The notes under the pieces: model-generated | Told to the model about the DNA's origin: nothing | Database searches by the model: none | The model's input: the letters and a program-made list of their open reading frames with translations, nothing else | Part shown: positions 1 to 64,000 of the stretch, piece by piece | Layout of the letters: every line of letters begins with the position of its first letter | How positions within the stretch are numbered: the first letter of the stretch is position 1 | Translations under genes and position numbers: made by a program | IMG/VR virus record: IMGVR_UViG_3300042391_000634 | Span: 186,001-250,000 of that record | From: a virus | DNA length: 64,000 bases | Reading direction: 5' to 3' (one strand)

Positions 1-1748
1 CAAATTTACAATTAATAAATTTTCCAGAGTGTGAAGAATGTGATGGAAGTAACACTGGTAATTGTACTATGTATGATAATGTTTATGATGATAATTTAGC
101 CACCGGATATTTTATTGATAATGGTTTAGGTGGAAGAACATACGTTGCAAATATAACAGTTGGTCAAACAATTGTAGGTGTTTTATTAGCGGGAGACAGC
201 ACCTATGTTCGTAGATCACAACCAACTTATGCGGGTGACCCAAATATTAGAGATATGGAAGGTGAAGTTTGGTATTTACAAGCTTTACCATTAAGTCATA
301 GAAGTGAATTTAGTAATGGTGTTTTTACTGTTGTTCCAGGAACACAAACAACATCTAGATTAACACAAATTTTAAAAGAATATTATAAAAGAAAAAGAGT
401 AGGTAAAATGTTTTGTGGAGGAATAGTCAATTATGGTTTTATTGATAATTGGTTATCTGGATCTTTATATTTTTTACAATTTAAAGTTAAAGGATTATCA
501 TCTGGAGTTGAAACATCCATAAGATATTGTAGAGATTTAGTTAGATTTGTGGGTAATGGTGTAAATAGATTTTATTACAGATCAGCACCATTTAATGGAA
601 GCAACTTTACATCTGTAAAACATCCTACAACATTTGTTGATTTAGGACCTAGAGATGAATTTATTAAAGAAATATGTGTTGATTCAACATTAGATCCAAA
701 CTGTTCAGTATCACGTTCAATTGGTGCAACATCTTATCAAGATATGGGTGAATTAATAGGGTTAGCAATTAATTATAGAATGGACGTTGCTGGTGTAAAC
801 GGAAATTTGGATATATTTTTTGATAATAAAGGTTTCTCAAGTAAAGTGTCGTTACCAAAAGTTTTAGATGGTGATATATTACAATTATTATCAATAAATA
901 ACGAAGTCGGAATAAAACAATTTGATTTACAAAGTTCAAGATATGTTGGGTATCAATTTAACTATTTAGATCCAGAAGAATATCCTGAATTTTTCAAAGT
1001 TAATGGTGATTGGGGTCCCCTACCTGTAACATTTGAATTAGATGAAGATGACGGTGAAAGAGTTAGATTATGTTTAAATGAACCAACACATTTAGGATAT
1101 ACGGGAAATGTAGTGCAAGGTAGATTAACAGAATCATCACAAAGAATACCATTTTATTTATGGGATAAAGGAGGACCTGGATTTGGCCCAAGTGGAATTA
1201 ATCAAAACAACCAATCTTGGGATTATGGAACATTACAGGTGCAACCATTACAAGGTATGACATATGGTTACAATATACCACATACATCACCAAATGATGA
1301 TAGTGACCCATATATGTTATTACCAATGACAAATAATTTTTCAGGTAAAACGGTAACAGGATTAGACCTTGTTAGTTCTATTGAATTTAATGTCATTTCC
1401 GCAAACGATAAAAACCCATCATACGATGGTGAATACCCTGGTTTTAGTTATTTATATGTTCCAGGTTGGAACGAGATTGATGAACCAACATCAGGGACGT
1501 TATATATAAGAGTTGGACCTGCTGAATATAACTCACCCGATAGTTTAGTAGTTAATGGTTGGCAAACAATATCATGGAACACAAGTGTGGATATAATTTT
1601 ACCATATAGAAAAGATTATTACGATGGAAATAAACAAATACTTTCAACCCCATTCCAATTTTATTTTGGATTAAATGCGGGTAAAACGGGTATGGATAAA
1701 TTTATTGACCTATTCGGTCCTAATGGGGCATTCCCAACTGCAGAATAA
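1..1748 (+). CDS. Virion structural protein, 5'-truncated by window edge
   Basis: The frame is open from base 3 with no stop before the first in-window Met at 69, so the gene begins upstream of the window; 581 residues are visible. The segment before that Met carries a CxxC pair (visible residues 10 and 13). The rest is rich in Gly, Asn, Thr and Tyr with short alternating hydrophobic stretches, as in beta-rich virion proteins. I see no membrane segment or enzyme motif and recognise no family. Its TAA shares one base with the next ATG (TAATG), and it heads a block of tightly packed structural-type genes leading to a 1895-residue tail/baseplate candidate. A baseplate or tail role is inferred from context only. 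Confidence 0.7.
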   Translation, partial: NLQLINFPECEECDGSNTGNCTMYDNVYDDNLATGYFIDNGLGGRTYVANITVGQTIVGVLLAGDSTYVRRSQPTYAGDPNIRDMEGEVWYLQALPLSHRSEFSNGVFTVVPGTQTTSRLTQILKEYYKRKRVGKMFCGGIVNYGFIDNWLSGSLYFLQFKVKGLSSGVETSIRYCRDLVRFVGNGVNRFYYRSAPFNGSNFTSVKHPTTFVDLGPRDEFIKEICVDSTLDPNCSVSRSIGATSYQDMGELIGLAINYRMDVAGVNGNLDIFFDNKGFSSKVSLPKVLDGDILQLLSINNEVGIKQFDLQSSRYVGYQFNYLDPEEYPEFFKVNGDWGPLPVTFELDEDDGERVRLCLNEPTHLGYTGNVVQGRLTESSQRIPFYLWDKGGPGFGPSGINQNNQSWDYGTLQVQPLQGMTYGYNIPHTSPNDDSDPYMLLPMTNNFSGKTVTGLDLVSSIEFNVISANDKNPSYDGEYPGFSYLYVPGWNEIDEPTSGTLYIRVGPAEYNSPDSLVVNGWQTISWNTSVDIILPYRKDYYDGNKQILSTPFQFYFGLNAGKTGMDKFIDLFGPNGAFPTAE

Positions 1749-3631
1749 TGGAAAAGAAAGAAATATTATTACCGAGTAAAAGATACTTTAAGGCAGAAGA
1801 ACAAGATTTAAATCTTAGTGTTAAGTTAGATAATGATGAAACATTATTAAGAGAGGGAGATAAAGACATAGTATTAAATTTATCTGAATTATTTGATGAT
1901 GAAAGAAATGAATCAATTAATTATAAAATTTACGGTAAAATAAAAATGGTATTTAGAAACATGTATTCTGGATATACAGATTATACCCCTCTATTAAAAA
2001 ACTTATATTTAGTTGGTGATGGCACAGGTGATGATAAAGGATTTATACCATATAATGAATTTGCATTTTTAAGAAATGATGTTATCAGAGAAAATGTAAT
2101 ACCATCTACTGGATTAACATTGGGGAGTTCCAATGTTATACCAACAATAGAATTAACGGGAAATAGATATACAGGTCACACAACAACAACATCAATAGAA
2201 GCACCATATAAAAATTGGAATTTATATTTAAGTTATGTTTATAGTGGAGATACCACTCACCAAATGAAATATACATTATCTGGTAACACAACAGGATGTG
2301 GTGATGGTAAAACTTTTTGTTTCAACTCAGGAGACGGTATACCATTTAGAGTTGAAAGTAATGGAAATTATTATACATTAACGTCACCAGTTGAACATGG
2401 TTTGTTACAAGGTGAATACATTATATTATCCGGTGGAACTTATACGTCATATTCAGGTATAAGCACAGGTAAAACATTTTATACCATACCAATTACTTCA
2501 GATACTGAAAAATTTAGAATTTATTATATTGATAATGTTGGTAACGGTGTGTATAATTCAGAAAAATATGTAATTAACATATTAAAGAATGAATTTACAT
2601 CGGGTACAACATTGAGTTCAGTTGTTTTAGGTAGAAGATGTACCGACATTAACAATATAACAGGAACAACATCAACATATTACGTCCATAAACATAAAAC
2701 AATTACAAGTAAAGATGATTATATAATGGATAAGGTTGGATTTGAATCTTCCATTTTTGAAGACGAAAGAAAAATATTATTTGAAAATACATTACAAGAA
2801 AATGATATTTTAGTTGAAAGAAATAGACAAGAGTCTGTTTTATTTGATTTTAAAAAAACATTTGCACTATCTGGAATTACAAATAATTTAGGTTACACAC
2901 CAACTGAAGTTTATGTTAGTATTATTTTAAAAAATGAAAATGGATTATTTGACTATCCACCTAAAGTAGGTTATAAATTTAATTTTCATAACACATGGAT
3001 TGACCAACATTTTAGTGGAACAACATCAGTTGAAAAGGTTATGACTGGATTAACAGAAACATTTACAGGTAATACATCTGGTTACACATTTACAGGTGGA
3101 AAAACAATACCCATTGGAACAACAGGACTTACAGGTGCATTTGTTGAATATAATAGAAAAGAAATGAAAGAAAGGATTATTAGTGAATCATATCATAGAT
3201 TTTCACATAAACCTTTTATAAGTGGTTCAACACAATTATTTGACCACTTACAATACAGTGGAACAACTTTTTCTGGTGCGTCATTAAATAATATGGTTGG
3301 ATATTATTATCAACCACACCATAGAGTTAAATTAAGGGAGTTGTCACCATATATTGAAACATCAAAACTTGATGCGACACAACCAAATACTTTAATTGGT
3401 TTACCTGAAAATTCCATCTACGATCAAGATGAAAAACTTTGGAAATGGAGAGATTTATATGACCACGGATTTGTTGACCAAGAAGGAAATGGAACGACGT
3501 TCCCATTTATGAATAACATTCATTATGTTGTAAATGATATTAACTTTTATTTGAGAAGTGAACAAACATATTTTAATAAGGTAGATGGAATAAATGGATT
3601 TAATAATTATAAAAATAAAACTAACTGTTAG
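1748..3631 (+). CDS. Probable tail/baseplate structural protein
   Basis: A 627-residue protein starting at an ATG that overlaps the previous stop by one base. The first 60 residues are charged and resemble an assembly or docking segment. From about residue 100 onward it is dominated by Ser/Thr/Gly/Tyr-rich beta-type sequence with many 'SGTT' and 'TGTT' turns, the same composition as the downstream structural genes. No catalytic motif, signal peptide or membrane helix is visible. The stop overlaps the next GTG start by one base, so it is probably translated in the same operon. It is not a recognised family; the structural assignment is inferred from composition and position. Confidence 0.65.
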   Translation: MEKKEILLPSKRYFKAEEQDLNLSVKLDNDETLLREGDKDIVLNLSELFDDERNESINYKIYGKIKMVFRNMYSGYTDYTPLLKNLYLVGDGTGDDKGFIPYNEFAFLRNDVIRENVIPSTGLTLGSSNVIPTIELTGNRYTGHTTTTSIEAPYKNWNLYLSYVYSGDTTHQMKYTLSGNTTGCGDGKTFCFNSGDGIPFRVESNGNYYTLTSPVEHGLLQGEYIILSGGTYTSYSGISTGKTFYTIPITSDTEKFRIYYIDNVGNGVYNSEKYVINILKNEFTSGTTLSSVVLGRRCTDINNITGTTSTYYVHKHKTITSKDDYIMDKVGFESSIFEDERKILFENTLQENDILVERNRQESVLFDFKKTFALSGITNNLGYTPTEVYVSIILKNENGLFDYPPKVGYKFNFHNTWIDQHFSGTTSVEKVMTGLTETFTGNTSGYTFTGGKTIPIGTTGLTGAFVEYNRKEMKERIISESYHRFSHKPFISGSTQLFDHLQYSGTTFSGASLNNMVGYYYQPHHRVKLRELSPYIETSKLDATQPNTLIGLPENSIYDQDEKLWKWRDLYDHGFVDQEGNGTTFPFMNNIHYVVNDINFYLRSEQTYFNKVDGINGFNNYKNKTNC

Positions 3632-5034
3632 TGGAAATTTTAAAGAATAGTAATAATTTAAAAATAGTGATTAATACTGAAGAAAACTTCAGAACTGACT
3701 TAGGTTGGCAAGATAATCTTGCTCAGTTTGAGGATGAGGTTTTAAAAGATATTATTAATCCATCTAAGAATTATGAAACAGTTAGATACATACATAAACC
3801 ATATACCGGAACCACTTTATTAAAAGAACAAACAGATATATGGTTTCAATTTTATTTTGTTGATGGTAGTGATTATGTTTTAGATTACAATCCCGTCGGA
3901 ATTACCACACAGGAAAATGAATTAATGTTAAAACAAGCAACCGAAAGTTTTTTCAGATTAGAATTATTTAAAACACCAAGTGTAGTTTCACAAACAGGAA
4001 CTACATTAACATGTGAACCCCCAACAAGACAAAATAGAAGATTGGTTAATTCTAAAAATTTATCATTACCATTAGGTGAAAAGTTTTTTTATGTAACAGA
4101 AAATTCTGGTTATTTTATTCATATACCAGTTTTTAACGGGTCAAATTATAGAAACAAAGAAAACATGTATTTGTTTTGGTTTGATGACGAAAGTGCATTA
4201 ACCGATACAAATTTAAGTGGGACAACAACATTAGACCAATATATATTTGGAACGGGGTCCACAATACAAACTATTTTATTTACAAATGAAAATAATAATA
4301 TAACACAAGTAAATATACCAACAGGTGGAACAACATTAATTGGATGGACAGGACAAACATTTACAATTCCAAATATAGTAACTTATAATAGAAATTATTA
4401 TCATGGAATAAATACGTTTTTTATGACGGCAAAATTCTTTGATGCAAAAAATGGACAATTAATAGATTTTACAAATTCAGGATTTACAACAGGACATACA
4501 ATTACTGAGGAAAATGATATGTATTATCAAATTGATTTTGATAATTACGAAAGAACATATCAAATTTACAAATATACAGGAACAAAGGGAGTTAGAATTG
4601 GTAATGGGGTTTCTTCACCAATAAAGTTTTTTGAAAAAGGAGGAGCATCAATACCACCTACACCTACACCAACTCCTACACCTACAATAACACCAACACC
4701 AACGGTTACACCAACACCTGGCGCTCCAACATCAACACCAACTCCTACACCTACACCAACAAATACATTTCAAAATTATAATGGTATTGGAATTTATCCA
4801 TCTTCAGATAATTTAACTTGTTCAAACCATACAGAACAATTAAATGTTTTAATTTATTTAAATGATAGTGATTTTGATATTTATGAATCTACGGGTTATT
4901 TGACTAGTGGAATGGTAATATATGATAATAGTTCAGGAGATCCTTGGTATGTTTCAAATAAAGTATATGATTCAACAATCACTACCATCTTTAGTGTGAC
5001 AAGTGGTGTGTTAAGTGTTAATACATTATGTTAA
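3631..5034 (+). CDS. Structural protein with Pro-Thr linker and C-terminal Cys bead
   Basis: A 467-residue protein starting at GTG within TAGTG, overlapping the previous stop. Residues 1-340 are beta-rich and resemble the preceding protein in turn composition. Residues about 342-380 are a Pro-Thr linker. The last ~85 residues form a compact domain with a Cys near its start and a terminal Cys ('NTLC'), preceded by a 'SGVLSV' strand. The same kind of bead after a Pro-Thr linker recurs in the genes at 7178, 14385, 14727 and 52248. It is most likely a baseplate or tail-tip protein displaying a small adhesin-like bead. The function is inferred from architecture, not from a recognised family. Confidence 0.65.
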   Translation: MEILKNSNNLKIVINTEENFRTDLGWQDNLAQFEDEVLKDIINPSKNYETVRYIHKPYTGTTLLKEQTDIWFQFYFVDGSDYVLDYNPVGITTQENELMLKQATESFFRLELFKTPSVVSQTGTTLTCEPPTRQNRRLVNSKNLSLPLGEKFFYVTENSGYFIHIPVFNGSNYRNKENMYLFWFDDESALTDTNLSGTTTLDQYIFGTGSTIQTILFTNENNNITQVNIPTGGTTLIGWTGQTFTIPNIVTYNRNYYHGINTFFMTAKFFDAKNGQLIDFTNSGFTTGHTITEENDMYYQIDFDNYERTYQIYKYTGTKGVRIGNGVSSPIKFFEKGGASIPPTPTPTPTPTITPTPTVTPTPGAPTSTPTPTPTPTNTFQNYNGIGIYPSSDNLTCSNHTEQLNVLIYLNDSDFDIYESTGYLTSGMVIYDNSSGDPWYVSNKVYDSTITTIFSVTSGVLSVNTLC

Positions 5035-5048
5035 AAATATAAAAATAA

Positions 5049-6233
5049 ATGAAAAGAAACGAATATACCATATTAAAAAGACAGATACCTGATGTTCATT
5101 TACATTCGGTTACAGGGTCATATTGGTTTGATAATCAAAATAACTTAATACCGTGGTCGGGAGATACGGGATTTTTACCAACGGGATACACACCATATAG
5201 TGGTTATGTCGTTAACAATGTAACAGGTAGTTTACCAACAGGTTCCTATATATGGAATGGAACTTCTTGGAGTGGATTGACAGGTAGTTTAAATCAAAGT
5301 TATAATTTACCAATAGTATTAAACGCGAGTGCGGATGAAATGGGAGTAATGTCTTCTTTTGATGGTAATATGGAACAAGTTGAACAGTTAGTTAATTTTA
5401 CATATAAACAATCAGGTTCGGCTGTAACAGTTTATAATACGGTTAATCCTGATAAGTTAAGAAAAATTGTAGACCAAAAATACACAATAAAATGGGGGGA
5501 TGGAACTTCAGGTTCGTTAGATGTAAACGGAGGAGTTTTGTATTCAAATTTTCCAACAGCATCACATACATATTCAGCAACAGGTAGTTATACTTTAAAT
5601 TTATTTTTAGATTCACCTTGGAGTAAAGAAAAAATAAATAAAAATATTACAGTTCCAAATACAGGGTCTGTAGTCCTTAATCCTTTAGGAACATTTAGTG
5701 GATTTACAATACCATATACCAATATAACAGGTTCTTTAGACTATATAAATGAATCAAAATTTTCTGGTTTCACAGGTTCAACCATTTTAAAATACATGGC
5801 AATAGGTGGTAGTAAAATAGGTGAATTAAGAAAATATGGAGAAACAACACTTAATAGTTCAATGTATGTTACAGGATTATTTTCAGGTTCAGCTTATACC
5901 GGATATACATTGGATACGGGTAGCATTATTAGTGGTAGTTTAGATATTACTAAAATACCTACCGGTAGTTTATGGTATATGGATTTTGCGGACGGATACA
6001 CTATGGTAACAGGTAAAACTACCAATTTTACCAAAGAAGAGGTTATTAATAATGTTATTACAAGGAACGAACATTTCTTAGGTTTTATTGACGACCCAAA
6101 CGTATATTCTGACATTTTTGTTGAAAGAGGACGACAAGGAGTGATGGAACCAAACCTAAGATTAGGTGAAATTGATAACATGAGTGAGTTAGAAGTTTAT
6201 GGAAATGGATATTTTAAAGTGAGAAAACAATAA
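5049..6233 (+). CDS. Structural protein with PKD-like domain
   Basis: A 394-residue protein preceded by an A-rich start region with no Shine-Dalgarno sequence. Residues about 145-205 read like a PKD domain: a 'WGDGT' strand, then 'HTYSATGSYTL' and a closing beta strand, the classic order of the PKD fold used in extracellular adhesins. The N-terminal 90 residues are rich in 'TGS' and 'SGY' turns. The C-terminal ~80 residues contain an 'FVERGRQGV' segment that could dock onto another virion protein. It lies in the baseplate/tail block, so a role in tail architecture is likely. The PKD call is from motif only. Confidence 0.65.
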   Translation: MKRNEYTILKRQIPDVHLHSVTGSYWFDNQNNLIPWSGDTGFLPTGYTPYSGYVVNNVTGSLPTGSYIWNGTSWSGLTGSLNQSYNLPIVLNASADEMGVMSSFDGNMEQVEQLVNFTYKQSGSAVTVYNTVNPDKLRKIVDQKYTIKWGDGTSGSLDVNGGVLYSNFPTASHTYSATGSYTLNLFLDSPWSKEKINKNITVPNTGSVVLNPLGTFSGFTIPYTNITGSLDYINESKFSGFTGSTILKYMAIGGSKIGELRKYGETTLNSSMYVTGLFSGSAYTGYTLDTGSIISGSLDITKIPTGSLWYMDFADGYTMVTGKTTNFTKEEVINNVITRNEHFLGFIDDPNVYSDIFVERGRQGVMEPNLRLGEIDNMSELEVYGNGYFKVRKQ

Positions 6234-6239
6234 GAATTA

Positions 6240-6247
6240 TATTTATA
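6240..6247 (+). promoter_or_regulatory. TATTTATA box before gene at 6258
   Basis: The 8-mer TATTTATA ends 10 bases before the ATG in a 24-base intergenic gap. It is one of a recurrent set placed just upstream of starts (see also 12891, 13701, 15951, 27237, 33140, 48168, 51872). A promoter role is inferred. Confidence 0.45.
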
Positions 6248-6257
6248 ATAAAAGTTT

Positions 6258-7178
6258 ATGGCAGTAGGATCATACGGAGTAATTAGACCAGCAGATGTAT
6301 CACCAGATGACGTAGAAATTCTATATCATTATGCGGCTGATAGAGTCTCAACAACCGCAGTAACATTAAAGAAATTAACGTCAAATCAGGTTTTAACCCC
6401 GATTTTACATACAGGAACAACAACAACCGACACGGCCGCAGTTGGAACTGAAATATTAGGTGGATTATATAATCTATTATTAAGTGCGGACGATTTTAGT
6501 GATTTAGGGATTTATACACTTTATATAAGACCAAAACAAATAAGAACCACAGTTACAGATTGTGGTATTTTAGCGTCCCTACCTTCAGTTAGAGGTGTTG
6601 TTATTGATTTATCAAATGTCCCATCCGCAGATAGAAACAAATTTACACCACAAGGTTTAGTTGGTTATAGAGTTGAATACATCAATCCAAACGATAATAA
6701 GAAATTACCTAACTTTTATAAGATAGTAACATCTTCTTTTTATTGCACACCTGTAACAGCAAATTTAAACACAACAACACAAAAGTCAGTAAGATATCAA
6801 TATAGTGAAGGTGCAACAAACTTTATGTTTTTAACGGTTACACCGTCATCTGCACCATCAAACAAACCAAATACGGTTCCATTTATTGGAAGTCCAGGTC
6901 AAAAGATAATCTTATCAAACACATATTTCAATCCAACAACAATACAAATTGATATGGTTGAACATGACGCTTCAACACTTGCAAATGCTCTTTACGGTAA
7001 TCAAACTAAGGCGGTTACACCAGGTATTTACACAATTTACGATAAAGACAATAACATATATAAACAATATAACTTATTTGAAATCAAAGACGACTTTAAT
7101 GATACTCTTTATGAGGTTAGAGAAACTCGTACCGATATTGATGAAACTTTAAACTTTGATACAATTACCAATATCTAA
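6258..7178 (+). CDS. Probable baseplate-associated structural protein
   Basis: A 306-residue protein beginning '[21 protein letters not shown]'. It is Thr-, Asn- and Val-rich, with beta-type alternation and no membrane segment or catalytic motif. The last 35 residues are polar and charged ('[14 protein letters not shown]') and could be a docking tail. Its stop overlaps the next ATG by one base (TAATG), coupling it to the 1895-residue protein that follows. No family is recognised. It is likely a virion component because it is sandwiched between structural genes, and a TATTTATA box precedes it. Confidence 0.6.
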
Positions 7179-10100
7179 TGGCAAAATATAAAGTTCCAAG
7201 TCAAGCTGCAAGTGGTGCTGATACATTCAGTGACAATCTAGTAGGTAATCAAATTACCACAGGTACTGGTCAATTGACTAATACGAACTTTGCGTTAGAT
7301 AGTGAGGTTATACAACGAGATACAAAGAAATTTAAAACAAACCCATTTTCGGATTTTTTAACTTTAGACGATTTAAAGAAAGAAACCTCAGCTTTATCTA
7401 CAGATGAGATTGCAAAAAGAAAAAAAGAAATAAAATTTAAAGGTTCAAAAGGTGATGCGGGTAAATCTTTATTTGGTTCATTAAAAAGTAGATTAGGTGT
7501 TTCAACACAAAACATAATTATTAATTTTCCTGCTGGAATTTTAATTGATTCAAATAGTTTTATTAGTGTTAGTGGATTAACTGCAACAGGTATTGAGTAT
7601 AATAAATTAAATGATACAACTCAATTTGATGTTGAGTTTAGTATGTTATACAATCCATTTTCTTTAATACTATTAAAACCAAAAAGTAAGGATTTAACAA
7701 CATCTACAAATTCAACAAGAGATTTTTATAGTTCATATACAAAATATGTTATTACGGTTAGTGGTAAAACTTATAATATAACAAATTACACCGAACCGAA
7801 TAGTAATAATATTATAAAATTAAAAGTAAGTGGTAAACCATTTACCGATACAACATATTCAGAAGATATTTTAATTAGACCAAATGACGGAGTAGTTGAT
7901 GAATTTTTTAATGGATTAGATGATTTAGAAGAAACATTATTAAATAGGGATAGTTCTCCAATCTACACCGCTAGTTTCAAAGTTCCAAGAGATAGTTTTG
8001 ACCAAACAAAAACAGAATTAATTTCCGTTAATTATAGTTGGCCAATATCTGATAAAGATAATTGGAATATTAAAATTGCGGGTTTAGAATATGAGGATTA
8101 TTTAAGAAAATTAAGTGATATTGCTGATGAGATAGATGATTACAAATCAAATTTATTTGTAAGATTTTTAACATCCCCACAATTATTTGAGTTTGATTCT
8201 CCAGATAAAAAGGCGGAAGCAATTTTTCAATTGTATGGTCAATCGTTTGATAAAGTAAAAAAATACATTGATAATATTGCTAACATGAGAAATGTTAGTT
8301 ACGACGGAATTAATAATGTTCCCGATGTTTTATTAAAAAACTTAGCAAATACATTAGGATTAGATACTGTTAATTTAATAGATGAAAAAGGTTTAGATGA
8401 ATTATTATATACAAAGACATCACAACAATATTCAGGATTAGTTTCAGGAACATCATTATTAGATGCTGAGTTTGAATTTTATAGAAGGTTATTGGTGAAT
8501 TTAGCTTACATTTATAAATCAAAAGGAACAAGACAATCATTAGAATTCTTTTTAAGATTTTTAGGTGCTCCTGAACCATTGATTAAAATTAATCAATATG
8601 TTTATAAAATTACATCATATCCAAAATCATTTAATTTAGAGGATGATATCTATAATGCGGTTACAGGAAGAAATGTTATAAAAACTGCGGTATTTTTACC
8701 AACGGGTGGAACAATAGATGGTGTGGTTTATACAGGATATTCATACTATATAAAATCAACAACAGGTTCAACATCATTAAGTATTGATGGATATCCCGTA
8801 GATTCAGTTACGTTACAACCAAAATCAGTAACAGGTTCAACAGATTTGTTTTTTCAAAAAGGTTCTGGATGGTATGATAATACGGCAAGTCACAAATCAC
8901 CTTTGATACTTGACCAAGATTTATCAAGTGGAACAACTGTAGATGGTAATTATGTTTTAACGGGAAGAACAAAAACTGTTATTACTAAAAATAGTAGATA
9001 CACATACGGAGAAGATTATTTTGACATATATAGAACATTACCTGGATTAGATACGGGATTTGAATTACAAACATTAATCGATAATAGTCAAACCGAATTA
9101 CTTGGGGACGATTCACGTTTAATTTTAAATCGTAAAAACATTGAAGTTTATTTATCATCCGCACAAGCGGTTGATTTTGACATATACCGTAAATCAAGAG
9201 ATTTAGAATTAACATTCGGAACAAATAGTTTAACACCACAAACGGGAGTAACTTTTGCAGAATATGTTGATTTAATGTTACATCAACAAATTAAAAATTC
9301 TCATATTATAAGATATAAAAAGAATTACATTACATTAGAGGACATATACCAAGATTACATAACAAATAAACACGGATTAAATTTTAATTATACACCATAC
9401 ACTTTCCCTGACATTAATTTGTTTATTGAGAAAATGAGTCCATATTGGACAAGTGTAATAGACCAAATTATACCTTCAACAACATTATGGACTGGAGGTA
9501 ATTTAATTTCAAATAATATTTTTGGAAGACCAAAATATCAATATAAATATGGATGTCAACCAATTGAAATAGTTGATAATTTATATCCTGAAATACCAAG
9601 TGGATATACTCAATATTTTGAAGACGTTATTGATGAATATGATAATGATATATTCACCGAAATCAACTCAATTGGAGAATATAAATACGACGGACGAATT
9701 TATATATTTCCAACTTTTGAAATAAACGGCGTAACCTATTCTGGAACAACAGGAAACACATCATCAGTTACAAGTATTACCGGATTAACATATGTTTTAT
9801 TATCGGGTATAACAAATACAACAAATAGTGCTAAGTTATATGAACCTGATGGTAGTGGAAATGCTTATGCGATGATTAGTGGTACCACAAATACTATTAG
9901 TCCTGATTATGATAAAGTAGAAGATTTGTGGCAAACGGCAATTTTAAATACTATTGAATATATAAATAATTGCACCGATTGTTTATATTCAGGAAATACA
10001 ATTGATAATGTGGGTTATATAAGTTCATATGCACCATTTACGGGTGCAACAGGAATTACAATAACGCCAATAAAAATTAGAAAAAAATTATTAACGGGTA

Positions 10101-12865
10101 AAATTTTCATTGATAATAATGGAGAAGAAAAAATTAAATTAACATCATTTAAATATGGACCTAATGATTGTACAAAAAATATATATGTTGATTTAACCGC
10201 ACGTGCATTTACTGACACTTATGATTGTTCATTAGGACAAGGGTCGGCTGAATGGAAGTTATCAACTCCAACTCCAACCCCAACTCCGGCACCAACCTCA
10301 ACACCAACGGTAACACCAACACCAGTACCAACCTCGACTCCAGTACCAACCTCAACACCAACGGTAACACCAACAAGTACTCCGGCACCAACCGGAACAC
10401 CAACACCAACACCTACTATTACACCAACACCAACGGTAACACCAACACCAACACCAATTCCATGTAATTTTACAATTGAATATACTGCATTAATATCAAC
10501 CCCGACCCCTACACCAACTGTTACACCAACACCAACTGTTACACCAACACCAATTCCATGTAATTTTACAATTGAATATACTGCATTAATATCAACCCCG
10601 ACTCCGACCCCTACTATTACACCAACACCAACGGTAACACCAACCCCAATTCCATGTAGTTTTACAATTGAATATACCGCATTAATTTCAACACCAACCC
10701 CAACACCTACTATTACACCAACACCAACGGTAACACCAACCCCAATTCCATGTATCTTTACAATTGAATATACTGTATTAACACCAACACCAACCCCTAC
10801 ACCAACTGTTACACCAACACCTACACCTAGCATATGTCAAAGACCAACGGGGTTACCTTGGGATATTATTAATTACGCATATAAAATAAATTCGGGAGAT
10901 TCATACACTAACTTCACGTCATCATTACAAGCGGCTTGTGACGCATTAACAGCAATTAGATTGGCGGAACAAACTCAACTTGTTAATTCGGTACTCGGAA
11001 TAACTTTCAATGCTGATCCAGCGGTACAACTTGGAGCAACATTATATAATAATAATTCAATAACAACTTGTGATAAAGTACAATCGGGTTATTATATATA
11101 CGATTTAAGTGGTTTTCAAACGTACATTTTAGGTGTTGGAAGTGATGGATTGGTTACATATTTTGGTGATTGTACGTTAACAACAAATACCCCAACCCCA
11201 ACACCTACGGTTACACCAACACCAGAACCAACTAGTACTCCAACAGTTACACCAATTCCATGTAATTTTACTATTGAGTATACCGTATTAATATCAACCC
11301 CAACCCCAACACCTACTTCAACAAGTACACCAGCACCAACTGAAACACCAACCCCTACACCAACTGTTACCCCAACATCAACACCTACATGTGTGGTAAC
11401 AACATATAATTCATTATTTAGTGGAACTACTTCAGAAAATGCTTGTAATAATATAACACAATATGTGCCGGATGCGTGGGTGTGTATTTTGAATGATAGT
11501 TATTTACAAATTGGTGAAGCTTGGTATACGAATATTAATCTTACAACACCATATCCTGATGGATATTATTGTTTCCATAATGAAACACTTGGGTTTAATA
11601 ATACGTGGGTTTATATTGTAAACGGTTTAATTGATTCTACCGGATTATGTCTGACACCAACAAATACACCGACCCCAACACCTACGGTTACATCAACACC
11701 TGCACCTACTGGCACTCCAACACCAACACCAATTCCATGTAATTTTACAATTGAATATACTGCATTAATATCAACCCCAACCCCAACTCCAACACCATTA
11801 CCAACTAGTACACCAACAGTAACGCCAGATCCAACTAGTACTCCAACAGTAACACCTAACCCAACTAGTACCCCAACAGTAACACCTAACCCAACTAGTA
11901 CCCCAACAGTAACACCTAATCCTACTAGTACACCATTACCAACTAGTACCCCAACGATTACACCAGAACCAACTAGTACACCATTACCAACTAGTACACC
12001 AACGGTTACACCAATTCCGTGTAACTTCACCATTGAATACACTGCATTAATATCAACTCCAACACCAAATCCAACTAGTACACCAACAGTAACACCAAAT
12101 CCAACTAGTACACCAACAGTAACACCAAATCCAACTAGTACACCAACAGTAACGCCAGATCCAACTAGTACACCAAATCCAACTAGTACACCAACAGTAA
12201 CGCCAGATCCAACTAGTACACCAAATCCAACTAGTACACCAACAGTAACGCCAGATCCAACTAGTACACCAAATCCAACTAGTACACCAACACCAACACC
12301 ATTACCAACATCCACACCAACTGTTACACCAACACCTTGCCCATCAGAAGGTACTTTTTTAATGTCTACTTGTGTTGGTTATGATTTATATTACAGATTC
12401 GCGAATGGTAGTTGTGGTACGTATGACACATTTATTGAAAGTAATTCCTCAAGTTGTGGTTATGTTGCACCAACACCCACCCCAACCCCAACCCCATTAC
12501 CGGACGGAGTTTTAAGTTTTGGATCCACAGATGGTGGGTTCATACAGTGTGGAGCGGGTTACGATTCTAATGACTATGAATATTATAGAACATATGAGGT
12601 TATTTTTACGAGCGCACGAAATACGATGGGATATGTTGTTGTCTATTTAAGCGATAATTCAAGTATACAAATACCATTTAATGAAAATGATACCTCCGCA
12701 TCTACAACCATTTTCTGTGGATGTGGATCATCATGTGCGGACATACAATATGTAATGAATATAATATACACCACACCAACCCCAACACCAACAGCGGAAC
12801 CAACATTTACACCAACTCCGACACCAGAAGGAGGTGGAGGACAGGACCCCCTTGAACCTATATAA
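7178..12865 (+). CDS. Giant tail/baseplate protein with Pro-Thr beads-on-a-string C-terminus
   Basis: A 1895-residue protein in two halves. Residues 1-1025 are ordinary globular sequence, including a helical stretch around 330-480 (for example '[15 protein letters not shown]' and '[12 protein letters not shown]') that suggests a tail or baseplate wedge protein. From about residue 1028 to the end it is Pro-Thr linker interrupted by small beads. There are seven copies of a '[12 protein letters not shown]'-type strand motif, two larger Cys beads ending 'GYYIY...GDC' and 'GYYCF...GLC', a third type ending 'SSSCGY', and a distinct terminal domain. No signal peptide or protease motif is seen. The linkers probably extend the beads from the virion; glycosylation of the Thr residues is possible but not shown. 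Confidence 0.75.
10261..10845 (+). repeat. Pro-Thr coding repeat, 5' block
   Basis: Degenerate ACA/CCA codon repeats encode (Pro-Thr)n with Ser, Val and Ala variants. They are interrupted by four copies of a Cys-Phe-Thr-Ile-Glu-Tyr strand module beginning near 10454, 10551, 10646 and 10743. Further copies of the module lie near 11252, 11729 and 12011. Wobble differences between copies show divergence under protein-level constraint. Confidence 0.85.
11653..12340 (+). repeat. Pro-Thr coding repeat, 3' block with higher-order tandem units
   Basis: This block contains near-identical tandem units: a 30-base unit around 11840-11930 and 12060-12150, and a 48-base unit repeated about three times between 12150 and 12290. 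ACTAGT hexamers recur because Thr-Ser is written ACT AGT. The identity is much higher than in the 5' block, which suggests recent expansion. Confidence 0.8.
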
Positions 12866-12890
12866 AATAAAATAAAATAAAATAAACAGA

Positions 12891-12898
12891 TATTTATA
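12891..12898 (+). promoter_or_regulatory. TATTTATA box before gene at 12915
   Basis: TATTTATA ends 16 bases before the ATG. It follows a short run of AAAAT pentamers between 12861 and 12886. The promoter role is inferred from recurrence. Confidence 0.45.
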
Positions 12899-12914
12899 AA
12901 TATAAATTAAAATT

Positions 12915-13652
12915 ATGCCAGTTTTTTTACCATCTAAAACAATAAATTTAAAATTAGGAGCGGGAAGTTCCTCATTTCCAGACAATTTCCAAATTGACAT
13001 ATGGTCTTGGAATGTTACAACTGATGCTGCCGAATTTAATAGAACATATGCAACAGGAATTACTAAAACACAATTAGCAACCGCAGGTGTGGGTTATAAT
13101 GTTACAGGTATTACAGGTAACGATTATAAAGTTGTTGCAACTAGTACAGGAACATGTACAACATTAGACGATGTTGAGGTTTATGTGGATGCATTATCAA
13201 TATACCAACCATCATTTAGTGGAACGTTTACAGATATATATAATGGTTATCCTACGACACCACAAGTTAATACTTTTACACAAACAGGTACAGGTAGTGG
13301 AGAAGATTCGTTTGCTGTAACGGGACCTTATGGTGGTCTACAAAATATTACAGGTAATCACGTTGTTGGTATTTTTGATACTTTATCATATATAGACGCA
13401 ACAGATTTTACATTATCTTATGTAAGTGGAACATCGGGAGGAGTCACAGTTTATGATGATTATGCTAACGGACCATTTAGTAGTTTTTCTATCACTAAAT
13501 CGGGTAAATCATTCACATTAATAGGTAGTTCTAACACATCATTAGCTCCACAAAATTTTGTACCTTTTATTAAAGGAACTATGAGATTAACATATGACCC
13601 ATCAACTTATTATGTTGATTTTGATTATTGGTATAACCCAACTAACATTTAA
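12915..13652 (+). CDS. Adhesin-like structural protein
   Basis: A 245-residue beta-type protein, Gly/Thr/Ser-rich, without signal peptide or membrane helices. Residues 1-85 resemble the N-terminal modules of the genes at 13713 and 14966: a strand, a 'TGI' turn, and a 'STGTC'-like Cys near residue 75. This suggests a shared attachment module. The C-terminal ~150 residues are a different domain with aromatic-rich ends ('YYVDFDYWYNPTNI'). It is flanked upstream by a TATTTATA box and downstream by a hairpin-plus-T terminator, so it may be a single transcription unit. A tail-tip or decoration adhesin is the most likely role; the family is not recognised. Confidence 0.55.
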   Translation: MPVFLPSKTINLKLGAGSSSFPDNFQIDIWSWNVTTDAAEFNRTYATGITKTQLATAGVGYNVTGITGNDYKVVATSTGTCTTLDDVEVYVDALSIYQPSFSGTFTDIYNGYPTTPQVNTFTQTGTGSGEDSFAVTGPYGGLQNITGNHVVGIFDTLSYIDATDFTLSYVSGTSGGVTVYDDYANGPFSSFSITKSGKSFTLIGSSNTSLAPQNFVPFIKGTMRLTYDPSTYYVDFDYWYNPTNI

Positions 13653-13653
13653 T

Positions 13654-13681
13654 AAAACACTTTATTATAAGGGGTTTTTTG
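13654..13681 (+). terminator. Probable intrinsic terminator
   Basis: A hairpin pairs an AAAACAC arm with a GGGGTTTT arm (one mismatch) across an A/T loop, followed by a T run. It lies directly after the stop at 13652 and just before the next TATTTATA box. Confidence 0.6.
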
Positions 13682-13700
13682 TTTAATTTCTATATAATAC

Positions 13701-13708
13701 TATTTATA
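13701..13708 (+). promoter_or_regulatory. TATTTATA box before gene at 13713
   Basis: The box ends only four bases before the ATG. If it acts as a -10 element, the mRNA would be nearly leaderless. Confidence 0.45.
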
Positions 13709-13712
13709 GAAT

Positions 13713-14366
13713 ATGTCCGAATATTTTAATGCTGAAGTTAATATAGGTAAAAAGAGTAACTCAATTGAAAAAGTTAGTTTATACGCATGTTCTGGATCAA
13801 CGGAAGCAACATGTGACCCAACACCAATATCTGGTTATAATGGTATTCTATGGACAGATACAAAATTTTCACCACTTTTTGAGAGTGGTTCATATCCATC
13901 ATTATCAGGATTGGTAACATTTATAACTGGATTAACGTTATACACACATATATATATTAGAGTATTAACAACATCAAGTTATAATGGAAGTTGTATACGT
14001 AGTAATATGATACCAATTATTGGTATCCCAACTCCAACAGCAACACCATTACCAACCTCTACACCAACACCAATACCATGTAGTTTTGACGGAACCATTG
14101 TTTATGGATTACCTGTTACCCCAACTCCTACACCAACACCATTACCAACCTCAACACCAAACCCAACTAGTACACCAACCTCAACACCAAACCCAACTAG
14201 TACACCAACCTCAACACCAAACCCAACACCAACTAGTACACCAACTGTTACACCAACAGCAACAACATTAAGTGGGCCTTATTTTAACTCAATAGGATTA
14301 GCTTATAGCCCAAGTAATCCAAATAAATGTCAAGCATATACTTGTTATAATAATTTAACAACATAA
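13713..14366 (+). CDS. Small Pro-Thr adhesin, apparently ending inside a bead domain
   Basis: A 217-residue protein. The N-terminal ~100 residues are a module ('VSLYACSGS' followed by a later 'SYNGSC') that matches the start of the gene at 14966. Residues about 105-185 are Pro-Thr linker with one '[11 protein letters not shown]' strand module. The last ~30 residues look like the opening of a Cys bead ('[10 protein letters not shown]') but then stop. The next gene, in the same frame after 18 bases, supplies what looks like the rest of that bead. It may therefore be a broken or deliberately split gene. Confidence 0.55.
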
Positions 14367-14384
14367 TTTAAAAAAAAATAATAT

Positions 14385-14705
14385 ATGAGTATACTATGTG
14401 AGTTAGTCACTTTTTATCATAATTTATCGGCAGGATCAAACGGAAATTCACTATTGAATGAAACTTTGTATGGTGACACATCAGGTGGTACAATAATGGA
14501 TGGATATTATTCCGATGGAACATATATCTACACCGTATCGGGAAGTCTTGTTACATATGTTGAAACTGCAGCTTCATTAGGATGTCAAGGTACAACACCA
14601 GAACCAACCGTAACACCAACACCACAAGGATATTCACAACAATTGGGTTATGGAACATCCTCAAATAACGCATGTATTTTCTACACCGGACCAATTGAAG
14701 GGTAA
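14385..14705 (+). CDS. Bead-domain fragment gene with short Pro-Thr linker
   Basis: A 106-residue protein in the same frame as its neighbours, with an A-rich pre-start region. Residues 1-67 look like the C-terminal part of a Cys bead: a 'LYGDTSG' strand, a 'MDGYYSDGTYIY' core and a closing Cys in 'SLGC'. A short linker (about residues 70-82) follows. The protein then ends with the opening of another bead ('SSNNACIFYT'), whose apparent continuation begins in the next gene 21 bases later. Either these are separately translated parts that assemble, or a once-longer gene has been interrupted. Confidence 0.5.
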   Translation: MSILCELVTFYHNLSAGSNGNSLLNETLYGDTSGGTIMDGYYSDGTYIYTVSGSLVTYVETAASLGCQGTTPEPTVTPTPQGYSQQLGYGTSSNNACIFYTGPIEG

Positions 14706-14726
14706 CCACTTTAAAAATAAAAAACA

Positions 14727-14951
14727 ATGTCAGCAGGAACTTTACAATTTTATTCTAATTACGAAACATTACCAACGGCATTATTCGACGATGATATGAA
14801 CCCATTATCACCAACGCCAATTATGTATACAAATATTAACATGACTAGTACAGCAAATAATGGTTATTATTCAAATGGTGTCAATTGGTGGAGAGTAACA
14901 GGTGGTGCAGGAGTAATAACAGATACCGGTGTTTGTCCGGCGGTTGATTAA
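14727..14951 (+). CDS. Small Cys-bead fragment protein
   Basis: A 74-residue protein that is essentially the second half of a Cys bead: strands, 'NNGYYSNG', then 'TDTGVC' near the end. The same order is seen in the beads of the 1895-residue protein. It lies in the same frame as the gene ending at 14705, separated by a 21-base A-rich spacer with three in-frame stops. It starts with Met-Ser like its neighbours, so independent translation is plausible. No membrane segment or enzyme motif is seen. Confidence 0.5.
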   Translation: MSAGTLQFYSNYETLPTALFDDDMNPLSPTPIMYTNINMTSTANNGYYSNGVNWWRVTGGAGVITDTGVCPAVD

Positions 14952-14965
14952 AATAAAAAAAGAAA

Positions 14966-15934
14966 ATGTCAATACCAGTAACAATAACATTAAACACAAT
15001 AGTAGGAACACCAGGTCCTTTTAGTTTATATTCATGTATTGAATCGACTTGTTCGGGTTCATTAACACCATTTGTAACAGGAGTGTCGTTATCTGATTTA
15101 CAAACTGGTAGTTTAGTTCCTGATATTAGCGGAAATACACCTACTTACGTTAAAATTAAATCTACAGGAGGAAGTTGCGCGTATGAAATTATTAAACCAA
15201 TAACAGGAATACCTACGGTAACTCCAACTCCAACACCAACCATAACACCAACACCTGGTTCAACTAGTACCCCAACTCCAACTCCAACTCCAACAGCAAC
15301 AACGGGAACATGTGTACCTAAAGAATATAACATAACAGCTAACGGTAATTTCTATTGGATTGATTGTGAAGGAAATGACAGATATAGTTATTTTACAACT
15401 GCAGATAGTCCAATATGTATTTGTAGTTCAAGTAATTTACCAATATCGTTAGATGGTGGAACAGGAACATTAGCGGGCGGTGGATGTGAATGTAATCCAG
15501 TAACACCAACTCCAACACCGACAGTTACACCAACACCAACCCCAACACCAAACTATTATAATGTAAAAGTTAAATTAGTAGGTATGATGGGTACCAGTGG
15601 GAATTTAACGGTACGTCAATCATCAGATGGTATAACATTTATAAATTCAGTAACAATAACTACCACAGATAACGATGTTGCTCAACAGTCCTTTAACGGT
15701 ACACCAGGTTATTATTATTACTTTATAGTTGCAAGAACTTCAGGTAATTCTGATAGATTGAATTGGTATACCCAAGTATTCCCATCCGACTTCAATCCTG
15801 GATCGATAGCTGATGCCGGTTGCACTTCACTTGGAGGAGCAACATTACAATCAGAGACTTTCCAATTACCAAATCCGACACAAAGTGTATCTGAAGTGTT
15901 ATTTTATGGAGATATAAGTGACGCATGTCTATAA
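14966..15934 (+). CDS. Pro-Thr adhesin with three bead domains
   Basis: A 322-residue protein. The N-terminal module (1-82) has 'FSLYSCIESTC' and 'STGGSC' and parallels the gene at 13713. A Pro-Thr linker follows (83-112). A Cys-rich bead (about 115-178) has 'YWIDCEGNDR', then 'ICICSSS' and 'GGCECNP'. A second linker (179-194) leads to a C-terminal beta domain (about 195-322) with Cys residues near 288 and 321. No signal peptide is present, as expected for virion assembly in the cytoplasm. It is probably a tail-tip or side-fibre adhesin. The bead types are recognised as recurrent in this window but are not assigned to a named family. Confidence 0.6.
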   Translation: MSIPVTITLNTIVGTPGPFSLYSCIESTCSGSLTPFVTGVSLSDLQTGSLVPDISGNTPTYVKIKSTGGSCAYEIIKPITGIPTVTPTPTPTITPTPGSTSTPTPTPTPTATTGTCVPKEYNITANGNFYWIDCEGNDRYSYFTTADSPICICSSSNLPISLDGGTGTLAGGGCECNPVTPTPTPTVTPTPTPTPNYYNVKVKLVGMMGTSGNLTVRQSSDGITFINSVTITTTDNDVAQQSFNGTPGYYYYFIVARTSGNSDRLNWYTQVFPSDFNPGSIADAGCTSLGGATLQSETFQLPNPTQSVSEVLFYGDISDACL

Positions 15935-15950
15935 TAAAATTAAACAAAGA

Positions 15951-15958
15951 TATTTATA
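15951..15958 (+). promoter_or_regulatory. TATTTATA box before gene at 15963
   Basis: The box ends four bases before the ATG, the same spacing as at 13701. The promoter role is inferred. Confidence 0.45.
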
Positions 15959-15962
15959 ACAT

Positions 15963-18041
15963 ATGAGTTTTTTAAATAGTAATAATTCGGAGTTCTTGTC
16001 AGCAAGAATAACCAATAGAGGTAGAAAGGCAATAGCCAAAGGTAGTTTCAATATTGAATATTTTCAAATTGGGGACTCTGAATATGATTACACAACACCA
16101 TTCACAAACTTAACGGGAACCACAGGTCACCAAAAAGTGTTTGCACCATTTGATTATGATGCGGGTGTAAAATACCCACTTTCATTAGATTCGGATCTTA
16201 CAACAACTTATGGACAACCAATATCAAATAGTGAAACGATTAAATTAAGAAATGAAATGGGTGCTGGTGGATTTGTATCACAATATTCAAGTGCTCCAAT
16301 AGTAAAAACCGAAACTCAACAAATTGCATATACCAAAATAAGTGGAACAACAAGTTTAGTTGTTCCGACTGGAGTAACATTTAATGATTGTGAATATATT
16401 ACAATAGTATTTGATAGTTTTTCAACCAAAACAATAACAGGACAAACAAATAGTTTAATTTATAAAGTATTATCTATTAGTGGAAACACATTAACATTAG
16501 ATCGTAACACACCAAACTTAGCGACTTTAACCGGTAATGCACAAGTTGTTTGTAACAAATGTTTAATAGAAGAACAAACTGACGACGTATTCAATCCAAT
16601 TGATTACACAGGCCAATTAAATTCGTGGACATTAAACACGGTATGGACAGAAAAACCAATCGGTGGTGATTATAATGGAACAGATGAAAGTCTATCTGGA
16701 TATACAAGTAATCAATATGTATCAATCAAAAATTTATTAGGTTATACTAAAACAGGACAAACATTTAATAATTTAACAGGAGGAACAATAACAGGAACAA
16801 CATTTAAAAATTCGTTTGATGAATTAATACAAGTTTCACCGTCAGAACAAAGATGTATTGCAATAGTTCATTATTCTGAATTGGGAGATATAGTTGTTGA
16901 CCCCGAAAGATTTTTTAAATATGATGATTACATAAGTTCATTAACAGGAACAACCGGAACGAGTATTTCGTTATTTAATGAGTTAGATGGCGCAGATAGA
17001 GACTACGATAAAAGTGATAGTGAATATTTTGAAGTTTATATTCCATTTATTTATTATCATAGAAATACAGGAACAACATTAGGTGCTTTATTTACAATGG
17101 ATACAACTGATTATTATATTAATTCATCAATTAACTCAAGAAATCAACTTAAGTTTAGATTTTTAGTTGACGAACAAAATAATAAAGTGGGTAAAGTTTT
17201 TGTGAATAATAAAATAATCGTATTTGATGACCAAGAATTGGTTGCGATGTTAGATTATAGGTCAAATAGAAGATACACATTACCATCACCAAAATTAGGG
17301 TTATCATCAAGTGACGGAGTTGCCGCACAATCTATGGTAACAACTACAGGAGATACGGCTTGGGTTACATATATGTTTGAAAATACAAGTGGTAATACTT
17401 TAAATTCATTCCCTTGTAATTATTTTAATAAAATTAGTGGTAATGGAACACCATCACAAATAATGTTTAAATTTAGTGGTAACTCATTTTCCAATATGGC
17501 AACAACGTTAAGTGGAGTAAAAGATGGTTATGTTGCAAATAAATTTTACGCATTAGTTCAAACAGGAACAACACCAACACCAAATTTATGGAAAAAAATA
17601 GATATCACTTCACAAATACCAAGTTATACAAGTGGTTATATTAACCCAACAAGTTTAACGGGAGTATCATTTACAATATCTTATTCAGGTTATACAGGTG
17701 CAACCGCATTTGATTTTGAAGACCATATGTCAGGAGTAACTTCCGATTATCTATGGAACACAACAGGTTCAACAACACAACCTCAATTCGGTGACGAACA
17801 ACCATTCCCTGGTAGTGTTAGATTGGTTAGAGCAAGTGATATTGAAGAGATGAATATGATAATTAACTTACCGTCCACACAATTTACAACAACTCAAAAT
17901 CCAACGTATACTTCTGGAGATAAATACATTACCGAAGTTGCATTATTAGATTCTAATAAGGAACCGTTAGTTGTTGCAAAAACACCGACACCCGTTAAAA
18001 GAGCAGGAACTCAAGTGTTTGCTATCAGATTAGATTTCTAA
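15963..18041 (+). CDS. Tail-collar/baseplate-like structural protein
   Basis: A 692-residue protein. The start ('FLSARITNRGRKAIA', then 'EYFQIGDSEYDY') follows the pattern of the N-terminal domain of tail-collar fibre proteins, in which a basic 'T..G...A' helix is followed by an 'IGD' strand. The end ('YITEVALLDSNKEPLVVAK') matches the closing strands of the same domain. The middle is Thr/Ser/Gly-rich beta sequence without Pro-Thr or collagen-like repeats. It is the last structural gene before the replication block and is preceded by a TATTTATA box. A fibre-attachment or baseplate role is likely; the exact equivalent is unknown. Confidence 0.6.
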   Translation: MSFLNSNNSEFLSARITNRGRKAIAKGSFNIEYFQIGDSEYDYTTPFTNLTGTTGHQKVFAPFDYDAGVKYPLSLDSDLTTTYGQPISNSETIKLRNEMGAGGFVSQYSSAPIVKTETQQIAYTKISGTTSLVVPTGVTFNDCEYITIVFDSFSTKTITGQTNSLIYKVLSISGNTLTLDRNTPNLATLTGNAQVVCNKCLIEEQTDDVFNPIDYTGQLNSWTLNTVWTEKPIGGDYNGTDESLSGYTSNQYVSIKNLLGYTKTGQTFNNLTGGTITGTTFKNSFDELIQVSPSEQRCIAIVHYSELGDIVVDPERFFKYDDYISSLTGTTGTSISLFNELDGADRDYDKSDSEYFEVYIPFIYYHRNTGTTLGALFTMDTTDYYINSSINSRNQLKFRFLVDEQNNKVGKVFVNNKIIVFDDQELVAMLDYRSNRRYTLPSPKLGLSSSDGVAAQSMVTTTGDTAWVTYMFENTSGNTLNSFPCNYFNKISGNGTPSQIMFKFSGNSFSNMATTLSGVKDGYVANKFYALVQTGTTPTPNLWKKIDITSQIPSYTSGYINPTSLTGVSFTISYSGYTGATAFDFEDHMSGVTSDYLWNTTGSTTQPQFGDEQPFPGSVRLVRASDIEEMNMIINLPSTQFTTTQNPTYTSGDKYITEVALLDSNKEPLVVAKTPTPVKRAGTQVFAIRLDF

Positions 18042-18080
18042 CTCTTTACTATTCAGTTAATTTAAGTTAATTTTTACTCT

Positions 18081-18689
18081 ATGAGTATAGATATTAATTT
18101 CAAAAACAAACCAAAGATTCTCGGTCTTGACATCAGCACGAAGACGATCGGCTTTGCTTTATTTGATATGACGGGTTCTAAATTATTAGAACTAACACAT
18201 TTTTCACCAAAAATTAAACCACAACCTGAAGATAAGATTGAGGAATTAATTAAAAAAGCTGACGCATTCAAAAAACATTTGGAAAGTTATAAAGACATGG
18301 GGATTCTTCGTGTCATCATTGAAGAACCATTGTTGCAGTCAAATAATATCTATACCATTGGAACATTATTACGTTATAACACGTTGATACTCAAGAACTG
18401 TTACGATGTATTAGGAGTTTTACCAACATTTATTTCAACATATAATTCAAGAAAATTTGCGTTCCCTGATTTGGTAGGACCAAATGATAAAGGACGTAAT
18501 GTTCTATTTGGTGGATACCCAAGAGATATAGATAAGAAACATGTTATTTGGGAACACGTTAATAGTGTGTGTCCTGATGTAAATTGGTTATACGGTAAAA
18601 CAGGTAATCTTAAAAAAGAAAACTATGACATGGCAGATGCGGCATGTTGTGTAATTGGTTATGTTAATATGAACAAACAAACATCTTAA
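18081..18689 (+). CDS. RuvC-like Holliday junction resolvase
   Basis: A 202-residue protein with the RNase H-like resolvase signature. There is a first catalytic Asp at 17 in 'GLDIST', acidic residues 81-82 at the end of a hydrophobic strand ('VIIEEPL'), and the C-terminal pair Asp183/Asp186 in 'DMADAACC'. The size is close to that of bacterial RuvC. Its likely job is to cut four-way junctions during recombination-dependent replication and before packaging. It opens the DNA-metabolism block, upstream of primase, exonuclease and the gp47/gp46 pair. A related RNase H-fold nuclease cannot be fully excluded. Confidence 0.8.
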   Translation: MSIDINFKNKPKILGLDISTKTIGFALFDMTGSKLLELTHFSPKIKPQPEDKIEELIKKADAFKKHLESYKDMGILRVIIEEPLLQSNNIYTIGTLLRYNTLILKNCYDVLGVLPTFISTYNSRKFAFPDLVGPNDKGRNVLFGGYPRDIDKKHVIWEHVNSVCPDVNWLYGKTGNLKKENYDMADAACCVIGYVNMNKQTS

Positions 18690-18690
18690 A

Positions 18691-18703
18691 ATTTTCGGCA
18701 ACT
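18691..18703 (+). promoter_or_regulatory. 13-base box ATTTTCGGCAACT, copy 1
   Basis: Identical to the box at 21965-21977. Both lie just after a stop codon and 26-28 bases upstream of a TATATTT(T)ATTAATA element, which suggests a two-part promoter. Confidence 0.5.
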
Positions 18704-18731
18704 AATATTTTACATTACAGGTTGTTATAGA

Positions 18732-18745
18732 TATATTTATTAATA
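18732..18745 (+). promoter_or_regulatory. TATATTTATTAATA promoter-like element
   Basis: Lies immediately before the GC-rich hairpin region at 18746. A near-identical element follows the second copy of the 13-base box at 22004-22018. Confidence 0.5.
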
Positions 18746-18817
18746 GGACGGGACGAGAGTTAAAATCCTCGTTTGGTTGGAGGGAGTCGAGGTGGTGTTC
18801 GGCTCCCATTTTTTTTT
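18746..18817 (+). ncRNA. Candidate short structured RNA or primase leader attenuator
   Basis: A conspicuously G-rich 70-base stretch in AT-rich DNA. It holds a first hairpin (GACGAG 18752-18757 with CTCGTT 18768-18773, 10-base loop) and a second strong hairpin with a T tail. It is preceded by the TATATTTATTAATA element and followed by a separate TATATTTTG box before the primase. This arrangement would give a short terminated transcript. It could be a regulatory sRNA or an attenuator in the primase leader. It does not fold as a tRNA and contains no convincing coding frame. Confidence 0.5.
18782..18817 (+). terminator. Strong intrinsic terminator
   Basis: GGGAGTCG (18782-18789) pairs with CGGCTCCC (18800-18807), eight pairs including one G-U. 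It is followed by A and then nine T residues. Confidence 0.85.
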
Positions 18818-18832
18818 ATCATACTTTTTTAT

Positions 18833-18841
18833 TATATTTTG
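18833..18841 (+). promoter_or_regulatory. TATATTTTG box before primase
   Basis: Resembles the Bacteroidota -7 element (TAnnTTTG) with one extra T. It lies between the terminator and the primase ATG at 18845, so primase could be transcribed independently, although the leader would be nearly absent. Confidence 0.35.
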
Positions 18842-18844
18842 ATA

Positions 18845-19786
18845 ATGAGCACCCAAGAAGTAGATTACTCCGCAGTATTCGATATTTTAGAAGATATGTT
18901 TGGTGACTATAAAAATCACAATGATTATAGATACCAAGTGTCATTTGACTGCCCCGTGTGTTCACACGAAATTAAAGGGTTAGAACAAGGAGATGGTAAA
19001 GGAAATCTTGAGGTGAATTACAAGTATGGTGTTTATAAATGTTGGGTGTGTGCTGAAACACATGGAACTCATGGTTCAATTTATAAACTAATTAAAAAGT
19101 TTGGGAATCCAAAACAATTAAAGAAATATCTTTTATTGAAACCTGAGGATGATGAAGAGATTGCAAATAGAACATACAAACCAGTTAAATTACCAAAAGA
19201 ATTTATTTTATTTAAAGATGCTAGTATGGGACTTAAGATGACCCCACAATACAAGCAGGCATATAACTATATCAAAAATAGACACATAACAGATTTGATG
19301 TTACAAATCTATAATATTGGTTTTTGTTATAGTGGACCATATGAAAGTAGAATTATAATTCCATCTTATGACGAGAACAAAAGAATAAATTATTTTATTG
19401 CTCGTTCTTATTTACAGAAGACAAAAAGAAAATACATGAATCCTGAAGCACAAAAGGAAACAATTATTTTCAATGAACATTTAATTAATTGGGACGAACC
19501 AATATACATAGTAGAAGGAGCTTTTGATAGTATTTTTATTCCTAATGCAATTCCAATGTTGGGAAAGTTTATTAGTGAACATTTATTTATGAAACTCTAC
19601 AATAATGCCAAAAAAATAGTTATAGTATTAGATCCTGATGCGTATAATGACCAAGAAAGATTATACCATAGGTTAAACTGTGGTAAGTTAATGGGGAAAG
19701 TGTGGAGTATTAAATTGGAAGGAGATAAAGATATTGCCGATTTACAAGGGAACTTAAGTGAATATAAAATGAAACAAATAGATTAG
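18845..19786 (+). CDS. DnaG-like DNA primase
   Basis: A 313-residue protein with two primase modules. The zinc-binding module has Cys36/Cys39 ('CPVC') and Cys66/Cys69 ('CWVC') followed by His73/His76. The Toprim core has Glu224 in 'IVEGAFDSI' and Asp263/Asp265 in 'VLDPDAYND'. It makes RNA primers at the fork. It is shorter than bacterial DnaG and lacks an obvious C-terminal helicase-binding domain, as in T4 gp61-type primases. The ATG at 18845 is chosen because the upstream in-frame TTG at 18773 lies inside the hairpin region and would add a non-conserved Phe/Ile-rich leader. Confidence 0.85.
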   Translation: MSTQEVDYSAVFDILEDMFGDYKNHNDYRYQVSFDCPVCSHEIKGLEQGDGKGNLEVNYKYGVYKCWVCAETHGTHGSIYKLIKKFGNPKQLKKYLLLKPEDDEEIANRTYKPVKLPKEFILFKDASMGLKMTPQYKQAYNYIKNRHITDLMLQIYNIGFCYSGPYESRIIIPSYDENKRINYFIARSYLQKTKRKYMNPEAQKETIIFNEHLINWDEPIYIVEGAFDSIFIPNAIPMLGKFISEHLFMKLYNNAKKIVIVLDPDAYNDQERLYHRLNCGKLMGKVWSIKLEGDKDIADLQGNLSEYKMKQID

Positions 19787-19787
19787 A

Positions 19788-20657
19788 ATGAATTTAAAAG
19801 ACATATCATTAGAAATTAATGATTTATTAGAAAAAAGAAGACAAGAATTAGAATTAACATTCATAGAAGAAGAACATATCTACTATATGAAAGATGTTGA
19901 TGGTGAAGTTAAAAAGAACTTTCCATCAGTATCAAAAATTGTAAAGAAATTTCATAAACCATTTGATGCTGATGGTATGGCATTAAAAATGTCTAAAGGT
20001 GACCCTGAAGGACAAGCGGAATTACTTGCCGAATGGAAAGAAGCTGGTGACCTATCAACTAATATGGGTAGTAGAGTTCACTTTGAATTGGAGAAAGATT
20101 TAATTGGTCGTTTTGGTAATTACAAAGAAGTTAGGCAACCGATATTTGAGATTAATGAAGAACAACAACGCAAAAGTGATGCAATGATTAAAGCGGGAAA
20201 AGATTTTCTTGATTTAATGTTAGAACGAGGAGGGGTGTTATTAGATACAGAAATTGTATTAGGTGACCCGACAGAACAATACACGGGGCAACCCGATAAG
20301 TGTTGGTTGATGCAAAATAAAACAAAAGATGATTTTGGTTTTGTAATTACTGATTGGAAATCAAATAAGCCAAAGAACTTTGAAGTACATCATTATACTG
20401 GTAGATTATACCCACCATTCAACAACTATCACGATAATGCTTTAGGACATTATTATTTACAACTACCATTATATGGTCGATTGTTGCATAAGATGTTAGA
20501 AGGAACAAAATATTCCGATACTAAATTATTAGGTGGAGTTATAGTTCTATTAAAAGAAGATGGGACATTTACTGAATATAAAGTTCCACCACAAATAACA
20601 AATGCAATCCTTACAATGGATTTATCAAAATATATTTCAAGATGGTCAAAAAAATAA
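19788..20657 (+). CDS. PD-(D/E)XK (RecB/Cas4-like) exonuclease
   Basis: A 289-residue protein carrying the RecB-nuclease motif set in order: His98 in 'GSRVHFE', Glu155 in 'TEIVLGD', Asp170 in 'TGQPDK', Asp189-x-Lys191 in 'ITDWKS', and Gln225-x-x-x-Tyr229 ('QLPLY'). It likely resects or trims DNA ends together with the gp47/gp46-like complex encoded just downstream. Its ATG starts two bases after the primase stop and its end overlaps the next gene by 16 bases, indicating one operon. No iron-sulfur Cys cluster is visible, which distinguishes it from typical Cas4. Confidence 0.8.
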   Translation: MNLKDISLEINDLLEKRRQELELTFIEEEHIYYMKDVDGEVKKNFPSVSKIVKKFHKPFDADGMALKMSKGDPEGQAELLAEWKEAGDLSTNMGSRVHFELEKDLIGRFGNYKEVRQPIFEINEEQQRKSDAMIKAGKDFLDLMLERGGVLLDTEIVLGDPTEQYTGQPDKCWLMQNKTKDDFGFVITDWKSNKPKNFEVHHYTGRLYPPFNNYHDNALGHYYLQLPLYGRLLHKMLEGTKYSDTKLLGGVIVLLKEDGTFTEYKVPPQITNAILTMDLSKYISRWSKK

Positions 20658-21460
20658 TACACATTGCCGATTTACATATTCGAACAATTCAAATGCATGA
20701 TTTGTATAGAGAACAATTTGAAACATTAATTGATGATATAAGAGAACATAATATCGTATGGCACCAAGAAGGTATTCAATATGAAGAAATACGTATCGTT
20801 GTTGCAGGAGATATTGCACATCAAAAGATTAATATATCTAATGAACAACTATTATTAACAAGTTGGTTCTTAAAAGAATTATCAAAATATGGTAAGGTTG
20901 TTATTATACCTGGCAATCATGATTTCTTGGAAAACAATACACAAAGAATGGATAGTATAACACCGGTGGTTCAACTATTAGATGACCCAACTATTGTTTA
21001 TTATAAAGATAGTGGTGATTATATTGATGAAAATATCCAATGGGTAGTCTATTCATTATATCAACACAACGCACGTCCTGAATTTACAAAAGATGAAACT
21101 AAATTAACTATTGGATTATTTCACGGACCTATTATGGGATTATCAACTGACTTAGGTTATGAGTTTGAGGATGCGTATGACCAATTAAACTTTGTTGATT
21201 TGGATTTATTGTTATGTGGTGATATTCACAAGAGACAACAATTCACATTACCTAACGGAGGTCATGCAATTATGGTTGGTAGTCTTATACAACAAAACTT
21301 TGGAGAGACAGTTAAACATCATGGATATGGAATATATGATGTTGCAACAAATGAATATATATTTCATGATTTAGAAAACGAACAACCATTCCTACACTTT
21401 AGAATAAACGATATCAAAGACATAGAAAATGAAACCGAAGAGCACGTTAATCTTGGATAG
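20642..21460 (+). CDS. SbcD/Mre11-type nuclease, T4 gp47-like
   Basis: A 272-residue metallophosphoesterase with all the expected motifs: Asp10-x-His12 ('DLHIR'), Asp57 ('GDIAH'), Asn92-His93 ('GNHDF'), His161 ('FHGPI') and His196 ('GDIHKR'). With the SbcC/Rad50-like protein at 24146 it should form the end-processing nuclease-ATPase complex needed for recombination-dependent replication and host DNA breakdown. It overlaps both neighbours. Unusually, about 2.7 kb containing five other genes separates it from its ATPase partner, whereas the pair is usually close together. Confidence 0.85.
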   Translation: MVKKIIHIADLHIRTIQMHDLYREQFETLIDDIREHNIVWHQEGIQYEEIRIVVAGDIAHQKINISNEQLLLTSWFLKELSKYGKVVIIPGNHDFLENNTQRMDSITPVVQLLDDPTIVYYKDSGDYIDENIQWVVYSLYQHNARPEFTKDETKLTIGLFHGPIMGLSTDLGYEFEDAYDQLNFVDLDLLLCGDIHKRQQFTLPNGGHAIMVGSLIQQNFGETVKHHGYGIYDVATNEYIFHDLENEQPFLHFRINDIKDIENETEEHVNLG

Positions 21461-21962
21461 TGAGTTTATTCAATACTGTGAATTAAACAAAATAGTCAAT
21501 ATAGATAAGTTAGCACAGGAAACCTTCAGTAGAGGGTTTTCTTTGTTAAAGTATGGTGAGACACCAACTGGTAACAGAACTAAAGAAATAGTTGAGGTAA
21601 CAAAAGAGGTTATAAAAGAAGTTATCGTTGAGGTTGAAAAGATTGTTGAGGTTCCCGTTGAAGTCATTAGGGAGGTTATTAAAGAAATAACAATTGAGGT
21701 ACCAATAGAGGTTATTAGAGAGGTTATTGTTGAAAAGAAAGGTAAGAGTAAGACCGTAACTAAAGAGGTGATTAAAGAGGTTCCTGTTGAGAAAATAGTG
21801 GAGGTTATTAGAGAGGTTACTAATAACGATGAGATCGAAAAGTTGATGAAGGAGAATGAAAAATTAAAATCCGATTTAGATAAAATAACCAAATCTTTAA
21901 GTGGATTGGGTAAAGGTAGATACCTTAAAAATAGTGACTTAGGTTCACTATATGATGAGTGA
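21429..21962 (+). CDS. EV-repeat, coiled-coil-like protein of unknown function
   Basis: A 177-residue protein starting within the end of the nuclease gene (32-base overlap). Residues about 50-131 are a low-complexity run of Glu/Val/Ile repeats ('EVIKEV', 'VEVPVEVIREV'), giving alternating charged and beta-branched residues. Residues about 133-160 form a short Leu/Lys coiled-coil-like stretch. The first 45 residues look globular and the last 20 are Gly/Leu-rich. No enzyme motif is present. Its position behind the gp47-like gene suggests a partner or regulator of recombination. The repeat could form a long beta or amphipathic rod. Function unknown. Confidence 0.6.
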   Translation: MKPKSTLILDSEFIQYCELNKIVNIDKLAQETFSRGFSLLKYGETPTGNRTKEIVEVTKEVIKEVIVEVEKIVEVPVEVIREVIKEITIEVPIEVIREVIVEKKGKSKTVTKEVIKEVPVEKIVEVIREVTNNDEIEKLMKENEKLKSDLDKITKSLSGLGKGRYLKNSDLGSLYDE

Positions 21963-21964
21963 TA

Positions 21965-21977
21965 ATTTTCGGCAACT
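21965..21977 (+). promoter_or_regulatory. 13-base box ATTTTCGGCAACT, copy 2
   Basis: Identical to 18691-18703 and followed after 26 bases by TATATTTTATTAATA at 22004-22018. It probably starts a transcript for the gene at 22034. Confidence 0.5.
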
Positions 21978-22003
21978 TACTTTTTTTTACGGAATCTTTT
22001 GTC

Positions 22004-22018
22004 TATATTTTATTAATA
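22004..22018 (+). promoter_or_regulatory. TATATTTTATTAATA promoter-like element
   Basis: Shares the core of the element at 18732. It lies 15 bases before the ATG at 22034. Confidence 0.45.
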
Positions 22019-22033
22019 TAAATAATAACATAA

Positions 22034-22558
22034 ATGGCAAAAGTTTACAACGCCGGTGGATTCGATGATACACCATCGAGACTGGCAACAATCAAATTCT
22101 TAAAAGAAACATTCAATTTAGATTTTAAATTAGGTTCTAAGTTTGGTATTGATACGGTATGTATCGATGACCCAACATGGGGGGCAGAAGTTGAACAATC
22201 TAAAACATGGACAGGAGATTTTTTCTCATCACAAAATAAAGGACTTAATAATAAATCTGGGTTAGGATTTATGACAGTTAACATTCCTTGGTGGAGAAAG
22301 GCAAAGTATTGGGCGCAAGATAATCCAGGTAAAGATAAGAATATGTATGTGAGAATGAATAAAGACGCATCACAAGTGATTGTTATTGAAGCACAAGTAT
22401 TTCATGATCCTGAAATGTGTTTAGAATCACATTTTAAAACAGGTTGGATTACAACTGGCGAAGTTGAAGAGTGGAGAAGTTTTAGAAGAGAACATGTTAG
22501 AGTTTTTAATTTAATAAACGGAGTTTATGTAGAAGATAAAATTGAAGTGTTATGTTAA
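22034..22558 (+). CDS. Conserved-looking protein of unknown function
   Basis: A 174-residue soluble protein, Trp/Lys/Asp-rich, beginning 'MAKVYNAGGFDDTPSR'. A central 'DDPTWGAEVEQSKTW' segment vaguely resembles the acidic strand region of small nucleases. No complete catalytic set can be named, so I leave the function open. It has its own promoter-like element and overlaps the next gene by seven bases. It sits between recombination genes and a possible restriction-modification pair, so a DNA-related role is possible but not shown. Confidence 0.55.
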   Translation: MAKVYNAGGFDDTPSRLATIKFLKETFNLDFKLGSKFGIDTVCIDDPTWGAEVEQSKTWTGDFFSSQNKGLNNKSGLGFMTVNIPWWRKAKYWAQDNPGKDKNMYVRMNKDASQVIVIEAQVFHDPEMCLESHFKTGWITTGEVEEWRSFRREHVRVFNLINGVYVEDKIEVLC

Positions 22559-22860
22559 TATTTTTTTGGTGTGTTGCGGCATATGGATGTGCTAGCATTA
22601 TTTCGTGGTCCGCAATATTTGAAGGATTAAGAGAATGGGTAAAAAATAAATCTTCTTGGTTTCATAAATTGATGACTTGTCCTTTGTGTCTTGGATTTCA
22701 TTTAGGATGGGTTATGTCACTTACATTAGGTGGTTTATGTAATCATTATTTTCAAACAAATTTATTTTGGGGTCTTTTTGCTGATGCTGTCTTTACTTCT
22801 GGTTCAACGTGGATTATTAATTCCATAACTGAGTTCTTTGAAGAAAGTCGTATTAAATAA
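22552..22860 (+). CDS. Small membrane protein with CPLCLGFHLG motif
   Basis: A 102-residue protein with an N-terminal hydrophobic helix (about 1-22) and one or two further hydrophobic stretches (about 48-63 and 70-90). Between them lies Cys-Pro-x-Cys-x-Gly-x-His-x-Gly, a motif I associate with DUF1360-like small membrane proteins, though this is from memory and not confirmed. The Cys/His set could bind a metal or heme-like cofactor. It overlaps both neighbours (ATGTTAA before, TAATG after), so it is co-translated with them. Its role in the phage is unknown. Confidence 0.55.
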   Translation: MLIFFWCVAAYGCASIISWSAIFEGLREWVKNKSSWFHKLMTCPLCLGFHLGWVMSLTLGGLCNHYFQTNLFWGLFADAVFTSGSTWIINSITEFFEESRIK

Positions 22861-23330
22861 TGAGAAAATTAGACACATATAATATTGATTGGATTAAAAT
22901 TGCCGAAGGATTTGGATTATCTAAAGAACAAACTATTGAATGTTTTAATGATGGTAGAATGATGGGTAGAATAGGTGAATTTTTACATAAAAAATCATCG
23001 GGAGGAGAAAGAGAAAATGAAAATGCTAGTTTTGATGTTACAGAATCTAATGGTATAAAAAGTGAAGTTAGATCTATTACTAAACAAATAAGTTTTGCTC
23101 CATCTAAAGAAACTGGATATGGAAGGAAAGTAACCTCTGAAGGTTTTAAAACAAAAATGGATAATCTTGATAGGTTTGTTGCGTTAGATTTAAGGGAATT
23201 AAAAAATGGTATATTATATACAATTGAAATAACTAAAGAAGATGTTTATAATTTACCATTAAGTTCAAATGTGTCAATTAAGGCAGAAAAATTTTACGAA
23301 ATTTATGATAGAATTAAACAAGATATATAA
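22860..23330 (+). CDS. Possible restriction-type nuclease upstream of methyltransferase
   Basis: A 156-residue protein with alpha/beta composition. It has a Glu in 'GRIGEFL' (about residue 40), an Asp in 'SFDVTE' (about 58) and 'SEVRS' (about 68-72). This spacing is like a small PD-(D/E)XK nuclease with Arg in place of the usual Lys. A conserved-looking tail ('DNLDRFVALDL', 'YTIEITKEDVYNLP') resembles endonuclease subunits that measure DNA. It overlaps the following DNA methyltransferase by about 26 bases, the classic layout of a type II restriction-modification pair. The nuclease call is tentative; an accessory factor for the methylase is the alternative. Confidence 0.4.
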   Translation: MRKLDTYNIDWIKIAEGFGLSKEQTIECFNDGRMMGRIGEFLHKKSSGGERENENASFDVTESNGIKSEVRSITKQISFAPSKETGYGRKVTSEGFKTKMDNLDRFVALDLRELKNGILYTIEITKEDVYNLPLSSNVSIKAEKFYEIYDRIKQDI

Positions 23331-24153
23331 TGAAAATTGTTTGGACACTTTATCTAAGGTAAAGGACAATACAATTGATTTAACAATAACATCACCACCA
23401 TATGATGATTTAAGAACATACAACGACCACGTTAAAGGTAATAAAACGGAATACAATGGTTATTCATTTGATTTTGAAAATATCGCAAGAGAATTGTATA
23501 GAACAACTAAACAAGGTGGTGTGGTAGTATGGGTGGTTGGAGATGGAACTGAAAAAGGAAGTGAAACGGGAACGTCATTCAGACAAGCACTGTTCTTTAA
23601 AGAAATTGGGTTCTTTATTCATGATACAATGATATATCAGAAAAATAATTTCTCAAATCCATCATCAACTCGTTACCATCAAATATTTGAATACATGTTT
23701 GTATTTTCAAAAGGAAAACCAAAAACATTTAATTCAATTAAAGATAGAAAAAACATTTACGCCGGTGTAGTTCCTTGGGGTAAAAATACGGTAACACAAA
23801 AAGACGGAACAAAAATTGAAAGACCTAAAAAGGCGTACGGTGAATATGGACAAAGGTTTAATATTTGGAAATATAAAACATCTAAGAACGGACAAGAAGA
23901 CGAGATAGCTTATAATCATCCAGCAATATATCCAATACAATTAGTAAAAGACCATATAATTTCTTGGAGTAATGAAGGTGATTTAGTTTATGATCCGTTT
24001 ATGGGTAGTGGGACTACGGCAAGAGGAGCAAGTGTATTAAATAGAAATTTTATTGGTAGTGAAATAAATGAAGAATATGTTAAAATAATTGAAGAGAGAT
24101 TAACATTACCATATATTGATAAATCAAATAATACCAACGAAGAAATTGAGTAA
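23305..24153 (+). CDS. DNA methyltransferase, beta-class (N4-cytosine or N6-adenine)
   Basis: A 282-residue protein with 'TSPPYDD' (residues 29-35, catalytic motif IV) placed before 'DPFMGSGTTARGA' (about 230-242, the AdoMet-binding motif). That order defines the beta class. SPPY is more typical of N4-cytosine and some N6-adenine enzymes, so the modified base is not settled. The start at 23305 ('MIELNKIYNENCL') is preferred over an earlier in-frame ATG at 23269 because that opening is typical of the family and reduces overlap. It probably protects phage DNA, or pairs with the possible nuclease encoded directly upstream. Confidence 0.85.
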   Translation: MIELNKIYNENCLDTLSKVKDNTIDLTITSPPYDDLRTYNDHVKGNKTEYNGYSFDFENIARELYRTTKQGGVVVWVVGDGTEKGSETGTSFRQALFFKEIGFFIHDTMIYQKNNFSNPSSTRYHQIFEYMFVFSKGKPKTFNSIKDRKNIYAGVVPWGKNTVTQKDGTKIERPKKAYGEYGQRFNIWKYKTSKNGQEDEIAYNHPAIYPIQLVKDHIISWSNEGDLVYDPFMGSGTTARGASVLNRNFIGSEINEEYVKIIEERLTLPYIDKSNNTNEEIE

Positions 24154-26482
24154 TCCTTTTATAAAAGTAACTTGGGAAGATGTTCCTGAAAATTTCACTC
24201 CTGAGAAAATCAGAAGGGTGAAATCTTATTTTGAGAAAAAATATAACGCAAAGACTGTTCAGGTAATAACTAAAACTTTAACTAACGTTAATCAAACACG
24301 TTTAGAGTCTTTAGAGGCATCTGATAATATCTTAGACCATCAATATCAAAAGAAATTGATGAAAGATTTTCTTTCCGATAATCATATAATCATTAAGGAG
24401 GAGTTAATGGAAAGATTAGATAATAAAGTGAATTCTCAAATAGATAAATTAAATGAAAACAAAGTCAGATATAATAAATGGTACATTAGAAAAGTTGAGT
24501 TTTCTAACTTCCTATCATTCGGAGATAATAACATTATTGACTTTACTGGTTTAGATGGTATTACAGTAATTGAATCCACACCTAAGAACTTTGGCGGTAA
24601 ATCTACATCATCAGTAGACCTTTTAATGTTCTTATTTTTTAACACAACAACTAAAACAAAAACTAACGGAGAGATCTTTAATAGATTTACCGATAAGAAT
24701 GATGTAAGTGTTCGTGGTGAGATTACAATTGATGGAGATGATTATGTAATTGAAAGAAAGACATCTCGTAAGATGAGTAAGTCAGGTGAATACACGGTTA
24801 AGAATGACTTAGAATTTTTTAAGAAAGCTGAAGATGGGTCTATTGTAAACTTATCTGGTGAACAAAGAAGAGAGACTGAAGCGTTTATATCTTCAGCAAT
24901 TGGAACACAAGAAGATTTCTTATCAACTATATTAACAACAGGTTATAACTTAGAAGAACTTATCGAATCTAAACCTACCGCTCGTGGACAGATATTAACA
25001 AAGTTCATGGGATTAGAAAGTCTTAAAGCAAAGGAAGAAATTGCTAAAGAGATGTTTAACGATTGGTCTAAGAAATTAGTATCCAATACATATAACAAAG
25101 TTAGTTTAGAATCTATTAATGAAACACACAAAGAAAGTATTATTAATTGTGAAAACGAAATTATTAAATTAACAAAAGAGTTAGGTAAATTTGAAAAAGA
25201 ATTAACAAAGTTAGAAAAGAAAAGAGACGAAGTGTTCTTAAAAAGAAACAACGACGTAGATAAGGAACTTATTAATACCAATCCAGTTTTATTACAAAGA
25301 GAAGTTACTTTTTTATTAACTCAAAAAAATGTAAGTCAAACAAACGCCGACGGAGTTAATGTAATAGAACCATCAGAGTTCTATTACGAAGACCAACATA
25401 AAGAGTTGAGAGGTGAAATGGCAAACCTACAAGGTGTTGATATTGCTTACAAATATGAAAAAACTCAAAGGGAAAAACTAATTAAACAATTTGAAGAAGG
25501 AACAGTTTGCCCAACTTGTAATCGTGCGTTAGATGAGGTTGACCATACTGATGAAATTAAAAAGATTAAAAAAGAAATTGAAGATATCATTAAAGAGATT
25601 GAATTAAATCAAAATCAATTTGATTTATTGAAAGAACAATCCGAAGGGTTTGATAAATTAAAAACTGAATTTGAGGCTTACGAAAGAAATAAACTTCGTA
25701 AGGAAAGATATGAATTAGAGGTTGAACAAAAACAATTGGAGATTGATGGTAAACAAAGAAGATTAGATAATTATGAAACCAATAAAAAGAAACTTGAAGA
25801 GAACCAAAAAATCGATGCAGAAGTAATTGCTCTTAAAACTAAAATAGAAACCGCAAACGGAGATATTAGACAAACTAATATGAATATTGAAAAACATACC
25901 AATAATATTATGAACATGAATGAGAAGATTGGTATTAATGAAGAGTTGATTAAAAAGATTACAGCGGAAGAAGAATTATCTGCTGTGTTTAAAATATACT
26001 TAACTGTTTATGGTAAAAATGGTATATCCAAAATTATTCTTAAAAATATGATTCCGTTAATCAATCAGGAATTGTATCGTTTGTTAGTGGATAGTTGTCA
26101 TTTCATATTAGAGATGAATATAAACGATAAGAACGAGGTTGAATTTATTATGATAGATACTGAGACCCGAATCGTTAAACCTCTTAATGCGGGTTCTGGT
26201 TACGAAAGAACCATATCCTCATTAGCACTTCGTAGTGTATTGACCAAGATATCGTCATTACCCAAGCCCAATATAGTTGTAATGGATGAGGTGTTCGGTA
26301 AGATTGCGGACGAGAACTTGGAAATGGTCGGTGAATTCTTTAAAAAGATTAAAAATTACTTTGACCATATATTAGTCATATCACACAATTCTTTAATACG
26401 TAATTGGTCGGATAACATCATTATGATTAAAAAAGAGGAGAATGTTTCATCAATAGATTTTATCACAACAAAAATTTCTTAG
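24146..26482 (+). CDS. SbcC/Rad50-type ATPase, T4 gp46-like
   Basis: About 778 residues. The Walker A region lies near residues 144-154 ('PKNFGGKST'), the zinc-hook CPTC (Cys455/Cys458) sits between two long Lys/Glu coiled coils, the ABC signature region is 'GSGYERTISS' (about 685-694), and Walker B is 'VVMDEVFG' (about 711-718). With the gp47-like nuclease it would process DNA ends. The start is uncertain: TTG at 24146 overlaps the methylase stop by eight bases, and TTG at 24116 is an alternative. About 120 residues precede the first ATPase strand, longer than usual for the family. Confidence 0.85.
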   Translation: MSNPFIKVTWEDVPENFTPEKIRRVKSYFEKKYNAKTVQVITKTLTNVNQTRLESLEASDNILDHQYQKKLMKDFLSDNHIIIKEELMERLDNKVNSQIDKLNENKVRYNKWYIRKVEFSNFLSFGDNNIIDFTGLDGITVIESTPKNFGGKSTSSVDLLMFLFFNTTTKTKTNGEIFNRFTDKNDVSVRGEITIDGDDYVIERKTSRKMSKSGEYTVKNDLEFFKKAEDGSIVNLSGEQRRETEAFISSAIGTQEDFLSTILTTGYNLEELIESKPTARGQILTKFMGLESLKAKEEIAKEMFNDWSKKLVSNTYNKVSLESINETHKESIINCENEIIKLTKELGKFEKELTKLEKKRDEVFLKRNNDVDKELINTNPVLLQREVTFLLTQKNVSQTNADGVNVIEPSEFYYEDQHKELRGEMANLQGVDIAYKYEKTQREKLIKQFEEGTVCPTCNRALDEVDHTDEIKKIKKEIEDIIKEIELNQNQFDLLKEQSEGFDKLKTEFEAYERNKLRKERYELEVEQKQLEIDGKQRRLDNYETNKKKLEENQKIDAEVIALKTKIETANGDIRQTNMNIEKHTNNIMNMNEKIGINEELIKKITAEEELSAVFKIYLTVYGKNGISKIILKNMIPLINQELYRLLVDSCHFILEMNINDKNEVEFIMIDTETRIVKPLNAGSGYERTISSLALRSVLTKISSLPKPNIVVMDEVFGKIADENLEMVGEFFKKIKNYFDHILVISHNSLIRNWSDNIIMIKKEENVSSIDFITTKIS

Positions 26483-26498
26483 TTTCAAATATCTTAAT

Positions 26499-26506
26499 TA
26501 TATTTG
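26499..26506 (+). promoter_or_regulatory. TATATTTG promoter box before ClpP-like gene
   Basis: A perfect match to the Bacteroidota -7 consensus TAnnTTTG, 23 bases before the ATG at 26530 in a 47-base gap. It suggests recognition by the host vegetative sigma factor. Confidence 0.55.
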
Positions 26507-26529
26507 TCCTATAAACTAAATTTACATTT

Positions 26530-27207
26530 ATGACACCTAAAGATTACCAACAATTTGGACTTTACGCTAAAGATAAAGGGATTAGCTCCTTAAATTTACA
26601 CTACCACAACCAAAAAATTGAGGACAGTTTAACTCCATATATTTTGGAGGAAAGACAAATGAATGTTACAATAATGGATGTGTTCTCAAGATTGATGATG
26701 GAACGTATCATTTGGGTAGCGGGGGGTGTGGATGACCATATGTCAACTATTTGTCAAGCACAGTTAATGTTCTTGGATAGTTTAGATGGTAATGATATTA
26801 CTATGCACATTGACAGTCCAGGAGGTTCGGTTAAATCCGGTTTATCAATTGTTGATGTAATGGATTATATCAAATCAGACATTAGAACAATCAACACAGG
26901 TATGGCGGCTTCAATGGGTTCAGTTCTATTAGGTGCTGGTACTAAGGGTAAAAGAGGGTCATTGAGATTCTCTCAAACCATGTTACACCAATCATCAGGA
27001 GGTGCTGGAGGTAATATTCAAGATGCGAGAATTACTTTCCAAGAATGGGAAAAAGTAAACAATATATTATTTGACCTTTTAGGTAAGTATTGTGGAAAAA
27101 CCGCTGAACAGGTTAAAAATGATGCTTCAAGAGATTTATGGTTAAATGCTGAAGAAGCACTTTCCTATGGAATTATCGATGAAATAGTTAAAAAGAAGAA
27201 AAAATAA
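26530..27207 (+). CDS. ClpP-like serine protease
   Basis: A 225-residue protein with the ClpP core. The oxyanion Gly pair is in 'IDSPGGSV', the nucleophile is Ser128 in 'GMAASMGS', His153 is in 'MLHQSSGG', and Asp202 is in 'ASRDLWLNAEEA'. The C-terminal 'ALSYGIIDEIV' is the usual handle-end helix. The N-terminus is longer than in housekeeping ClpP (about 45 extra residues). In phages such proteases can mature capsids or remodel host proteins. It is isolated by its own promoter-like box and a terminator, so it looks like a single-gene transcription unit. No Clp ATPase partner is seen in the window, so it may use the host's. Confidence 0.85.
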   Translation: MTPKDYQQFGLYAKDKGISSLNLHYHNQKIEDSLTPYILEERQMNVTIMDVFSRLMMERIIWVAGGVDDHMSTICQAQLMFLDSLDGNDITMHIDSPGGSVKSGLSIVDVMDYIKSDIRTINTGMAASMGSVLLGAGTKGKRGSLRFSQTMLHQSSGGAGGNIQDARITFQEWEKVNNILFDLLGKYCGKTAEQVKNDASRDLWLNAEEALSYGIIDEIVKKKKK

Positions 27208-27210
27208 GTA

Positions 27211-27232
27211 AAGGGGGATAAAACCCCCTTTC
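27211..27232 (+). terminator. Intrinsic terminator after ClpP-like gene
   Basis: AAGGGGG (27211-27217) pairs with CCCCCTT (27224-27230) across a six-base A/T loop, followed by TC and more T. Confidence 0.8.
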
Positions 27233-27236
27233 TTCA

Positions 27237-27244
27237 TATTTATA
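27237..27244 (+). promoter_or_regulatory. TATTTATA box before gene at 27261
   Basis: Lies between the terminator and the next start, 16 bases before the ATG. This strengthens the reading of TATTTATA as a promoter element. Confidence 0.5.
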
Positions 27245-27260
27245 ATAAAACATAGAATCG

Positions 27261-27905
27261 ATGAAAAAATTATTAAACTTAAAAAATATTGCATTAGTAT
27301 TATTAATTGCAATTGTTGTATTTCAACAATGTGGTGGGGATAAAAAAACAACAGGTGAGATTGTAAAAGTTGATGGTAAAAAATATGAACTTATTAAACA
27401 TGAGATTGATACAGTTGAAGTAGTTAAGACTAAGGTAGTTACTAAAAAGGGAGAAGATATTTACCATGAAACAATTAAGGAAGTAATCATCCCAACAATC
27501 GTAGATACTCAAGCTTTATTACACGACTATTTCGCTAAGAACATCTATAAGGATACATTACAATTACCTGATAGTTTAGGAACAGTATCTTTAATTGATA
27601 CAATTACTCAAAACAAAATATTAGGAAGAACTTTCAACGCAAGTGTTAAGCAAAGAACCATTAAAGAAACTTTGATTGTTAAGGAATTACCTAAAACTCA
27701 AGTATATTATGGATTTATGGGTGGTTTTAATAAAGTAGATGTAGTTTCAAATATTGGAGCAGGTGCATTGATTAAAACTAAAAAAGATAAAATATATCAA
27801 TTAGGTATAGGGGTTGCTAATAAAGTAGGAAGTGATGGAACCAGTGGTGTGTTGTCTCCTTTTATTAGTGGGGGTGTATATTGGAAGATTAAATTTAAAA
27901 AATAA
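27261..27905 (+). CDS. Membrane-anchored or lipoprotein-like protein of unknown function
   Basis: A 214-residue protein. Residues about 8-23 are a hydrophobic N-terminal helix ending in 'QQCGG', which resembles either a signal anchor or a weak lipobox with Cys24. Residues about 30-85 are charged, with Val/Lys/Glu periodicity ('VEVVKTKVVTKK'). The C-terminal ~80 residues are Gly- and aromatic-rich beta sequence ('YGFMGGFNK', 'GGVYWKIKF') like a small outer-membrane or periplasmic domain. It could be a spanin-like or envelope-interacting protein of the lysis or superinfection-exclusion type; neither is proven. A terminator and TATTTATA box separate it from the protease gene. Confidence 0.5.
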   Translation: MKKLLNLKNIALVLLIAIVVFQQCGGDKKTTGEIVKVDGKKYELIKHEIDTVEVVKTKVVTKKGEDIYHETIKEVIIPTIVDTQALLHDYFAKNIYKDTLQLPDSLGTVSLIDTITQNKILGRTFNASVKQRTIKETLIVKELPKTQVYYGFMGGFNKVDVVSNIGAGALIKTKKDKIYQLGIGVANKVGSDGTSGVLSPFISGGVYWKIKFKK

Positions 27906-27923
27906 ATTACTCTATAACATAAT

Positions 27924-28379
27924 ATGAAGTCATATCTATTATTCATTTATGGAGTATTTGATGATGATCAAGATATTGAATTTTTTTGTTTAGAAATTTT
28001 AGGACAATCTCCCTTTGTATCATCAGTAAGGTATATTATCGAAAACAATCAGAATATTATTGTAATGTTTGACTCAAACGAAGATAGTATGGTGTTATCT
28101 AATGAGATACATCTTTTATCCAAAAATGACAGTGTAAAGTTTTATTTTTTAATTGAAAAACCATCATTAGTTAGTGTCTATCTACCTGAAACAATTAACG
28201 ATTATATTTTTAAACCATCTACCTCCGACCCTCTCATGATTAAGGTAGAATACCAAAAAAACACAGAGGTCCAAAGGGCAGATTTAAATTTGGACGACGT
28301 ATTAGATAAGATTGATTACTATGGAATTGAGAGTCTAACCCCCGAAGAAAAAAAGTTCTTAGATAATTTTGAAAAGTAA
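27924..28379 (+). CDS. Unknown protein with DUF6576-like tail
   Basis: A 151-residue soluble protein. The first ~105 residues are mixed alpha/beta with no recognised motif. The last ~30 ('LDDVLDKIDYYGIESLTPEEKKFLDNF') resemble DUF6576, a short helical motif found at the ends of Bacteroidota proteins such as rhomboid-family members. The resemblance is from memory. Here it may be a protein-protein contact. The A-rich region before the ATG lacks a Shine-Dalgarno sequence. It lies between an envelope-type protein and the sigma factor. Function unknown. Confidence 0.55.
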   Translation: MKSYLLFIYGVFDDDQDIEFFCLEILGQSPFVSSVRYIIENNQNIIVMFDSNEDSMVLSNEIHLLSKNDSVKFYFLIEKPSLVSVYLPETINDYIFKPSTSDPLMIKVEYQKNTEVQRADLNLDDVLDKIDYYGIESLTPEEKKFLDNFEK

Positions 28380-28426
28380 GATTTTTTAGTTATTTTTATA
28401 TACACACTTAAACCCACACCAAACAT

Positions 28427-29236
28427 ATGAAAAAATCCATAATTAGTAACACGGAAGAGATACAACAATATATAAGAGACATTCGTAAAATACCTGTTAT
28501 ATCACACAAAAGACAGGAAGAAATTTTCATTAGATTAAACGATAAGACAATAACTAAACAAGAACAAAAAGTTTTGTTTGATGAATTGGTTGTAGGTAAT
28601 TTAAGATTTGTAATATCAGTTGCAAAGATGTTTCAGAATCAAGGAATGGATATTATGGATTTAATATCAGAAGGAAACATCGGGTTAATTAAGGCAGCAC
28701 AAAGATTCGACCCAACAACCGGTGTAAAGTTTATCTCATACGCAGTGTGGTGGGTTAGACAATCAATAATGGCGTCACTTAATGAAAACGCAAGAACAAT
28801 AAGACTACCATCAAACTTAATCCAAGAGGTTCAAAAATCTAAAAAGGAAGAAGTTAATGAAGAGGATAATTTTTTTGTAAATAATTCAGATGAACCTGTT
28901 ACAAGTGGGTTACCTTATTGTGTTGGTTTATACAGAGAAATTAATGAAGACGGTGACCAATTAATTGATATTATACCGAACAAAGAGGCTGATAGACCTG
29001 ACGCAATTGTTAATTCACCTGAAGAAATAAAGAAAAAAGTTTCTGCGATGTTGAGTGTTTTAGATGATAGGGAAAAGACAATTATTGAGAGATATTATGG
29101 TCTAACAGGTATTGAATCAAACTTAGAAGACTTAGGGGAGGAATATGGTTGTACAAAAGAACGTATTAGACAATTACGTGATAAGGCCATTAAGAAGCTT
29201 AGAAATGAGAGTTTTGGTCTATTAAACTATTTATAA
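28427..29236 (+). CDS. RNA polymerase sigma-70 family factor
   Basis: A 269-residue protein with region 1.2-like start ('QQYIRDIRKIPVIS'), regions 2.1-2.4 at about 52-125 ('NLRFVISVAK', 'DLISEGNIGLIKA', 'FISYAVWWVRQSI'), a short region 3, and a region 4 helix-turn-helix at about 205-262 ('DDREKTIIERYYG', 'CTKERIRQLRDKA'). It is close to the RpoD type of Bacteroidota rather than an ECF factor. It presumably redirects host polymerase to phage promoters, possibly the TATTTATA or 13-base-box classes described here. That link is inference. The 47-base upstream gap contains a T/A-rich segment that may hold its promoter. Confidence 0.9.
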   Translation: MKKSIISNTEEIQQYIRDIRKIPVISHKRQEEIFIRLNDKTITKQEQKVLFDELVVGNLRFVISVAKMFQNQGMDIMDLISEGNIGLIKAAQRFDPTTGVKFISYAVWWVRQSIMASLNENARTIRLPSNLIQEVQKSKKEEVNEEDNFFVNNSDEPVTSGLPYCVGLYREINEDGDQLIDIIPNKEADRPDAIVNSPEEIKKKVSAMLSVLDDREKTIIERYYGLTGIESNLEDLGEEYGCTKERIRQLRDKAIKKLRNESFGLLNYL

Positions 29237-29248
29237 AAATATAACATT

Positions 29249-29542
29249 ATGAAAAAGTTAATCGAATTAATAAAAACATATAAACTACAGATACTGATTT
29301 TTTTAACAGTTGTATTCTTTTTTCGCTCTTGTAGTAGTTCAAGTAAAGTGACTAAATTAGAAAAAATTGAAAAACAAAACGTATCTATGATTGATAGTCT
29401 TAAAACTAAACATAAAAACGAAAAAATAGCAATTCATAGTTTTTATGATAATTGGATTACACAAAAAGATAGAGGACCACAATTAATGGAACTACATTTT
29501 ATTGTTAAAGAAAACTTAAAAAAAGAACAAGAATCTAAATGA
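29249..29542 (+). CDS. Small signal-anchored protein
   Basis: A 97-residue protein with a single hydrophobic helix at about 13-25 followed by 'FRSCSSSSK'. The rest is Lys/Glu-rich and helical, so it is probably anchored with most of its mass on one side of the membrane. Ser/Cys after the helix could be a lipobox-like site but the spacing is weak. Its end overlaps the next ATG (ATGA), and the next gene is also a membrane protein, so they may act together, for example as small lysis or exclusion components. No family is recognised. Confidence 0.5.
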   Translation: MKKLIELIKTYKLQILIFLTVVFFFRSCSSSSKVTKLEKIEKQNVSMIDSLKTKHKNEKIAIHSFYDNWITQKDRGPQLMELHFIVKENLKKEQESK

Positions 29543-30687
29543 AACATTGGTTAAACCAAAATTTTAAAGCATTAATCATTGCAGCATTTTTGATTCCAAT
29601 CATTACTGTTGCTATTGTTTCTATTTCACACGTAACAAAATGGTATGGTATATCCAATCCCGTAAGTTGGGCCGTTTATCTATCAATTGGAATTGAGATT
29701 GCAGCATTATCGGCATTGGCTGCCATTTCAGCAAACATGGGTAAGAAAGTTTATTTCCCATTTGCCGTCGTAACGTTAATACAGTTTATAGGTAATATAT
29801 TTTTCGCGTACACATATATCGATATCAACGGACAGTCTTTTAGGGATTGGGTTGATTTAGTGGCACCATTAACAGAATTAATGGGTGTAGACCCAACTGA
29901 CTTAGTGGGTAATAAAAGATTCTTAGCATTTTTTGCCGGTGGTATGTTACCAATCATTTCATTATCCTTTCTTCATATGTTAGTTAAATTTACAGAAGAA
30001 GATAGACTAAAAGAAAATCAAGCACCACCAATTAAAGAATTAGAATCTAATCCCGAAGATTTAAAACATTTTGTTGATGAAGCAACAAGATTACATTTAA
30101 GTGAAGATGATTTAAAGAAACTTGAAGAAGTTTTGTTAAACCCACCTCCACCAAATGAAGAATTAAAGAAAGCAGCGGATGAATATAAAAGAAGAGGAGA
30201 ATTATTGGCGGAGATAATTAAGAACGACGAAGAATTAGGTTTATATGATGAACCGTTTGATAATTCAATGATTAAAGAAGATTTGGATGATGAAGTATCT
30301 GATTGGGATGAAACATTAATGGATGGTTTAGAAGATGAAGAACCTTTCTTCACTGAAGAAGAGATAGAGAATATTTTACAAGAAGAACCAACAGAGGAAG
30401 AGATTCAACGAAATTTTTCTACTATAGAACCTGAAACGGAGAATATTTTACAAAATAACGAATCACTTGAATTTGATATTTTAGTTCAAGAGGATTTAGA
30501 AGTTCCTGAACAAGAATTTGATGGATTTGTTCCTGAACCATTTGCAACACCTGAGGAAGTTATAGAATTGAAAATAGATGAGGATAATGAACGAATGGAT
30601 ATTATAGGTCAGAATGGAAATGAAGGTCTCCATTATGAAAACGAAGAGAATACATCATCCGAACAAGATGATGAAAAAAAAAATTAG
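29539..30687 (+). CDS. Multi-pass membrane protein with long acidic tail
   Basis: A 382-residue protein with four probable membrane helices (about 10-30, 43-63, 73-91 and 129-150), then about 220 residues dominated by Glu and Asp. The helical part is reminiscent of small phage or host inner-membrane proteins, but no family is named. The frame ends just after a run of ten A residues at 30674-30683. The -1 frame continues with the same acidic composition to 30983, so the true protein may be about 100 residues longer. A possible role is recruitment of cytoplasmic partners to the membrane; this is not established. Confidence 0.6.
   Translation: MKHWLNQNFKALIIAAFLIPIITVAIVSISHVTKWYGISNPVSWAVYLSIGIEIAALSALAAISANMGKKVYFPFAVVTLIQFIGNIFFAYTYIDINGQSFRDWVDLVAPLTELMGVDPTDLVGNKRFLAFFAGGMLPIISLSFLHMLVKFTEEDRLKENQAPPIKELESNPEDLKHFVDEATRLHLSEDDLKKLEEVLLNPPPPNEELKKAADEYKRRGELLAEIIKNDEELGLYDEPFDNSMIKEDLDDEVSDWDETLMDGLEDEEPFFTEEEIENILQEEPTEEEIQRNFSTIEPETENILQNNESLEFDILVQEDLEVPEQEFDGFVPEPFATPEEVIELKIDEDNERMDIIGQNGNEGLHYENEENTSSEQDDEKKN
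30674..30683 (+). other. A10 run: candidate -1 frameshift or sequencing indel
   Basis: Ten consecutive A residues. Reading shifts from the frame ending at 30687 to the frame ending at 30983 with one-base backward slippage. See the matching finding. Confidence 0.45.
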
Positions 30688-30716
30688 AAGAGTCCCTAAT
30701 TCCGATATCGGAGGAA

Positions 30717-30983
30717 TTGAAGGAGGAATTGGTTACGTCAATAATAGAAGATTTATCCCCAAAAGAAATAACCCCAATCTTAGAATCGATAGACTCTAAA
30801 GAAGAAAATTTATATTGGGAAACAGACGACGTTAATCCAAATTCTATAATTTACGATTTGGAAAATAATAAAACAATTATACCAACATTTGAAGAAGAAA
30901 TACTACCTCCGTCTCCAGTACCATCACCATCGGAAAAAATAATATCAAGAAATGTTAGTTCAAGACGTAGAAATATTAGATAA
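30717..30983 (+). CDS. Acidic polypeptide, probably the continuation of the preceding gene
   Basis: An 88-residue segment whose only start candidate here is a TTG. The frame is open back to 30675, inside the poly-A run. Composition continues the acidic tail of the preceding membrane protein ('EESLIPISEELKEELV' upstream of and across the TTG), then becomes Pro/Ser-rich and ends with a basic 'SSRRRNIR'. An independent gene with TTG start and no ribosome-binding context is less likely than fusion by -1 frameshift or by correction of the A-run length. Its end overlaps the amidase start by 32 bases. Confidence 0.4.
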   Translation: MKEELVTSIIEDLSPKEITPILESIDSKEENLYWETDDVNPNSIIYDLENNKTIIPTFEEEILPPSPVPSPSEKIISRNVSSRRRNIR

Positions 30984-31560
30984 CGTCAATTTAAATTTAG
31001 TTCGTAAGAAGTCTAAAAAAACACAAATATTTTTATACGATACTCAACGAAGATTAGACGATTTTATTAATAAAATCAAATATCGTAAGAATGGTTATTA
31101 TGATGATATTCCACATTACGTGGTATCTAAATTAGGAATGGTTTATCAATTATTTGATACTAACCATAGTTCAAATACATTTAATAACCCTAATATAGAT
31201 AAAAAACAGATTAAAATTGCAATTGAGAACTTAGGATGGTTAAATAAGAATACCATCACTGGTGTCCTTAATAATTGGATTGGCGACCCATACAGAGGAG
31301 AACCACATATCCGTAATTGGAGGAATCATTACTTTTGGGATACATACTCAGATACCCAAATAAAGTCTCTTTATGAGTTGTGTAATGAATTATGTGATAA
31401 ACATAAAATAACCAAACAAATAGTCCCATCTCATGGATACTTTGAAAATGCCTCAAATTTCATGGGAATAGTATGTAAATCCAATTTTTCAAGTATTTAT
31501 ACAGATATAAACCCTTCCTTTAACTTTGGGGTTTTTTTTAACGATGCAAAAGAAAATTAA
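30952..31560 (+). CDS. N-acetylmuramoyl-L-alanine amidase-like endolysin
   Basis: A 202-residue protein with an Amidase_2/PGRP-type layout. Zinc-ligand-type His55 is in 'IPHYVVSKLGMVYQ', followed by His72 and 'AIENLGWL' (about 90-97), which matches the 'I.E..G' strand of the family. Near the end are His161 in 'PSHGYF' and Asp185 in 'TDINPSFNF'. It would cut the lactyl amide bond between MurNAc and the stem peptide at lysis. There is no signal peptide, so release would need a holin or membrane damage; several small membrane proteins are encoded nearby. No cell-wall binding domain is seen. Confidence 0.65.
   Translation: MLVQDVEILDNVNLNLVRKKSKKTQIFLYDTQRRLDDFINKIKYRKNGYYDDIPHYVVSKLGMVYQLFDTNHSSNTFNNPNIDKKQIKIAIENLGWLNKNTITGVLNNWIGDPYRGEPHIRNWRNHYFWDTYSDTQIKSLYELCNELCDKHKITKQIVPSHGYFENASNFMGIVCKSNFSSIYTDINPSFNFGVFFNDAKEN
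31509..31539 (+). terminator. Terminator-like hairpin inside the end of the amidase gene
   Basis: AAACCC (31509-31514) can pair with GGGTTT (31529-31534), 14-base loop, followed by T residues. It overlaps the last codons of the amidase and lies just before the next start. Modest support. Confidence 0.35.
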
Positions 31561-32068
31561 AAACGATTACGATGTAACAAGAAACATGTTAAAGACCATC
31601 AGGACTATAACACAATCTAAAACATCAATGGGAACATTAAATGAGGCAGTTGGTTTTCAATCACCTGAGGTAGATAATGCTGAAGATAATCTTAAAAATG
31701 ACATTATTGTAATTAACGATGTTGAGGTTAAATTAAATTCACCTGATGAAGCTGACATGACATTACAAGATAGTCAAAAAACAGCCATATCTCAATTGAT
31801 TGATAATTTTAAACAACAAGTTTCTCAAATTACTGATTTCAATCCTGGTATTACAATGACACAGGATCAAGTTAGATTAGATGGGACATTGACAGACCAA
31901 GATATTAGTTTTGTATTTATTGCAGGTAAAGATGCTGGTGTTTATATTAATGCGGATATGTTAAAATTAGAACAAGAAGTTGCTAACGAATTGGAAAAAT
32001 TAGCTAAGTTTCAAGAAACGTTTGAAACTGCAATGAATCCATTAATACAAGAGAGAAAAACTAACTAA
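31544..32068 (+). CDS. Unknown protein, possibly capsid-related
   Basis: About 174 residues from ATG 31544 ('MQKKIKNDYDVTRN'). An in-frame ATG at 31526 would add 'MGFFLT' from within the terminator-like hairpin and is less likely. The protein is acidic and helical, with Gln/Thr-rich parts ('QDSQKTAISQLIDNF') and a beta segment ('QDISFVFIAGKDAGVYI'). No motif is recognised. It opens a block of four genes that look like scaffold or virion-accessory proteins by composition. It overlaps the amidase end by 17 bases. Confidence 0.5.
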   Translation: MQKKIKNDYDVTRNMLKTIRTITQSKTSMGTLNEAVGFQSPEVDNAEDNLKNDIIVINDVEVKLNSPDEADMTLQDSQKTAISQLIDNFKQQVSQITDFNPGITMTQDQVRLDGTLTDQDISFVFIAGKDAGVYINADMLKLEQEVANELEKLAKFQETFETAMNPLIQERKTN

Positions 32069-32071
32069 TAA

Positions 32072-32311
32072 ATGGCACTAACAGATCAAGACAAGAGAGA
32101 GATTGAGAATATCACAAGAAAAGAAATTAAAGATTTTATGGACACAACACAAGCCCATAAGATTGTTGTGAAGATGATTCAAGACGAGTTAGGAACAAAA
32201 AAGATAGATGATAAAATAGTTGATTTATCAACTAAAGTAGTGGTTGAATTATTCAAGACCCTATGGCAGAGAAAATCATTTTGGGAAAGTTCTTTAAAAT
32301 CTGTTAAATAA
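32072..32311 (+). CDS. Small helical protein of unknown function
   Basis: A 79-residue, highly charged, helical protein ('DQDKREIENITRKEIKDFM'). There is a hydrophobic-Trp segment near the end ('LFKTLWQRKSFW') that could be an amphipathic contact. It starts three bases after the previous stop and its own stop overlaps the next ATG by one base, so it is translationally coupled within the four-gene block. The pattern fits a small scaffold or assembly factor, but nothing in the sequence proves it. Confidence 0.5.
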   Translation: MALTDQDKREIENITRKEIKDFMDTTQAHKIVVKMIQDELGTKKIDDKIVDLSTKVVVELFKTLWQRKSFWESSLKSVK

Positions 32312-33150
32312 TGAAGTATTCTAAACCAAACTTTGAACATGAGTGGAGTGAGGCTCTTCGTTACCGTGAATTTGAAAAGATGGGTAAGGATAAGTGGTTA
32401 GAGAAAGCATCAAAAGATTTTGAAATTTCTAATTTTAATTCAATTAAAGAAATGTTGAATAATGTGGATTTAGATTATGATACACTTGAGGATGAAAAGA
32501 AGAAAAGATTTGAAAAGCATTTTAAAGAAGGTGAAGTTGAAATACCTATGGTAGTTAAATTTGGTGAGAAAGATTATGACCTTTTAGGTGGTAATACAAG
32601 ACTTGCTGGTTTAATTGGTAAAGGTATTAACCCCAAATTGTGGGTTGTGGATATGACAAAAAAGAAATCGGAAGTTAAAGAAACTGGAGCAGACTCTTCA
32701 GGGTCATTTAGTGGACCATTAATGAAAGGAGATTCCAATGTAATTAAAAGACCAATATCTAAAATACCCAATTTTGAACCAAAAGAAGAATTATCTGAAG
32801 AAGGTATAATATCAACGGGAGAATTTGATGTCCCATTTTTAGGTAAATCAACCTCTGGTGGTCGTAAAGACCCATTAAAGATTGACGGACCTGATAGTAT
32901 CTACAAAGGTAGAGCGGTTAAGGATAAGAATTTCCCTAAATGGGGAGGACCGGATAGTGTTTTTGTTAAGGTTAAAGAGAAATGTAAAAAGTTTCCATAT
33001 TGTAATCAAGGTAATACGGGAGCAATTGAATTTGTCCATGAAGACAAAGAATTACAAAAAGTAATAATAGAAATCTCAAAAAAATACGGAATACCACATC
33101 AAGAGGTGGAAAATATAGTATTAAATGAGATTAAAGATATATTTATATAG
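32311..33150 (+). CDS. Protein with ParB/Srx-like segment
   Basis: A 279-residue protein. Residues about 77-114 ('EIPMVVKFGEKDYDLLGGN', then 'TRLAGLIGKG') follow the ParB N-terminal pattern, in which a strand leads to Gly-Gly-Asn-x-Arg and a helix. This fold binds CTP in ParB or acts as a nuclease in some phage proteins. The middle is Gly/Pro/Ser-rich linker. The C-terminus has Cys residues around 'KCKKFPYCNQG' and a helical tail. No helix-turn-helix DNA-binding domain is obvious. Its location among uncharacterised, possibly virion-associated genes is unusual for a ParB-like protein. Confidence 0.5.
   Translation: MKYSKPNFEHEWSEALRYREFEKMGKDKWLEKASKDFEISNFNSIKEMLNNVDLDYDTLEDEKKKRFEKHFKEGEVEIPMVVKFGEKDYDLLGGNTRLAGLIGKGINPKLWVVDMTKKKSEVKETGADSSGSFSGPLMKGDSNVIKRPISKIPNFEPKEELSEEGIISTGEFDVPFLGKSTSGGRKDPLKIDGPDSIYKGRAVKDKNFPKWGGPDSVFVKVKEKCKKFPYCNQGNTGAIEFVHEDKELQKVIIEISKKYGIPHQEVENIVLNEIKDIFI
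33140..33147 (+). promoter_or_regulatory. TATTTATA box before gene at 33153
   Basis: Lies inside the last codons of the previous gene and ends five bases before the ATG, another near-leaderless arrangement. Confidence 0.45.
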
Positions 33151-33152
33151 AT

Positions 33153-34397
33153 ATGAAAGTAAGTGAATTAAAACAAATCGTTGAAAACATCGTCTTAGAC
33201 GAGGTTAGAAAGACAATTATGGAAGAATCAAATAGTAAAAAAGAGGTATACCATATTAAATGTGAAGGTATTCCTTTAGCCACTTTTGAATCTGAACAAG
33301 AAGCTAATGACGCTTTACCTGATTATAAAGATAAACATAAAGATGGTGAGTTAATCATTGAAAAAGGAGTTTATGAAAATCATAATGATATGATGGATAA
33401 ACTTGATGAGATGAATGACCAATTAGAAGAAACAAACGACATGGAAAATACAGAAATGCAACCGGAAGAAGGAAATGCGTTTGGTGGAGCATTAGCTGCC
33501 GCTAAATTAAAAGGTGATAAAGAATTTAAAGTTGGTGATAAAGAATATGACGTAAAAGAGGAAGAAGACTGTGAAGAGTGTGGTGGTTCTTATATGGAAG
33601 AAGAGGAAGAAGGTGGAGATGATTTTGAAGAAATGTTAAGAGGTAGAAGAAAAAAACATAGTTATGTTGATAATGGTGAAGAGACACCTGATGAAATGGG
33701 TGAAGAAAAGAAATGTTGTGAAAAATGTGGCAAAGAACTGTGTGAGTGTGGTGGAATGTATGAATCAAAAAAGAAAACATTACGTTTAAAAGAATCTGAA
33801 TTGGCTAATTTAATAGTTAAAATGGTTAATGAATCGGTACCTGGGTTAGATGCCGCTAAGAAAGCACATACTGAAAGTGGTAAAGAAAACAAAGCTAATT
33901 TAGCTGCAGTAGAAAAGAAAATTGCTGGATTGTTAAAATTTGATGGTAACGATAATCCTGAATTTCCAAAAGCAATTGGTAAAGGTGAAAAAGTTGCAAG
34001 AAAAAATACACCAAACCAAGAAGATGAAATTAAGAAAAACTTTGCAGGGTTAGAAAATTTAGATTACGACGTTGAACCAGATGAGAAATTTAAGAAAAGA
34101 TTAAAAATGGCAATTGAAGGTGACGTTACAATGGGTAATGCACCAACAACTGAACCAGCTAAAATTAAACCAAGTAACGGAGCAGATAAAGGGGAAGATT
34201 CTAAAGATAAAGATGGTAATAGTATCCCAACACCTGAGACCGCTAAAGGAATTCAAAAGCAAGTTAAAGATAGACAAAAGGATAAGGATAATAGAGAGTT
34301 ATATAATATACGATCTGATGTTAAAACAGCAAAATCTATCAACGAAGAAGTTGAAAAGATGAAGAAAATGTTTAAATACAACGAAAAAACTCAATAA
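33153..34397 (+). CDS. Acidic Cys-cluster protein, possible scaffold
   Basis: A 414-residue, very Glu/Lys/Asp-rich protein. Residues 1-26 ('MKVSELKQIVENIVLDEVRK') form an amphipathic helix of a kind seen at the start of phage head or internal proteins. Two Cys clusters follow: 'CEECGG' (about 138-143) and 'CCEKCGKELCECGG' (about 187-200), which could form a zinc ribbon. The rest is disordered-looking and helical, ending in a Lys/Glu helix. It could be a prohead core or packaged internal protein. That is inferred from composition and placement; a regulatory zinc protein is the alternative. Confidence 0.5.
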   Translation: MKVSELKQIVENIVLDEVRKTIMEESNSKKEVYHIKCEGIPLATFESEQEANDALPDYKDKHKDGELIIEKGVYENHNDMMDKLDEMNDQLEETNDMENTEMQPEEGNAFGGALAAAKLKGDKEFKVGDKEYDVKEEEDCEECGGSYMEEEEEGGDDFEEMLRGRRKKHSYVDNGEETPDEMGEEKKCCEKCGKELCECGGMYESKKKTLRLKESELANLIVKMVNESVPGLDAAKKAHTESGKENKANLAAVEKKIAGLLKFDGNDNPEFPKAIGKGEKVARKNTPNQEDEIKKNFAGLENLDYDVEPDEKFKKRLKMAIEGDVTMGNAPTTEPAKIKPSNGADKGEDSKDKDGNSIPTPETAKGIQKQVKDRQKDKDNRELYNIRSDVKTAKSINEEVEKMKKMFKYNEKTQ

Positions 34398-34424
34398 TAT
34401 ATTCTTTTTCTTTTCATTAATCTT

Positions 34425-34432
34425 TATATTTG
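34425..34432 (+). promoter_or_regulatory. TATATTTG promoter box before gene at 34448
   Basis: Exact Bacteroidota -7-type match in a T-rich intergenic gap, 15 bases before the ATG. The same octamer occurs before the ClpP-like gene. Confidence 0.5.
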
Positions 34433-34447
34433 TTATATAATTGTTTT

Positions 34448-34903
34448 ATGGAAAATAAAGAAAGTTATTTAGAGTTCGTTTCATCCGAAAATTACAAACA
34501 ACAAATTGACGTTTGGTATCGAGCATATAATATCAGTAGAGAGAAGACTGAATTATTTTACGATTTTTTAGTTTCCCTATATAATTTAATCGACGAAACT
34601 TATTTAGGACCCGATGCGGTTAAAACAACCGACGACCAAATGAAACACTTTACTTGGTGTTGGGATAGAACTATAGACAGTTTTAATAAAGAAAAGATAT
34701 TCTTCAAAGATAGAGGTAATGCATATGAATATCTATGGAATTTTTATTTAGAAGCTTATTATTACCCCAAAAATATTGAAACTATAATAAGAATACCAGA
34801 ATACTTTTATATTCTTTTTGACTTTGTTCATAAGAAAACCAGATCTGAACTGGATATGTTAACGGAATTATACAAATTGTTAGAACAAAACTTGAAAAAG
34901 TAA
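34448..34903 (+). CDS. Unknown soluble protein, aromatic-rich
   Basis: About 151 residues from ATG 34448. An upstream in-frame TTG at 34430 lies inside the promoter box and is rejected. The protein is helical and rich in Tyr, Phe and Trp ('WYRAYNIS', 'FTWCWDRTID', 'YEYLWNFYLEAYYY'). It has no membrane segment or catalytic motif. It is flanked by its own promoter-like box and by another before the histone-like gene, so it may be a separate early-type unit. No family is recognised. Confidence 0.5.
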   Translation: MENKESYLEFVSSENYKQQIDVWYRAYNISREKTELFYDFLVSLYNLIDETYLGPDAVKTTDDQMKHFTWCWDRTIDSFNKEKIFFKDRGNAYEYLWNFYLEAYYYPKNIETIIRIPEYFYILFDFVHKKTRSELDMLTELYKLLEQNLKK

Positions 34904-34914
34904 AATTTTTTCCA

Positions 34915-34921
34915 TATATTG
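34915..34921 (+). promoter_or_regulatory. Weak TATATTG box before histone-like gene
   Basis: Partial match to TAnnTTTG, 21 bases before the ATG at 34943 in a 39-base gap. Weak on its own. Confidence 0.3.
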
Positions 34922-34942
34922 ATATTAAAATCGTAATAAAAT

Positions 34943-35137
34943 ATGGAAACCTTAAAAAAAATAGACGAACTTTTCATGAACATGAAAGTTGACACGGAAA
35001 AGGTTTATTTAAAGGGCAATAGAAGTGCTTCAATTAGAGCAAGAAAATACGCCCAAGAAATAAAACAATTAATTGGAATCTACAGAAAAGAGATTCTTGA
35101 TGAAATGAAAAAACACGATGTAAATGTTACAAGTTAA
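34943..35137 (+). CDS. Histone H1-like (Hc1-type) protein
   Basis: A 64-residue helical protein. A segment around residues 24-47 ('GNRSASIRARKYAQEIKQ') follows the Gly-Asn-x-x-Ala-x-x-Arg-x-Arg-Lys pattern of the Bacteroidota and chlamydial histone H1-like Hc1 family. The flanking residues are helical Lys/Glu, and the size is right. It would bind DNA non-specifically and could compact the phage or host chromosome or modulate transcription. The usual Lys/Ala-rich tail is short here. It overlaps a small membrane protein gene by 14 bases. Identification is by pattern and has not been checked by search. Confidence 0.7.
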   Translation: METLKKIDELFMNMKVDTEKVYLKGNRSASIRARKYAQEIKQLIGIYRKEILDEMKKHDVNVTS

Positions 35138-35300
35138 ACTTTTTTTCTTTGTCTTAAGTATAATATATATCTTAAGATTTTTAGTGGAATTGGTAATTAG
35201 AATTACTCAAGATAACGCTGACCCTATTTCATTAACAAAATATGAACAATACTTTCATTATGTTGCATTGTCATATATAATAACTTACATTTTAATTTAA
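35124..35300 (+). CDS. Small two-helix membrane protein
   Basis: A 58-residue frame from ATG 35124 to TAA 35300, overlapping the end of the histone-like gene by 14 bases. Residues about 4-26 and 46-58 are strongly hydrophobic. A short polar loop between them contains 'TQDNADPISLTKYEQ'. The gap would otherwise be 167 bases without a gene, unusual in this tightly packed area, and the frame fills it exactly up to the next GTG. Possible roles are holin-like or exclusion; no evidence chooses between them. Confidence 0.55.
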   Translation: MLQVKLFFFVLSIIYILRFLVELVIRITQDNADPISLTKYEQYFHYVALSYIITYILI

Positions 35301-35304
35301 TATC

Positions 35305-35760
35305 GTGTTTGAATCAATAAAATCATTAAGACCTCATTTTCATTCTTTAAGAGAGGTACAGAATAACGTTAGTTTAGATATTAAAATTCCATTGAATTGG
35401 AAATACGAAGATATTGCAAAACCATATCGAACTATAACTCTTAAAGTACAAGATAAAAATGATAAATTTAATTTAATCTCATTTATATCACAAGCAACAC
35501 AAGAAGGTTATGATGTTGTTTTTGCGTGTGCAGATGAAATATTTAAATTCAATAAAGAAGAAGAAGAGAAACAAAAGTTATTTCACCAAAAAGTAAAAGA
35601 ATTACAAGAATTATTTAAAACAGAAACTTTAGATAAATTAAAAGAGATAAATCTAATTGATAATTATGGACAAGAAATTACAACAGGGATTGAATTGGTT
35701 GGACAAGGAGATGAAGAAGGACCAGAAGGAAGTGGAGATACAGAAACTGAGGATGATTGA
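35305..35760 (+). CDS. Unknown soluble protein
   Basis: A 151-residue protein starting at GTG 35305. It has a beta-rich N-terminal half, a central helical Lys/Glu stretch (about 95-120) and an acidic Gly/Glu/Asp tail ('GDEEGPEGSGDTETEDD'). No motif is recognised. The next small gene starts within its last codons. It may be a small regulatory or assembly protein; the acidic tail could bind a basic partner. Confidence 0.5.
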   Translation: MFESIKSLRPHFHSLREVQNNVSLDIKIPLNWKYEDIAKPYRTITLKVQDKNDKFNLISFISQATQEGYDVVFACADEIFKFNKEEEEKQKLFHQKVKELQELFKTETLDKLKEINLIDNYGQEITTGIELVGQGDEEGPEGSGDTETEDD

Positions 35761-35863
35761 AGAAGTAAAAAAAATTAATAAGGACGAGTTGTTTAAACCA
35801 AAAAAGAAAGTATCTATAGTAGATAAATTATTAAAGATATTAGGTTATGGAAAAAAAAGGTGA
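35753..35863 (+). CDS. Small basic peptide
   Basis: A 36-residue frame from ATG 35753, overlapping the previous stop by eight bases. It is rich in Lys ('KKVSIVDKLLKILGYGKKR'), with an amphipathic helical C-terminus resembling a membrane- or nucleic-acid-binding peptide. A longer version from 35657 would overlap the previous gene heavily and is rejected. It also overlaps the next gene by 17 bases. It is short, so confidence is limited. Confidence 0.35.
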   Translation: MIEEVKKINKDELFKPKKKVSIVDKLLKILGYGKKR

Positions 35864-36080
35864 GTTATTAAATCAATTGGCAATCGTAAGTGACTTATTA
35901 GAAAAGTTAAATACAAATATTGAATCAAAAACAATAGTCCTTAACTTAAAAGAGGAAGAATTTTTAAAGTCATTTAACAACATTCAAAAAAAATACGGGA
36001 GATTAATTGAAAAACCAGAGGAGACCTTCACAATTAAAATAGGTGAGGTAGATATTATTTTTAATATGAGTAATGTCTAA
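35847..36080 (+). CDS. Small helical protein of unknown function
   Basis: A 77-residue helical protein ('LLNQLAIVSDLLEKLNTNIE') with a beta-like end ('FTIKIGEVDIIFNM'). It closes the small-gene cluster. Its 3' end overlaps by 20 bases the 3' end of the minus-strand gene that follows, a convergent arrangement without a visible terminator. No motif is recognised. Confidence 0.45.
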   Translation: MEKKGELLNQLAIVSDLLEKLNTNIESKTIVLNLKEEEFLKSFNNIQKKYGRLIEKPEETFTIKIGEVDIIFNMSNV

Positions 36081-36699
36081 ATAACTCACGTCTATTAAAA
36101 CCTTTAGATTCTAACAAATTATATAATTGTTTTCTTTGATAGGTGGTAATGTCTTTGACGAACATAAAGTTCGTCTTTTTCTTTTTAAGGAGGTCTTGTT
36201 TTAGTATTTCAAACAATCTATCCGCATCATTAAGATTTTTATTACCATACATTTTAACATCGTTCTCAATTTGAACAAATAAATTTTTATTTAATGTGAA
36301 TATTTGAGTAATTTCAGTTATCGGTGCAATTTTATCCATCATTTCATGATATCTAATTCTTTTCTTTGTTTGGAAATCGTATATTAATTCCTCTTGCCAA
36401 TATGGTAAGATTTCTTTTATACGGAACTTATCATCTTCAATTGAGGCTTCTATATTTCTACCCAAACTATCTTTAACATATGTTGATGTTGCCCAACGGT
36501 TATTTGGGAATATTAAAGCAATCTCATATACTAATTCTTGTTTGCGTTTACTACCCTGAATTTTAAGAAACGGAGGAACACGTTGAGTTTTATATTCTCT
36601 CCAATATTCATATACGGTGGTCCTCTTCATACAATGGTATAAAACTTTTATTCTTTTTTTATTACAAAAAAGAACTATAAAGTATTTTCCTTTTTTCAT
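36061..36699 (-). CDS. Unknown protein, minus-strand island
   Basis: A 212-residue basic protein on the minus strand ('MKKGKYFIVLFCNKKRIKVL'), rich in Lys, Tyr, Phe and Arg. It has a mixed alpha/beta middle and a C-terminal helix ending 'RRELFRHYSY'. There is no signal peptide or recognisable catalytic set, although the basic and aromatic composition would suit a nucleic-acid-binding protein. Its start overlaps the stop of a short upstream gene (ATGA), so the two are cotranscribed. With that gene it forms the only minus-strand unit in the window. Confidence 0.55.
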   Translation of the reverse strand: MKKGKYFIVLFCNKKRIKVLYHCMKRTTVYEYWREYKTQRVPPFLKIQGSKRKQELVYEIALIFPNNRWATSTYVKDSLGRNIEASIEDDKFRIKEILPYWQEELIYDFQTKKRIRYHEMMDKIAPITEITQIFTLNKNLFVQIENDVKMYGNKNLNDADRLFEILKQDLLKKKKTNFMFVKDITTYQRKQLYNLLESKGFNRRELFRHYSY

Positions 36700-36845
36700 A
36701 ATAATTTAGTTATAAGGGTATATAAACCATATCCACCTAATAAAAACCAAATAATAGTGAAAATAACGATGCCGGTTGATACAAACTTAGTCGTTTTTAT
36801 AACCTCATCTCTTAAATTTTTTTTCTTACATGTACTACAAGCCAT
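36696..36845 (-). CDS. Small CxxC membrane protein, minus strand
   Basis: A 49-residue protein read from ATG at 36845 down to TGA at 36696. It begins 'MACSTCKKK' (a CxxC pair at residues 3 and 6), then has a charged stretch and a single strong membrane helix (about 22-40, 'FVSTGIVIFTIIWFLLGGYG'). It overlaps the downstream minus gene by four bases (ATGA), supporting co-translation. Such short CxxC plus helix proteins may bind metal at the membrane face. The upstream 72 bases are A/T-rich and divergent from the adenine methylase start. Confidence 0.6.
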   Translation of the reverse strand: MACSTCKKKNLRDEVIKTTKFVSTGIVIFTIIWFLLGGYGLYTLITKLL

Positions 36846-36917
36846 AATAAAATATATACTATTAATTTCTTTTTATCAAATATTTTGGTTATATTTTTTG
36901 ATATAAACAAATGATTA
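36846..36917. promoter_or_regulatory. Divergent promoter region
   Basis: A 72-base A/T-rich gap between the minus-strand pair and the adenine methylase. A TTATATTTTTTG stretch (36889-36900) faces right. TATATATTTT on the minus strand faces left, just before ATG 36845. Bidirectional initiation is inferred. Confidence 0.4.
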
Positions 36918-37889
36918 ATGATTAGTTACATCGGAGGTAAGGCACGTATTGGTAAATGGATAGTTCCACATATTCCCACAGATATTGAAACATATGTTGA
37001 AGGATTTTCAGGTATGTTTTGGGTGTTTTTTAATATGGACCTTAGTAAGTTCCCTAATTTAAAAACAGTCGTTTATAATGACTTTAATCGTCTTAACGCA
37101 AATTTAATGAAATGGGCGAAACAATATGACGTTCTACACCAAGCATTATCCACGTACCCGTGTCAAACATTAAAGGTTGAAGATACACCACCTGAATATG
37201 AACAAATGTTTAATCAATATCAAAAAGAAGTTTTTGACCCTAAATTAGTTATAACAGAAGAGAATAGTTTAGAAATAACATGTAAGTATGTTTATGTATT
37301 GACACAAGTATTCTCAGGTTCTAAACCAGAAACATCTTCATATACAGATTATAAAGGTGTTTATCGTTGTAAGGTTCTTATTTTTATGGATAAATTAAAG
37401 AATCCAAAATATAGAGAACATATTGATAGAATTACATTTGTTGAGAATAAAGATTTTTGTGATGTTGTAAAACAATATGATTCACCAACAACATATTTCT
37501 ATATGGACCCTCCATATTGGAAAACTGAAAATTATTATTCAAATCATGATTTTGATGTTAACGATCATATTAGGTTATCGGAATGTATGAAAGGTATTGA
37601 AGGTAAATTTAGTTTATCATACTACGACTTTCCTAAATTAGTTGAATGGTTTCCAAAAGACCAATTTGAATGGAGAACAGAGAATTTTAAGAAAGCGGCG
37701 GCAGCTAAGAAAGACGGAACACAAAATGAAGGAACGGAATTGTTAATTATGAATTACAAGGCACCACATGTTGAAGGAAAAATTGAAAAGGCTGTAAGGT
37801 TGGCTAAAGAAAAAGAAGAAAGAGAAAAGAAACAAAAATTAAAGAAAGAAGAAAAAGAATTAAATAATAAAATAAAGGATATAAAATAA
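36918..37889 (+). CDS. D12-class DNA adenine methylase
   Basis: A 323-residue protein. It opens with 'YIGGKARIGKWIVPHIP' (residues 4-20), the D12 AdoMet and target motif, then has 'VEGFSGMFWVFF' (27-38) and the catalytic 'YMDPPYW' (195-201). The motif order is alpha class, distinct from the beta-class enzyme at 23305. It should transfer a methyl group to N6 of adenine. The C-terminal ~40 residues are a Lys/Glu helix. The likely role is protection from host restriction, and possibly signalling replicated DNA. It starts six bases after a small upstream ATG that I do not use. Confidence 0.85.
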   Translation: MISYIGGKARIGKWIVPHIPTDIETYVEGFSGMFWVFFNMDLSKFPNLKTVVYNDFNRLNANLMKWAKQYDVLHQALSTYPCQTLKVEDTPPEYEQMFNQYQKEVFDPKLVITEENSLEITCKYVYVLTQVFSGSKPETSSYTDYKGVYRCKVLIFMDKLKNPKYREHIDRITFVENKDFCDVVKQYDSPTTYFYMDPPYWKTENYYSNHDFDVNDHIRLSECMKGIEGKFSLSYYDFPKLVEWFPKDQFEWRTENFKKAAAAKKDGTQNEGTELLIMNYKAPHVEGKIEKAVRLAKEKEEREKKQKLKKEEKELNNKIKDIK

Positions 37890-37894
37890 AAAAC

Positions 37895-38419
37895 ATGAGC
37901 ACAGCATGGTACGTGGTAAAAGTTTTACCAGGAAAAGAAAGATCATTAACTGAACAATTTAATAAAGACATTGGATTAGGTAGAATTTCAAATATTATAA
38001 GATTTATATGCCCAACCGAAAAAGAGTTTGTCGTGGTAAAAAATAAAAAGGCTTTCAGAGAAAAAGTTCTTTATAGTGGGTATCTATATTTTGAATCTTC
38101 AAATCAATTAGGACAAGACGATTTGAAGATAATTTCATTACTACCAAATATTATGGGAATGATAGGTGATAAGATGCCAATGTTATTAAAAGATACCGAT
38201 GTTAGACGTATATTAAAAGATGACACATTGGAAGAACACATTGAAAGTAAAAAATTGAAATTTGATATCGGAGAACCAATTATAGTATCGGAAGGACCGT
38301 TTGAAGGTTTTAATGGTATTATTAAAGAAATTAAAATTGACCGTGTTGATATTGAAATAAAAATATTTGGAAGAAATACGGCTGTTTCATTAACTTTGGA
38401 ACAAATACGAAAGCCTTAA
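37895..38419 (+). CDS. NusG-like transcription elongation factor
   Basis: A 174-residue protein with an NGN-type N-terminal domain ('AWYVVKVLPGKERSL', 'RFICPTEKE', 'LYSGYLYFES') and a C-terminal KOW segment at about 125-150 ('IGEPIIVSEGPFEGFNGIIKE'). The size and two-domain layout match bacterial NusG. It would bind RNA polymerase and alter pausing, termination or coupling. A phage copy suggests antitermination or competition with host NusG. It begins five bases after the methylase stop, and its stop overlaps the next ATG by one base. A more specialised RfaH- or UpxY-like role is possible. Confidence 0.85.
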   Translation: MSTAWYVVKVLPGKERSLTEQFNKDIGLGRISNIIRFICPTEKEFVVVKNKKAFREKVLYSGYLYFESSNQLGQDDLKIISLLPNIMGMIGDKMPMLLKDTDVRRILKDDTLEEHIESKKLKFDIGEPIIVSEGPFEGFNGIIKEIKIDRVDIEIKIFGRNTAVSLTLEQIRKP

Positions 38420-38748
38420 TGGATAAAATATCACCTGAAGTTTTAATATACATACAATCTGTTAAAAATTATTTTGAATCAAATATAGAAGTTAAAGAAT
38501 ATTTTCTTAATAACTCCGACGAAGAATTGTTTTATAAACATATGATTGAGATTGCACAAAAAAATTATACTAAAAATGGGGATGCAATTTTAAACAGAGA
38601 ACAATTTGAATTATTAAGAAAGACTATCTCAGCCATATCAATTATAAAAAATAAAAAATTTAAAATTAAAAACGAAGATTTTGATTACGATAATGGGGTG
38701 TTCATAGAAACTCCCTTTCCAAATTTCGGTATGATATGTCTTAATTAA
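38419..38748 (+). CDS. Unknown small soluble protein
   Basis: A 109-residue helical protein ('SVKNYFESNIEVKEYFLNNS') ending with a Phe/Tyr-rich segment and 'PNFGMICLN'. No motif or membrane helix is seen. Its ATG overlaps the NusG-like stop and it precedes the AAA+ ATPase by eight bases, so it belongs to that operon. It might be an adaptor of either neighbour. Function unknown. Confidence 0.5.
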   Translation: MDKISPEVLIYIQSVKNYFESNIEVKEYFLNNSDEELFYKHMIEIAQKNYTKNGDAILNREQFELLRKTISAISIIKNKKFKIKNEDFDYDNGVFIETPFPNFGMICLN

Positions 38749-38756
38749 AAAAATAT

Positions 38757-39839
38757 ATGAATAAAAATTTACCAAAAGATTATCCACTATACGATGCTGT
38801 TTATGGTAGTGATATCCCAACAGAACAATACTACGTTGTTAAATTTGATAAACTACCATCTAAGTATGTTGATAGTAGTATTAATTATGAACCATCCGTT
38901 ACTGAAGAACTTTTAAAAAATGGATTTAAGGAGATAAAAAGGGTTATGGTTTATAACAAAAGACACAACTCATCAACACAGTCTTTATACATTAACGATA
39001 CTGCAGAAATCTTTATTAGAACATTCAAAAATAACGATGGTATAAAAGACCCTAAAGATACACTTATCCAAATGGAATTTTGTTATGATGTAGTTAAGGG
39101 TGATATTAACGACCAATTAGATTTTAACGTATTTAAAAATTACGAAAGAATAAAAAAGAAAGCTAATATCCAACTTGTTAAAAATGATATGGGTCATTTG
39201 GATACGGAGGAATATGATTTATATGTTCCACCTACCGATTTGGAATTGAATTACGGAGAGGAGTTTATTAAAATACACGATGTAATTGTTGAAAGGTTAA
39301 ATTCTAAAAACGATAAAGGAATTATTCTATTACATGGGGACCCTGGAACTGGTAAGACATCTTATATTAAACATTTAACCAGTTTAGTAAAAGAAAAAGA
39401 TATTTTATTTATTCCACCATCAATGGCAGAAATGTTATCCGAACCATCAATTATTCCTTTTTTAATGGATAATAAGAATTCAATTTTAATTATTGAAGAT
39501 GCGGAAAGAGTTATTTCAGACAGAGAAGGTAATGGATCACCAGCTGGAGTATCGAATCTCCTTAATCTTACTGACGGTATTTTAGGAGATTGTTTAAATA
39601 TTCAAGTTATTGCAACCTTTAATATGAAAAGAGAAAAGATAGACCAAGCTCTCCTTCGTAAAGGTCGATTGATTGCCGAACATAAATTTGAAAAACTTTC
39701 AGTTGATAATACAAATAAATTATTAAAACATTTAGAAAAAAATCAAATAGTTGAGGAAGGTATGGTTTTAGCTGATATTTATAACATAGACACAGAAGTC
39801 TATAAAACATCCCCAAAAGGAAATAAAATAGGATTTTAA
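38757..39839 (+). CDS. AAA+ ATPase
   Basis: A 360-residue protein. About 180 residues of family-specific N-terminal sequence precede a Walker A motif ('LLHGDPGTGKTSY', about 191-203), Walker B ('SILIIEDAE', Asp248 in its centre) and a sensor/Arg-finger region ('QALLRKGRL', Arg301 or Arg304). The ATPase core resembles BCS1- or FtsH-type AAA proteins, without a protease domain. It could be a remodelling or unfolding ATPase, possibly serving the ClpP-like protease or virion assembly; both are speculative. The redox genes that follow start ten bases later. Confidence 0.75.
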   Translation: MNKNLPKDYPLYDAVYGSDIPTEQYYVVKFDKLPSKYVDSSINYEPSVTEELLKNGFKEIKRVMVYNKRHNSSTQSLYINDTAEIFIRTFKNNDGIKDPKDTLIQMEFCYDVVKGDINDQLDFNVFKNYERIKKKANIQLVKNDMGHLDTEEYDLYVPPTDLELNYGEEFIKIHDVIVERLNSKNDKGIILLHGDPGTGKTSYIKHLTSLVKEKDILFIPPSMAEMLSEPSIIPFLMDNKNSILIIEDAERVISDREGNGSPAGVSNLLNLTDGILGDCLNIQVIATFNMKREKIDQALLRKGRLIAEHKFEKLSVDNTNKLLKHLEKNQIVEEGMVLADIYNIDTEVYKTSPKGNKIGF

Positions 39840-39848
39840 AATTAACAA

Positions 39849-40157
39849 ATGGAATACGTATCATCAGCACAAGTTGCACAACTACAATCAGAAGGAAAAA
39901 AAATATTAATACAATACATCGCGTCATGGTGTGGACAACCATGTGAATCATTAACACCAAGATTATCTAACTTGTCTAACCAATATTCAGATGTTACATT
40001 TGTTAGTGTAGATTTAGAACAAAATCCAAATGTTGTTTCAGAATTGGAAATTGATATTGTCCCAACTGTAATGATATATGATGGACAAACATTAATTAAT
40101 CGTTCCGTTGGTGCAAATAAGGACGGTGTTTATGTTGAAATATTAGATAATTTGTAA
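39849..40157 (+). CDS. Thioredoxin-like protein with CGQPC active site
   Basis: A 102-residue thioredoxin fold with 'IQYIASWCGQPCESLTPRL' near residues 21-39 and the cis-Pro loop 'DIVPTVMIYDGQ' (Pro72). The normal Trp-Cys-Gly-Pro-Cys is replaced by Trp-Cys-Gly-Gln-Pro-Cys. One residue is inserted between Cys28 and Cys32, giving CxxxC. This should change the redox potential or disable the disulfide exchange. It could supply electrons to ribonucleotide reductase or act as a redox sensor. The glutaredoxin gene follows with no gap. Confidence 0.8.
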   Translation: MEYVSSAQVAQLQSEGKKILIQYIASWCGQPCESLTPRLSNLSNQYSDVTFVSVDLEQNPNVVSELEIDIVPTVMIYDGQTLINRSVGANKDGVYVEILDNL

Positions 40158-40427
40158 ATGGAACTTTTTATTTTCACATTAAGTGATTGTATTCATTGCC
40201 AAGACTTAAAAACAAGATTAAGTAATGTTAAATTATCATTCAAAGAGTTTGAAATTAATAAAAATAAATCATTTTGGGAGGAAATAGTTAAACAGACAGG
40301 AGAAGATATTGTTCCAACTGTTTATATAAAGGAGGATGAAGGTAAAAAAACACATATTTTTATCCCCGGCAAAGACTTTAATAACGGGGATGAAGCTATA
40401 AATATCATAAAAAAATACACATTATAA
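40158..40427 (+). CDS. Glutaredoxin-like protein
   Basis: An 89-residue thioredoxin-fold protein with an N-terminal Cys11-Ile-His-Cys14 active site ('SDCIHCQDL') and cis-Pro53 in 'IVPTVYIKE'. The size is typical of phage glutaredoxins. It likely transfers electrons to ribonucleotide reductase during phage DNA synthesis. It follows the thioredoxin-like gene without a gap, so the two are cotranscribed, and ends at a strong terminator. Confidence 0.8.
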   Translation: MELFIFTLSDCIHCQDLKTRLSNVKLSFKEFEINKNKSFWEEIVKQTGEDIVPTVYIKEDEGKKTHIFIPGKDFNNGDEAINIIKKYTL

Positions 40428-40455
40428 AAAAAAAGGGTCTTTAACCCTTTTTTTT
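40426..40455 (+). terminator. Intrinsic terminator after glutaredoxin
   Basis: An A-rich arm ending in GGG pairs with CCC followed by a T run of about ten. It closes the NusG to glutaredoxin operon before the fibre region. Confidence 0.75.
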
Positions 40456-40477
40456 ATGCCTATTAATATAATAAAAG

Positions 40478-40485
40478 TATTTATG
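40478..40485 (+). promoter_or_regulatory. TATTTATG box before first fibre gene
   Basis: One mismatch to TATTTATA, 19 bases before the ATG at 40505 and directly after the terminator. Confidence 0.4.
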
Positions 40486-40504
40486 TAAAAGACTTTACAT
40501 TTAC

Positions 40505-43186
40505 ATGGCACTACAAAGAATAAATTGGACTCAGATTGAGACAGAAAATGTTAGTACAGGTACCACGATAGATCTGGGTTCATCAACTACTCCGTTAAAT
40601 GCAGTATATACAGATGACTTATATGTTTCAGGAACAAGTATATCTACGTTAATATCTGCTGGCGGTAATGGCTCCTCTGGAACCTCAGGTTCTAACGGTG
40701 CTTCGGGTACATCGGGTTCTAGCGGCACATCGGGTTCATCTGGTGCGAGAGGTTCTTCAGGAACATCAGGTTCTTCAGGAACATCAGGACAAAATGGTAC
40801 ATCAGGTTCTTCAGGAACATCAGGACAAAATGGAGCAAATGGAACAAATGGTTCCTCAGGAACATCGGGACAAGCGGGAACGTCAGGTTCATCAGGTTCT
40901 TCGGGTCAAGACGGTTTAAATGGTTCCAATGGAACTTCAGGTTCTTCTGGAACATCAAGTAATGGAACATCAGGAACATCAGGGTCTAATGGGTCAAGTG
41001 GAACATCTGGAGCAAGAGGTTCGTCAGGAACGTCGGGTTCTTCAGGTACATCAAGTAATGGAACATCAGGAACAAGTGGTTCATCTGGTTCTTCAGGTAT
41101 AAATGGTTCTTCAGGAACTTCAGGTTCTAGTGGATTGAGTGGTACGTCAGGTACAAGTGGAACATCAGGTTCTAATGGTAGTTCAGGTTCATCAGGAACA
41201 CAAGGAACATCAGGTTCTAGTGGTTCTTCAGGAACGGCAGGAACTAGTGGTAGTAATGGTTCATCAGGAACTTCAGGTAATAACGGTTCTTCAGGATCTA
41301 GTGGTTCATCAGGTTCCAACGGATCTAGTGGTTCATCAGGAACAAGTGGTTCTTCAGGAACGTCAGGTACAAGTGGTGCTAGAGGTTCTTCAGGAACGTC
41401 AGGTACAAGTGGTGCAGTTTATGCTACACGTTCAAGTACACTAATTTCAGATATTGATGAACATGATGGATTACCGTTAACATTTACGGTTGATACTGGT
41501 TTATCATATACAGTTGGACAAAAAGTAATTGCAGCCTACGATGTTAATAATTATTTAATTGGTAGAGTAAGTGGTTATAGTGGTAATCAATTATCGATTT
41601 TAATTGATACACATGGTGGTGGTAGTGAACACGACGATTGGTACATTAATTTATATGGTGGAACAACTATAGTTTCAGGTGGAACAGGTGGAGGTACAGC
41701 ATTAATAGTAACCGACGGAACAACTTCTGTTACCGATGTGAATAGAATAAGATTTAGTGGTGCAACAGTTACACAAACGGCTGCGGGACAATTAACGGTA
41801 ACAATAACGGGTGGTGAAGGAACGGGAACCGCAGGTTCTTCGGGAACGTCAGGATCTAGCGGGTCGTCAGGAACTGCAGGTTCTTCAGGATCAAGTGGAA
41901 CATCATCTTCAATTTATGTTAAACAGCAAGGTGGTTCACCTATTACGAATATATCAGGTGTCACATTTAGTGGTGCAACTGTTGTAGATGACGGAAACGG
42001 AAATGTAACCGTTCAAGTTACAGGCGGAGGTGAAATTGGCAACGATGGTTACCAAGGACACTTAGCAACATGGAAGTTCAATACGAGTACTAATACAAAT
42101 GTAAATCCAAATACAGGTTATTTTACTTTAAACACATCTGCGTGGGGATTAACAACAACAAGTATTTCGTTAGCAAATTTTAGTTTTTCACCAAATGTAG
42201 ATTTTTCAAGTTACTTAGATAGTTTATCTAACGGTTCAATATTAAAATTAATTAAAGCGACAGACCCGTCAATTTTTAAAATATTACAAATCACATCAAC
42301 TCAACCGTATGATGTTGGATTTGAGAATTTCACAGTAACACAAATTGCCACTGGTGGAGATGATCCATCAAGTGATGATGAGTTTTTACTAATCACTATG
42401 GGAGAAGCTGGTGTATCGGGAAATGATGGTTCATCAGGTACATCAGGTACATCAGGTTCATCAGGTACTAGTGGAACTTCAGGTATAAACGGTACATCTG
42501 GTACAGACGGTAGTTCAGGAACAAGTGGTTCAGATGGTACATCGGGTACATCAGGTTCTTCAGGTAGCGATGGTACAAGTGGTACTTCAGGATCTAGTGG
42601 TTCTGATGGTACAAGTGGAACATCTGGTTCTAGTGGTAGTAATGGTTCGTCAGGTACATCAGGTAGTGACGGTACTTCGGGTATTAATGGTACTTCAGGT
42701 ACAGATGGTACTTCAGGTACAGATGGTACTTCAGGAACTAGTGGTACAGATGGTACATCTGGTACATCACCTTTATACGTTGACGCAACTATAAAAGGAT
42801 ATCAGATAGTTCTTAACATGAGTGGAGGATCCACCGACGCCACTACACCGATTGCAAGTGTTTTAGGTCCAAATGGTGAAAATAAAGCTACATTAGAATC
42901 TCAAGGTTGGTCATTCACAATACCAACAACAAATAGATTACAAATTGGTAGACCAAGTGGTTTACAATCACAACCTATAGTGAATATAATGACACATGGC
43001 GTTAATGGTACGGAGGTTTTATCTAAATCACCAAATGCAACCACCACCGCTGGACAGAGTGTTTTCCAACAATATTCGGGTGGTAATTGGACCGGTATGG
43101 TTTTATATTCCGTATCGTCAGCAAACACAGGTGCGGCAACGGGAGGAAGTACGAACGTAATAATAACATTTGGTATAACAACTTAA
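40505..43186 (+). CDS. Collagen-like tail fibre protein
   Basis: An 893-residue protein. A short N-terminal domain (1-50) is followed by a Gly-X-Ser/Thr collagen-like rod (about 53-303), a globular insert (about 304-437), a short second rod (about 440-468), another globular part (about 469-637), a third rod (about 639-755) and a C-terminal domain (about 756-893, Gly/Thr-rich with a 'SVFQQYSGGNW' strand). The Pro of animal collagen is replaced by Ser/Thr, which is common in phage fibres. It should form a long trimeric fibre with globular beads. Confidence 0.8.
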   Translation: MALQRINWTQIETENVSTGTTIDLGSSTTPLNAVYTDDLYVSGTSISTLISAGGNGSSGTSGSNGASGTSGSSGTSGSSGARGSSGTSGSSGTSGQNGTSGSSGTSGQNGANGTNGSSGTSGQAGTSGSSGSSGQDGLNGSNGTSGSSGTSSNGTSGTSGSNGSSGTSGARGSSGTSGSSGTSSNGTSGTSGSSGSSGINGSSGTSGSSGLSGTSGTSGTSGSNGSSGSSGTQGTSGSSGSSGTAGTSGSNGSSGTSGNNGSSGSSGSSGSNGSSGSSGTSGSSGTSGTSGARGSSGTSGTSGAVYATRSSTLISDIDEHDGLPLTFTVDTGLSYTVGQKVIAAYDVNNYLIGRVSGYSGNQLSILIDTHGGGSEHDDWYINLYGGTTIVSGGTGGGTALIVTDGTTSVTDVNRIRFSGATVTQTAAGQLTVTITGGEGTGTAGSSGTSGSSGSSGTAGSSGSSGTSSSIYVKQQGGSPITNISGVTFSGATVVDDGNGNVTVQVTGGGEIGNDGYQGHLATWKFNTSTNTNVNPNTGYFTLNTSAWGLTTTSISLANFSFSPNVDFSSYLDSLSNGSILKLIKATDPSIFKILQITSTQPYDVGFENFTVTQIATGGDDPSSDDEFLLITMGEAGVSGNDGSSGTSGTSGSSGTSGTSGINGTSGTDGSSGTSGSDGTSGTSGSSGSDGTSGTSGSSGSDGTSGTSGSSGSNGSSGTSGSDGTSGINGTSGTDGTSGTDGTSGTSGTDGTSGTSPLYVDATIKGYQIVLNMSGGSTDATTPIASVLGPNGENKATLESQGWSFTIPTTNRLQIGRPSGLQSQPIVNIMTHGVNGTEVLSKSPNATTTAGQSVFQQYSGGNWTGMVLYSVSSANTGAATGGSTNVIITFGITT
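40661..41414 (+). repeat. Collagen-like GXX coding repeat, first rod
   Basis: About 250 residues of Gly-Thr-Ser / Gly-Ser-Ser / Gly-Ser-Asn triplets. Long shadow frames on both strands arise from it and are not genes. Confidence 0.9.
42418..42768 (+). repeat. Collagen-like GXX coding repeat, third rod
   Basis: About 117 residues of Gly-X-X with more Asp-Gly-Thr triplets than the first rod. Confidence 0.85.
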
Positions 43187-43200
43187 TATAGAAAAATAAA

Positions 43201-46200
43201 ATGGCATTAGAGGCTCCTGACAAATTATTAATTGGTAGTATAGATTTTGGTACAACAATACCAAACGAAACATATTCTTCTTTAGATACATACGATGGTG
43301 TATACATGTCATTCATATGTAATTTCACAATCATACCTCAACAAGGTGCTTATCCCGATTCAAATTTAAATCTTAATCTTTATAATGTAAATGATATCAC
43401 TATTGGTATGAAATTTGCGTTACCAACATCAAAAATGTATGATGTTATAGGGATTACGGGAATTACAGACACCGATGCAATTATTGAATTAAGAGATACT
43501 AATTTAAAAGAATATATAAATTCTAATTACGACCCACCAAATAATTTTCCAGATGAAAATCAAAATGGTATTTTTTATGAAGTCATTGACGGAGCGGCTA
43601 AATTGGGTAACCTTCAACAAAATGAAGGAGCGTTTACAAATTTAGGATATTGGATTGATGATATAATTGGTAATAGTATTACTGAATTAGCGGATTTTCA
43701 GACTGAGAGTGCGTTATTTCAACAAACAGGTTCATTTTATGCGACAACTAATGACCTTCAAATAACCGGTTCGTTAAATGTTGAAGAAGGTACAATTAGT
43801 GGTGACGGTGGTGGATTATATAATATTCCAGCAAGTGGGGTTACAGGATTAGAATTATTTAAAATTACATCAGGTAGTGTTAGTGCATCTTTAGAAGGTG
43901 GTACATTAAATATTAATACTGATGTTTTCATAGATGGTATTATTACTGCAAAACAATTAAACATTGATTATGTAAGTTCATCAATACTTTATACATCGGG
44001 ATCAACCAAATTTGGTGATACCTCAGACGATACACACGAATTTACAGGTTCATTGTTTATCAGTGGGTCGGTAAATATAGTTAGTGGTAGTTTAACAATT
44101 GATGGAGTTTCATTCTCAGCAATGACATCAGGTACATCAGGTTCTAGTGGTAGTGATGGAACTAGTGGAACTTCAGGTTCAGACGGTTCTTCAGGAACGT
44201 CAGGTTCATCTGGTTCTTCAGGAACATCAGGTAGTTCAGGTTCTAGCGGGTCATCAGGAACAAGTGGTTCTTCAGGTTCTTCTGGAACGTCAGGTTCAAG
44301 TGGTTCTTCAGGAAGTTCAGGTTCTAGCGGATCTTCAGGAACTAGTGGTTCAGACGGATCTAGCGGAACCTCAGGTAGTTCAGGTTCTAGCGGATCTTCA
44401 GGAACTAGTGGTTCAGACGGATCTAGCGGAACCTCAGGTTCTAATGGAACGGATGGTTCTTCAGGTTCAGATGGTACATCAGGTTCAGATGGTTCTTCAG
44501 GTTCAGATGGCACATCAGGAACTAGTGGTTCTAGTGGAATAAGTGGTGTAGACGGTACGAATGGTTCATCAGGCACATCGGGTTCTTCAGGTAGTGATGG
44601 TAGTTCAGGTACATCAGGTTCAAGTGGTAGTGATGGTTCTTCAGGAACTAGTGGTTCTTCAGGTAGTGATGGGTCTTCAGGTACTTCAGGATCAAGTGGA
44701 AGTGATGGCACGAGCGGCACATCGGGTAGTGATGGAACTTCGGGATCTAATGGTACAGACGGTTCATCAGGTACTTCAGGAGATAGTTTATTTGCTCAAA
44801 CAGGTTCTTTTTGGGCGACAACAAATGACATACAGATTACAGGTTCGTTAGATATTACCTCAACATTAGGTATAACTGACGCAAATATTATAATGACCGA
44901 CAGTTCTTCATTATACATGACGAGCGGGTCAAACATCTACGTTGATGGAGGTATTATTAGTGGAGCTTACATTTATGGTGACGGTTCAAACTTAATAAAC
45001 ATTCCAGCAAGTGGAGTAACGGGTTTACAATTAAATCAAATCGTTAGTGGTAGTGCAACTGCATCTATTTCACCTGACGGTTTTCAAATAAATGTACCAA
45101 CATCAATTACAGGATCGTTATTTGTTGATGGTATCATAACCGCTAAACAATTAAATATTGATTACGTAAGTTCTTCAATACTTTACACATCAGGATCTAC
45201 AAAATTCGGAGATACTTCAGACGATACTCACGAGTTTACAGGTTCATTGTTTATTAGTGGTTCTGTTAATATTTCAAGCGGTAGTTTAGTTATAGATGGA
45301 GTTTCATTCTCAGCAATGACTTCAGGAACATCAGGAACAAGTGGGACTTCGGGTTCTAGTGGTAGTGATGGTACATCAGGAACATCAGGTTCAGATGGTA
45401 CGTCAGGTTCTAGTGGTTCTGATGGTTCTTCAGGAACTAGTGGTTCTTCAGGTAGTGATGGGTCTTCAGGTACTTCAGGATCAAGTGGAAGTGATGGCAC
45501 GAGCGGCACATCAGGTTCTAGTGGTTCAGATGGTTCATCTGGTTCAAGTGGTAGTGATGGTTCAAGTGGTACATCGGGATCTAGTGGTTCAGATGGCACA
45601 TCAGGAACTAGTGGTTCTAATGGAACGGATGGGACATCAGGTACTAGCGGAAGTAATGGTACAGATGGTTCATCAGGAACTAGTGGTAGTTCAGGTTCTG
45701 ACGGAACATCAGGTTCTGACGGATCTTCGGGTAGTGATGGAACTTCAGGAACTAGTGGCTCATCAGGTATATCTGGCGTTGATGGTACAAATGGTTCATC
45801 GGGATCTAGTGGATCTTCAGGTAGTGACGGTTCAAGTGGTACATCAGGATCTAGTGGTTCAGATGGTTCTTCAGGCACAAGTGGTAGTGATGGTACATCG
45901 GGAACCTCAGGTTCTAATGGAACGGATGGTTCATCAGGTACAAGTGGTTCAGATGGAACTAGCGGTTCTAGCGGTAGCGATGGTTCATCAGGTACAAGTG
46001 GTGATAGTTTATTCGCACAAACAGGTTCATATTGGGCAACAACAAATGATATTCAAATCACAGGTAGTTTAACTATAACTTCTCAATTAGGTGTTACTGA
46101 TAGTAACATAATAATGACTGATAGTTCTTCATTATACTTATCTAGTGGCTCAAACATATATGTTGACGGTGGAATAATTAGTGGAGCATACATTTATGGT

Positions 46201-48096
46201 GATGGTAGTAATTTAATTAACATACCAGCAAGTGGAGTTACAGGATTAGAATTAAATAAAATAGTAAGTGGTTCAGTAAGTGCATCCATTCAATCTGATG
46301 GAACATTCAGGGTTAATGGAAACACGTATATTGATGGTATTTTAACGGCTAAAGAATTACATATTGATTATGTAACCTCTTCAGTTTTATATACATCAGG
46401 ATCGACAAAGTTCGGTGATACATTAGATGATAATCACAATTTTACAGGTTCGGTTAATATAACAGGTTCAATAACATTAAATGGTCAAGCAATTGGTACG
46501 GGTAAATTAGATGAATCGGCATTTAATACATATACAGGTTCAAATACATCACAATTTGCGGGAACATCATCATATGCAATATATGCGGAAAATGCTGTAA
46601 TAGTATCAGGGGCAAATAAACAATTATATGTTTCTTCACCTTCAACAACATGGTCTTTCACACACAATTTACATGAGAGATATCCTGTTATAAATGTTTT
46701 TGATGATAACGGTTATATAGTAGTTCCAGAAACAATAAGAAGTATAAATCAAGATTTAATTGAAGTATATTTCAACGTAGCAACGGCAGGACATGTAGTT
46801 GCATCTGTTGGTGGAGCAGGAACAAGTGGAACATCGGGAACTTCAGGTTCTAGTGGTAGTGATGGAACATCAGGTTCAGATGGTACATCAGGTTCAGACG
46901 GATCTTCAGGTACAAGTGGTAGTGATGGTTCTTCAGGAACAAGTGGATCTAGTGGTTCAGATGGTTCTTCAGGTACTAGTGGGTCTTCTGGTTCGGACGG
47001 ATCTAGTGGAACCTCAGGTTCTAATGGTTCAGATGGTTCATCGGGTACTAGTGGGTCTTCTGGTTCGGACGGTTCTTCAGGAACAAGTGGATCAGATGGT
47101 TCATCAGGCACATCAGGTTCAGACGGCACATCGGGTACTAGTGGTTCTAGTGGTATAAGTGGTGTGGATGGTACAGATGGTTCTTCAGGAACTAGTGGTT
47201 CATCGGGATCAAATGGTTCTTCAGGAACTAGTGGTTCAGACGGATCTAGCGGAACATCAGGTACATCGGGTACATCAGGTACAAGTGGTAGTTCAGGCAC
47301 TTCAGGTAGTGATGGTTCTTCAGGAACTAATGGTTCAGATGGTACATCAGGAACATCAGGTGATAGTTTATTTGCACAAACAGGTTCATATTGGGCAACA
47401 ACAAACGATATACAGATTACAGGTTCTTTAAATATTACATCTCAATTAGGTATTACAGATAGTAATACAATAATGACGGATAGTTCTTCATTGTATTTAA
47501 CAAGTGGTTCTAATTTATACATCCTCAACGGTAAAGCCGATTTAACAAATAGTGATTTAGAAATTAACACAGGTAATTTAACAGTTAATAACGGAACAAT
47601 TAGTGGTTCATTTGTTGGAGATGGTGCAGGATTATATAATATTCCATCATCAGGAATTACAGGTCTTAACTTAGATAGAATTGTTAGTGGTAGTGTAAGT
47701 GCATCATTGGCTGATGGAAAATTAAAAGTTAATACTGATGTAGTAATTGATGGTACAATCACAGCAAAAGAATTACGTATTGATTATGTAACATCTTCAA
47801 TTCTTTATCAATCAGGATCAACAAAATTCGGTGATACATTAGATGATAATCACAATTTTACAGGTTCATTACGTACAACAGGTTCGGTTATTATTGACGG
47901 AGATTTAACAGTACGTGGAACAACAACGTTAACATCAACAGACCCATTAAGAGAATCTTTGATTATATCAGGAGCGATGGCGATGATGCAAGCTCAAATT
48001 CAATCACAGATTATATCCGCGTCAATATCAATGGGAGGACAAAGGGTAATATCACAAGAACAAAACAATATTGTATTAGATTTAGGTGGTTTTTAA
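43201..48096 (+). CDS. Very long collagen-like fibre protein with repeated cap modules
   Basis: A 1631-residue protein. A unique N-terminal domain (1-170) is followed by alternating beta modules and three Gly-X-Ser/Thr rods (about 310-527, 708-935 and 1206-1388). After each rod comes a junction 'DSLFAQTGS.W', then strands 'ASGVTGL', 'AKQLNIDYVSSS' and 'SGSTKFGDT'. These modules repeat four times through the protein. A 'TWSFTHNL...YPVINVFDD' domain (about 1150-1200) is shared with the other long fibres. The C-terminus (about 1575-1631) has 'GAMAMMQAQIQSQIISAS', probably a trimerisation or attachment helix. No chaperone protease motif is seen. Confidence 0.8.
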   Translation: MALEAPDKLLIGSIDFGTTIPNETYSSLDTYDGVYMSFICNFTIIPQQGAYPDSNLNLNLYNVNDITIGMKFALPTSKMYDVIGITGITDTDAIIELRDTNLKEYINSNYDPPNNFPDENQNGIFYEVIDGAAKLGNLQQNEGAFTNLGYWIDDIIGNSITELADFQTESALFQQTGSFYATTNDLQITGSLNVEEGTISGDGGGLYNIPASGVTGLELFKITSGSVSASLEGGTLNINTDVFIDGIITAKQLNIDYVSSSILYTSGSTKFGDTSDDTHEFTGSLFISGSVNIVSGSLTIDGVSFSAMTSGTSGSSGSDGTSGTSGSDGSSGTSGSSGSSGTSGSSGSSGSSGTSGSSGSSGTSGSSGSSGSSGSSGSSGTSGSDGSSGTSGSSGSSGSSGTSGSDGSSGTSGSNGTDGSSGSDGTSGSDGSSGSDGTSGTSGSSGISGVDGTNGSSGTSGSSGSDGSSGTSGSSGSDGSSGTSGSSGSDGSSGTSGSSGSDGTSGTSGSDGTSGSNGTDGSSGTSGDSLFAQTGSFWATTNDIQITGSLDITSTLGITDANIIMTDSSSLYMTSGSNIYVDGGIISGAYIYGDGSNLINIPASGVTGLQLNQIVSGSATASISPDGFQINVPTSITGSLFVDGIITAKQLNIDYVSSSILYTSGSTKFGDTSDDTHEFTGSLFISGSVNISSGSLVIDGVSFSAMTSGTSGTSGTSGSSGSDGTSGTSGSDGTSGSSGSDGSSGTSGSSGSDGSSGTSGSSGSDGTSGTSGSSGSDGSSGSSGSDGSSGTSGSSGSDGTSGTSGSNGTDGTSGTSGSNGTDGSSGTSGSSGSDGTSGSDGSSGSDGTSGTSGSSGISGVDGTNGSSGSSGSSGSDGSSGTSGSSGSDGSSGTSGSDGTSGTSGSNGTDGSSGTSGSDGTSGSSGSDGSSGTSGDSLFAQTGSYWATTNDIQITGSLTITSQLGVTDSNIIMTDSSSLYLSSGSNIYVDGGIISGAYIYGDGSNLINIPASGVTGLELNKIVSGSVSASIQSDGTFRVNGNTYIDGILTAKELHIDYVTSSVLYTSGSTKFGDTLDDNHNFTGSVNITGSITLNGQAIGTGKLDESAFNTYTGSNTSQFAGTSSYAIYAENAVIVSGANKQLYVSSPSTTWSFTHNLHERYPVINVFDDNGYIVVPETIRSINQDLIEVYFNVATAGHVVASVGGAGTSGTSGTSGSSGSDGTSGSDGTSGSDGSSGTSGSDGSSGTSGSSGSDGSSGTSGSSGSDGSSGTSGSNGSDGSSGTSGSSGSDGSSGTSGSDGSSGTSGSDGTSGTSGSSGISGVDGTDGSSGTSGSSGSNGSSGTSGSDGSSGTSGTSGTSGTSGSSGTSGSDGSSGTNGSDGTSGTSGDSLFAQTGSYWATTNDIQITGSLNITSQLGITDSNTIMTDSSSLYLTSGSNLYILNGKADLTNSDLEINTGNLTVNNGTISGSFVGDGAGLYNIPSSGITGLNLDRIVSGSVSASLADGKLKVNTDVVIDGTITAKELRIDYVTSSILYQSGSTKFGDTLDDNHNFTGSLRTTGSVIIDGDLTVRGTTTLTSTDPLRESLIISGAMAMMQAQIQSQIISASISMGGQRVISQEQNNIVLDLGGF
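44126..44784 (+). repeat. Collagen-like coding repeat
   Basis: First rod of the 1631-residue fibre, about 218 residues of Gly-X-X. Confidence 0.9.
45322..46005 (+). repeat. Collagen-like coding repeat
   Basis: Second rod of the same gene, with blocks of codons nearly identical to the first rod, suggesting duplication within the gene. Confidence 0.9.
46816..47364 (+). repeat. Collagen-like coding repeat
   Basis: Third rod of the same gene, about 183 residues of Gly-X-X. Confidence 0.9.
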
Positions 48097-48167
48097 ATAA
48101 AACAAATCATTAATAAAAATATATTAAAAAAAACATAGAATTAATACGAGGATAGGTAATAACAAAG

Positions 48168-48175
48168 TATTTATA
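48168..48175 (+). promoter_or_regulatory. TATTTATA box before gene at 48196
   Basis: Exact octamer 20 bases before the ATG in a 99-base gap that shows no gene and no clear terminator. Confidence 0.45.
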
Positions 48176-48195
48176 AACTAAACAAACAAGCATAG

Positions 48196-51100
48196 ATGGC
48201 ACAAATCATTAAACACAGGAGGGGTTCGTTAGCGACTCTCAAAAACACAACAGCAAGGAACGGTGAATTAATCATCGCAACCGGTTCGATTGGTAATTTA
48301 CAAGGACCTTTTATTTTTATAGGTTCTCCAGTATTAGCAGACGAAGGAGTTGCAGGAGCGTTCAATACGGTCTCCAAGATTTATCAAGGAGCTAATGCAC
48401 CAACGATTGCAGCTGGCACATATGGTTCTGGATTAGATGGCACACCATTCTATGCCAGTTCTGAAAAGAAATTATACATATTAAACAACGATAACGTTGG
48501 TAATACTGCATTAAATTTAGTAGGTAACATTGAAGGTAATACTATCAGTGGTGTTACAATTACTAATTTAACAGGTACAACCGCAACGTTTGGTAGTCAA
48601 GTTAATATCAGTGGTTCAATGAACATTACCGGTAGTTTCTGGTTAAATGGTTCAGAATACACATCAAATAGTTCAGGAACTTCAGGTTCTTCAGGTTCTA
48701 GCGGTTCTTCAGGAACGGCAGGAACTTCAGGTTCTTCAGGTTCTTCAGGTTCTAGCGGTTCTTCAGGAACAGCTGGTACATCAGGTTCTTCAGGATCTAG
48801 CGGTTCTTCAGGAACGGCAGGAACTTCAGGTTCATCAGGTTCATCAGGAACTGCTGGTACATCTGGAACTTCAGGTAGTGATGGTACATCAGGTACATCA
48901 GGTTCCAGTGGTTCTTCAGGATCTAACGGTTCTTCAGGAACTAGTGGTTCATCTGGATCATCAGGAACTTCAGGTTCTTCAGGTTCATCAGGTTCTAATG
49001 GTACCGATGGTTCTTCAGGTTCATCAGGAACTAGTGGTTCATCAGGTTCATCAGGAACTAGTGGTTCTTCAGGTTCTTCAGGAACAGCTGGTACATCAGG
49101 TACATCAGGTTCAAGTGGTTCATCGGGATCATCAGGTTCATCAGGAACTTCAGGAACAGCAGGAACTTCAGGTTCTAGCGGTAGTGATGGTTCATCGGGT
49201 TCATCGGGAAGTGCTGGTACATCAGGAACATCGGGTACGTCAGGTTCATCAGGTTCTTCAGGTTCAGACGGTACTTCAGGAACTAGTGGTTCATCAGGTT
49301 CATCAGGAACAGCAGGAACTAGTGGTTCATCAGGTTCTTCAGGATCTTCAGGGTCTAATGGTACTGACGGTACTTCAGGAGATAGTTTATTCGCATTAAC
49401 AGGATCAATATGGTCAACAACAAATCCAGTAAGAATTGTAGGCGCATTAACGTCATCAGTAGTATCATCTTCATTTGTAGGTGATGGTGCAGGACTTTAT
49501 AATATACCAGCGAGTGGAGTTACTGGATTAGAATTAAATAAAATAGTAAGTGGTTCAGTAAGTGCATCAATATTATCTGATGGAACATTCAGAGTTAATG
49601 GAGACACTTATATTAATGGTATCATTACAGCAAGACAATTAAATATTGATTATGTAAGTTCTTCAATAATGTATACATCAGGTTCAACCAAATTTGGTGA
49701 TACGTTAGATGATACACATGATTTTACAGGTAGTCTTAATATTACAGGTTCATTAAAATTGAACGGTGTAACAGTTGGAACGGGTAAATTAGATGAATCT
49801 TGGTTTAATAGTTATGTATCAAGTTCAACATCTCAATTAGCAGGAACATCATCATTCGCAGTTTCTTCATCATATGCTGTATACGCTGAAAACGCGGTTA
49901 TTGTTTCAGGTCAAACTAAAACATTAGTAATTAGTTCAGCATCAACAACATGGTCATTCAACCACAATTTAGGATACAAATATCCAGCGGTTAATGTGTT
50001 TGATGGTAGTGATAAAGTTGTGATACCAACAGAAATTCACGTTATTGATAGTAATAACTTAAAAGTATACTTTAACGAAGCTCAAACGGGTACAGTAATT
50101 GCCACTATTGGTGGTAATGGTTCATCAGGAACTTCAGGTTCAGGTGGTACATCAGGTTCTTCAGGGTCAGCAGGAACAAGCGGTTCATCTGGTTCAGCAG
50201 GAACTAGTGGAACTTCAGGTTCTTCAGGTTCTAGTGGGTCTAATGGTACTGATGGTTCTTCAGGGTCAAGTGGTTCATCAGGAACTGCAGGTACATCAGG
50301 TACATCAGGTTCTAATGGTTCATCAGGATCTAGTGGTTCATCAGGTTCATCAGGAACTGCGGGTACAAGTGGTTCAAGTGGTTCAGATGGCACATCGGGA
50401 ACAAGTGGTTCTTCAGGAACAAGTGGTTCGTCAGGTTCATCAGGAACTTCAGGTTCTTCAGGTAGTTCAGGAACGGCAGGAACTTCAGGTTCTAGTGGTT
50501 CATCAGGTTCTTCAGGAACTTCAGGTTCTAATGGTACTGATGGTTCTTCAGGTTCTTCAGGAACAAGTGGTTCTTCAGGTTCATCAGGAACGGCAGGTAC
50601 TTCGGGTACATCAGGATCAAGTGGTTCATCAGGATCTTCAGGTTCTTCAGGAACAAGTGGTTCAGATGGAACTAGTGGTACATCAGGTTCTAGCGGTTCT
50701 TCAGGAACATCAGGTTCAAGTGGTTCTTCAGGAACTGCAGGAACATCAGGATCTAGTGGTAGTGATGGTTCTTCAGGTTCATCAGGAACTGCAGGTACAT
50801 CAGGTAGTTCAGGAACATCAGGAACATCAGGTTCAAGTGGATCTAGTGGTTCTTCAGGAACGTCGGGTTCTTCAGGATCAGCAGGTACATCAGGATCTTC
50901 AGGAGACAGTATATTCGCTTTAACAGGATCAGTTTGGGAAACAAACTTAAGTGTTAAATTTAACCAACCAGTAACTTCTTCTGTATTCACAGGTTCGTTC
51001 ATTGGTGATGGTGCAGGACTTTATAATATACCAGCAAGTGGTGTAACAGGATTACAATTAGATAAGATTGCAAGTGGTGCGGTAACAGCATCGGTAACTG

Positions 51101-51798
51101 CAGCAGGACTACAAGTAAATGCTAACACATCAATTACAGGTTCATTAACAGTAAGTTCAGGTTCAGCAACAATGTTAGGTGGTGACTTATTTGTATCAGG
51201 AAACTTACAAGTATTAGGTTCATCTACAAATGTAAACATTCAATCAAGTACAGTTGCAATCGGTGATAATATTATCTTAGTAAACGCTTACTCACCATTC
51301 CAAAGATACGCAGGTATCAGTGGATATGATTCAGGTTCAGCGGATCAATCAGGTTCATTATTATGGGATTCAACTAATAATGATTGGTTAACAGTTGACG
51401 GTTCTAATAACTCAAGTAAAGTAATTGGAACAACCGCAGGAGCATTAGGAAGTGAAACAAGTTTAACAAGTGGAACATTCCCAATTGCATCTTCTGATAA
51501 CACAATTGGTAATAGTTTATTGACTTATAGTGGAACAACATTACAATTCAATACAGATAAATTCACAGTTGAATCGGTATCAGGAAACACAGTAGTAGCG
51601 GGTACATTAAAAGTATCAACTAACGGTAGTGACTTGGTAAGTAGTACAAGATCAAATGTTACATTCAAAAATGCAAGTGACATATTTGGTGAGGTACCAA
51701 CAACAGATACAAGTGATGTGGTGACTACAATATTAGGTTATAAAACCTCAGATGGTAGTTTAACATTCACAAATACAATAGACGGTGGATCGTTTTAA
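48196..51798 (+). CDS. Collagen-like fibre protein with tropism-determinant-type N-terminus
   Basis: A 1200-residue protein. The start ('MAQIIKHRRGSLATL' then 'TARNGELIIATGS') matches the pattern of phage fibre N-terminal domains of the Mtd type ('K.RR......P....GEL'). Then come beta modules, rod 1 (about 158-396), a junction 'GDSLFALTGSIW', modules 'ASGVTGLELNKI' and 'SGSTKFGDT', a 'TWSFNHNLGYKYPAVNVFD' domain (about 580-620), rod 2 (about 640-903), and C-terminal strands ending 'TFTNTIDGGSF'. It shares modules with its neighbours at 43201 and 55699, so recombination between them is plausible. A terminator follows it. Confidence 0.8.
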   Translation: MAQIIKHRRGSLATLKNTTARNGELIIATGSIGNLQGPFIFIGSPVLADEGVAGAFNTVSKIYQGANAPTIAAGTYGSGLDGTPFYASSEKKLYILNNDNVGNTALNLVGNIEGNTISGVTITNLTGTTATFGSQVNISGSMNITGSFWLNGSEYTSNSSGTSGSSGSSGSSGTAGTSGSSGSSGSSGSSGTAGTSGSSGSSGSSGTAGTSGSSGSSGTAGTSGTSGSDGTSGTSGSSGSSGSNGSSGTSGSSGSSGTSGSSGSSGSNGTDGSSGSSGTSGSSGSSGTSGSSGSSGTAGTSGTSGSSGSSGSSGSSGTSGTAGTSGSSGSDGSSGSSGSAGTSGTSGTSGSSGSSGSDGTSGTSGSSGSSGTAGTSGSSGSSGSSGSNGTDGTSGDSLFALTGSIWSTTNPVRIVGALTSSVVSSSFVGDGAGLYNIPASGVTGLELNKIVSGSVSASILSDGTFRVNGDTYINGIITARQLNIDYVSSSIMYTSGSTKFGDTLDDTHDFTGSLNITGSLKLNGVTVGTGKLDESWFNSYVSSSTSQLAGTSSFAVSSSYAVYAENAVIVSGQTKTLVISSASTTWSFNHNLGYKYPAVNVFDGSDKVVIPTEIHVIDSNNLKVYFNEAQTGTVIATIGGNGSSGTSGSGGTSGSSGSAGTSGSSGSAGTSGTSGSSGSSGSNGTDGSSGSSGSSGTAGTSGTSGSNGSSGSSGSSGSSGTAGTSGSSGSDGTSGTSGSSGTSGSSGSSGTSGSSGSSGTAGTSGSSGSSGSSGTSGSNGTDGSSGSSGTSGSSGSSGTAGTSGTSGSSGSSGSSGSSGTSGSDGTSGTSGSSGSSGTSGSSGSSGTAGTSGSSGSDGSSGSSGTAGTSGSSGTSGTSGSSGSSGSSGTSGSSGSAGTSGSSGDSIFALTGSVWETNLSVKFNQPVTSSVFTGSFIGDGAGLYNIPASGVTGLQLDKIASGAVTASVTAAGLQVNANTSITGSLTVSSGSATMLGGDLFVSGNLQVLGSSTNVNIQSSTVAIGDNIILVNAYSPFQRYAGISGYDSGSADQSGSLLWDSTNNDWLTVDGSNNSSKVIGTTAGALGSETSLTSGTFPIASSDNTIGNSLLTYSGTTLQFNTDKFTVESVSGNTVVAGTLKVSTNGSDLVSSTRSNVTFKNASDIFGEVPTTDTSDVVTTILGYKTSDGSLTFTNTIDGGSF
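48670..49383 (+). repeat. Collagen-like coding repeat
   Basis: First rod of this gene. A GSSG/GTAG pattern is repeated with short near-identical DNA units. Confidence 0.9.
50114..50905 (+). repeat. Collagen-like coding repeat
   Basis: Second rod of this gene, about 264 residues of Gly-X-X. Confidence 0.9.
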
Positions 51799-51815
51799 AA
51801 AAACGTAATAAAAAA

Positions 51816-51851
51816 TTAAAAGGAAGACCTAAAAAATCTTCCTTTTTTTTT
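51816..51851 (+). terminator. Intrinsic terminator after fibre gene
   Basis: AAAAGGAAGA pairs with TCTTCCTTTT across an A-rich loop, followed by a long T run. Confidence 0.85.
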
Positions 51852-51871
51852 ATCTTATTAAGAAATTAAAC

Positions 51872-51879
51872 TATTTATA
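51872..51879 (+). promoter_or_regulatory. TATTTATA box before gene at 51887
   Basis: Exact octamer seven bases before the ATG, directly after a terminator. Confidence 0.5.
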
Positions 51880-51886
51880 GAGTACT

Positions 51887-52228
51887 ATGGGTATACAATT
51901 TTCAGGAAAACTTAGAATAGTTCCAAATGCGTCAGGACCAACACCAACCCCTACACCGACAGGTGCTCCAACTAGTACGCCAACACCTACACCTATACCA
52001 ACAGATACACCTACACCAACACCGACAGGTGCTCCAACGGATACGCCAACACCTACACCTACTATTACTAATACACCAACGGCAACACCACAACCAACTA
52101 GTACACCAACGGCAACACCACAACCAACTAGTACACCAACCCCAACACCATCCGTACCATCTTGTGATATTACATATAATGTAGTACCATTTGACTTGAC
52201 TTGTGATATAACTTATAATATAATATAA
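51887..52228 (+). CDS. Short Pro-Thr protein with two Cys strand motifs
   Basis: A 113-residue protein. About 15 residues precede a Pro-Thr linker (about 17-90). The C-terminus has two near-repeats 'CDITYNVV' and 'CDITYNII', similar in type to the 'CNFTIEY' modules of the giant tail protein. It is followed after 19 bases by the gene at 52248, which uses the same linker style. The two may be partner bead proteins. It is probably virion-associated; function unknown. Confidence 0.55.
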
Positions 52229-52247
52229 AAATAAAGATAGATATAAA

Positions 52248-55200
52248 ATGGCAACAACAGTTCAGATATTAACAACAAATTATAGTGGTCAAACTGCTAC
52301 AATTACATTTTCACCATGTAGTGGAGGAACGATCAATTTAGGTTCACATGTTATTCCTTACAACTATATAAGTGATAATTATCAAGGTGATTATTCGTTA
52401 TATTTTGCCGATTTTAGTCAAACTTGTACATTTAATATTCCATGTGCAACACCAACACCAACACCAACGGTAATTGTTGCAACTGCCACACCAACACCAA
52501 CAGTAACACCAGATCCTACAGCAACACCGACTAGTACACCAGATCCTACAGCAACACCGACTAGTACACCAGATCCTACAGCAACACCGACTAGTACACC
52601 AGATCCTACCGCAACACCGACTAGTACACCAGATCCTACCGCAACACCAACAGTAACACCGGAACCAACAGCAACACCGACTAGTACACCAACAGTAACA
52701 CCGGAACCTACCGCAACACCGACTAGTACACCAACAGTAACACCGGAACCTACCGCAACACCGACTAGTACACCGGAACCAACTTATTACTATTATTATT
52801 TATTGAATTGTGATTTAGTTAATAATGCTTACGGTAGAAGTTTAAATCCATATATACATTTGTCTGGTTTTACATTTAATGTTGATACTAATTTGTGTTA
52901 TACAATTAATGGTCAGGAAACCGATCCATATTATGATTATGATTTAGATAATGCAACTATAGTAACTGATTGTACGGATATTTTATGTCCTACACCAACA
53001 CCAACTCCGACACCAACTGAAACACCAACACCGACACCAATACCTTCATATAGTTACGGAGTACATACAGGTGGGACATATTTAGATCCATATACGGCGT
53101 GTCAAAGTCAAACAGTTGATTCTATATTTTACAGTATAAATCCAACATTAAATGTTGGTGATGTATTATATGCAGATGTGGAATTATCAAGTATATATGT
53201 TACTGAAATTGGAAATTACTTTATAATTGAAGATGAAGAAAATAAATATGTAATAGATACAGACAGCTTAGGATCGATAATTAGCTTAACAAATTGTAAT
53301 ACTATTCAACCAACTCCAACACCAACAGGTGCACCTACAGATACACCAACTCCAACTCCAACACCAACAGGTGCACCAACAGATACACCTACTCCAACAC
53401 CTACCGCAACACCAACAGTAACACCAGATCCAACGGCAACACCTACCGCAACACCAACAGTAACACCAATACCAAGTGCAGCGTTTAATGGTATTGCAAT
53501 TACAGGTAATACTTCCATGTATTGTGCATGTCTAGTAGTTGGAACAGATAGTATTTATTACATAAATTCATCAAGTATTAATGATAATGGAATTTATTTA
53601 TATTCAGATTCAGGATTTACACAAACATTACCAAATGGAGTATTATATAAATTAATATCTACAGATGGTTTTAATACTGAATATATTGTTTCGGTAGATG
53701 AAACAGGTATGATTTCATCTGTTACAAATTGTTTAACAGGTGTAATTCCACCAACAGCATTTAACGGTATTCAATTGAGTGATACAACACCACTTTATGA
53801 TGTTTGTCAATCAGGAACTGGAAATGTATATTACATATTTGGTGGAGAAACAATTGAAATAGGAACGTATCTTTATACAGATGAATGTACAACTTCAAAT
53901 AATTTAGCACCAAATGGTTATTTACATAAATTAGAATCATTAGACAACTTATATACTCAATATATTGTAACGGTAGATGAAACAGGTATGATTACATCTG
54001 TCACAAATTGTGATACCATATTTGAACCAACCCCAACCCCAACAGTAACACCGGAACCAACAGCAACACCGACTAGTACACCAACAGTAACACCGGAACC
54101 TACCGCAACACCGACTAGTACACCAACAGTAACACCAGATCCAACAGCAACACCGACTAGTACACCAACAGTAACACCAGATCCTACAGCAACTCCAACA
54201 CCAACACCAGATCCAACTGCAACTCCAACACCAACACCTGACCCTAATTTCTATTATGAGGCGGATAGATATGAATGTCAGTTAGATGGTTCTTGTAGTT
54301 TTATTGAAACTATTGTTATTGCAAATCAACCTGAATTAGTATTAAATGCAAGATTTAGATTAGACCCAACAACAGGATATATATTTCAGGTAGTTAGTTC
54401 AACAACACCACAAATTGCTACATTAACAAATATGACGGGATTAGGGGTAACAAGTTGTAGTACTTTATGTTCGCAACCACCGACACCAACACCTACTCCA
54501 GAACCAACTAGTACCCCAACTGCAACACCTGATCCAACAGCAACACCGACACCAACACCAAATCCAACAGCAACGCCTGATCCAACAGCAACACCGACAC
54601 CAACACCTAATCCTACCGCAACACCAACGTCAACACCAAATCCAACTGCAACACCAACACCGACACCAAATCCAACAGCAACACCAACACAAACTCCTGA
54701 CCCTAATTACTATTTCTTAGCAGAGGAATATGAATGTTTAGGAAATGGTAATTGCCAATATGTAAGTGATTTATATATAAGTAACCCTGTAGATTTAACT
54801 ATCGCACCAACACAACGATATAGATTAGATCCAACATCAGGATTAATTTTAAGAGTAATGACAGCGGTAGCACCACAAGTTGCGTTAATTACAAATATGA
54901 GTGGTAGCGGTCAAATAAATTGTAATGCATTTTGTGCTCAACCACCAACAGCAACCCCTACACCAAATCCTACTGCAACACCTGATCCAACAGCAACACC
55001 GACAGTAACACCAAATCCAACTGCAACACCGACACCAACACCAAATCCTACTGCAACACCTGATCCAACAGCAACACCGACAGTAACACCAAATCCAACT
55101 GCAACACCGACACCAACACCAAATCCTACTGCAACACCTGATCCAACAGCAACACCGACAGTAACACCAAATCCAACTGCAACACCGACACCAACACCAA

Positions 55201-55568
55201 ATCCAACAGCAACGCCTGATCCAACACCAACACCAACACCTATACCTAGTGCCGAAACTGAAGTCACAGGTAGTAATGGATTTTATGGTGGTACAATAAC
55301 AAGTGTTATAATTGGAGGTTTATCACTTACAACAAATGATGTGTTTCCAAGAAGTCCTGGAGATGGATTTGGTGGAACAGTTCCATTAACAGGTTCACAA
55401 TTGGTCGTTGTACATATAGCCGATGTTGCTCCTGATGGATGTTTAACAGTATCTACCGCATTTAACGGACCACAAAGTATTGCGGCTTCAGGTGGACAAA
55501 CATTCTCACAAGTAATGGACATCACAGGTGGTGTATTCATAAATGGAACTGATGGTCAATGTGCGTAA
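52248..55568 (+). CDS. Large Pro-Thr bead protein
   Basis: A 1106-residue protein with a small N-terminal domain (1-65) and at least seven Pro-Thr linkers separating Cys beads. One bead has '[11 protein letters not shown]'. Three related beads (about 267-343, 408-502 and 505-588) share 'AAFNGI' or 'TAFNGI' and 'GMI.SVTNC' ends. A pair of near-duplicated beads (about 665-740 and 822-898) share 'RFRLDPT', 'LTNMTG' and a terminal Cys pair. The C-terminal domain (about 1003-1106) is Gly/Thr-rich with '[12 protein letters not shown]'. The duplicated beads show module gain within the gene. It is probably a fibre or adhesin near the tail tip. Confidence 0.7.
52447..52785 (+). repeat. Tandem Pro-Thr repeats, 30- and 42-base units
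   Basis: From 52509 a 30-base unit ([10 protein letters not shown]) is repeated about four to five times nearly perfectly. About three copies of a 42-base unit follow to 52780. Confidence 0.85.
54478..55250 (+). repeat. Tandem Pro-Thr repeats with 78-base unit
   Basis: A 78-base unit beginning CCAAATCCTA starts at 54963, 55041 and 55119, exactly 78 bases apart, with near-perfect copies. The near-identity implies recent expansion; the copy number could also be affected by assembly. Confidence 0.85.
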
Positions 55569-55586
55569 AACAACAAATAAAAATAA

Positions 55587-55619
55587 TAAAAGGAGAACAT
55601 AAAAAGTTCTCCTTTTTTG
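55587..55619 (+). terminator. Intrinsic terminator after bead protein
   Basis: AAAAGGAGAAC pairs with GTTCTCCTTTT, followed by T residues. Confidence 0.85.
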
Positions 55620-55630
55620 TTTATTAAAAG

Positions 55631-55638
55631 TATTTATC
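55631..55638 (+). promoter_or_regulatory. TATTTATC box before gene at 55699
   Basis: One mismatch to TATTTATA, after the terminator and 60 bases before the ATG, leaving a long leader with two palindromes. Confidence 0.35.
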
Positions 55639-55642
55639 ATAA

Positions 55643-55677
55643 GACCTACATAGGTCGTTAACCGTGATATATATCAC
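55643..55677 (+). promoter_or_regulatory. Two palindromes in the leader of fibre gene 55699
   Basis: GACCTACATAGGTC (55643-55656) and GTGATATATATCAC (55664-55677) are perfect 14-base inverted repeats in the leader between the TATTTATC box and the ATG. They could be operator sites or small leader hairpins. Confidence 0.5.
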
Positions 55678-55698
55678 AAGGATTTAGAACACATATAT

Positions 55699-58600
55699 AT
55701 GAGTCAAATAGTAAAACTACGTAGAAGTGCGGTCGCTGGTAAAAAACCAACAAATGCACAATTAGAATTAGGAGAATTATCCATCAACACAACCGATGGT
55801 AAATTATACTTCGCCAAATCAGGGTCAGCATCTACCTCAATTGAGGAAATAGTTACTACAAATGCTCAGAACACAGGTTCATTAAATCTTAGTGGTAGTT
55901 TCAATTTAATTGGAACAAACAACGTCACAGGTTCAACAAAAATTACAGGTTCATTAAGTGTTACAGGTAACACATCTTTTACATCTTTAGTTATATCAGG
56001 TGCTGATGCAACTGCAAACGTATCGGCTTTCGTTCCATCAAGTTCAGTTTATAATGATGCGGGTTTAAATACACCAAACAGGGTTGCTGCAGGTGTTCGT
56101 TTTAATTGGGGTAGTGAGAATTGGACTATCGGTGCTGCAAGAGGTGCAACAACTGATATTGATGGTTTAATATTCAGTAGAAATGGTAACAGACAAATGT
56201 TACTTGATGAAAACAATAATTTAATTTTATCAGGTTCAATTAATTTAACAGGTTCATTTAACATAAATGGAACCGAATATACATCCACAACATCGGGAAC
56301 GAGTGGTACAAGTGGGTCTTCAGGATCTAACGGGTCTTCAGGCACATCAGGAACTAGCGGTAGTAGTGGTTCATCTGGAACATCAGGTAGTTCAGGTTCT
56401 AATGGATCATCAGGTAGTTCAGGTACTAGTGGGTCTACTGGCACTTCAGGAACATCAGGGTCAAGCGGTAGTAATGGATCATCAGGTACATCAGGATCTA
56501 GTGGTTCTACAGGAACTAGTGGATCATCAGGTACATCAGGATCTAGTGGTTCTACAGGAACTAGTGGTTCTTCAGGATCAACAGGAACAAGTGGAACATC
56601 AGGTTCTAGTGGTAGTAACGGTTCTTCAGGTACATCGGGTTCTAGTGGTTCTTCAGGTACGTCAGGTTCAAATGGTTCATCAGGTAGCAGTGGAACATCA
56701 GGATCTAGCGGTAGTAATGGTTCTTCAGGAACATCAGGTAGTAATGGATCAAGTGGAACATCAGGGTCTAGTGGATCCACAGGAACTTCAGGTTCATCAG
56801 GAACTAGTGGAAGTAACGGATCATCAGGTACGTCAGGATCTAGCGGTTCTTCAGGAACAGCAGGTTCTTCAGGAACAGCAGGGTCAAGTGGTACAACAGG
56901 AACAAGTGGTTCATCAGGATCATCAGGAGATAGTTTATTTGCTTTAACAGGTTCAGTTTGGGAAACCACAAATAATGCTAAAGTAAATGGTGATTTAACA
57001 ATTACAGGAACACTTACGGCAAAAGAAATTCACACGGCATTAGTTACATCTTCAGTATTATTTGAATCAGGATCTACGGCATTTGGTAATACGTTAGATG
57101 ATAATCATAATTTTACCGGATCTGTAAAGATTACTGGATCATTATACGTTAATGGTGCAGTTGTTGGAACAGGTAAGTTAGATGAGTCATGGTTTAATTC
57201 ATACGTATCAAGTTCAACAACAACAATTGCAAGTTCATCATACGCATTAACGGCATCACATGCTTTAAACGCCGTTGTATTAAACGGACAAACAAAAACA
57301 CAAAACGTTAGTGTTGCAGCAGCCACATGGTCATTTAATCACCAAATGGGTGTTAGATATCCATCAGTTCAAGTATTTGATAATGACGGACGTATTGTAA
57401 TCCCAAGTGAAATAATTTCAACAGACACAAATAATATAAGTGTATATTTCCCATTTGCACAAGAGGGAACAATAAGTGTAACAGTTGGTGGAGCGGGAAC
57501 TGCGGGTACATCAGGTACGAGTGGTTCATCAGGAAATAGTGGTTCTTCAGGAACTAGTGGTATTAATGGTTCTTCAGGAACTAGTGGTATTAACGGTTCT
57601 TCAGGAACAAGTGGAGGTTCGGGTTCATCAGGATCAAATGGTACATCAGGAACAAGTGGTAGAGATGGTATTGGTGGAGCAACACAAACATTCGCATCAT
57701 TAGCAACATGGTCGGTATTTCACAATTTAGGTATTGATTTCCCTGTTGTTACGGTTTGGGACGATAGTAGAAGTATAATCATACCAAGTAAAATAGAATC
57801 TGTTGATAATAATAATCTTAATGTTTATTTCCCACTTGCAGTTTCAGGTAGTGTGAATGTTGTTAGAGGCGGACATATGGTAAGTGGGGCGGTGGATTTA
57901 TCTTCAGCTCTATTAAGTAGTAATATAGTAAGTTCAAGTATTCAAGGTTCAAATTTAGGATTTGCAACAACAGGTTCAAATACGTTTAAAGGAACACAAA
58001 CATTCAGTGGGTCAATTGTACCTGTGGGTAGTGGTTCTTTTGATTTAGGTAGTGAGTCAAATCCATTTAGACACTTATACTTATCAAGTGCGTCTTTATA
58101 CATCGACGGACAAAAAGTTTTAGGTAGTACAAACCAAGAATTACAGATTACAACCGACAACGGTCAATCAATTAAAATTTTAGAACAAGGTACAGATACA
58201 ATCACATTTCAAACTGTGGATGGAGATATTCAATTAAAGTCATCGGGTGGAGGTAATATATTAATTGATCCAACAACGGGTTCGGTTGATGTTAGAGGAA
58301 ATATTATAGTTCAAGATGGATTTAAAATATTAAGTTCAGGTGGTAACAGTGTTGTTTTCGCTGATGACATTATTGTATCGGGTTCAGCTAATTTCACAAA
58401 CGGAATTACAGTTAACGGTACAACATTTAGTTCAATGACATCGGGAACAAGTGGAACATCGGGATCTAACGGATCAAGTGGTACATCTGGTACGAGTGGT
58501 TCAAGTGGATCTTCAGGTACGTCAGGTTCTAGTGGATCTTCAGGAACAAGCGGATCTAGTGGATCGTCTGGAACAAGTGGTACATCAGGTAGTTCAGGAT

Positions 58601-59424
58601 CTAGTGGAACTAGTGGTTCATCGGGAACTAGTGGAGATTCAATATTTGCACAAACAGGGTCTATTTGGTCGGCAACAAAAAATGTTGAGATTACAGGTTC
58701 TTTTAAAGTTAAGGGAGCAATTACGGCTGACGAACTTTATATGACATATGTAACATCATCTGTCATGTATTCGTCAGGATCAACAAAGTTTGGAGATACT
58801 TTAGATGACACACATCAAGTTACGGGTAGTTTAAGTATAACTGGTTCATTATCAATAAACGGAACATCATATACTGCAGCAACATCAGGTACTAGTGGAT
58901 CTTCAGGAACATCAGGTTCAAATGGTTCTTCAGGGTCTAGTGGTACATCAGGTTCTAGTGGATCTAACGGATCTTCAGGTTCTAGTGGAACATCGGGTAG
59001 TTCAGGGTCTTCAGGAACGTCAGGTTCTTCAGGTTCTAACGGTAGTTCAGGTTCTTCAGGTTCTAATGGTTCATCAGGTTCTAGTGGTACAACAACAATT
59101 ACAAATGCGGTTGATAATAGAATAATGACAAGTGCCGGTGGTGTTACATTAAATGCTGAAGCTAATTTAACATTTGACGGTTCAACATTAACGGTAGCAG
59201 GTAACGTGTTACCTGAAGCAAATGGAACAAGAGATTTAGGTTCGGCAACATATCGTTGGAGTACAGTTTATACATCGGATTTATCGTTGAATAACGGAAT
59301 TGGTGATTGGACAATAGTGGAAGGTGAAGATGATTTATTCTTATATAACAATAAGAAGGGTAAAGTATATAAGTTTGCTTTAACTGAAGTTGACCCTAAT
59401 GTTGCCACTCCTAAAAAATCATAA
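55699..59424 (+). CDS. Collagen-like fibre protein with Mtd-type N-terminus
   Basis: A 1241-residue protein. N-terminal 'MSQIVKLRRSAVAGKKPT' and 'QLELGELSINTTDGKLYF' follow the Mtd/fibre N-terminal pattern. Then come beta modules, rod 1 (about 197-411), 'GDSLFALTGSVW', modules, a 'TWSFNHQMGVRYPSVQVFD' domain, a short rod (about 598-658), a second 'TWSVFHNLGIDFPVVTVWD' domain, beta modules, a rod (about 914-979), 'GDSIFAQTGSIW', a final rod (about 1060-1131), and a C-terminal domain ending in 'GDWTIVEGEDDLFLYNN'. The closing segment resembles the end of other phage fibre proteins. It contains two of the window's four 'HNL'-type domains. Confidence 0.8.
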   Translation: MSQIVKLRRSAVAGKKPTNAQLELGELSINTTDGKLYFAKSGSASTSIEEIVTTNAQNTGSLNLSGSFNLIGTNNVTGSTKITGSLSVTGNTSFTSLVISGADATANVSAFVPSSSVYNDAGLNTPNRVAAGVRFNWGSENWTIGAARGATTDIDGLIFSRNGNRQMLLDENNNLILSGSINLTGSFNINGTEYTSTTSGTSGTSGSSGSNGSSGTSGTSGSSGSSGTSGSSGSNGSSGSSGTSGSTGTSGTSGSSGSNGSSGTSGSSGSTGTSGSSGTSGSSGSTGTSGSSGSTGTSGTSGSSGSNGSSGTSGSSGSSGTSGSNGSSGSSGTSGSSGSNGSSGTSGSNGSSGTSGSSGSTGTSGSSGTSGSNGSSGTSGSSGSSGTAGSSGTAGSSGTTGTSGSSGSSGDSLFALTGSVWETTNNAKVNGDLTITGTLTAKEIHTALVTSSVLFESGSTAFGNTLDDNHNFTGSVKITGSLYVNGAVVGTGKLDESWFNSYVSSSTTTIASSSYALTASHALNAVVLNGQTKTQNVSVAAATWSFNHQMGVRYPSVQVFDNDGRIVIPSEIISTDTNNISVYFPFAQEGTISVTVGGAGTAGTSGTSGSSGNSGSSGTSGINGSSGTSGINGSSGTSGGSGSSGSNGTSGTSGRDGIGGATQTFASLATWSVFHNLGIDFPVVTVWDDSRSIIIPSKIESVDNNNLNVYFPLAVSGSVNVVRGGHMVSGAVDLSSALLSSNIVSSSIQGSNLGFATTGSNTFKGTQTFSGSIVPVGSGSFDLGSESNPFRHLYLSSASLYIDGQKVLGSTNQELQITTDNGQSIKILEQGTDTITFQTVDGDIQLKSSGGGNILIDPTTGSVDVRGNIIVQDGFKILSSGGNSVVFADDIIVSGSANFTNGITVNGTTFSSMTSGTSGTSGSNGSSGTSGTSGSSGSSGTSGSSGSSGTSGSSGSSGTSGTSGSSGSSGTSGSSGTSGDSIFAQTGSIWSATKNVEITGSFKVKGAITADELYMTYVTSSVMYSSGSTKFGDTLDDTHQVTGSLSITGSLSINGTSYTAATSGTSGSSGTSGSNGSSGSSGTSGSSGSNGSSGSSGTSGSSGSSGTSGSSGSNGSSGSSGSNGSSGSSGTTTITNAVDNRIMTSAGGVTLNAEANLTFDGSTLTVAGNVLPEANGTRDLGSATYRWSTVYTSDLSLNNGIGDWTIVEGEDDLFLYNNKKGKVYKFALTEVDPNVATPKKS
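56290..56930 (+). repeat. Collagen-like coding repeat
   Basis: First rod of the gene at 55699. It includes Gly-Ser-Thr triplets not common in the other fibres. Confidence 0.9.
58439..59092 (+). repeat. Two further collagen-like coding repeats
   Basis: Rods at 58439-58634 and 58880-59092, separated by one beta module. Confidence 0.85.
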
Positions 59425-59427
59425 GAG

Positions 59428-60165
59428 ATGCCATTAAATATAAGTGGTACAACAATAGATAGTAATTTAAGTAAAGTTGTACGTACCAAAAGTATTGTAG
59501 GTTCAAATTTAGTTGTCCATTTAGAAACCGAACACCCAAGTTCATATCCGGGTACTGGAGATTATTGGTATAACATTGGGACAAATGGAGGTTCAATTTC
59601 CAAAGGAACTTATTTACCATCTTATACCACATTAGGTGGGGTTATTTGTTTTAATTTTAATCAAACAGGTGCATTTTTTGAAAACACTTCATTTTTTACA
59701 ACAGCATTTCCAGCGGGAGGTACTAATTTAACTATTGATGTTTGGATTTATCCTGCAGCATCAGAATTAACTGTTGGTGATAGAGGAAATATAGTTAGAG
59801 CAACAAATGGAAATGCTTGGTATATGAGTTGGAATAAAGATAATAGTAAGTTGTCAAATTATTGGTATGGTAAAACAAATGAAGGATATCACGAATCAAC
59901 CGCAGCAATGACAAGAGGAACTTGGAATAATTTAGTTTCAGTATGGTCATCATCTGGATTATCACAATATCTAAATAACACAAAAACAACTGCCGTTACA
60001 AGTGGAACAGCAGCTAATACAACTAATGGTATTACCATTGGATATGAAGGAGATGGAAGACAATTCTCAGGAGGTATTGCAAGTATAAGAATGTATAATA
60101 GAGCATTGAGTGATAATGAAGTAACACAAAACTATAACGCGCAAAAACAAAGATACGGAAGATAA
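59428..60165 (+). CDS. LamG-like adhesin paralogue 1
   Basis: A 245-residue protein. A short N-terminal tag ('MPLNISGTTIDSNLSK') is shared with the following genes. It is followed by a concanavalin A/LamG-type domain with 'LVVHLETEHPSSYPGTG', 'LTIDVWIYP' and a C-terminal 'ASIRMYNRALSDNEV'. It ends in 'RYGR' where the others end in 'RFGL'. Domains of this kind bind sugars. It is likely a receptor-binding or decoration protein of the virion. The ATG is three bases after the fibre stop, so it is cotranscribed with the fibre. Confidence 0.65.
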   Translation: MPLNISGTTIDSNLSKVVRTKSIVGSNLVVHLETEHPSSYPGTGDYWYNIGTNGGSISKGTYLPSYTTLGGVICFNFNQTGAFFENTSFFTTAFPAGGTNLTIDVWIYPAASELTVGDRGNIVRATNGNAWYMSWNKDNSKLSNYWYGKTNEGYHESTAAMTRGTWNNLVSVWSSSGLSQYLNNTKTTAVTSGTAANTTNGITIGYEGDGRQFSGGIASIRMYNRALSDNEVTQNYNAQKQRYGR

Positions 60166-60166
60166 T

Positions 60167-60913
60167 ATGCCAATAAATGTAAACGGAACTGAGATTAATA
60201 GTACAATAGTGAGGACATTAAGTTATAAGGATATACCAACCGATAACTTACTAATTCATTTAGATGCGTCTGCAAATGATTCGTATCCTGGTTCAGGTGC
60301 AATTTGGTATGATATTACTGGAAATGGATACGATGCAACATTAAATAATTCTATTGGTTACACATCAAATGGAGGCGGGATGATGACGTTCAATGGTTCA
60401 AATCAAACCGCAGTAATAAATGTTAATAGTTTTGCTAGAAATAATGTTGCATATACATTTAGTACGTTTTTTTATTTAACAACATCGGACGGTGCAGCAC
60501 CATTTTGTATGATGACAACTCCAAATGACACTAATAATAATGATGGATTTTGGCAACATTTAAATTTAGGAAATTGGCTTTGGAGAACAGAAGATAGTTC
60601 GGGTGAATTTGGTGGTAATGCTGAATCACCATCTACATTTGTTGGAGGTAATTATTATCATATTGTTGTTGTCGTTAAAACAAATCAATTACTTTTTTAC
60701 AGAAATGGAACATTACTCAGTACGATATCAACAACCTTTAGTTGGGCAAATGTGAGAAATGATAATACAATGTATTTGTTTATAGGTAAAGGTTATGAAG
60801 ATGCATATTACTTAAGTGGAAATATTGGAAATTTTCAATTATATAATAAACAATTATCAGCAACGGAAATATCATCAATATATAACACACAAAAATCAAG
60901 ATTCGGATTATAA
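60167..60913 (+). CDS. LamG-like adhesin paralogue 2
   Basis: A 248-residue protein with the same plan: 'MPINVNGTEINSTIVR', then 'LLIHLDASANDSYPGSGAIW' and 'YDITGNGYDATL', strand-rich LamG-type core ('YTFSTFFYLTT', 'VVVVKTNQLLFYRNG') and C-terminal 'FQLYNKQLSATEISSIYN' ending 'SRFGL'. It is separated from paralogue 1 by one base. The surface loops between the shared ends differ strongly, consistent with changing binding specificity. Sugar binding is inferred from the fold resemblance. Confidence 0.65.
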   Translation: MPINVNGTEINSTIVRTLSYKDIPTDNLLIHLDASANDSYPGSGAIWYDITGNGYDATLNNSIGYTSNGGGMMTFNGSNQTAVINVNSFARNNVAYTFSTFFYLTTSDGAAPFCMMTTPNDTNNNDGFWQHLNLGNWLWRTEDSSGEFGGNAESPSTFVGGNYYHIVVVVKTNQLLFYRNGTLLSTISTTFSWANVRNDNTMYLFIGKGYEDAYYLSGNIGNFQLYNKQLSATEISSIYNTQKSRFGL

Positions 60914-60925
60914 AAATTATAAATT

Positions 60926-61627
60926 ATGCCATTCAATGTAGGAGGTTACATATATAACGGACAAATGGGATTTAATCAAAGATTTAAATCCGTAATTACA
61001 AATGGTTTAATACTTCAATTAGATGCGTCATCACCCACATCTTATAATGGTAGTGGTTCAACATGGACTGATTTATCAGGACAAGGAGTAAACGGAACAA
61101 TTAATGGAGTATCATGGGTATCAGATGGATTAAAAAGTTATTTTAATTTCCCAACAGTAAGTGACAATAACTACATATCTACAGCAACAAGTCAAACATA
61201 TTTAGATTTTACTTTTGTATTTCAACCTGACTTCACGGCGAGTGGTTTAGTTGGACTTATTGGTAGTAGTGCACCCGGTACTGCCGCCGATAAAAGTTTA
61301 AGATTTAGTTCCGATGGTACAAATCCATGGACCGTTACAGGTAGAAATCCAGGAGATGTAAATGATTGGGCATATTCCGCCGGAACAACATATTACGTTA
61401 ATGGAGTAGCATCAAATACATTAGTTTCAGGTTGGAATATTTTTGGTGGATATAAAACAAATCAAAATACATTTCCAGCATCTTTCAGTGCGTTTTTAGG
61501 TTCTTCAGCATACCCATCAAGAGGATTTAAAGGAAAATTGGCGGTGGCGTTGATGTATAATAGACAACTAAGTGCAGTCGAACAAGCTTATAATTATACA
61601 GTACTAAAACAAAGGTTTGGTTTATAA
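60926..61627 (+). CDS. LamG-like adhesin paralogue 3
   Basis: A 233-residue protein with the shared plan: tag 'MPFNVGGYIYNGQMGFNQ', 'LILQLDASSPTSYNGSG', 'WTDLSGQGVNGTI', core strands, 'VALMYNRQLSAVEQAYNY' and terminal 'QRFGL'. It follows paralogue 2 after 12 A-rich bases. No signal peptide or catalytic residues. Likely virion-displayed; specificity unknown. Confidence 0.65.
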   Translation: MPFNVGGYIYNGQMGFNQRFKSVITNGLILQLDASSPTSYNGSGSTWTDLSGQGVNGTINGVSWVSDGLKSYFNFPTVSDNNYISTATSQTYLDFTFVFQPDFTASGLVGLIGSSAPGTAADKSLRFSSDGTNPWTVTGRNPGDVNDWAYSAGTTYYVNGVASNTLVSGWNIFGGYKTNQNTFPASFSAFLGSSAYPSRGFKGKLAVALMYNRQLSAVEQAYNYTVLKQRFGL

Positions 61628-61629
61628 AC

Positions 61630-61637
61630 TATTTATT
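61630..61637 (+). promoter_or_regulatory. TATTTATT box before gene at 61641
   Basis: One mismatch to TATTTATA, three bases before the ATG. Confidence 0.35.
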
Positions 61638-61640
61638 TTT

Positions 61641-61859
61641 ATGAGATACATAATACTAAAAGAACTTTTACCATCGTTAAAAAATGAACCAGATTATGAT
61701 GAAAATATGAATTTCATAACAAAATGTTTGTGTATTGAAAACGACGAATTATATGTGTACGATACATTAGGTGAGGCCGAATTAAAAAAACAAGAATTAT
61801 TGAATGATAGTAGATATGAAGGTAGAGAATTAAAAATAAAAGAAACAACTGAATTTTAA
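61641..61859 (+). CDS. Small soluble protein within the adhesin cluster
   Basis: A 72-residue protein from ATG 61641. An upstream start at 61617 would overlap the previous stop and is rejected. It is charged and mixed alpha/beta ('YIILKELLPSLKNEPDYDENM'), without repeat or LamG features, so it differs from its neighbours. It could be an assembly factor or a specificity regulator for the adhesin genes. A TATTTATT box directly precedes it. Function unknown. Confidence 0.5.
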   Translation: MRYIILKELLPSLKNEPDYDENMNFITKCLCIENDELYVYDTLGEAELKKQELLNDSRYEGRELKIKETTEF

Positions 61860-61860
61860 T

Positions 61861-62574
61861 ATGCCAATAGATTTAAATGGAAATATAATATCATCAACTT
61901 CAATTACTGGAAGTACATTTAGTAATTCTATTATTACTGATGGATTAATTATGCATTTAGACGCTGGAAATAAAAATTCATATATTGGTAGTGGTACAAA
62001 TATTTACGATATTGCAGGTAGTAATTACACGGGTTCTTTAATCAATAGTCCAACATATTCAACAGGAAGTTTAACATTGAATGGTTCATCACAATATATT
62101 AATATGAACGCTTCAGCTGTAGTACCTGGCGGTGCAAGTTCATATAGTGTATCTACTTGGGTATATAGAACAAGAAATGATGTTGGATACGAAGAAGTAT
62201 TAGCTCAATGGACATATGCAAATTCAGGTAATTCATTCTATTTTGGTTTTAATAATAGTAATGTTAGATTTAGTGATACTTGGTATAATGTAACAGTTTC
62301 AGGTGCTGGAACTATAAATACTTGGATGAATATTGTTGGAGTTAATTTCGGCGGGTCAAATGCTCATATTTACATAAATGGAAATTTGATGGCGGTCAAG
62401 GGTTCTGCATTAACATATACAGGAACTGCAAATATGATTATAGGTAGGCAGGGTGAGTTAGATGGAGAATATTTTTCAGGTAAAATTGGTCAAATATTAA
62501 TATACAATAAGGCTTTAAATAAAGCTGAAATTTTAAATAATTACTATTCAACTAAATCTAGATTTGGATTATAA
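61861..62574 (+). CDS. LamG-like adhesin paralogue 4
   Basis: A 237-residue protein with the shared plan: tag 'MPIDLNGNIISSTSITGS', 'LIMHLDAGNKNSYIGSG', LamG-type strands ('SVSTWVYRTRNDVGYEEV'), 'QILIYNKALNKAEILNNY' and terminal 'SRFGL'. It follows the small gene with a one-base gap. The loop sequences differ from paralogues 1-3. Likely virion-displayed sugar-binding protein. Confidence 0.65.
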   Translation: MPIDLNGNIISSTSITGSTFSNSIITDGLIMHLDAGNKNSYIGSGTNIYDIAGSNYTGSLINSPTYSTGSLTLNGSSQYINMNASAVVPGGASSYSVSTWVYRTRNDVGYEEVLAQWTYANSGNSFYFGFNNSNVRFSDTWYNVTVSGAGTINTWMNIVGVNFGGSNAHIYINGNLMAVKGSALTYTGTANMIIGRQGELDGEYFSGKIGQILIYNKALNKAEILNNYYSTKSRFGL

Positions 62575-62586
62575 AATAAAATAACT

Positions 62587-63183
62587 ATGGGATTTAATAT
62601 AGGAGGTTCTACTTTATCGTCATCAATGTTAACACCGGATGGTGTTATATTACCAAAAAACTTTAAAAGAGTTACAAGTGATATGATTGATAGTGTAGTT
62701 AACACAAACTGTACACTTTTATCACAAGGAAATGATAGTACCGGTGGATATGCAATTTCATATCAATTTAATTTAGGTGGATGTGGTGGTACTGAATCTG
62801 GTTTATATGTTAAAATAAAAAACACAATTACTTGGTCAAGAATATTTTGTAAATTTACAAATGAAGGTAGTGCCGCATGTTGGACATTTAATCAAAATGG
62901 TTATGGTGGACTATCACCTAACTTAGCATCTTATAATACTGGATTAGGTGACATTATATTTCGTTGGGATGCATCAAATGCATTTGAAAATACACAATTT
63001 AATGTACAAACTGGCGCATGTGATAATGAGGCTACAAATTTTATGAGATTCAGTGGTGTCAAATCTTTTTATATGTTTATGAGAAGAAATGATAGTAATA
63101 TTGCCGGAATCGGTCACGGTAGATCTTGTAATTCTACCGGCGGAGGATCTTATTGTACAATATCAGAAATTTATATAATATAA
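62587..63183 (+). CDS. Adhesin with shared tag and a different C-terminal domain
   Basis: A 198-residue protein whose start ('MGFNIGGSTLSSSMLTPDGV') belongs to the same tag family, but whose body is not LamG-like. It has several Cys residues (for example 'NTNCTLLS', 'GGCGGTESG', 'SCNSTGGGSYCTI') and ends 'ISEIYII' without 'RFGL'. This looks like a domain swap onto the common tag. It is probably another receptor-binding variant; no family is recognised for the new domain. Confidence 0.55.
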   Translation: MGFNIGGSTLSSSMLTPDGVILPKNFKRVTSDMIDSVVNTNCTLLSQGNDSTGGYAISYQFNLGGCGGTESGLYVKIKNTITWSRIFCKFTNEGSAACWTFNQNGYGGLSPNLASYNTGLGDIIFRWDASNAFENTQFNVQTGACDNEATNFMRFSGVKSFYMFMRRNDSNIAGIGHGRSCNSTGGGSYCTISEIYII

Positions 63184-63187
63184 CATT

Positions 63188-63964
63188 ATGCCATTAGATT
63201 TAACAGGAAATAAATTAAATAGTACTTCAATAGGCCCCAAAGGTGAAGTTTTAAAACAAATCTCATCTGATGGTCTGATATTTCATGTTGATGCTGCAAA
63301 TAAAAATTCTTATTTAGGTTCGGGGTCAACATGGGTTGATTTAAGTGGTAACAATAATAATGGTACATTATATAACTCACCAACCTTTGCTTCAAATGAT
63401 GCAATTGGTAATTTAGCATTTAATGGATCAAATCAATACATGCAAGCAAATATCTCATCAACACTATTAAATGGTGATCCAAATTTTACAATTGAAATGT
63501 TTGTAAAAAGAACAGCAACATTAGTCGGTACGGCAGGTGCTTATTGGGGATTGGGACAAGGAGGAACACAAGGATTTGCAGTACAAGGATGGACACCTAC
63601 AGATAATAGAATACATATGGATTTATGGGATTCATCAAGAGTTGATACTCAACAAGATTATCCATTAAACACTTGGGTTCATATTGTTTGGTCTAAAATA
63701 GGTACGGGTATTAGTCCTAGTACGGTTAATTGTTTTATAAATGGTGTTGCGGCAAGTTGTATATCAGGTAGAGAACAAACATCAGGACCAAACTATCCAA
63801 CATCGACCGCAGGTAATGGTATTGCAATTGGAAGAATTGCCGGTAATTACGATGGATACTATGGACAAATGAAAATGGGTGTTTTTAGAGTGTACACAAG
63901 AGGTATATCATTAAAAGAAGCGGCACAAAATTTTAATAGTCAAAAATCAAGGTTTGGTTTATAG
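63188..63964 (+). CDS. LamG-like adhesin paralogue 5
   Basis: A 258-residue protein with the shared plan: tag 'MPLDLTGNKLNSTSIGPKGE', 'LIFHVDAANKNSYLGSG', 'WVDLSGNNNNGTLYN', LamG-type core ('NFTIEMFVKRT', 'WVHIVWSKIGTG'), 'GVFRVYTRGISLKEAAQNF' and terminal 'SRFGL'. It is the last complete gene in the window. Confidence 0.65.
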   Translation: MPLDLTGNKLNSTSIGPKGEVLKQISSDGLIFHVDAANKNSYLGSGSTWVDLSGNNNNGTLYNSPTFASNDAIGNLAFNGSNQYMQANISSTLLNGDPNFTIEMFVKRTATLVGTAGAYWGLGQGGTQGFAVQGWTPTDNRIHMDLWDSSRVDTQQDYPLNTWVHIVWSKIGTGISPSTVNCFINGVAASCISGREQTSGPNYPTSTAGNGIAIGRIAGNYDGYYGQMKMGVFRVYTRGISLKEAAQNFNSQKSRFGL

Positions 63965-63988
63965 AAATATTTTTCTTATATTATCTTA

Positions 63989-64000
63989 ATGATTACCAAT
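63989..64000 (+). CDS. Possible start of next gene, cut by window edge
   Basis: An ATG at 63989 follows a T/A-rich 24-base stretch and leads to four codons before the window ends. Too short to support a function. Confidence 0.2.

Follow-up and report, generated by a model that had tools for sequence, protein, structure and literature searches.

A candidate new family of small RNA with its own promoter and terminator upstream of the primase gene in one clade of jumbo phages

The 155-base gap that separates a RuvC-like resolvase gene (18081-18689) from a primase gene (ATG at 18845) in the genome of a large phage appears to harbour an independent small-RNA gene, a reading to which we give a probability of about 0.72 on sequence comparisons. 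The gene would represent a new family carried by one clade of jumbo phages, with its own promoter and its own terminator, and its product would act in trans. The window, i.e. the whole stretch of 64,000 nucleotides analysed here, covers positions 186001-250000 of a virus record 335,630 bases long (G000, a phage of ~336 kb).

Results

Organisation of the locus

The upstream gene codes for a RuvC-like Holliday junction resolvase (PHROG 159, E = 4.9e-6) and the downstream one (18845-19786) for a DnaG-type DNA primase (PHROG 47, E = 2.2e-39; Pfam DNAG_N), both on the plus strand, as are all features described below at this locus. Between them are found, in this order, GGCAAC, TTTT, TATATTTA, a first hairpin, a linker, a terminator hairpin, nine T, TATATTTT and the primase ATG. 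A previous, sequence-only reading had placed in 18690-18845 a promoter-like TATATTTATTAATA box, a G-rich stretch with two hairpins, and a second box, TATATTTTG. The first box is present at 18732-18745, the second at 18833-18841, and the G-rich stretch and both hairpins lie where they had been described. The span given to the whole was slightly wide for the RNA itself (~18745-18815), yet the promoter begins near 18697.

The predicted promoter of the small RNA

The promoter consensus of Bacteroidetes consists of a -33 TTTG and a -7 TAHHTTTG element, the T of which is counted as -12 (PMC6847099), and early-type promoters of the record follow this rule. In front of the small RNA, TTTT (18708-18711) occupies the -33 position, 20 nt before a -7 element, TATATTTA (18732-18739), that reads TATATTT or TATACTT in 53 of the 56 upstream sets. 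With the T = -12 spacing rule (PMC6847099), we infer a start site at 18744-18745, which predicts an RNA of about 70 nt. Further upstream, at about -47, stands GGCAAC (18697-18702), of which GGCA is found in 49/56 sets; its spacing to TATATTT is exactly 35 nt in 45 of the 47 cases where it could be measured, and it is probably the site of an activator or of a phage factor.

Only two sites of this GGCAAC-type promoter were found in the 336-kb record. The second, GGCAAC...TTTTTTTTAC...TATATTTT, is located at 21971-22033 of the window (G000:207971), with matching places at G001:142129 and G003:130462, and since it recurs there before another gene set, we consider the GGCAAC type to be a real class of phage promoters. 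This second copy precedes a variable cassette, among whose products are a 174-aa protein that matches nothing in Pfam or PHROG and a DNA methylase.

Composition, fold and terminator

The stretch predicted to form the small RNA (18745-18815), for which 54 distinct homologous sequences were collected, has 53% GC and 37% G, to be compared with 31% GC for the genome; an equal G count is reached in just 427 of the 335,565 plus-strand 66-nt windows of the record. The 76-nt fold has an energy of -28.9 kcal/mol, versus -18.9 for shuffled sequences (z = -3.5; 1/200 shuffles as good), and six relatives folded singly gave z values from -4.3 to -5.8.

Hairpin 1 (GAC.GGGAC...GUUU.GGUU, about 18747-18778), delineated by single-sequence folds and by the pair counts of helices 1 and 2, includes weak G-U pairs. 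The linker motif GGUUGG (18775-18780), which is AGUUGG in some of the aligned sequences, is partly contained in its base. The terminator hairpin (18782-18807) came out of the pattern scan with 10 pairs and a 6-nt loop, or with 8 if the loop is taken as larger; its stem covaries in the alignments, and its apical loop region, (A)GGUGGUGU (18790-18798), corresponds to invariant columns in alignments A1 and A2. On its 3' side come an A and then nine T (18809-18817), and 51 of the 56 sets have 8 T or more. This site has the top score of the 10 terminator-like sites in 18 kb, and because 7.9 are expected by chance, it stands out by quality and not by number. The initial description of the second hairpin as a terminator, with eight pairs and nine T, is borne out by this best-scoring site.

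Conservation and covariation

Alignment A2 comprised 22 sequences, aligned by sequence alone. Standard pairs filled 97.4% of its cells, both sides had changed in 13 of 21 pairs, and the covariation score was 0.608, against 0.157 for shuffles and 0.07-0.22 for structures slid by 1-3 columns. Alignment A3 brought together the 54 distinct sequences, aligned to a model derived from A2: 97.9% of base-pair cells were kept and the score reached 0.803, versus 0.214 for shuffles (0/500 as good), figures that are somewhat favoured because the sequences were aligned to the resulting model. Both-side changes in A3 concerned 17/21 pairs, so that the pairing first noticed in a single sequence is conserved, with compensation, in its relatives.

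In the terminator stem, compensated variation was observed at all 9 modelled pairs, while the loop core UGGUG stayed constant. UGGUG is invariant among homologues and UGGUGU nearly so, the sole exception read being UGGUGC in L054; divergent relatives retain the loop. The linker GUUGG is retained in 51/54 distinct sequences, and the 5' strand GACGGG is exact in 42 of them. Hairpin 1 is composite: its upper stem covaries, and its weak, G-U-rich base is near-constant in sequence, the lower part being made mostly of G-U, A-U and C-G pairs (three of the G-U pairs are conserved) whose letters hardly change. This suggests that the letters of GACGGG and GUUUGGUUGG matter in themselves, and that the base may be meant to open.

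RNA lengths modulo 3 are evenly spread (20/19/17 for the 56 sets) and an ATG is present within the RNA in just 18/56 sets, which argues for a non-coding RNA. The protein-coding reading is ruled out by these lengths, no frame being conserved.

Distribution

A scan with the primase found 80 viral contigs. The element was found upstream of the primase gene in the 62 closest ones (L001-L062; primase identity 61-97%) and was absent from the 18 most distant (L063-L080; 46-53%); further divergent members were added by pattern scans. Its presence and absence require at most 2 changes on the primase tree, which is compatible with a single origin. The element is conserved among phages with primases that are about 40% different, and in all convincing members checked it is flanked by RuvC and primase. 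Whole-record searches with a covariance model gave one convincing copy in each of 13 carrier records. Weak matches considered as second copies (G000:36162, G016:81247 and others) were ordinary terminators or chance matches.

Two insertions leave the RNA unit intact: in L276 the RNA and the primase are separated by a 407-codon gene, and RuvC and the RNA by a short gene in the L307 group. Judged by eye, the product of the L276 inserted gene (12218-13441) is class-III aminotransferase-like, of the glutamate-1-semialdehyde aminotransferase type.

Pattern scans of bacterial genomes gave 76 matches, none convincing by the RNA model. No homologous DNA was found in isolated phages, and the region 5' of the immuto primase gave no match. 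The earlier remark that the structure fits no nameable RNA family agrees with our search of Rfam 15, where no part of the window matched at gathering scores (best sub-threshold match 16.4 bits, 45 being needed).

Probable phage group and host

Genes for ribosomal protein S21, a tmRNA and four tRNAs are present in the record. Because of these genes, its 31% GC and its promoter rule, the phage looks as if it belongs, and probably does belong, to the freshwater Bacteroidetes phages that encode bS21 (Chen et al. 2022, PMC9723584); the clade that carries the small RNA is very probably composed of jumbo phages infecting freshwater Bacteroidetes. The S21 gene is at G000:122185-122331, minus strand, and the predicted tmRNA (tag ATSTVAVA) and the four tRNAs (Glu, Ser, Met, Thr) are at 6275-6679 and 10452-11590 of L180, also on the minus strand.

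Two other observations were made in this genome. On the minus strand of L177 (G000:20001-40000), at ~10500-18500, an early-type region contains many dispersed copies of TGTTTGGCAA / TTGCCAAACA and of GTATTACA, placed upstream of Bacteroidetes-type promoters and possibly constituting a repeated regulatory site. At 13713-15934 of the window, neighbouring proteins exhibit long TPTPTPT (threonine-proline) repeats.

Discussion

We propose that an RNA of ~70 nt would be transcribed from a promoter dedicated to it, which a phage factor probably activates at GGCAAC, and would stop at an intrinsic terminator of its own. Its fold would comprise a 5' hairpin, the base of which is weak and switchable, and a stable terminator hairpin, and the molecule would offer invariant G/U-rich single strands, namely the loop GUGGUGU, the linker GGUUGG and, once the weak base opens, GACGGG. 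As the exposed letters are identical across phages of presumably different hosts, their partner is expected to be the same from one host to the next, either a universal host RNA or a conserved protein; the RNA would act in trans, and base pairing with the former or binding to the latter is the most likely mode. The pattern could also arise without any trans-acting RNA, from a conserved structured terminator whose loop binds a protein. The unit kept intact despite the insertions in L276 and L307, the dedicated promoter, and the box that the primase gene has of its own fit an independent small RNA. With a defined promoter, a structure, an invariant loop and dozens of environmental genomes at hand, this small RNA is directly testable, and public lake metatranscriptomes have been used for the bS21 phage group (PMC9723584).

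A more specific form of the small-RNA reading, rather than an alternative to it, is that the RNA is antisense to the decoding site of host 16S rRNA and controls ribosomes during infection by phages that bring their own S21 and tmRNA, either by blocking or remodelling host 30S subunits or by capturing nascent 16S rRNA. We hold this lead to be rather unlikely, with arguments on both sides. Taken in order and without gap, GACGGG and UGGUGU can pair with 12 contiguous 16S bases, 5'-ACACCGCCCGUC-3', which we take to be positions 1396-1407 of E. coli, in the decoding site: GACGGG pairs with CCCGUC (1402-1407), and the loop GUGGUGU with the adjacent ACACCG(C) (1396-1401/1402). No other two-segment site found in the whole Bacteroidetes 16S scores as high (10.81, next found 7.63). 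A universal target would explain the invariant loop. The weak G-U pairs holding GACGGG stay weak, and the record does encode bS21 and tmRNA. None of 2000 dinucleotide-shuffled 16S sequences reached the score of the site; when any of three conserved segment pairs was allowed, 2/2000 shuffles did so for 16S and 13/2000 for 16S plus 23S. For 3 of the 54 rows of this test, the loop was extracted as TGGTGG, not TGGTGT. The p-values are optimistic and overstate the case because the site was picked post hoc, having been thought of before testing. The target being invariant, compensatory change cannot be sought. Moreover, GACGGG is exact in only the 42 sequences mentioned above, four more keeping the 16S pairing by wobble, and in the mature 30S much of 1402-1407 lies inside helix 44. 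In the literature, we found no precedent for a small RNA antisense to the decoding site. If true, the lead would reveal a novel means by which phages seize host ribosomes. Pairing with the 3' end of 16S (the anti-Shine-Dalgarno) was rejected by inspection, because variable loop positions would be needed.

The sequence-only reading had hesitated between a small regulatory RNA and an attenuator controlling primase. In the latter case, the element would be a cis-acting leader in which regulated termination sets read-through from the RuvC operon into the primase gene. It is true that the element is always 5' of primase, the end of the model match being mostly 23-45 nt from the ATG, and that its terminator is strong. 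However, a -7 box proper to the primase gene, TATATTTT (18833-18840), lies downstream of this terminator, and a TATATTT-like box is recognised there, by its letters, in 56/56 sets; the T9 tract also overlaps the expected -33 position of this promoter. By the same -7 spacing rule (PMC6847099), the primase +1 is predicted at 18845, the A of the ATG, so that the mRNA would be leaderless. In addition, the promoter dedicated to the RNA begins a short distance 5' of it, a whole gene intervenes between RNA and primase in L276, and no conserved alternative (antiterminator) pairing was seen. Attenuation of primase is unlikely, since the gene has a predicted promoter of its own and can be parted from the RNA by an entire gene. 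Of the two initial proposals, it is the small regulatory RNA that is supported, given its promoter, structure, loop and linker, terminator, non-coding character and absence from Rfam. Genome-wide, TATATTT boxes in G000 peak 11-15 nt before the ATG (22 genes); together with the spacing rule of F. johnsoniae, this peak predicts one class of phage genes with leaderless or nearly leaderless mRNAs.

It is less likely still that the gap only accommodates a terminator and a promoter, as a spacer devoid of functional RNA. Similar GTAGAAATAC hairpins do occur in terminators elsewhere in the phage, but a mere spacer leaves unexplained the conserved 5' hairpin, linker, loop and fixed promoter, as well as their conservation across phages with ~40% primase divergence.

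Partners of the small RNA among phage messengers were also sought. Complementarity of the loop and 5' strand to the translation-start regions of 123 ortholog groups was no better than that of shuffled segments; near the starts of phage mRNAs, the loop complement ACACCAC occurs in 0-2 genes per genome and is not consistently shared, and ACACC is absent from the phage tmRNA. Repression of the tail-sheath gene by pairing of GUUUGGUU with AACCAAAC in its 5' UTR, an 8-nt match without any mismatch that is conserved among the phages examined first (0/30 shuffled segments as good), is hardly credible and was set aside, because the two sides fail to vary together over 17 phages: L035 has GUUUAGUU but AACCAAAU, and AACC is lost in L276, L142, L292 and L129 though their RNA keeps GGUU. 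In many relatives, the tail-sheath 5' UTR (G000:154810-154869) is a conserved leader in which AACCAAAC precedes the ATG by 12-19 nt, probably as a signal for translation or expression in its own right.

The independent small RNA that we favour can be compared with several known systems. The oop RNA of phage lambda is a phage-encoded, trans-acting small RNA that ends in an intrinsic terminator. The RNA described here is similarly short, with its own promoter and terminator, and adjoins replication genes; unlike oop, which is antisense to an adjacent gene, it has no validated antisense partner in its own genome, and we found nothing that suggests homology between the two. To our knowledge, few small RNAs are known from lytic jumbo phages, and our literature search found none for Bacteroidetes phages. 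Candidate structured RNAs derived from comparative genomics (PMC2864571, PMC8040213) likewise display covariation without known function, and the phage RNA was compared with such families through Rfam 15, where it has no match at gathering scores. The bS21-encoding phages resemble our phage by their genome size, their GC content and the presence of bS21, and the main text of their description makes no mention of noncoding or small RNAs (Chen et al. 2022, PMC9723584). Finally, the promoter shares with Bacteroidetes sigma-ABfr promoters (PMC6847099) the -33/-7 layout and the TAHHTTT box, and differs from them by its -33 element, TTTT instead of TTTG, by the final A instead of G of its -7 element, and by the addition of GGCAAC at a fixed distance.
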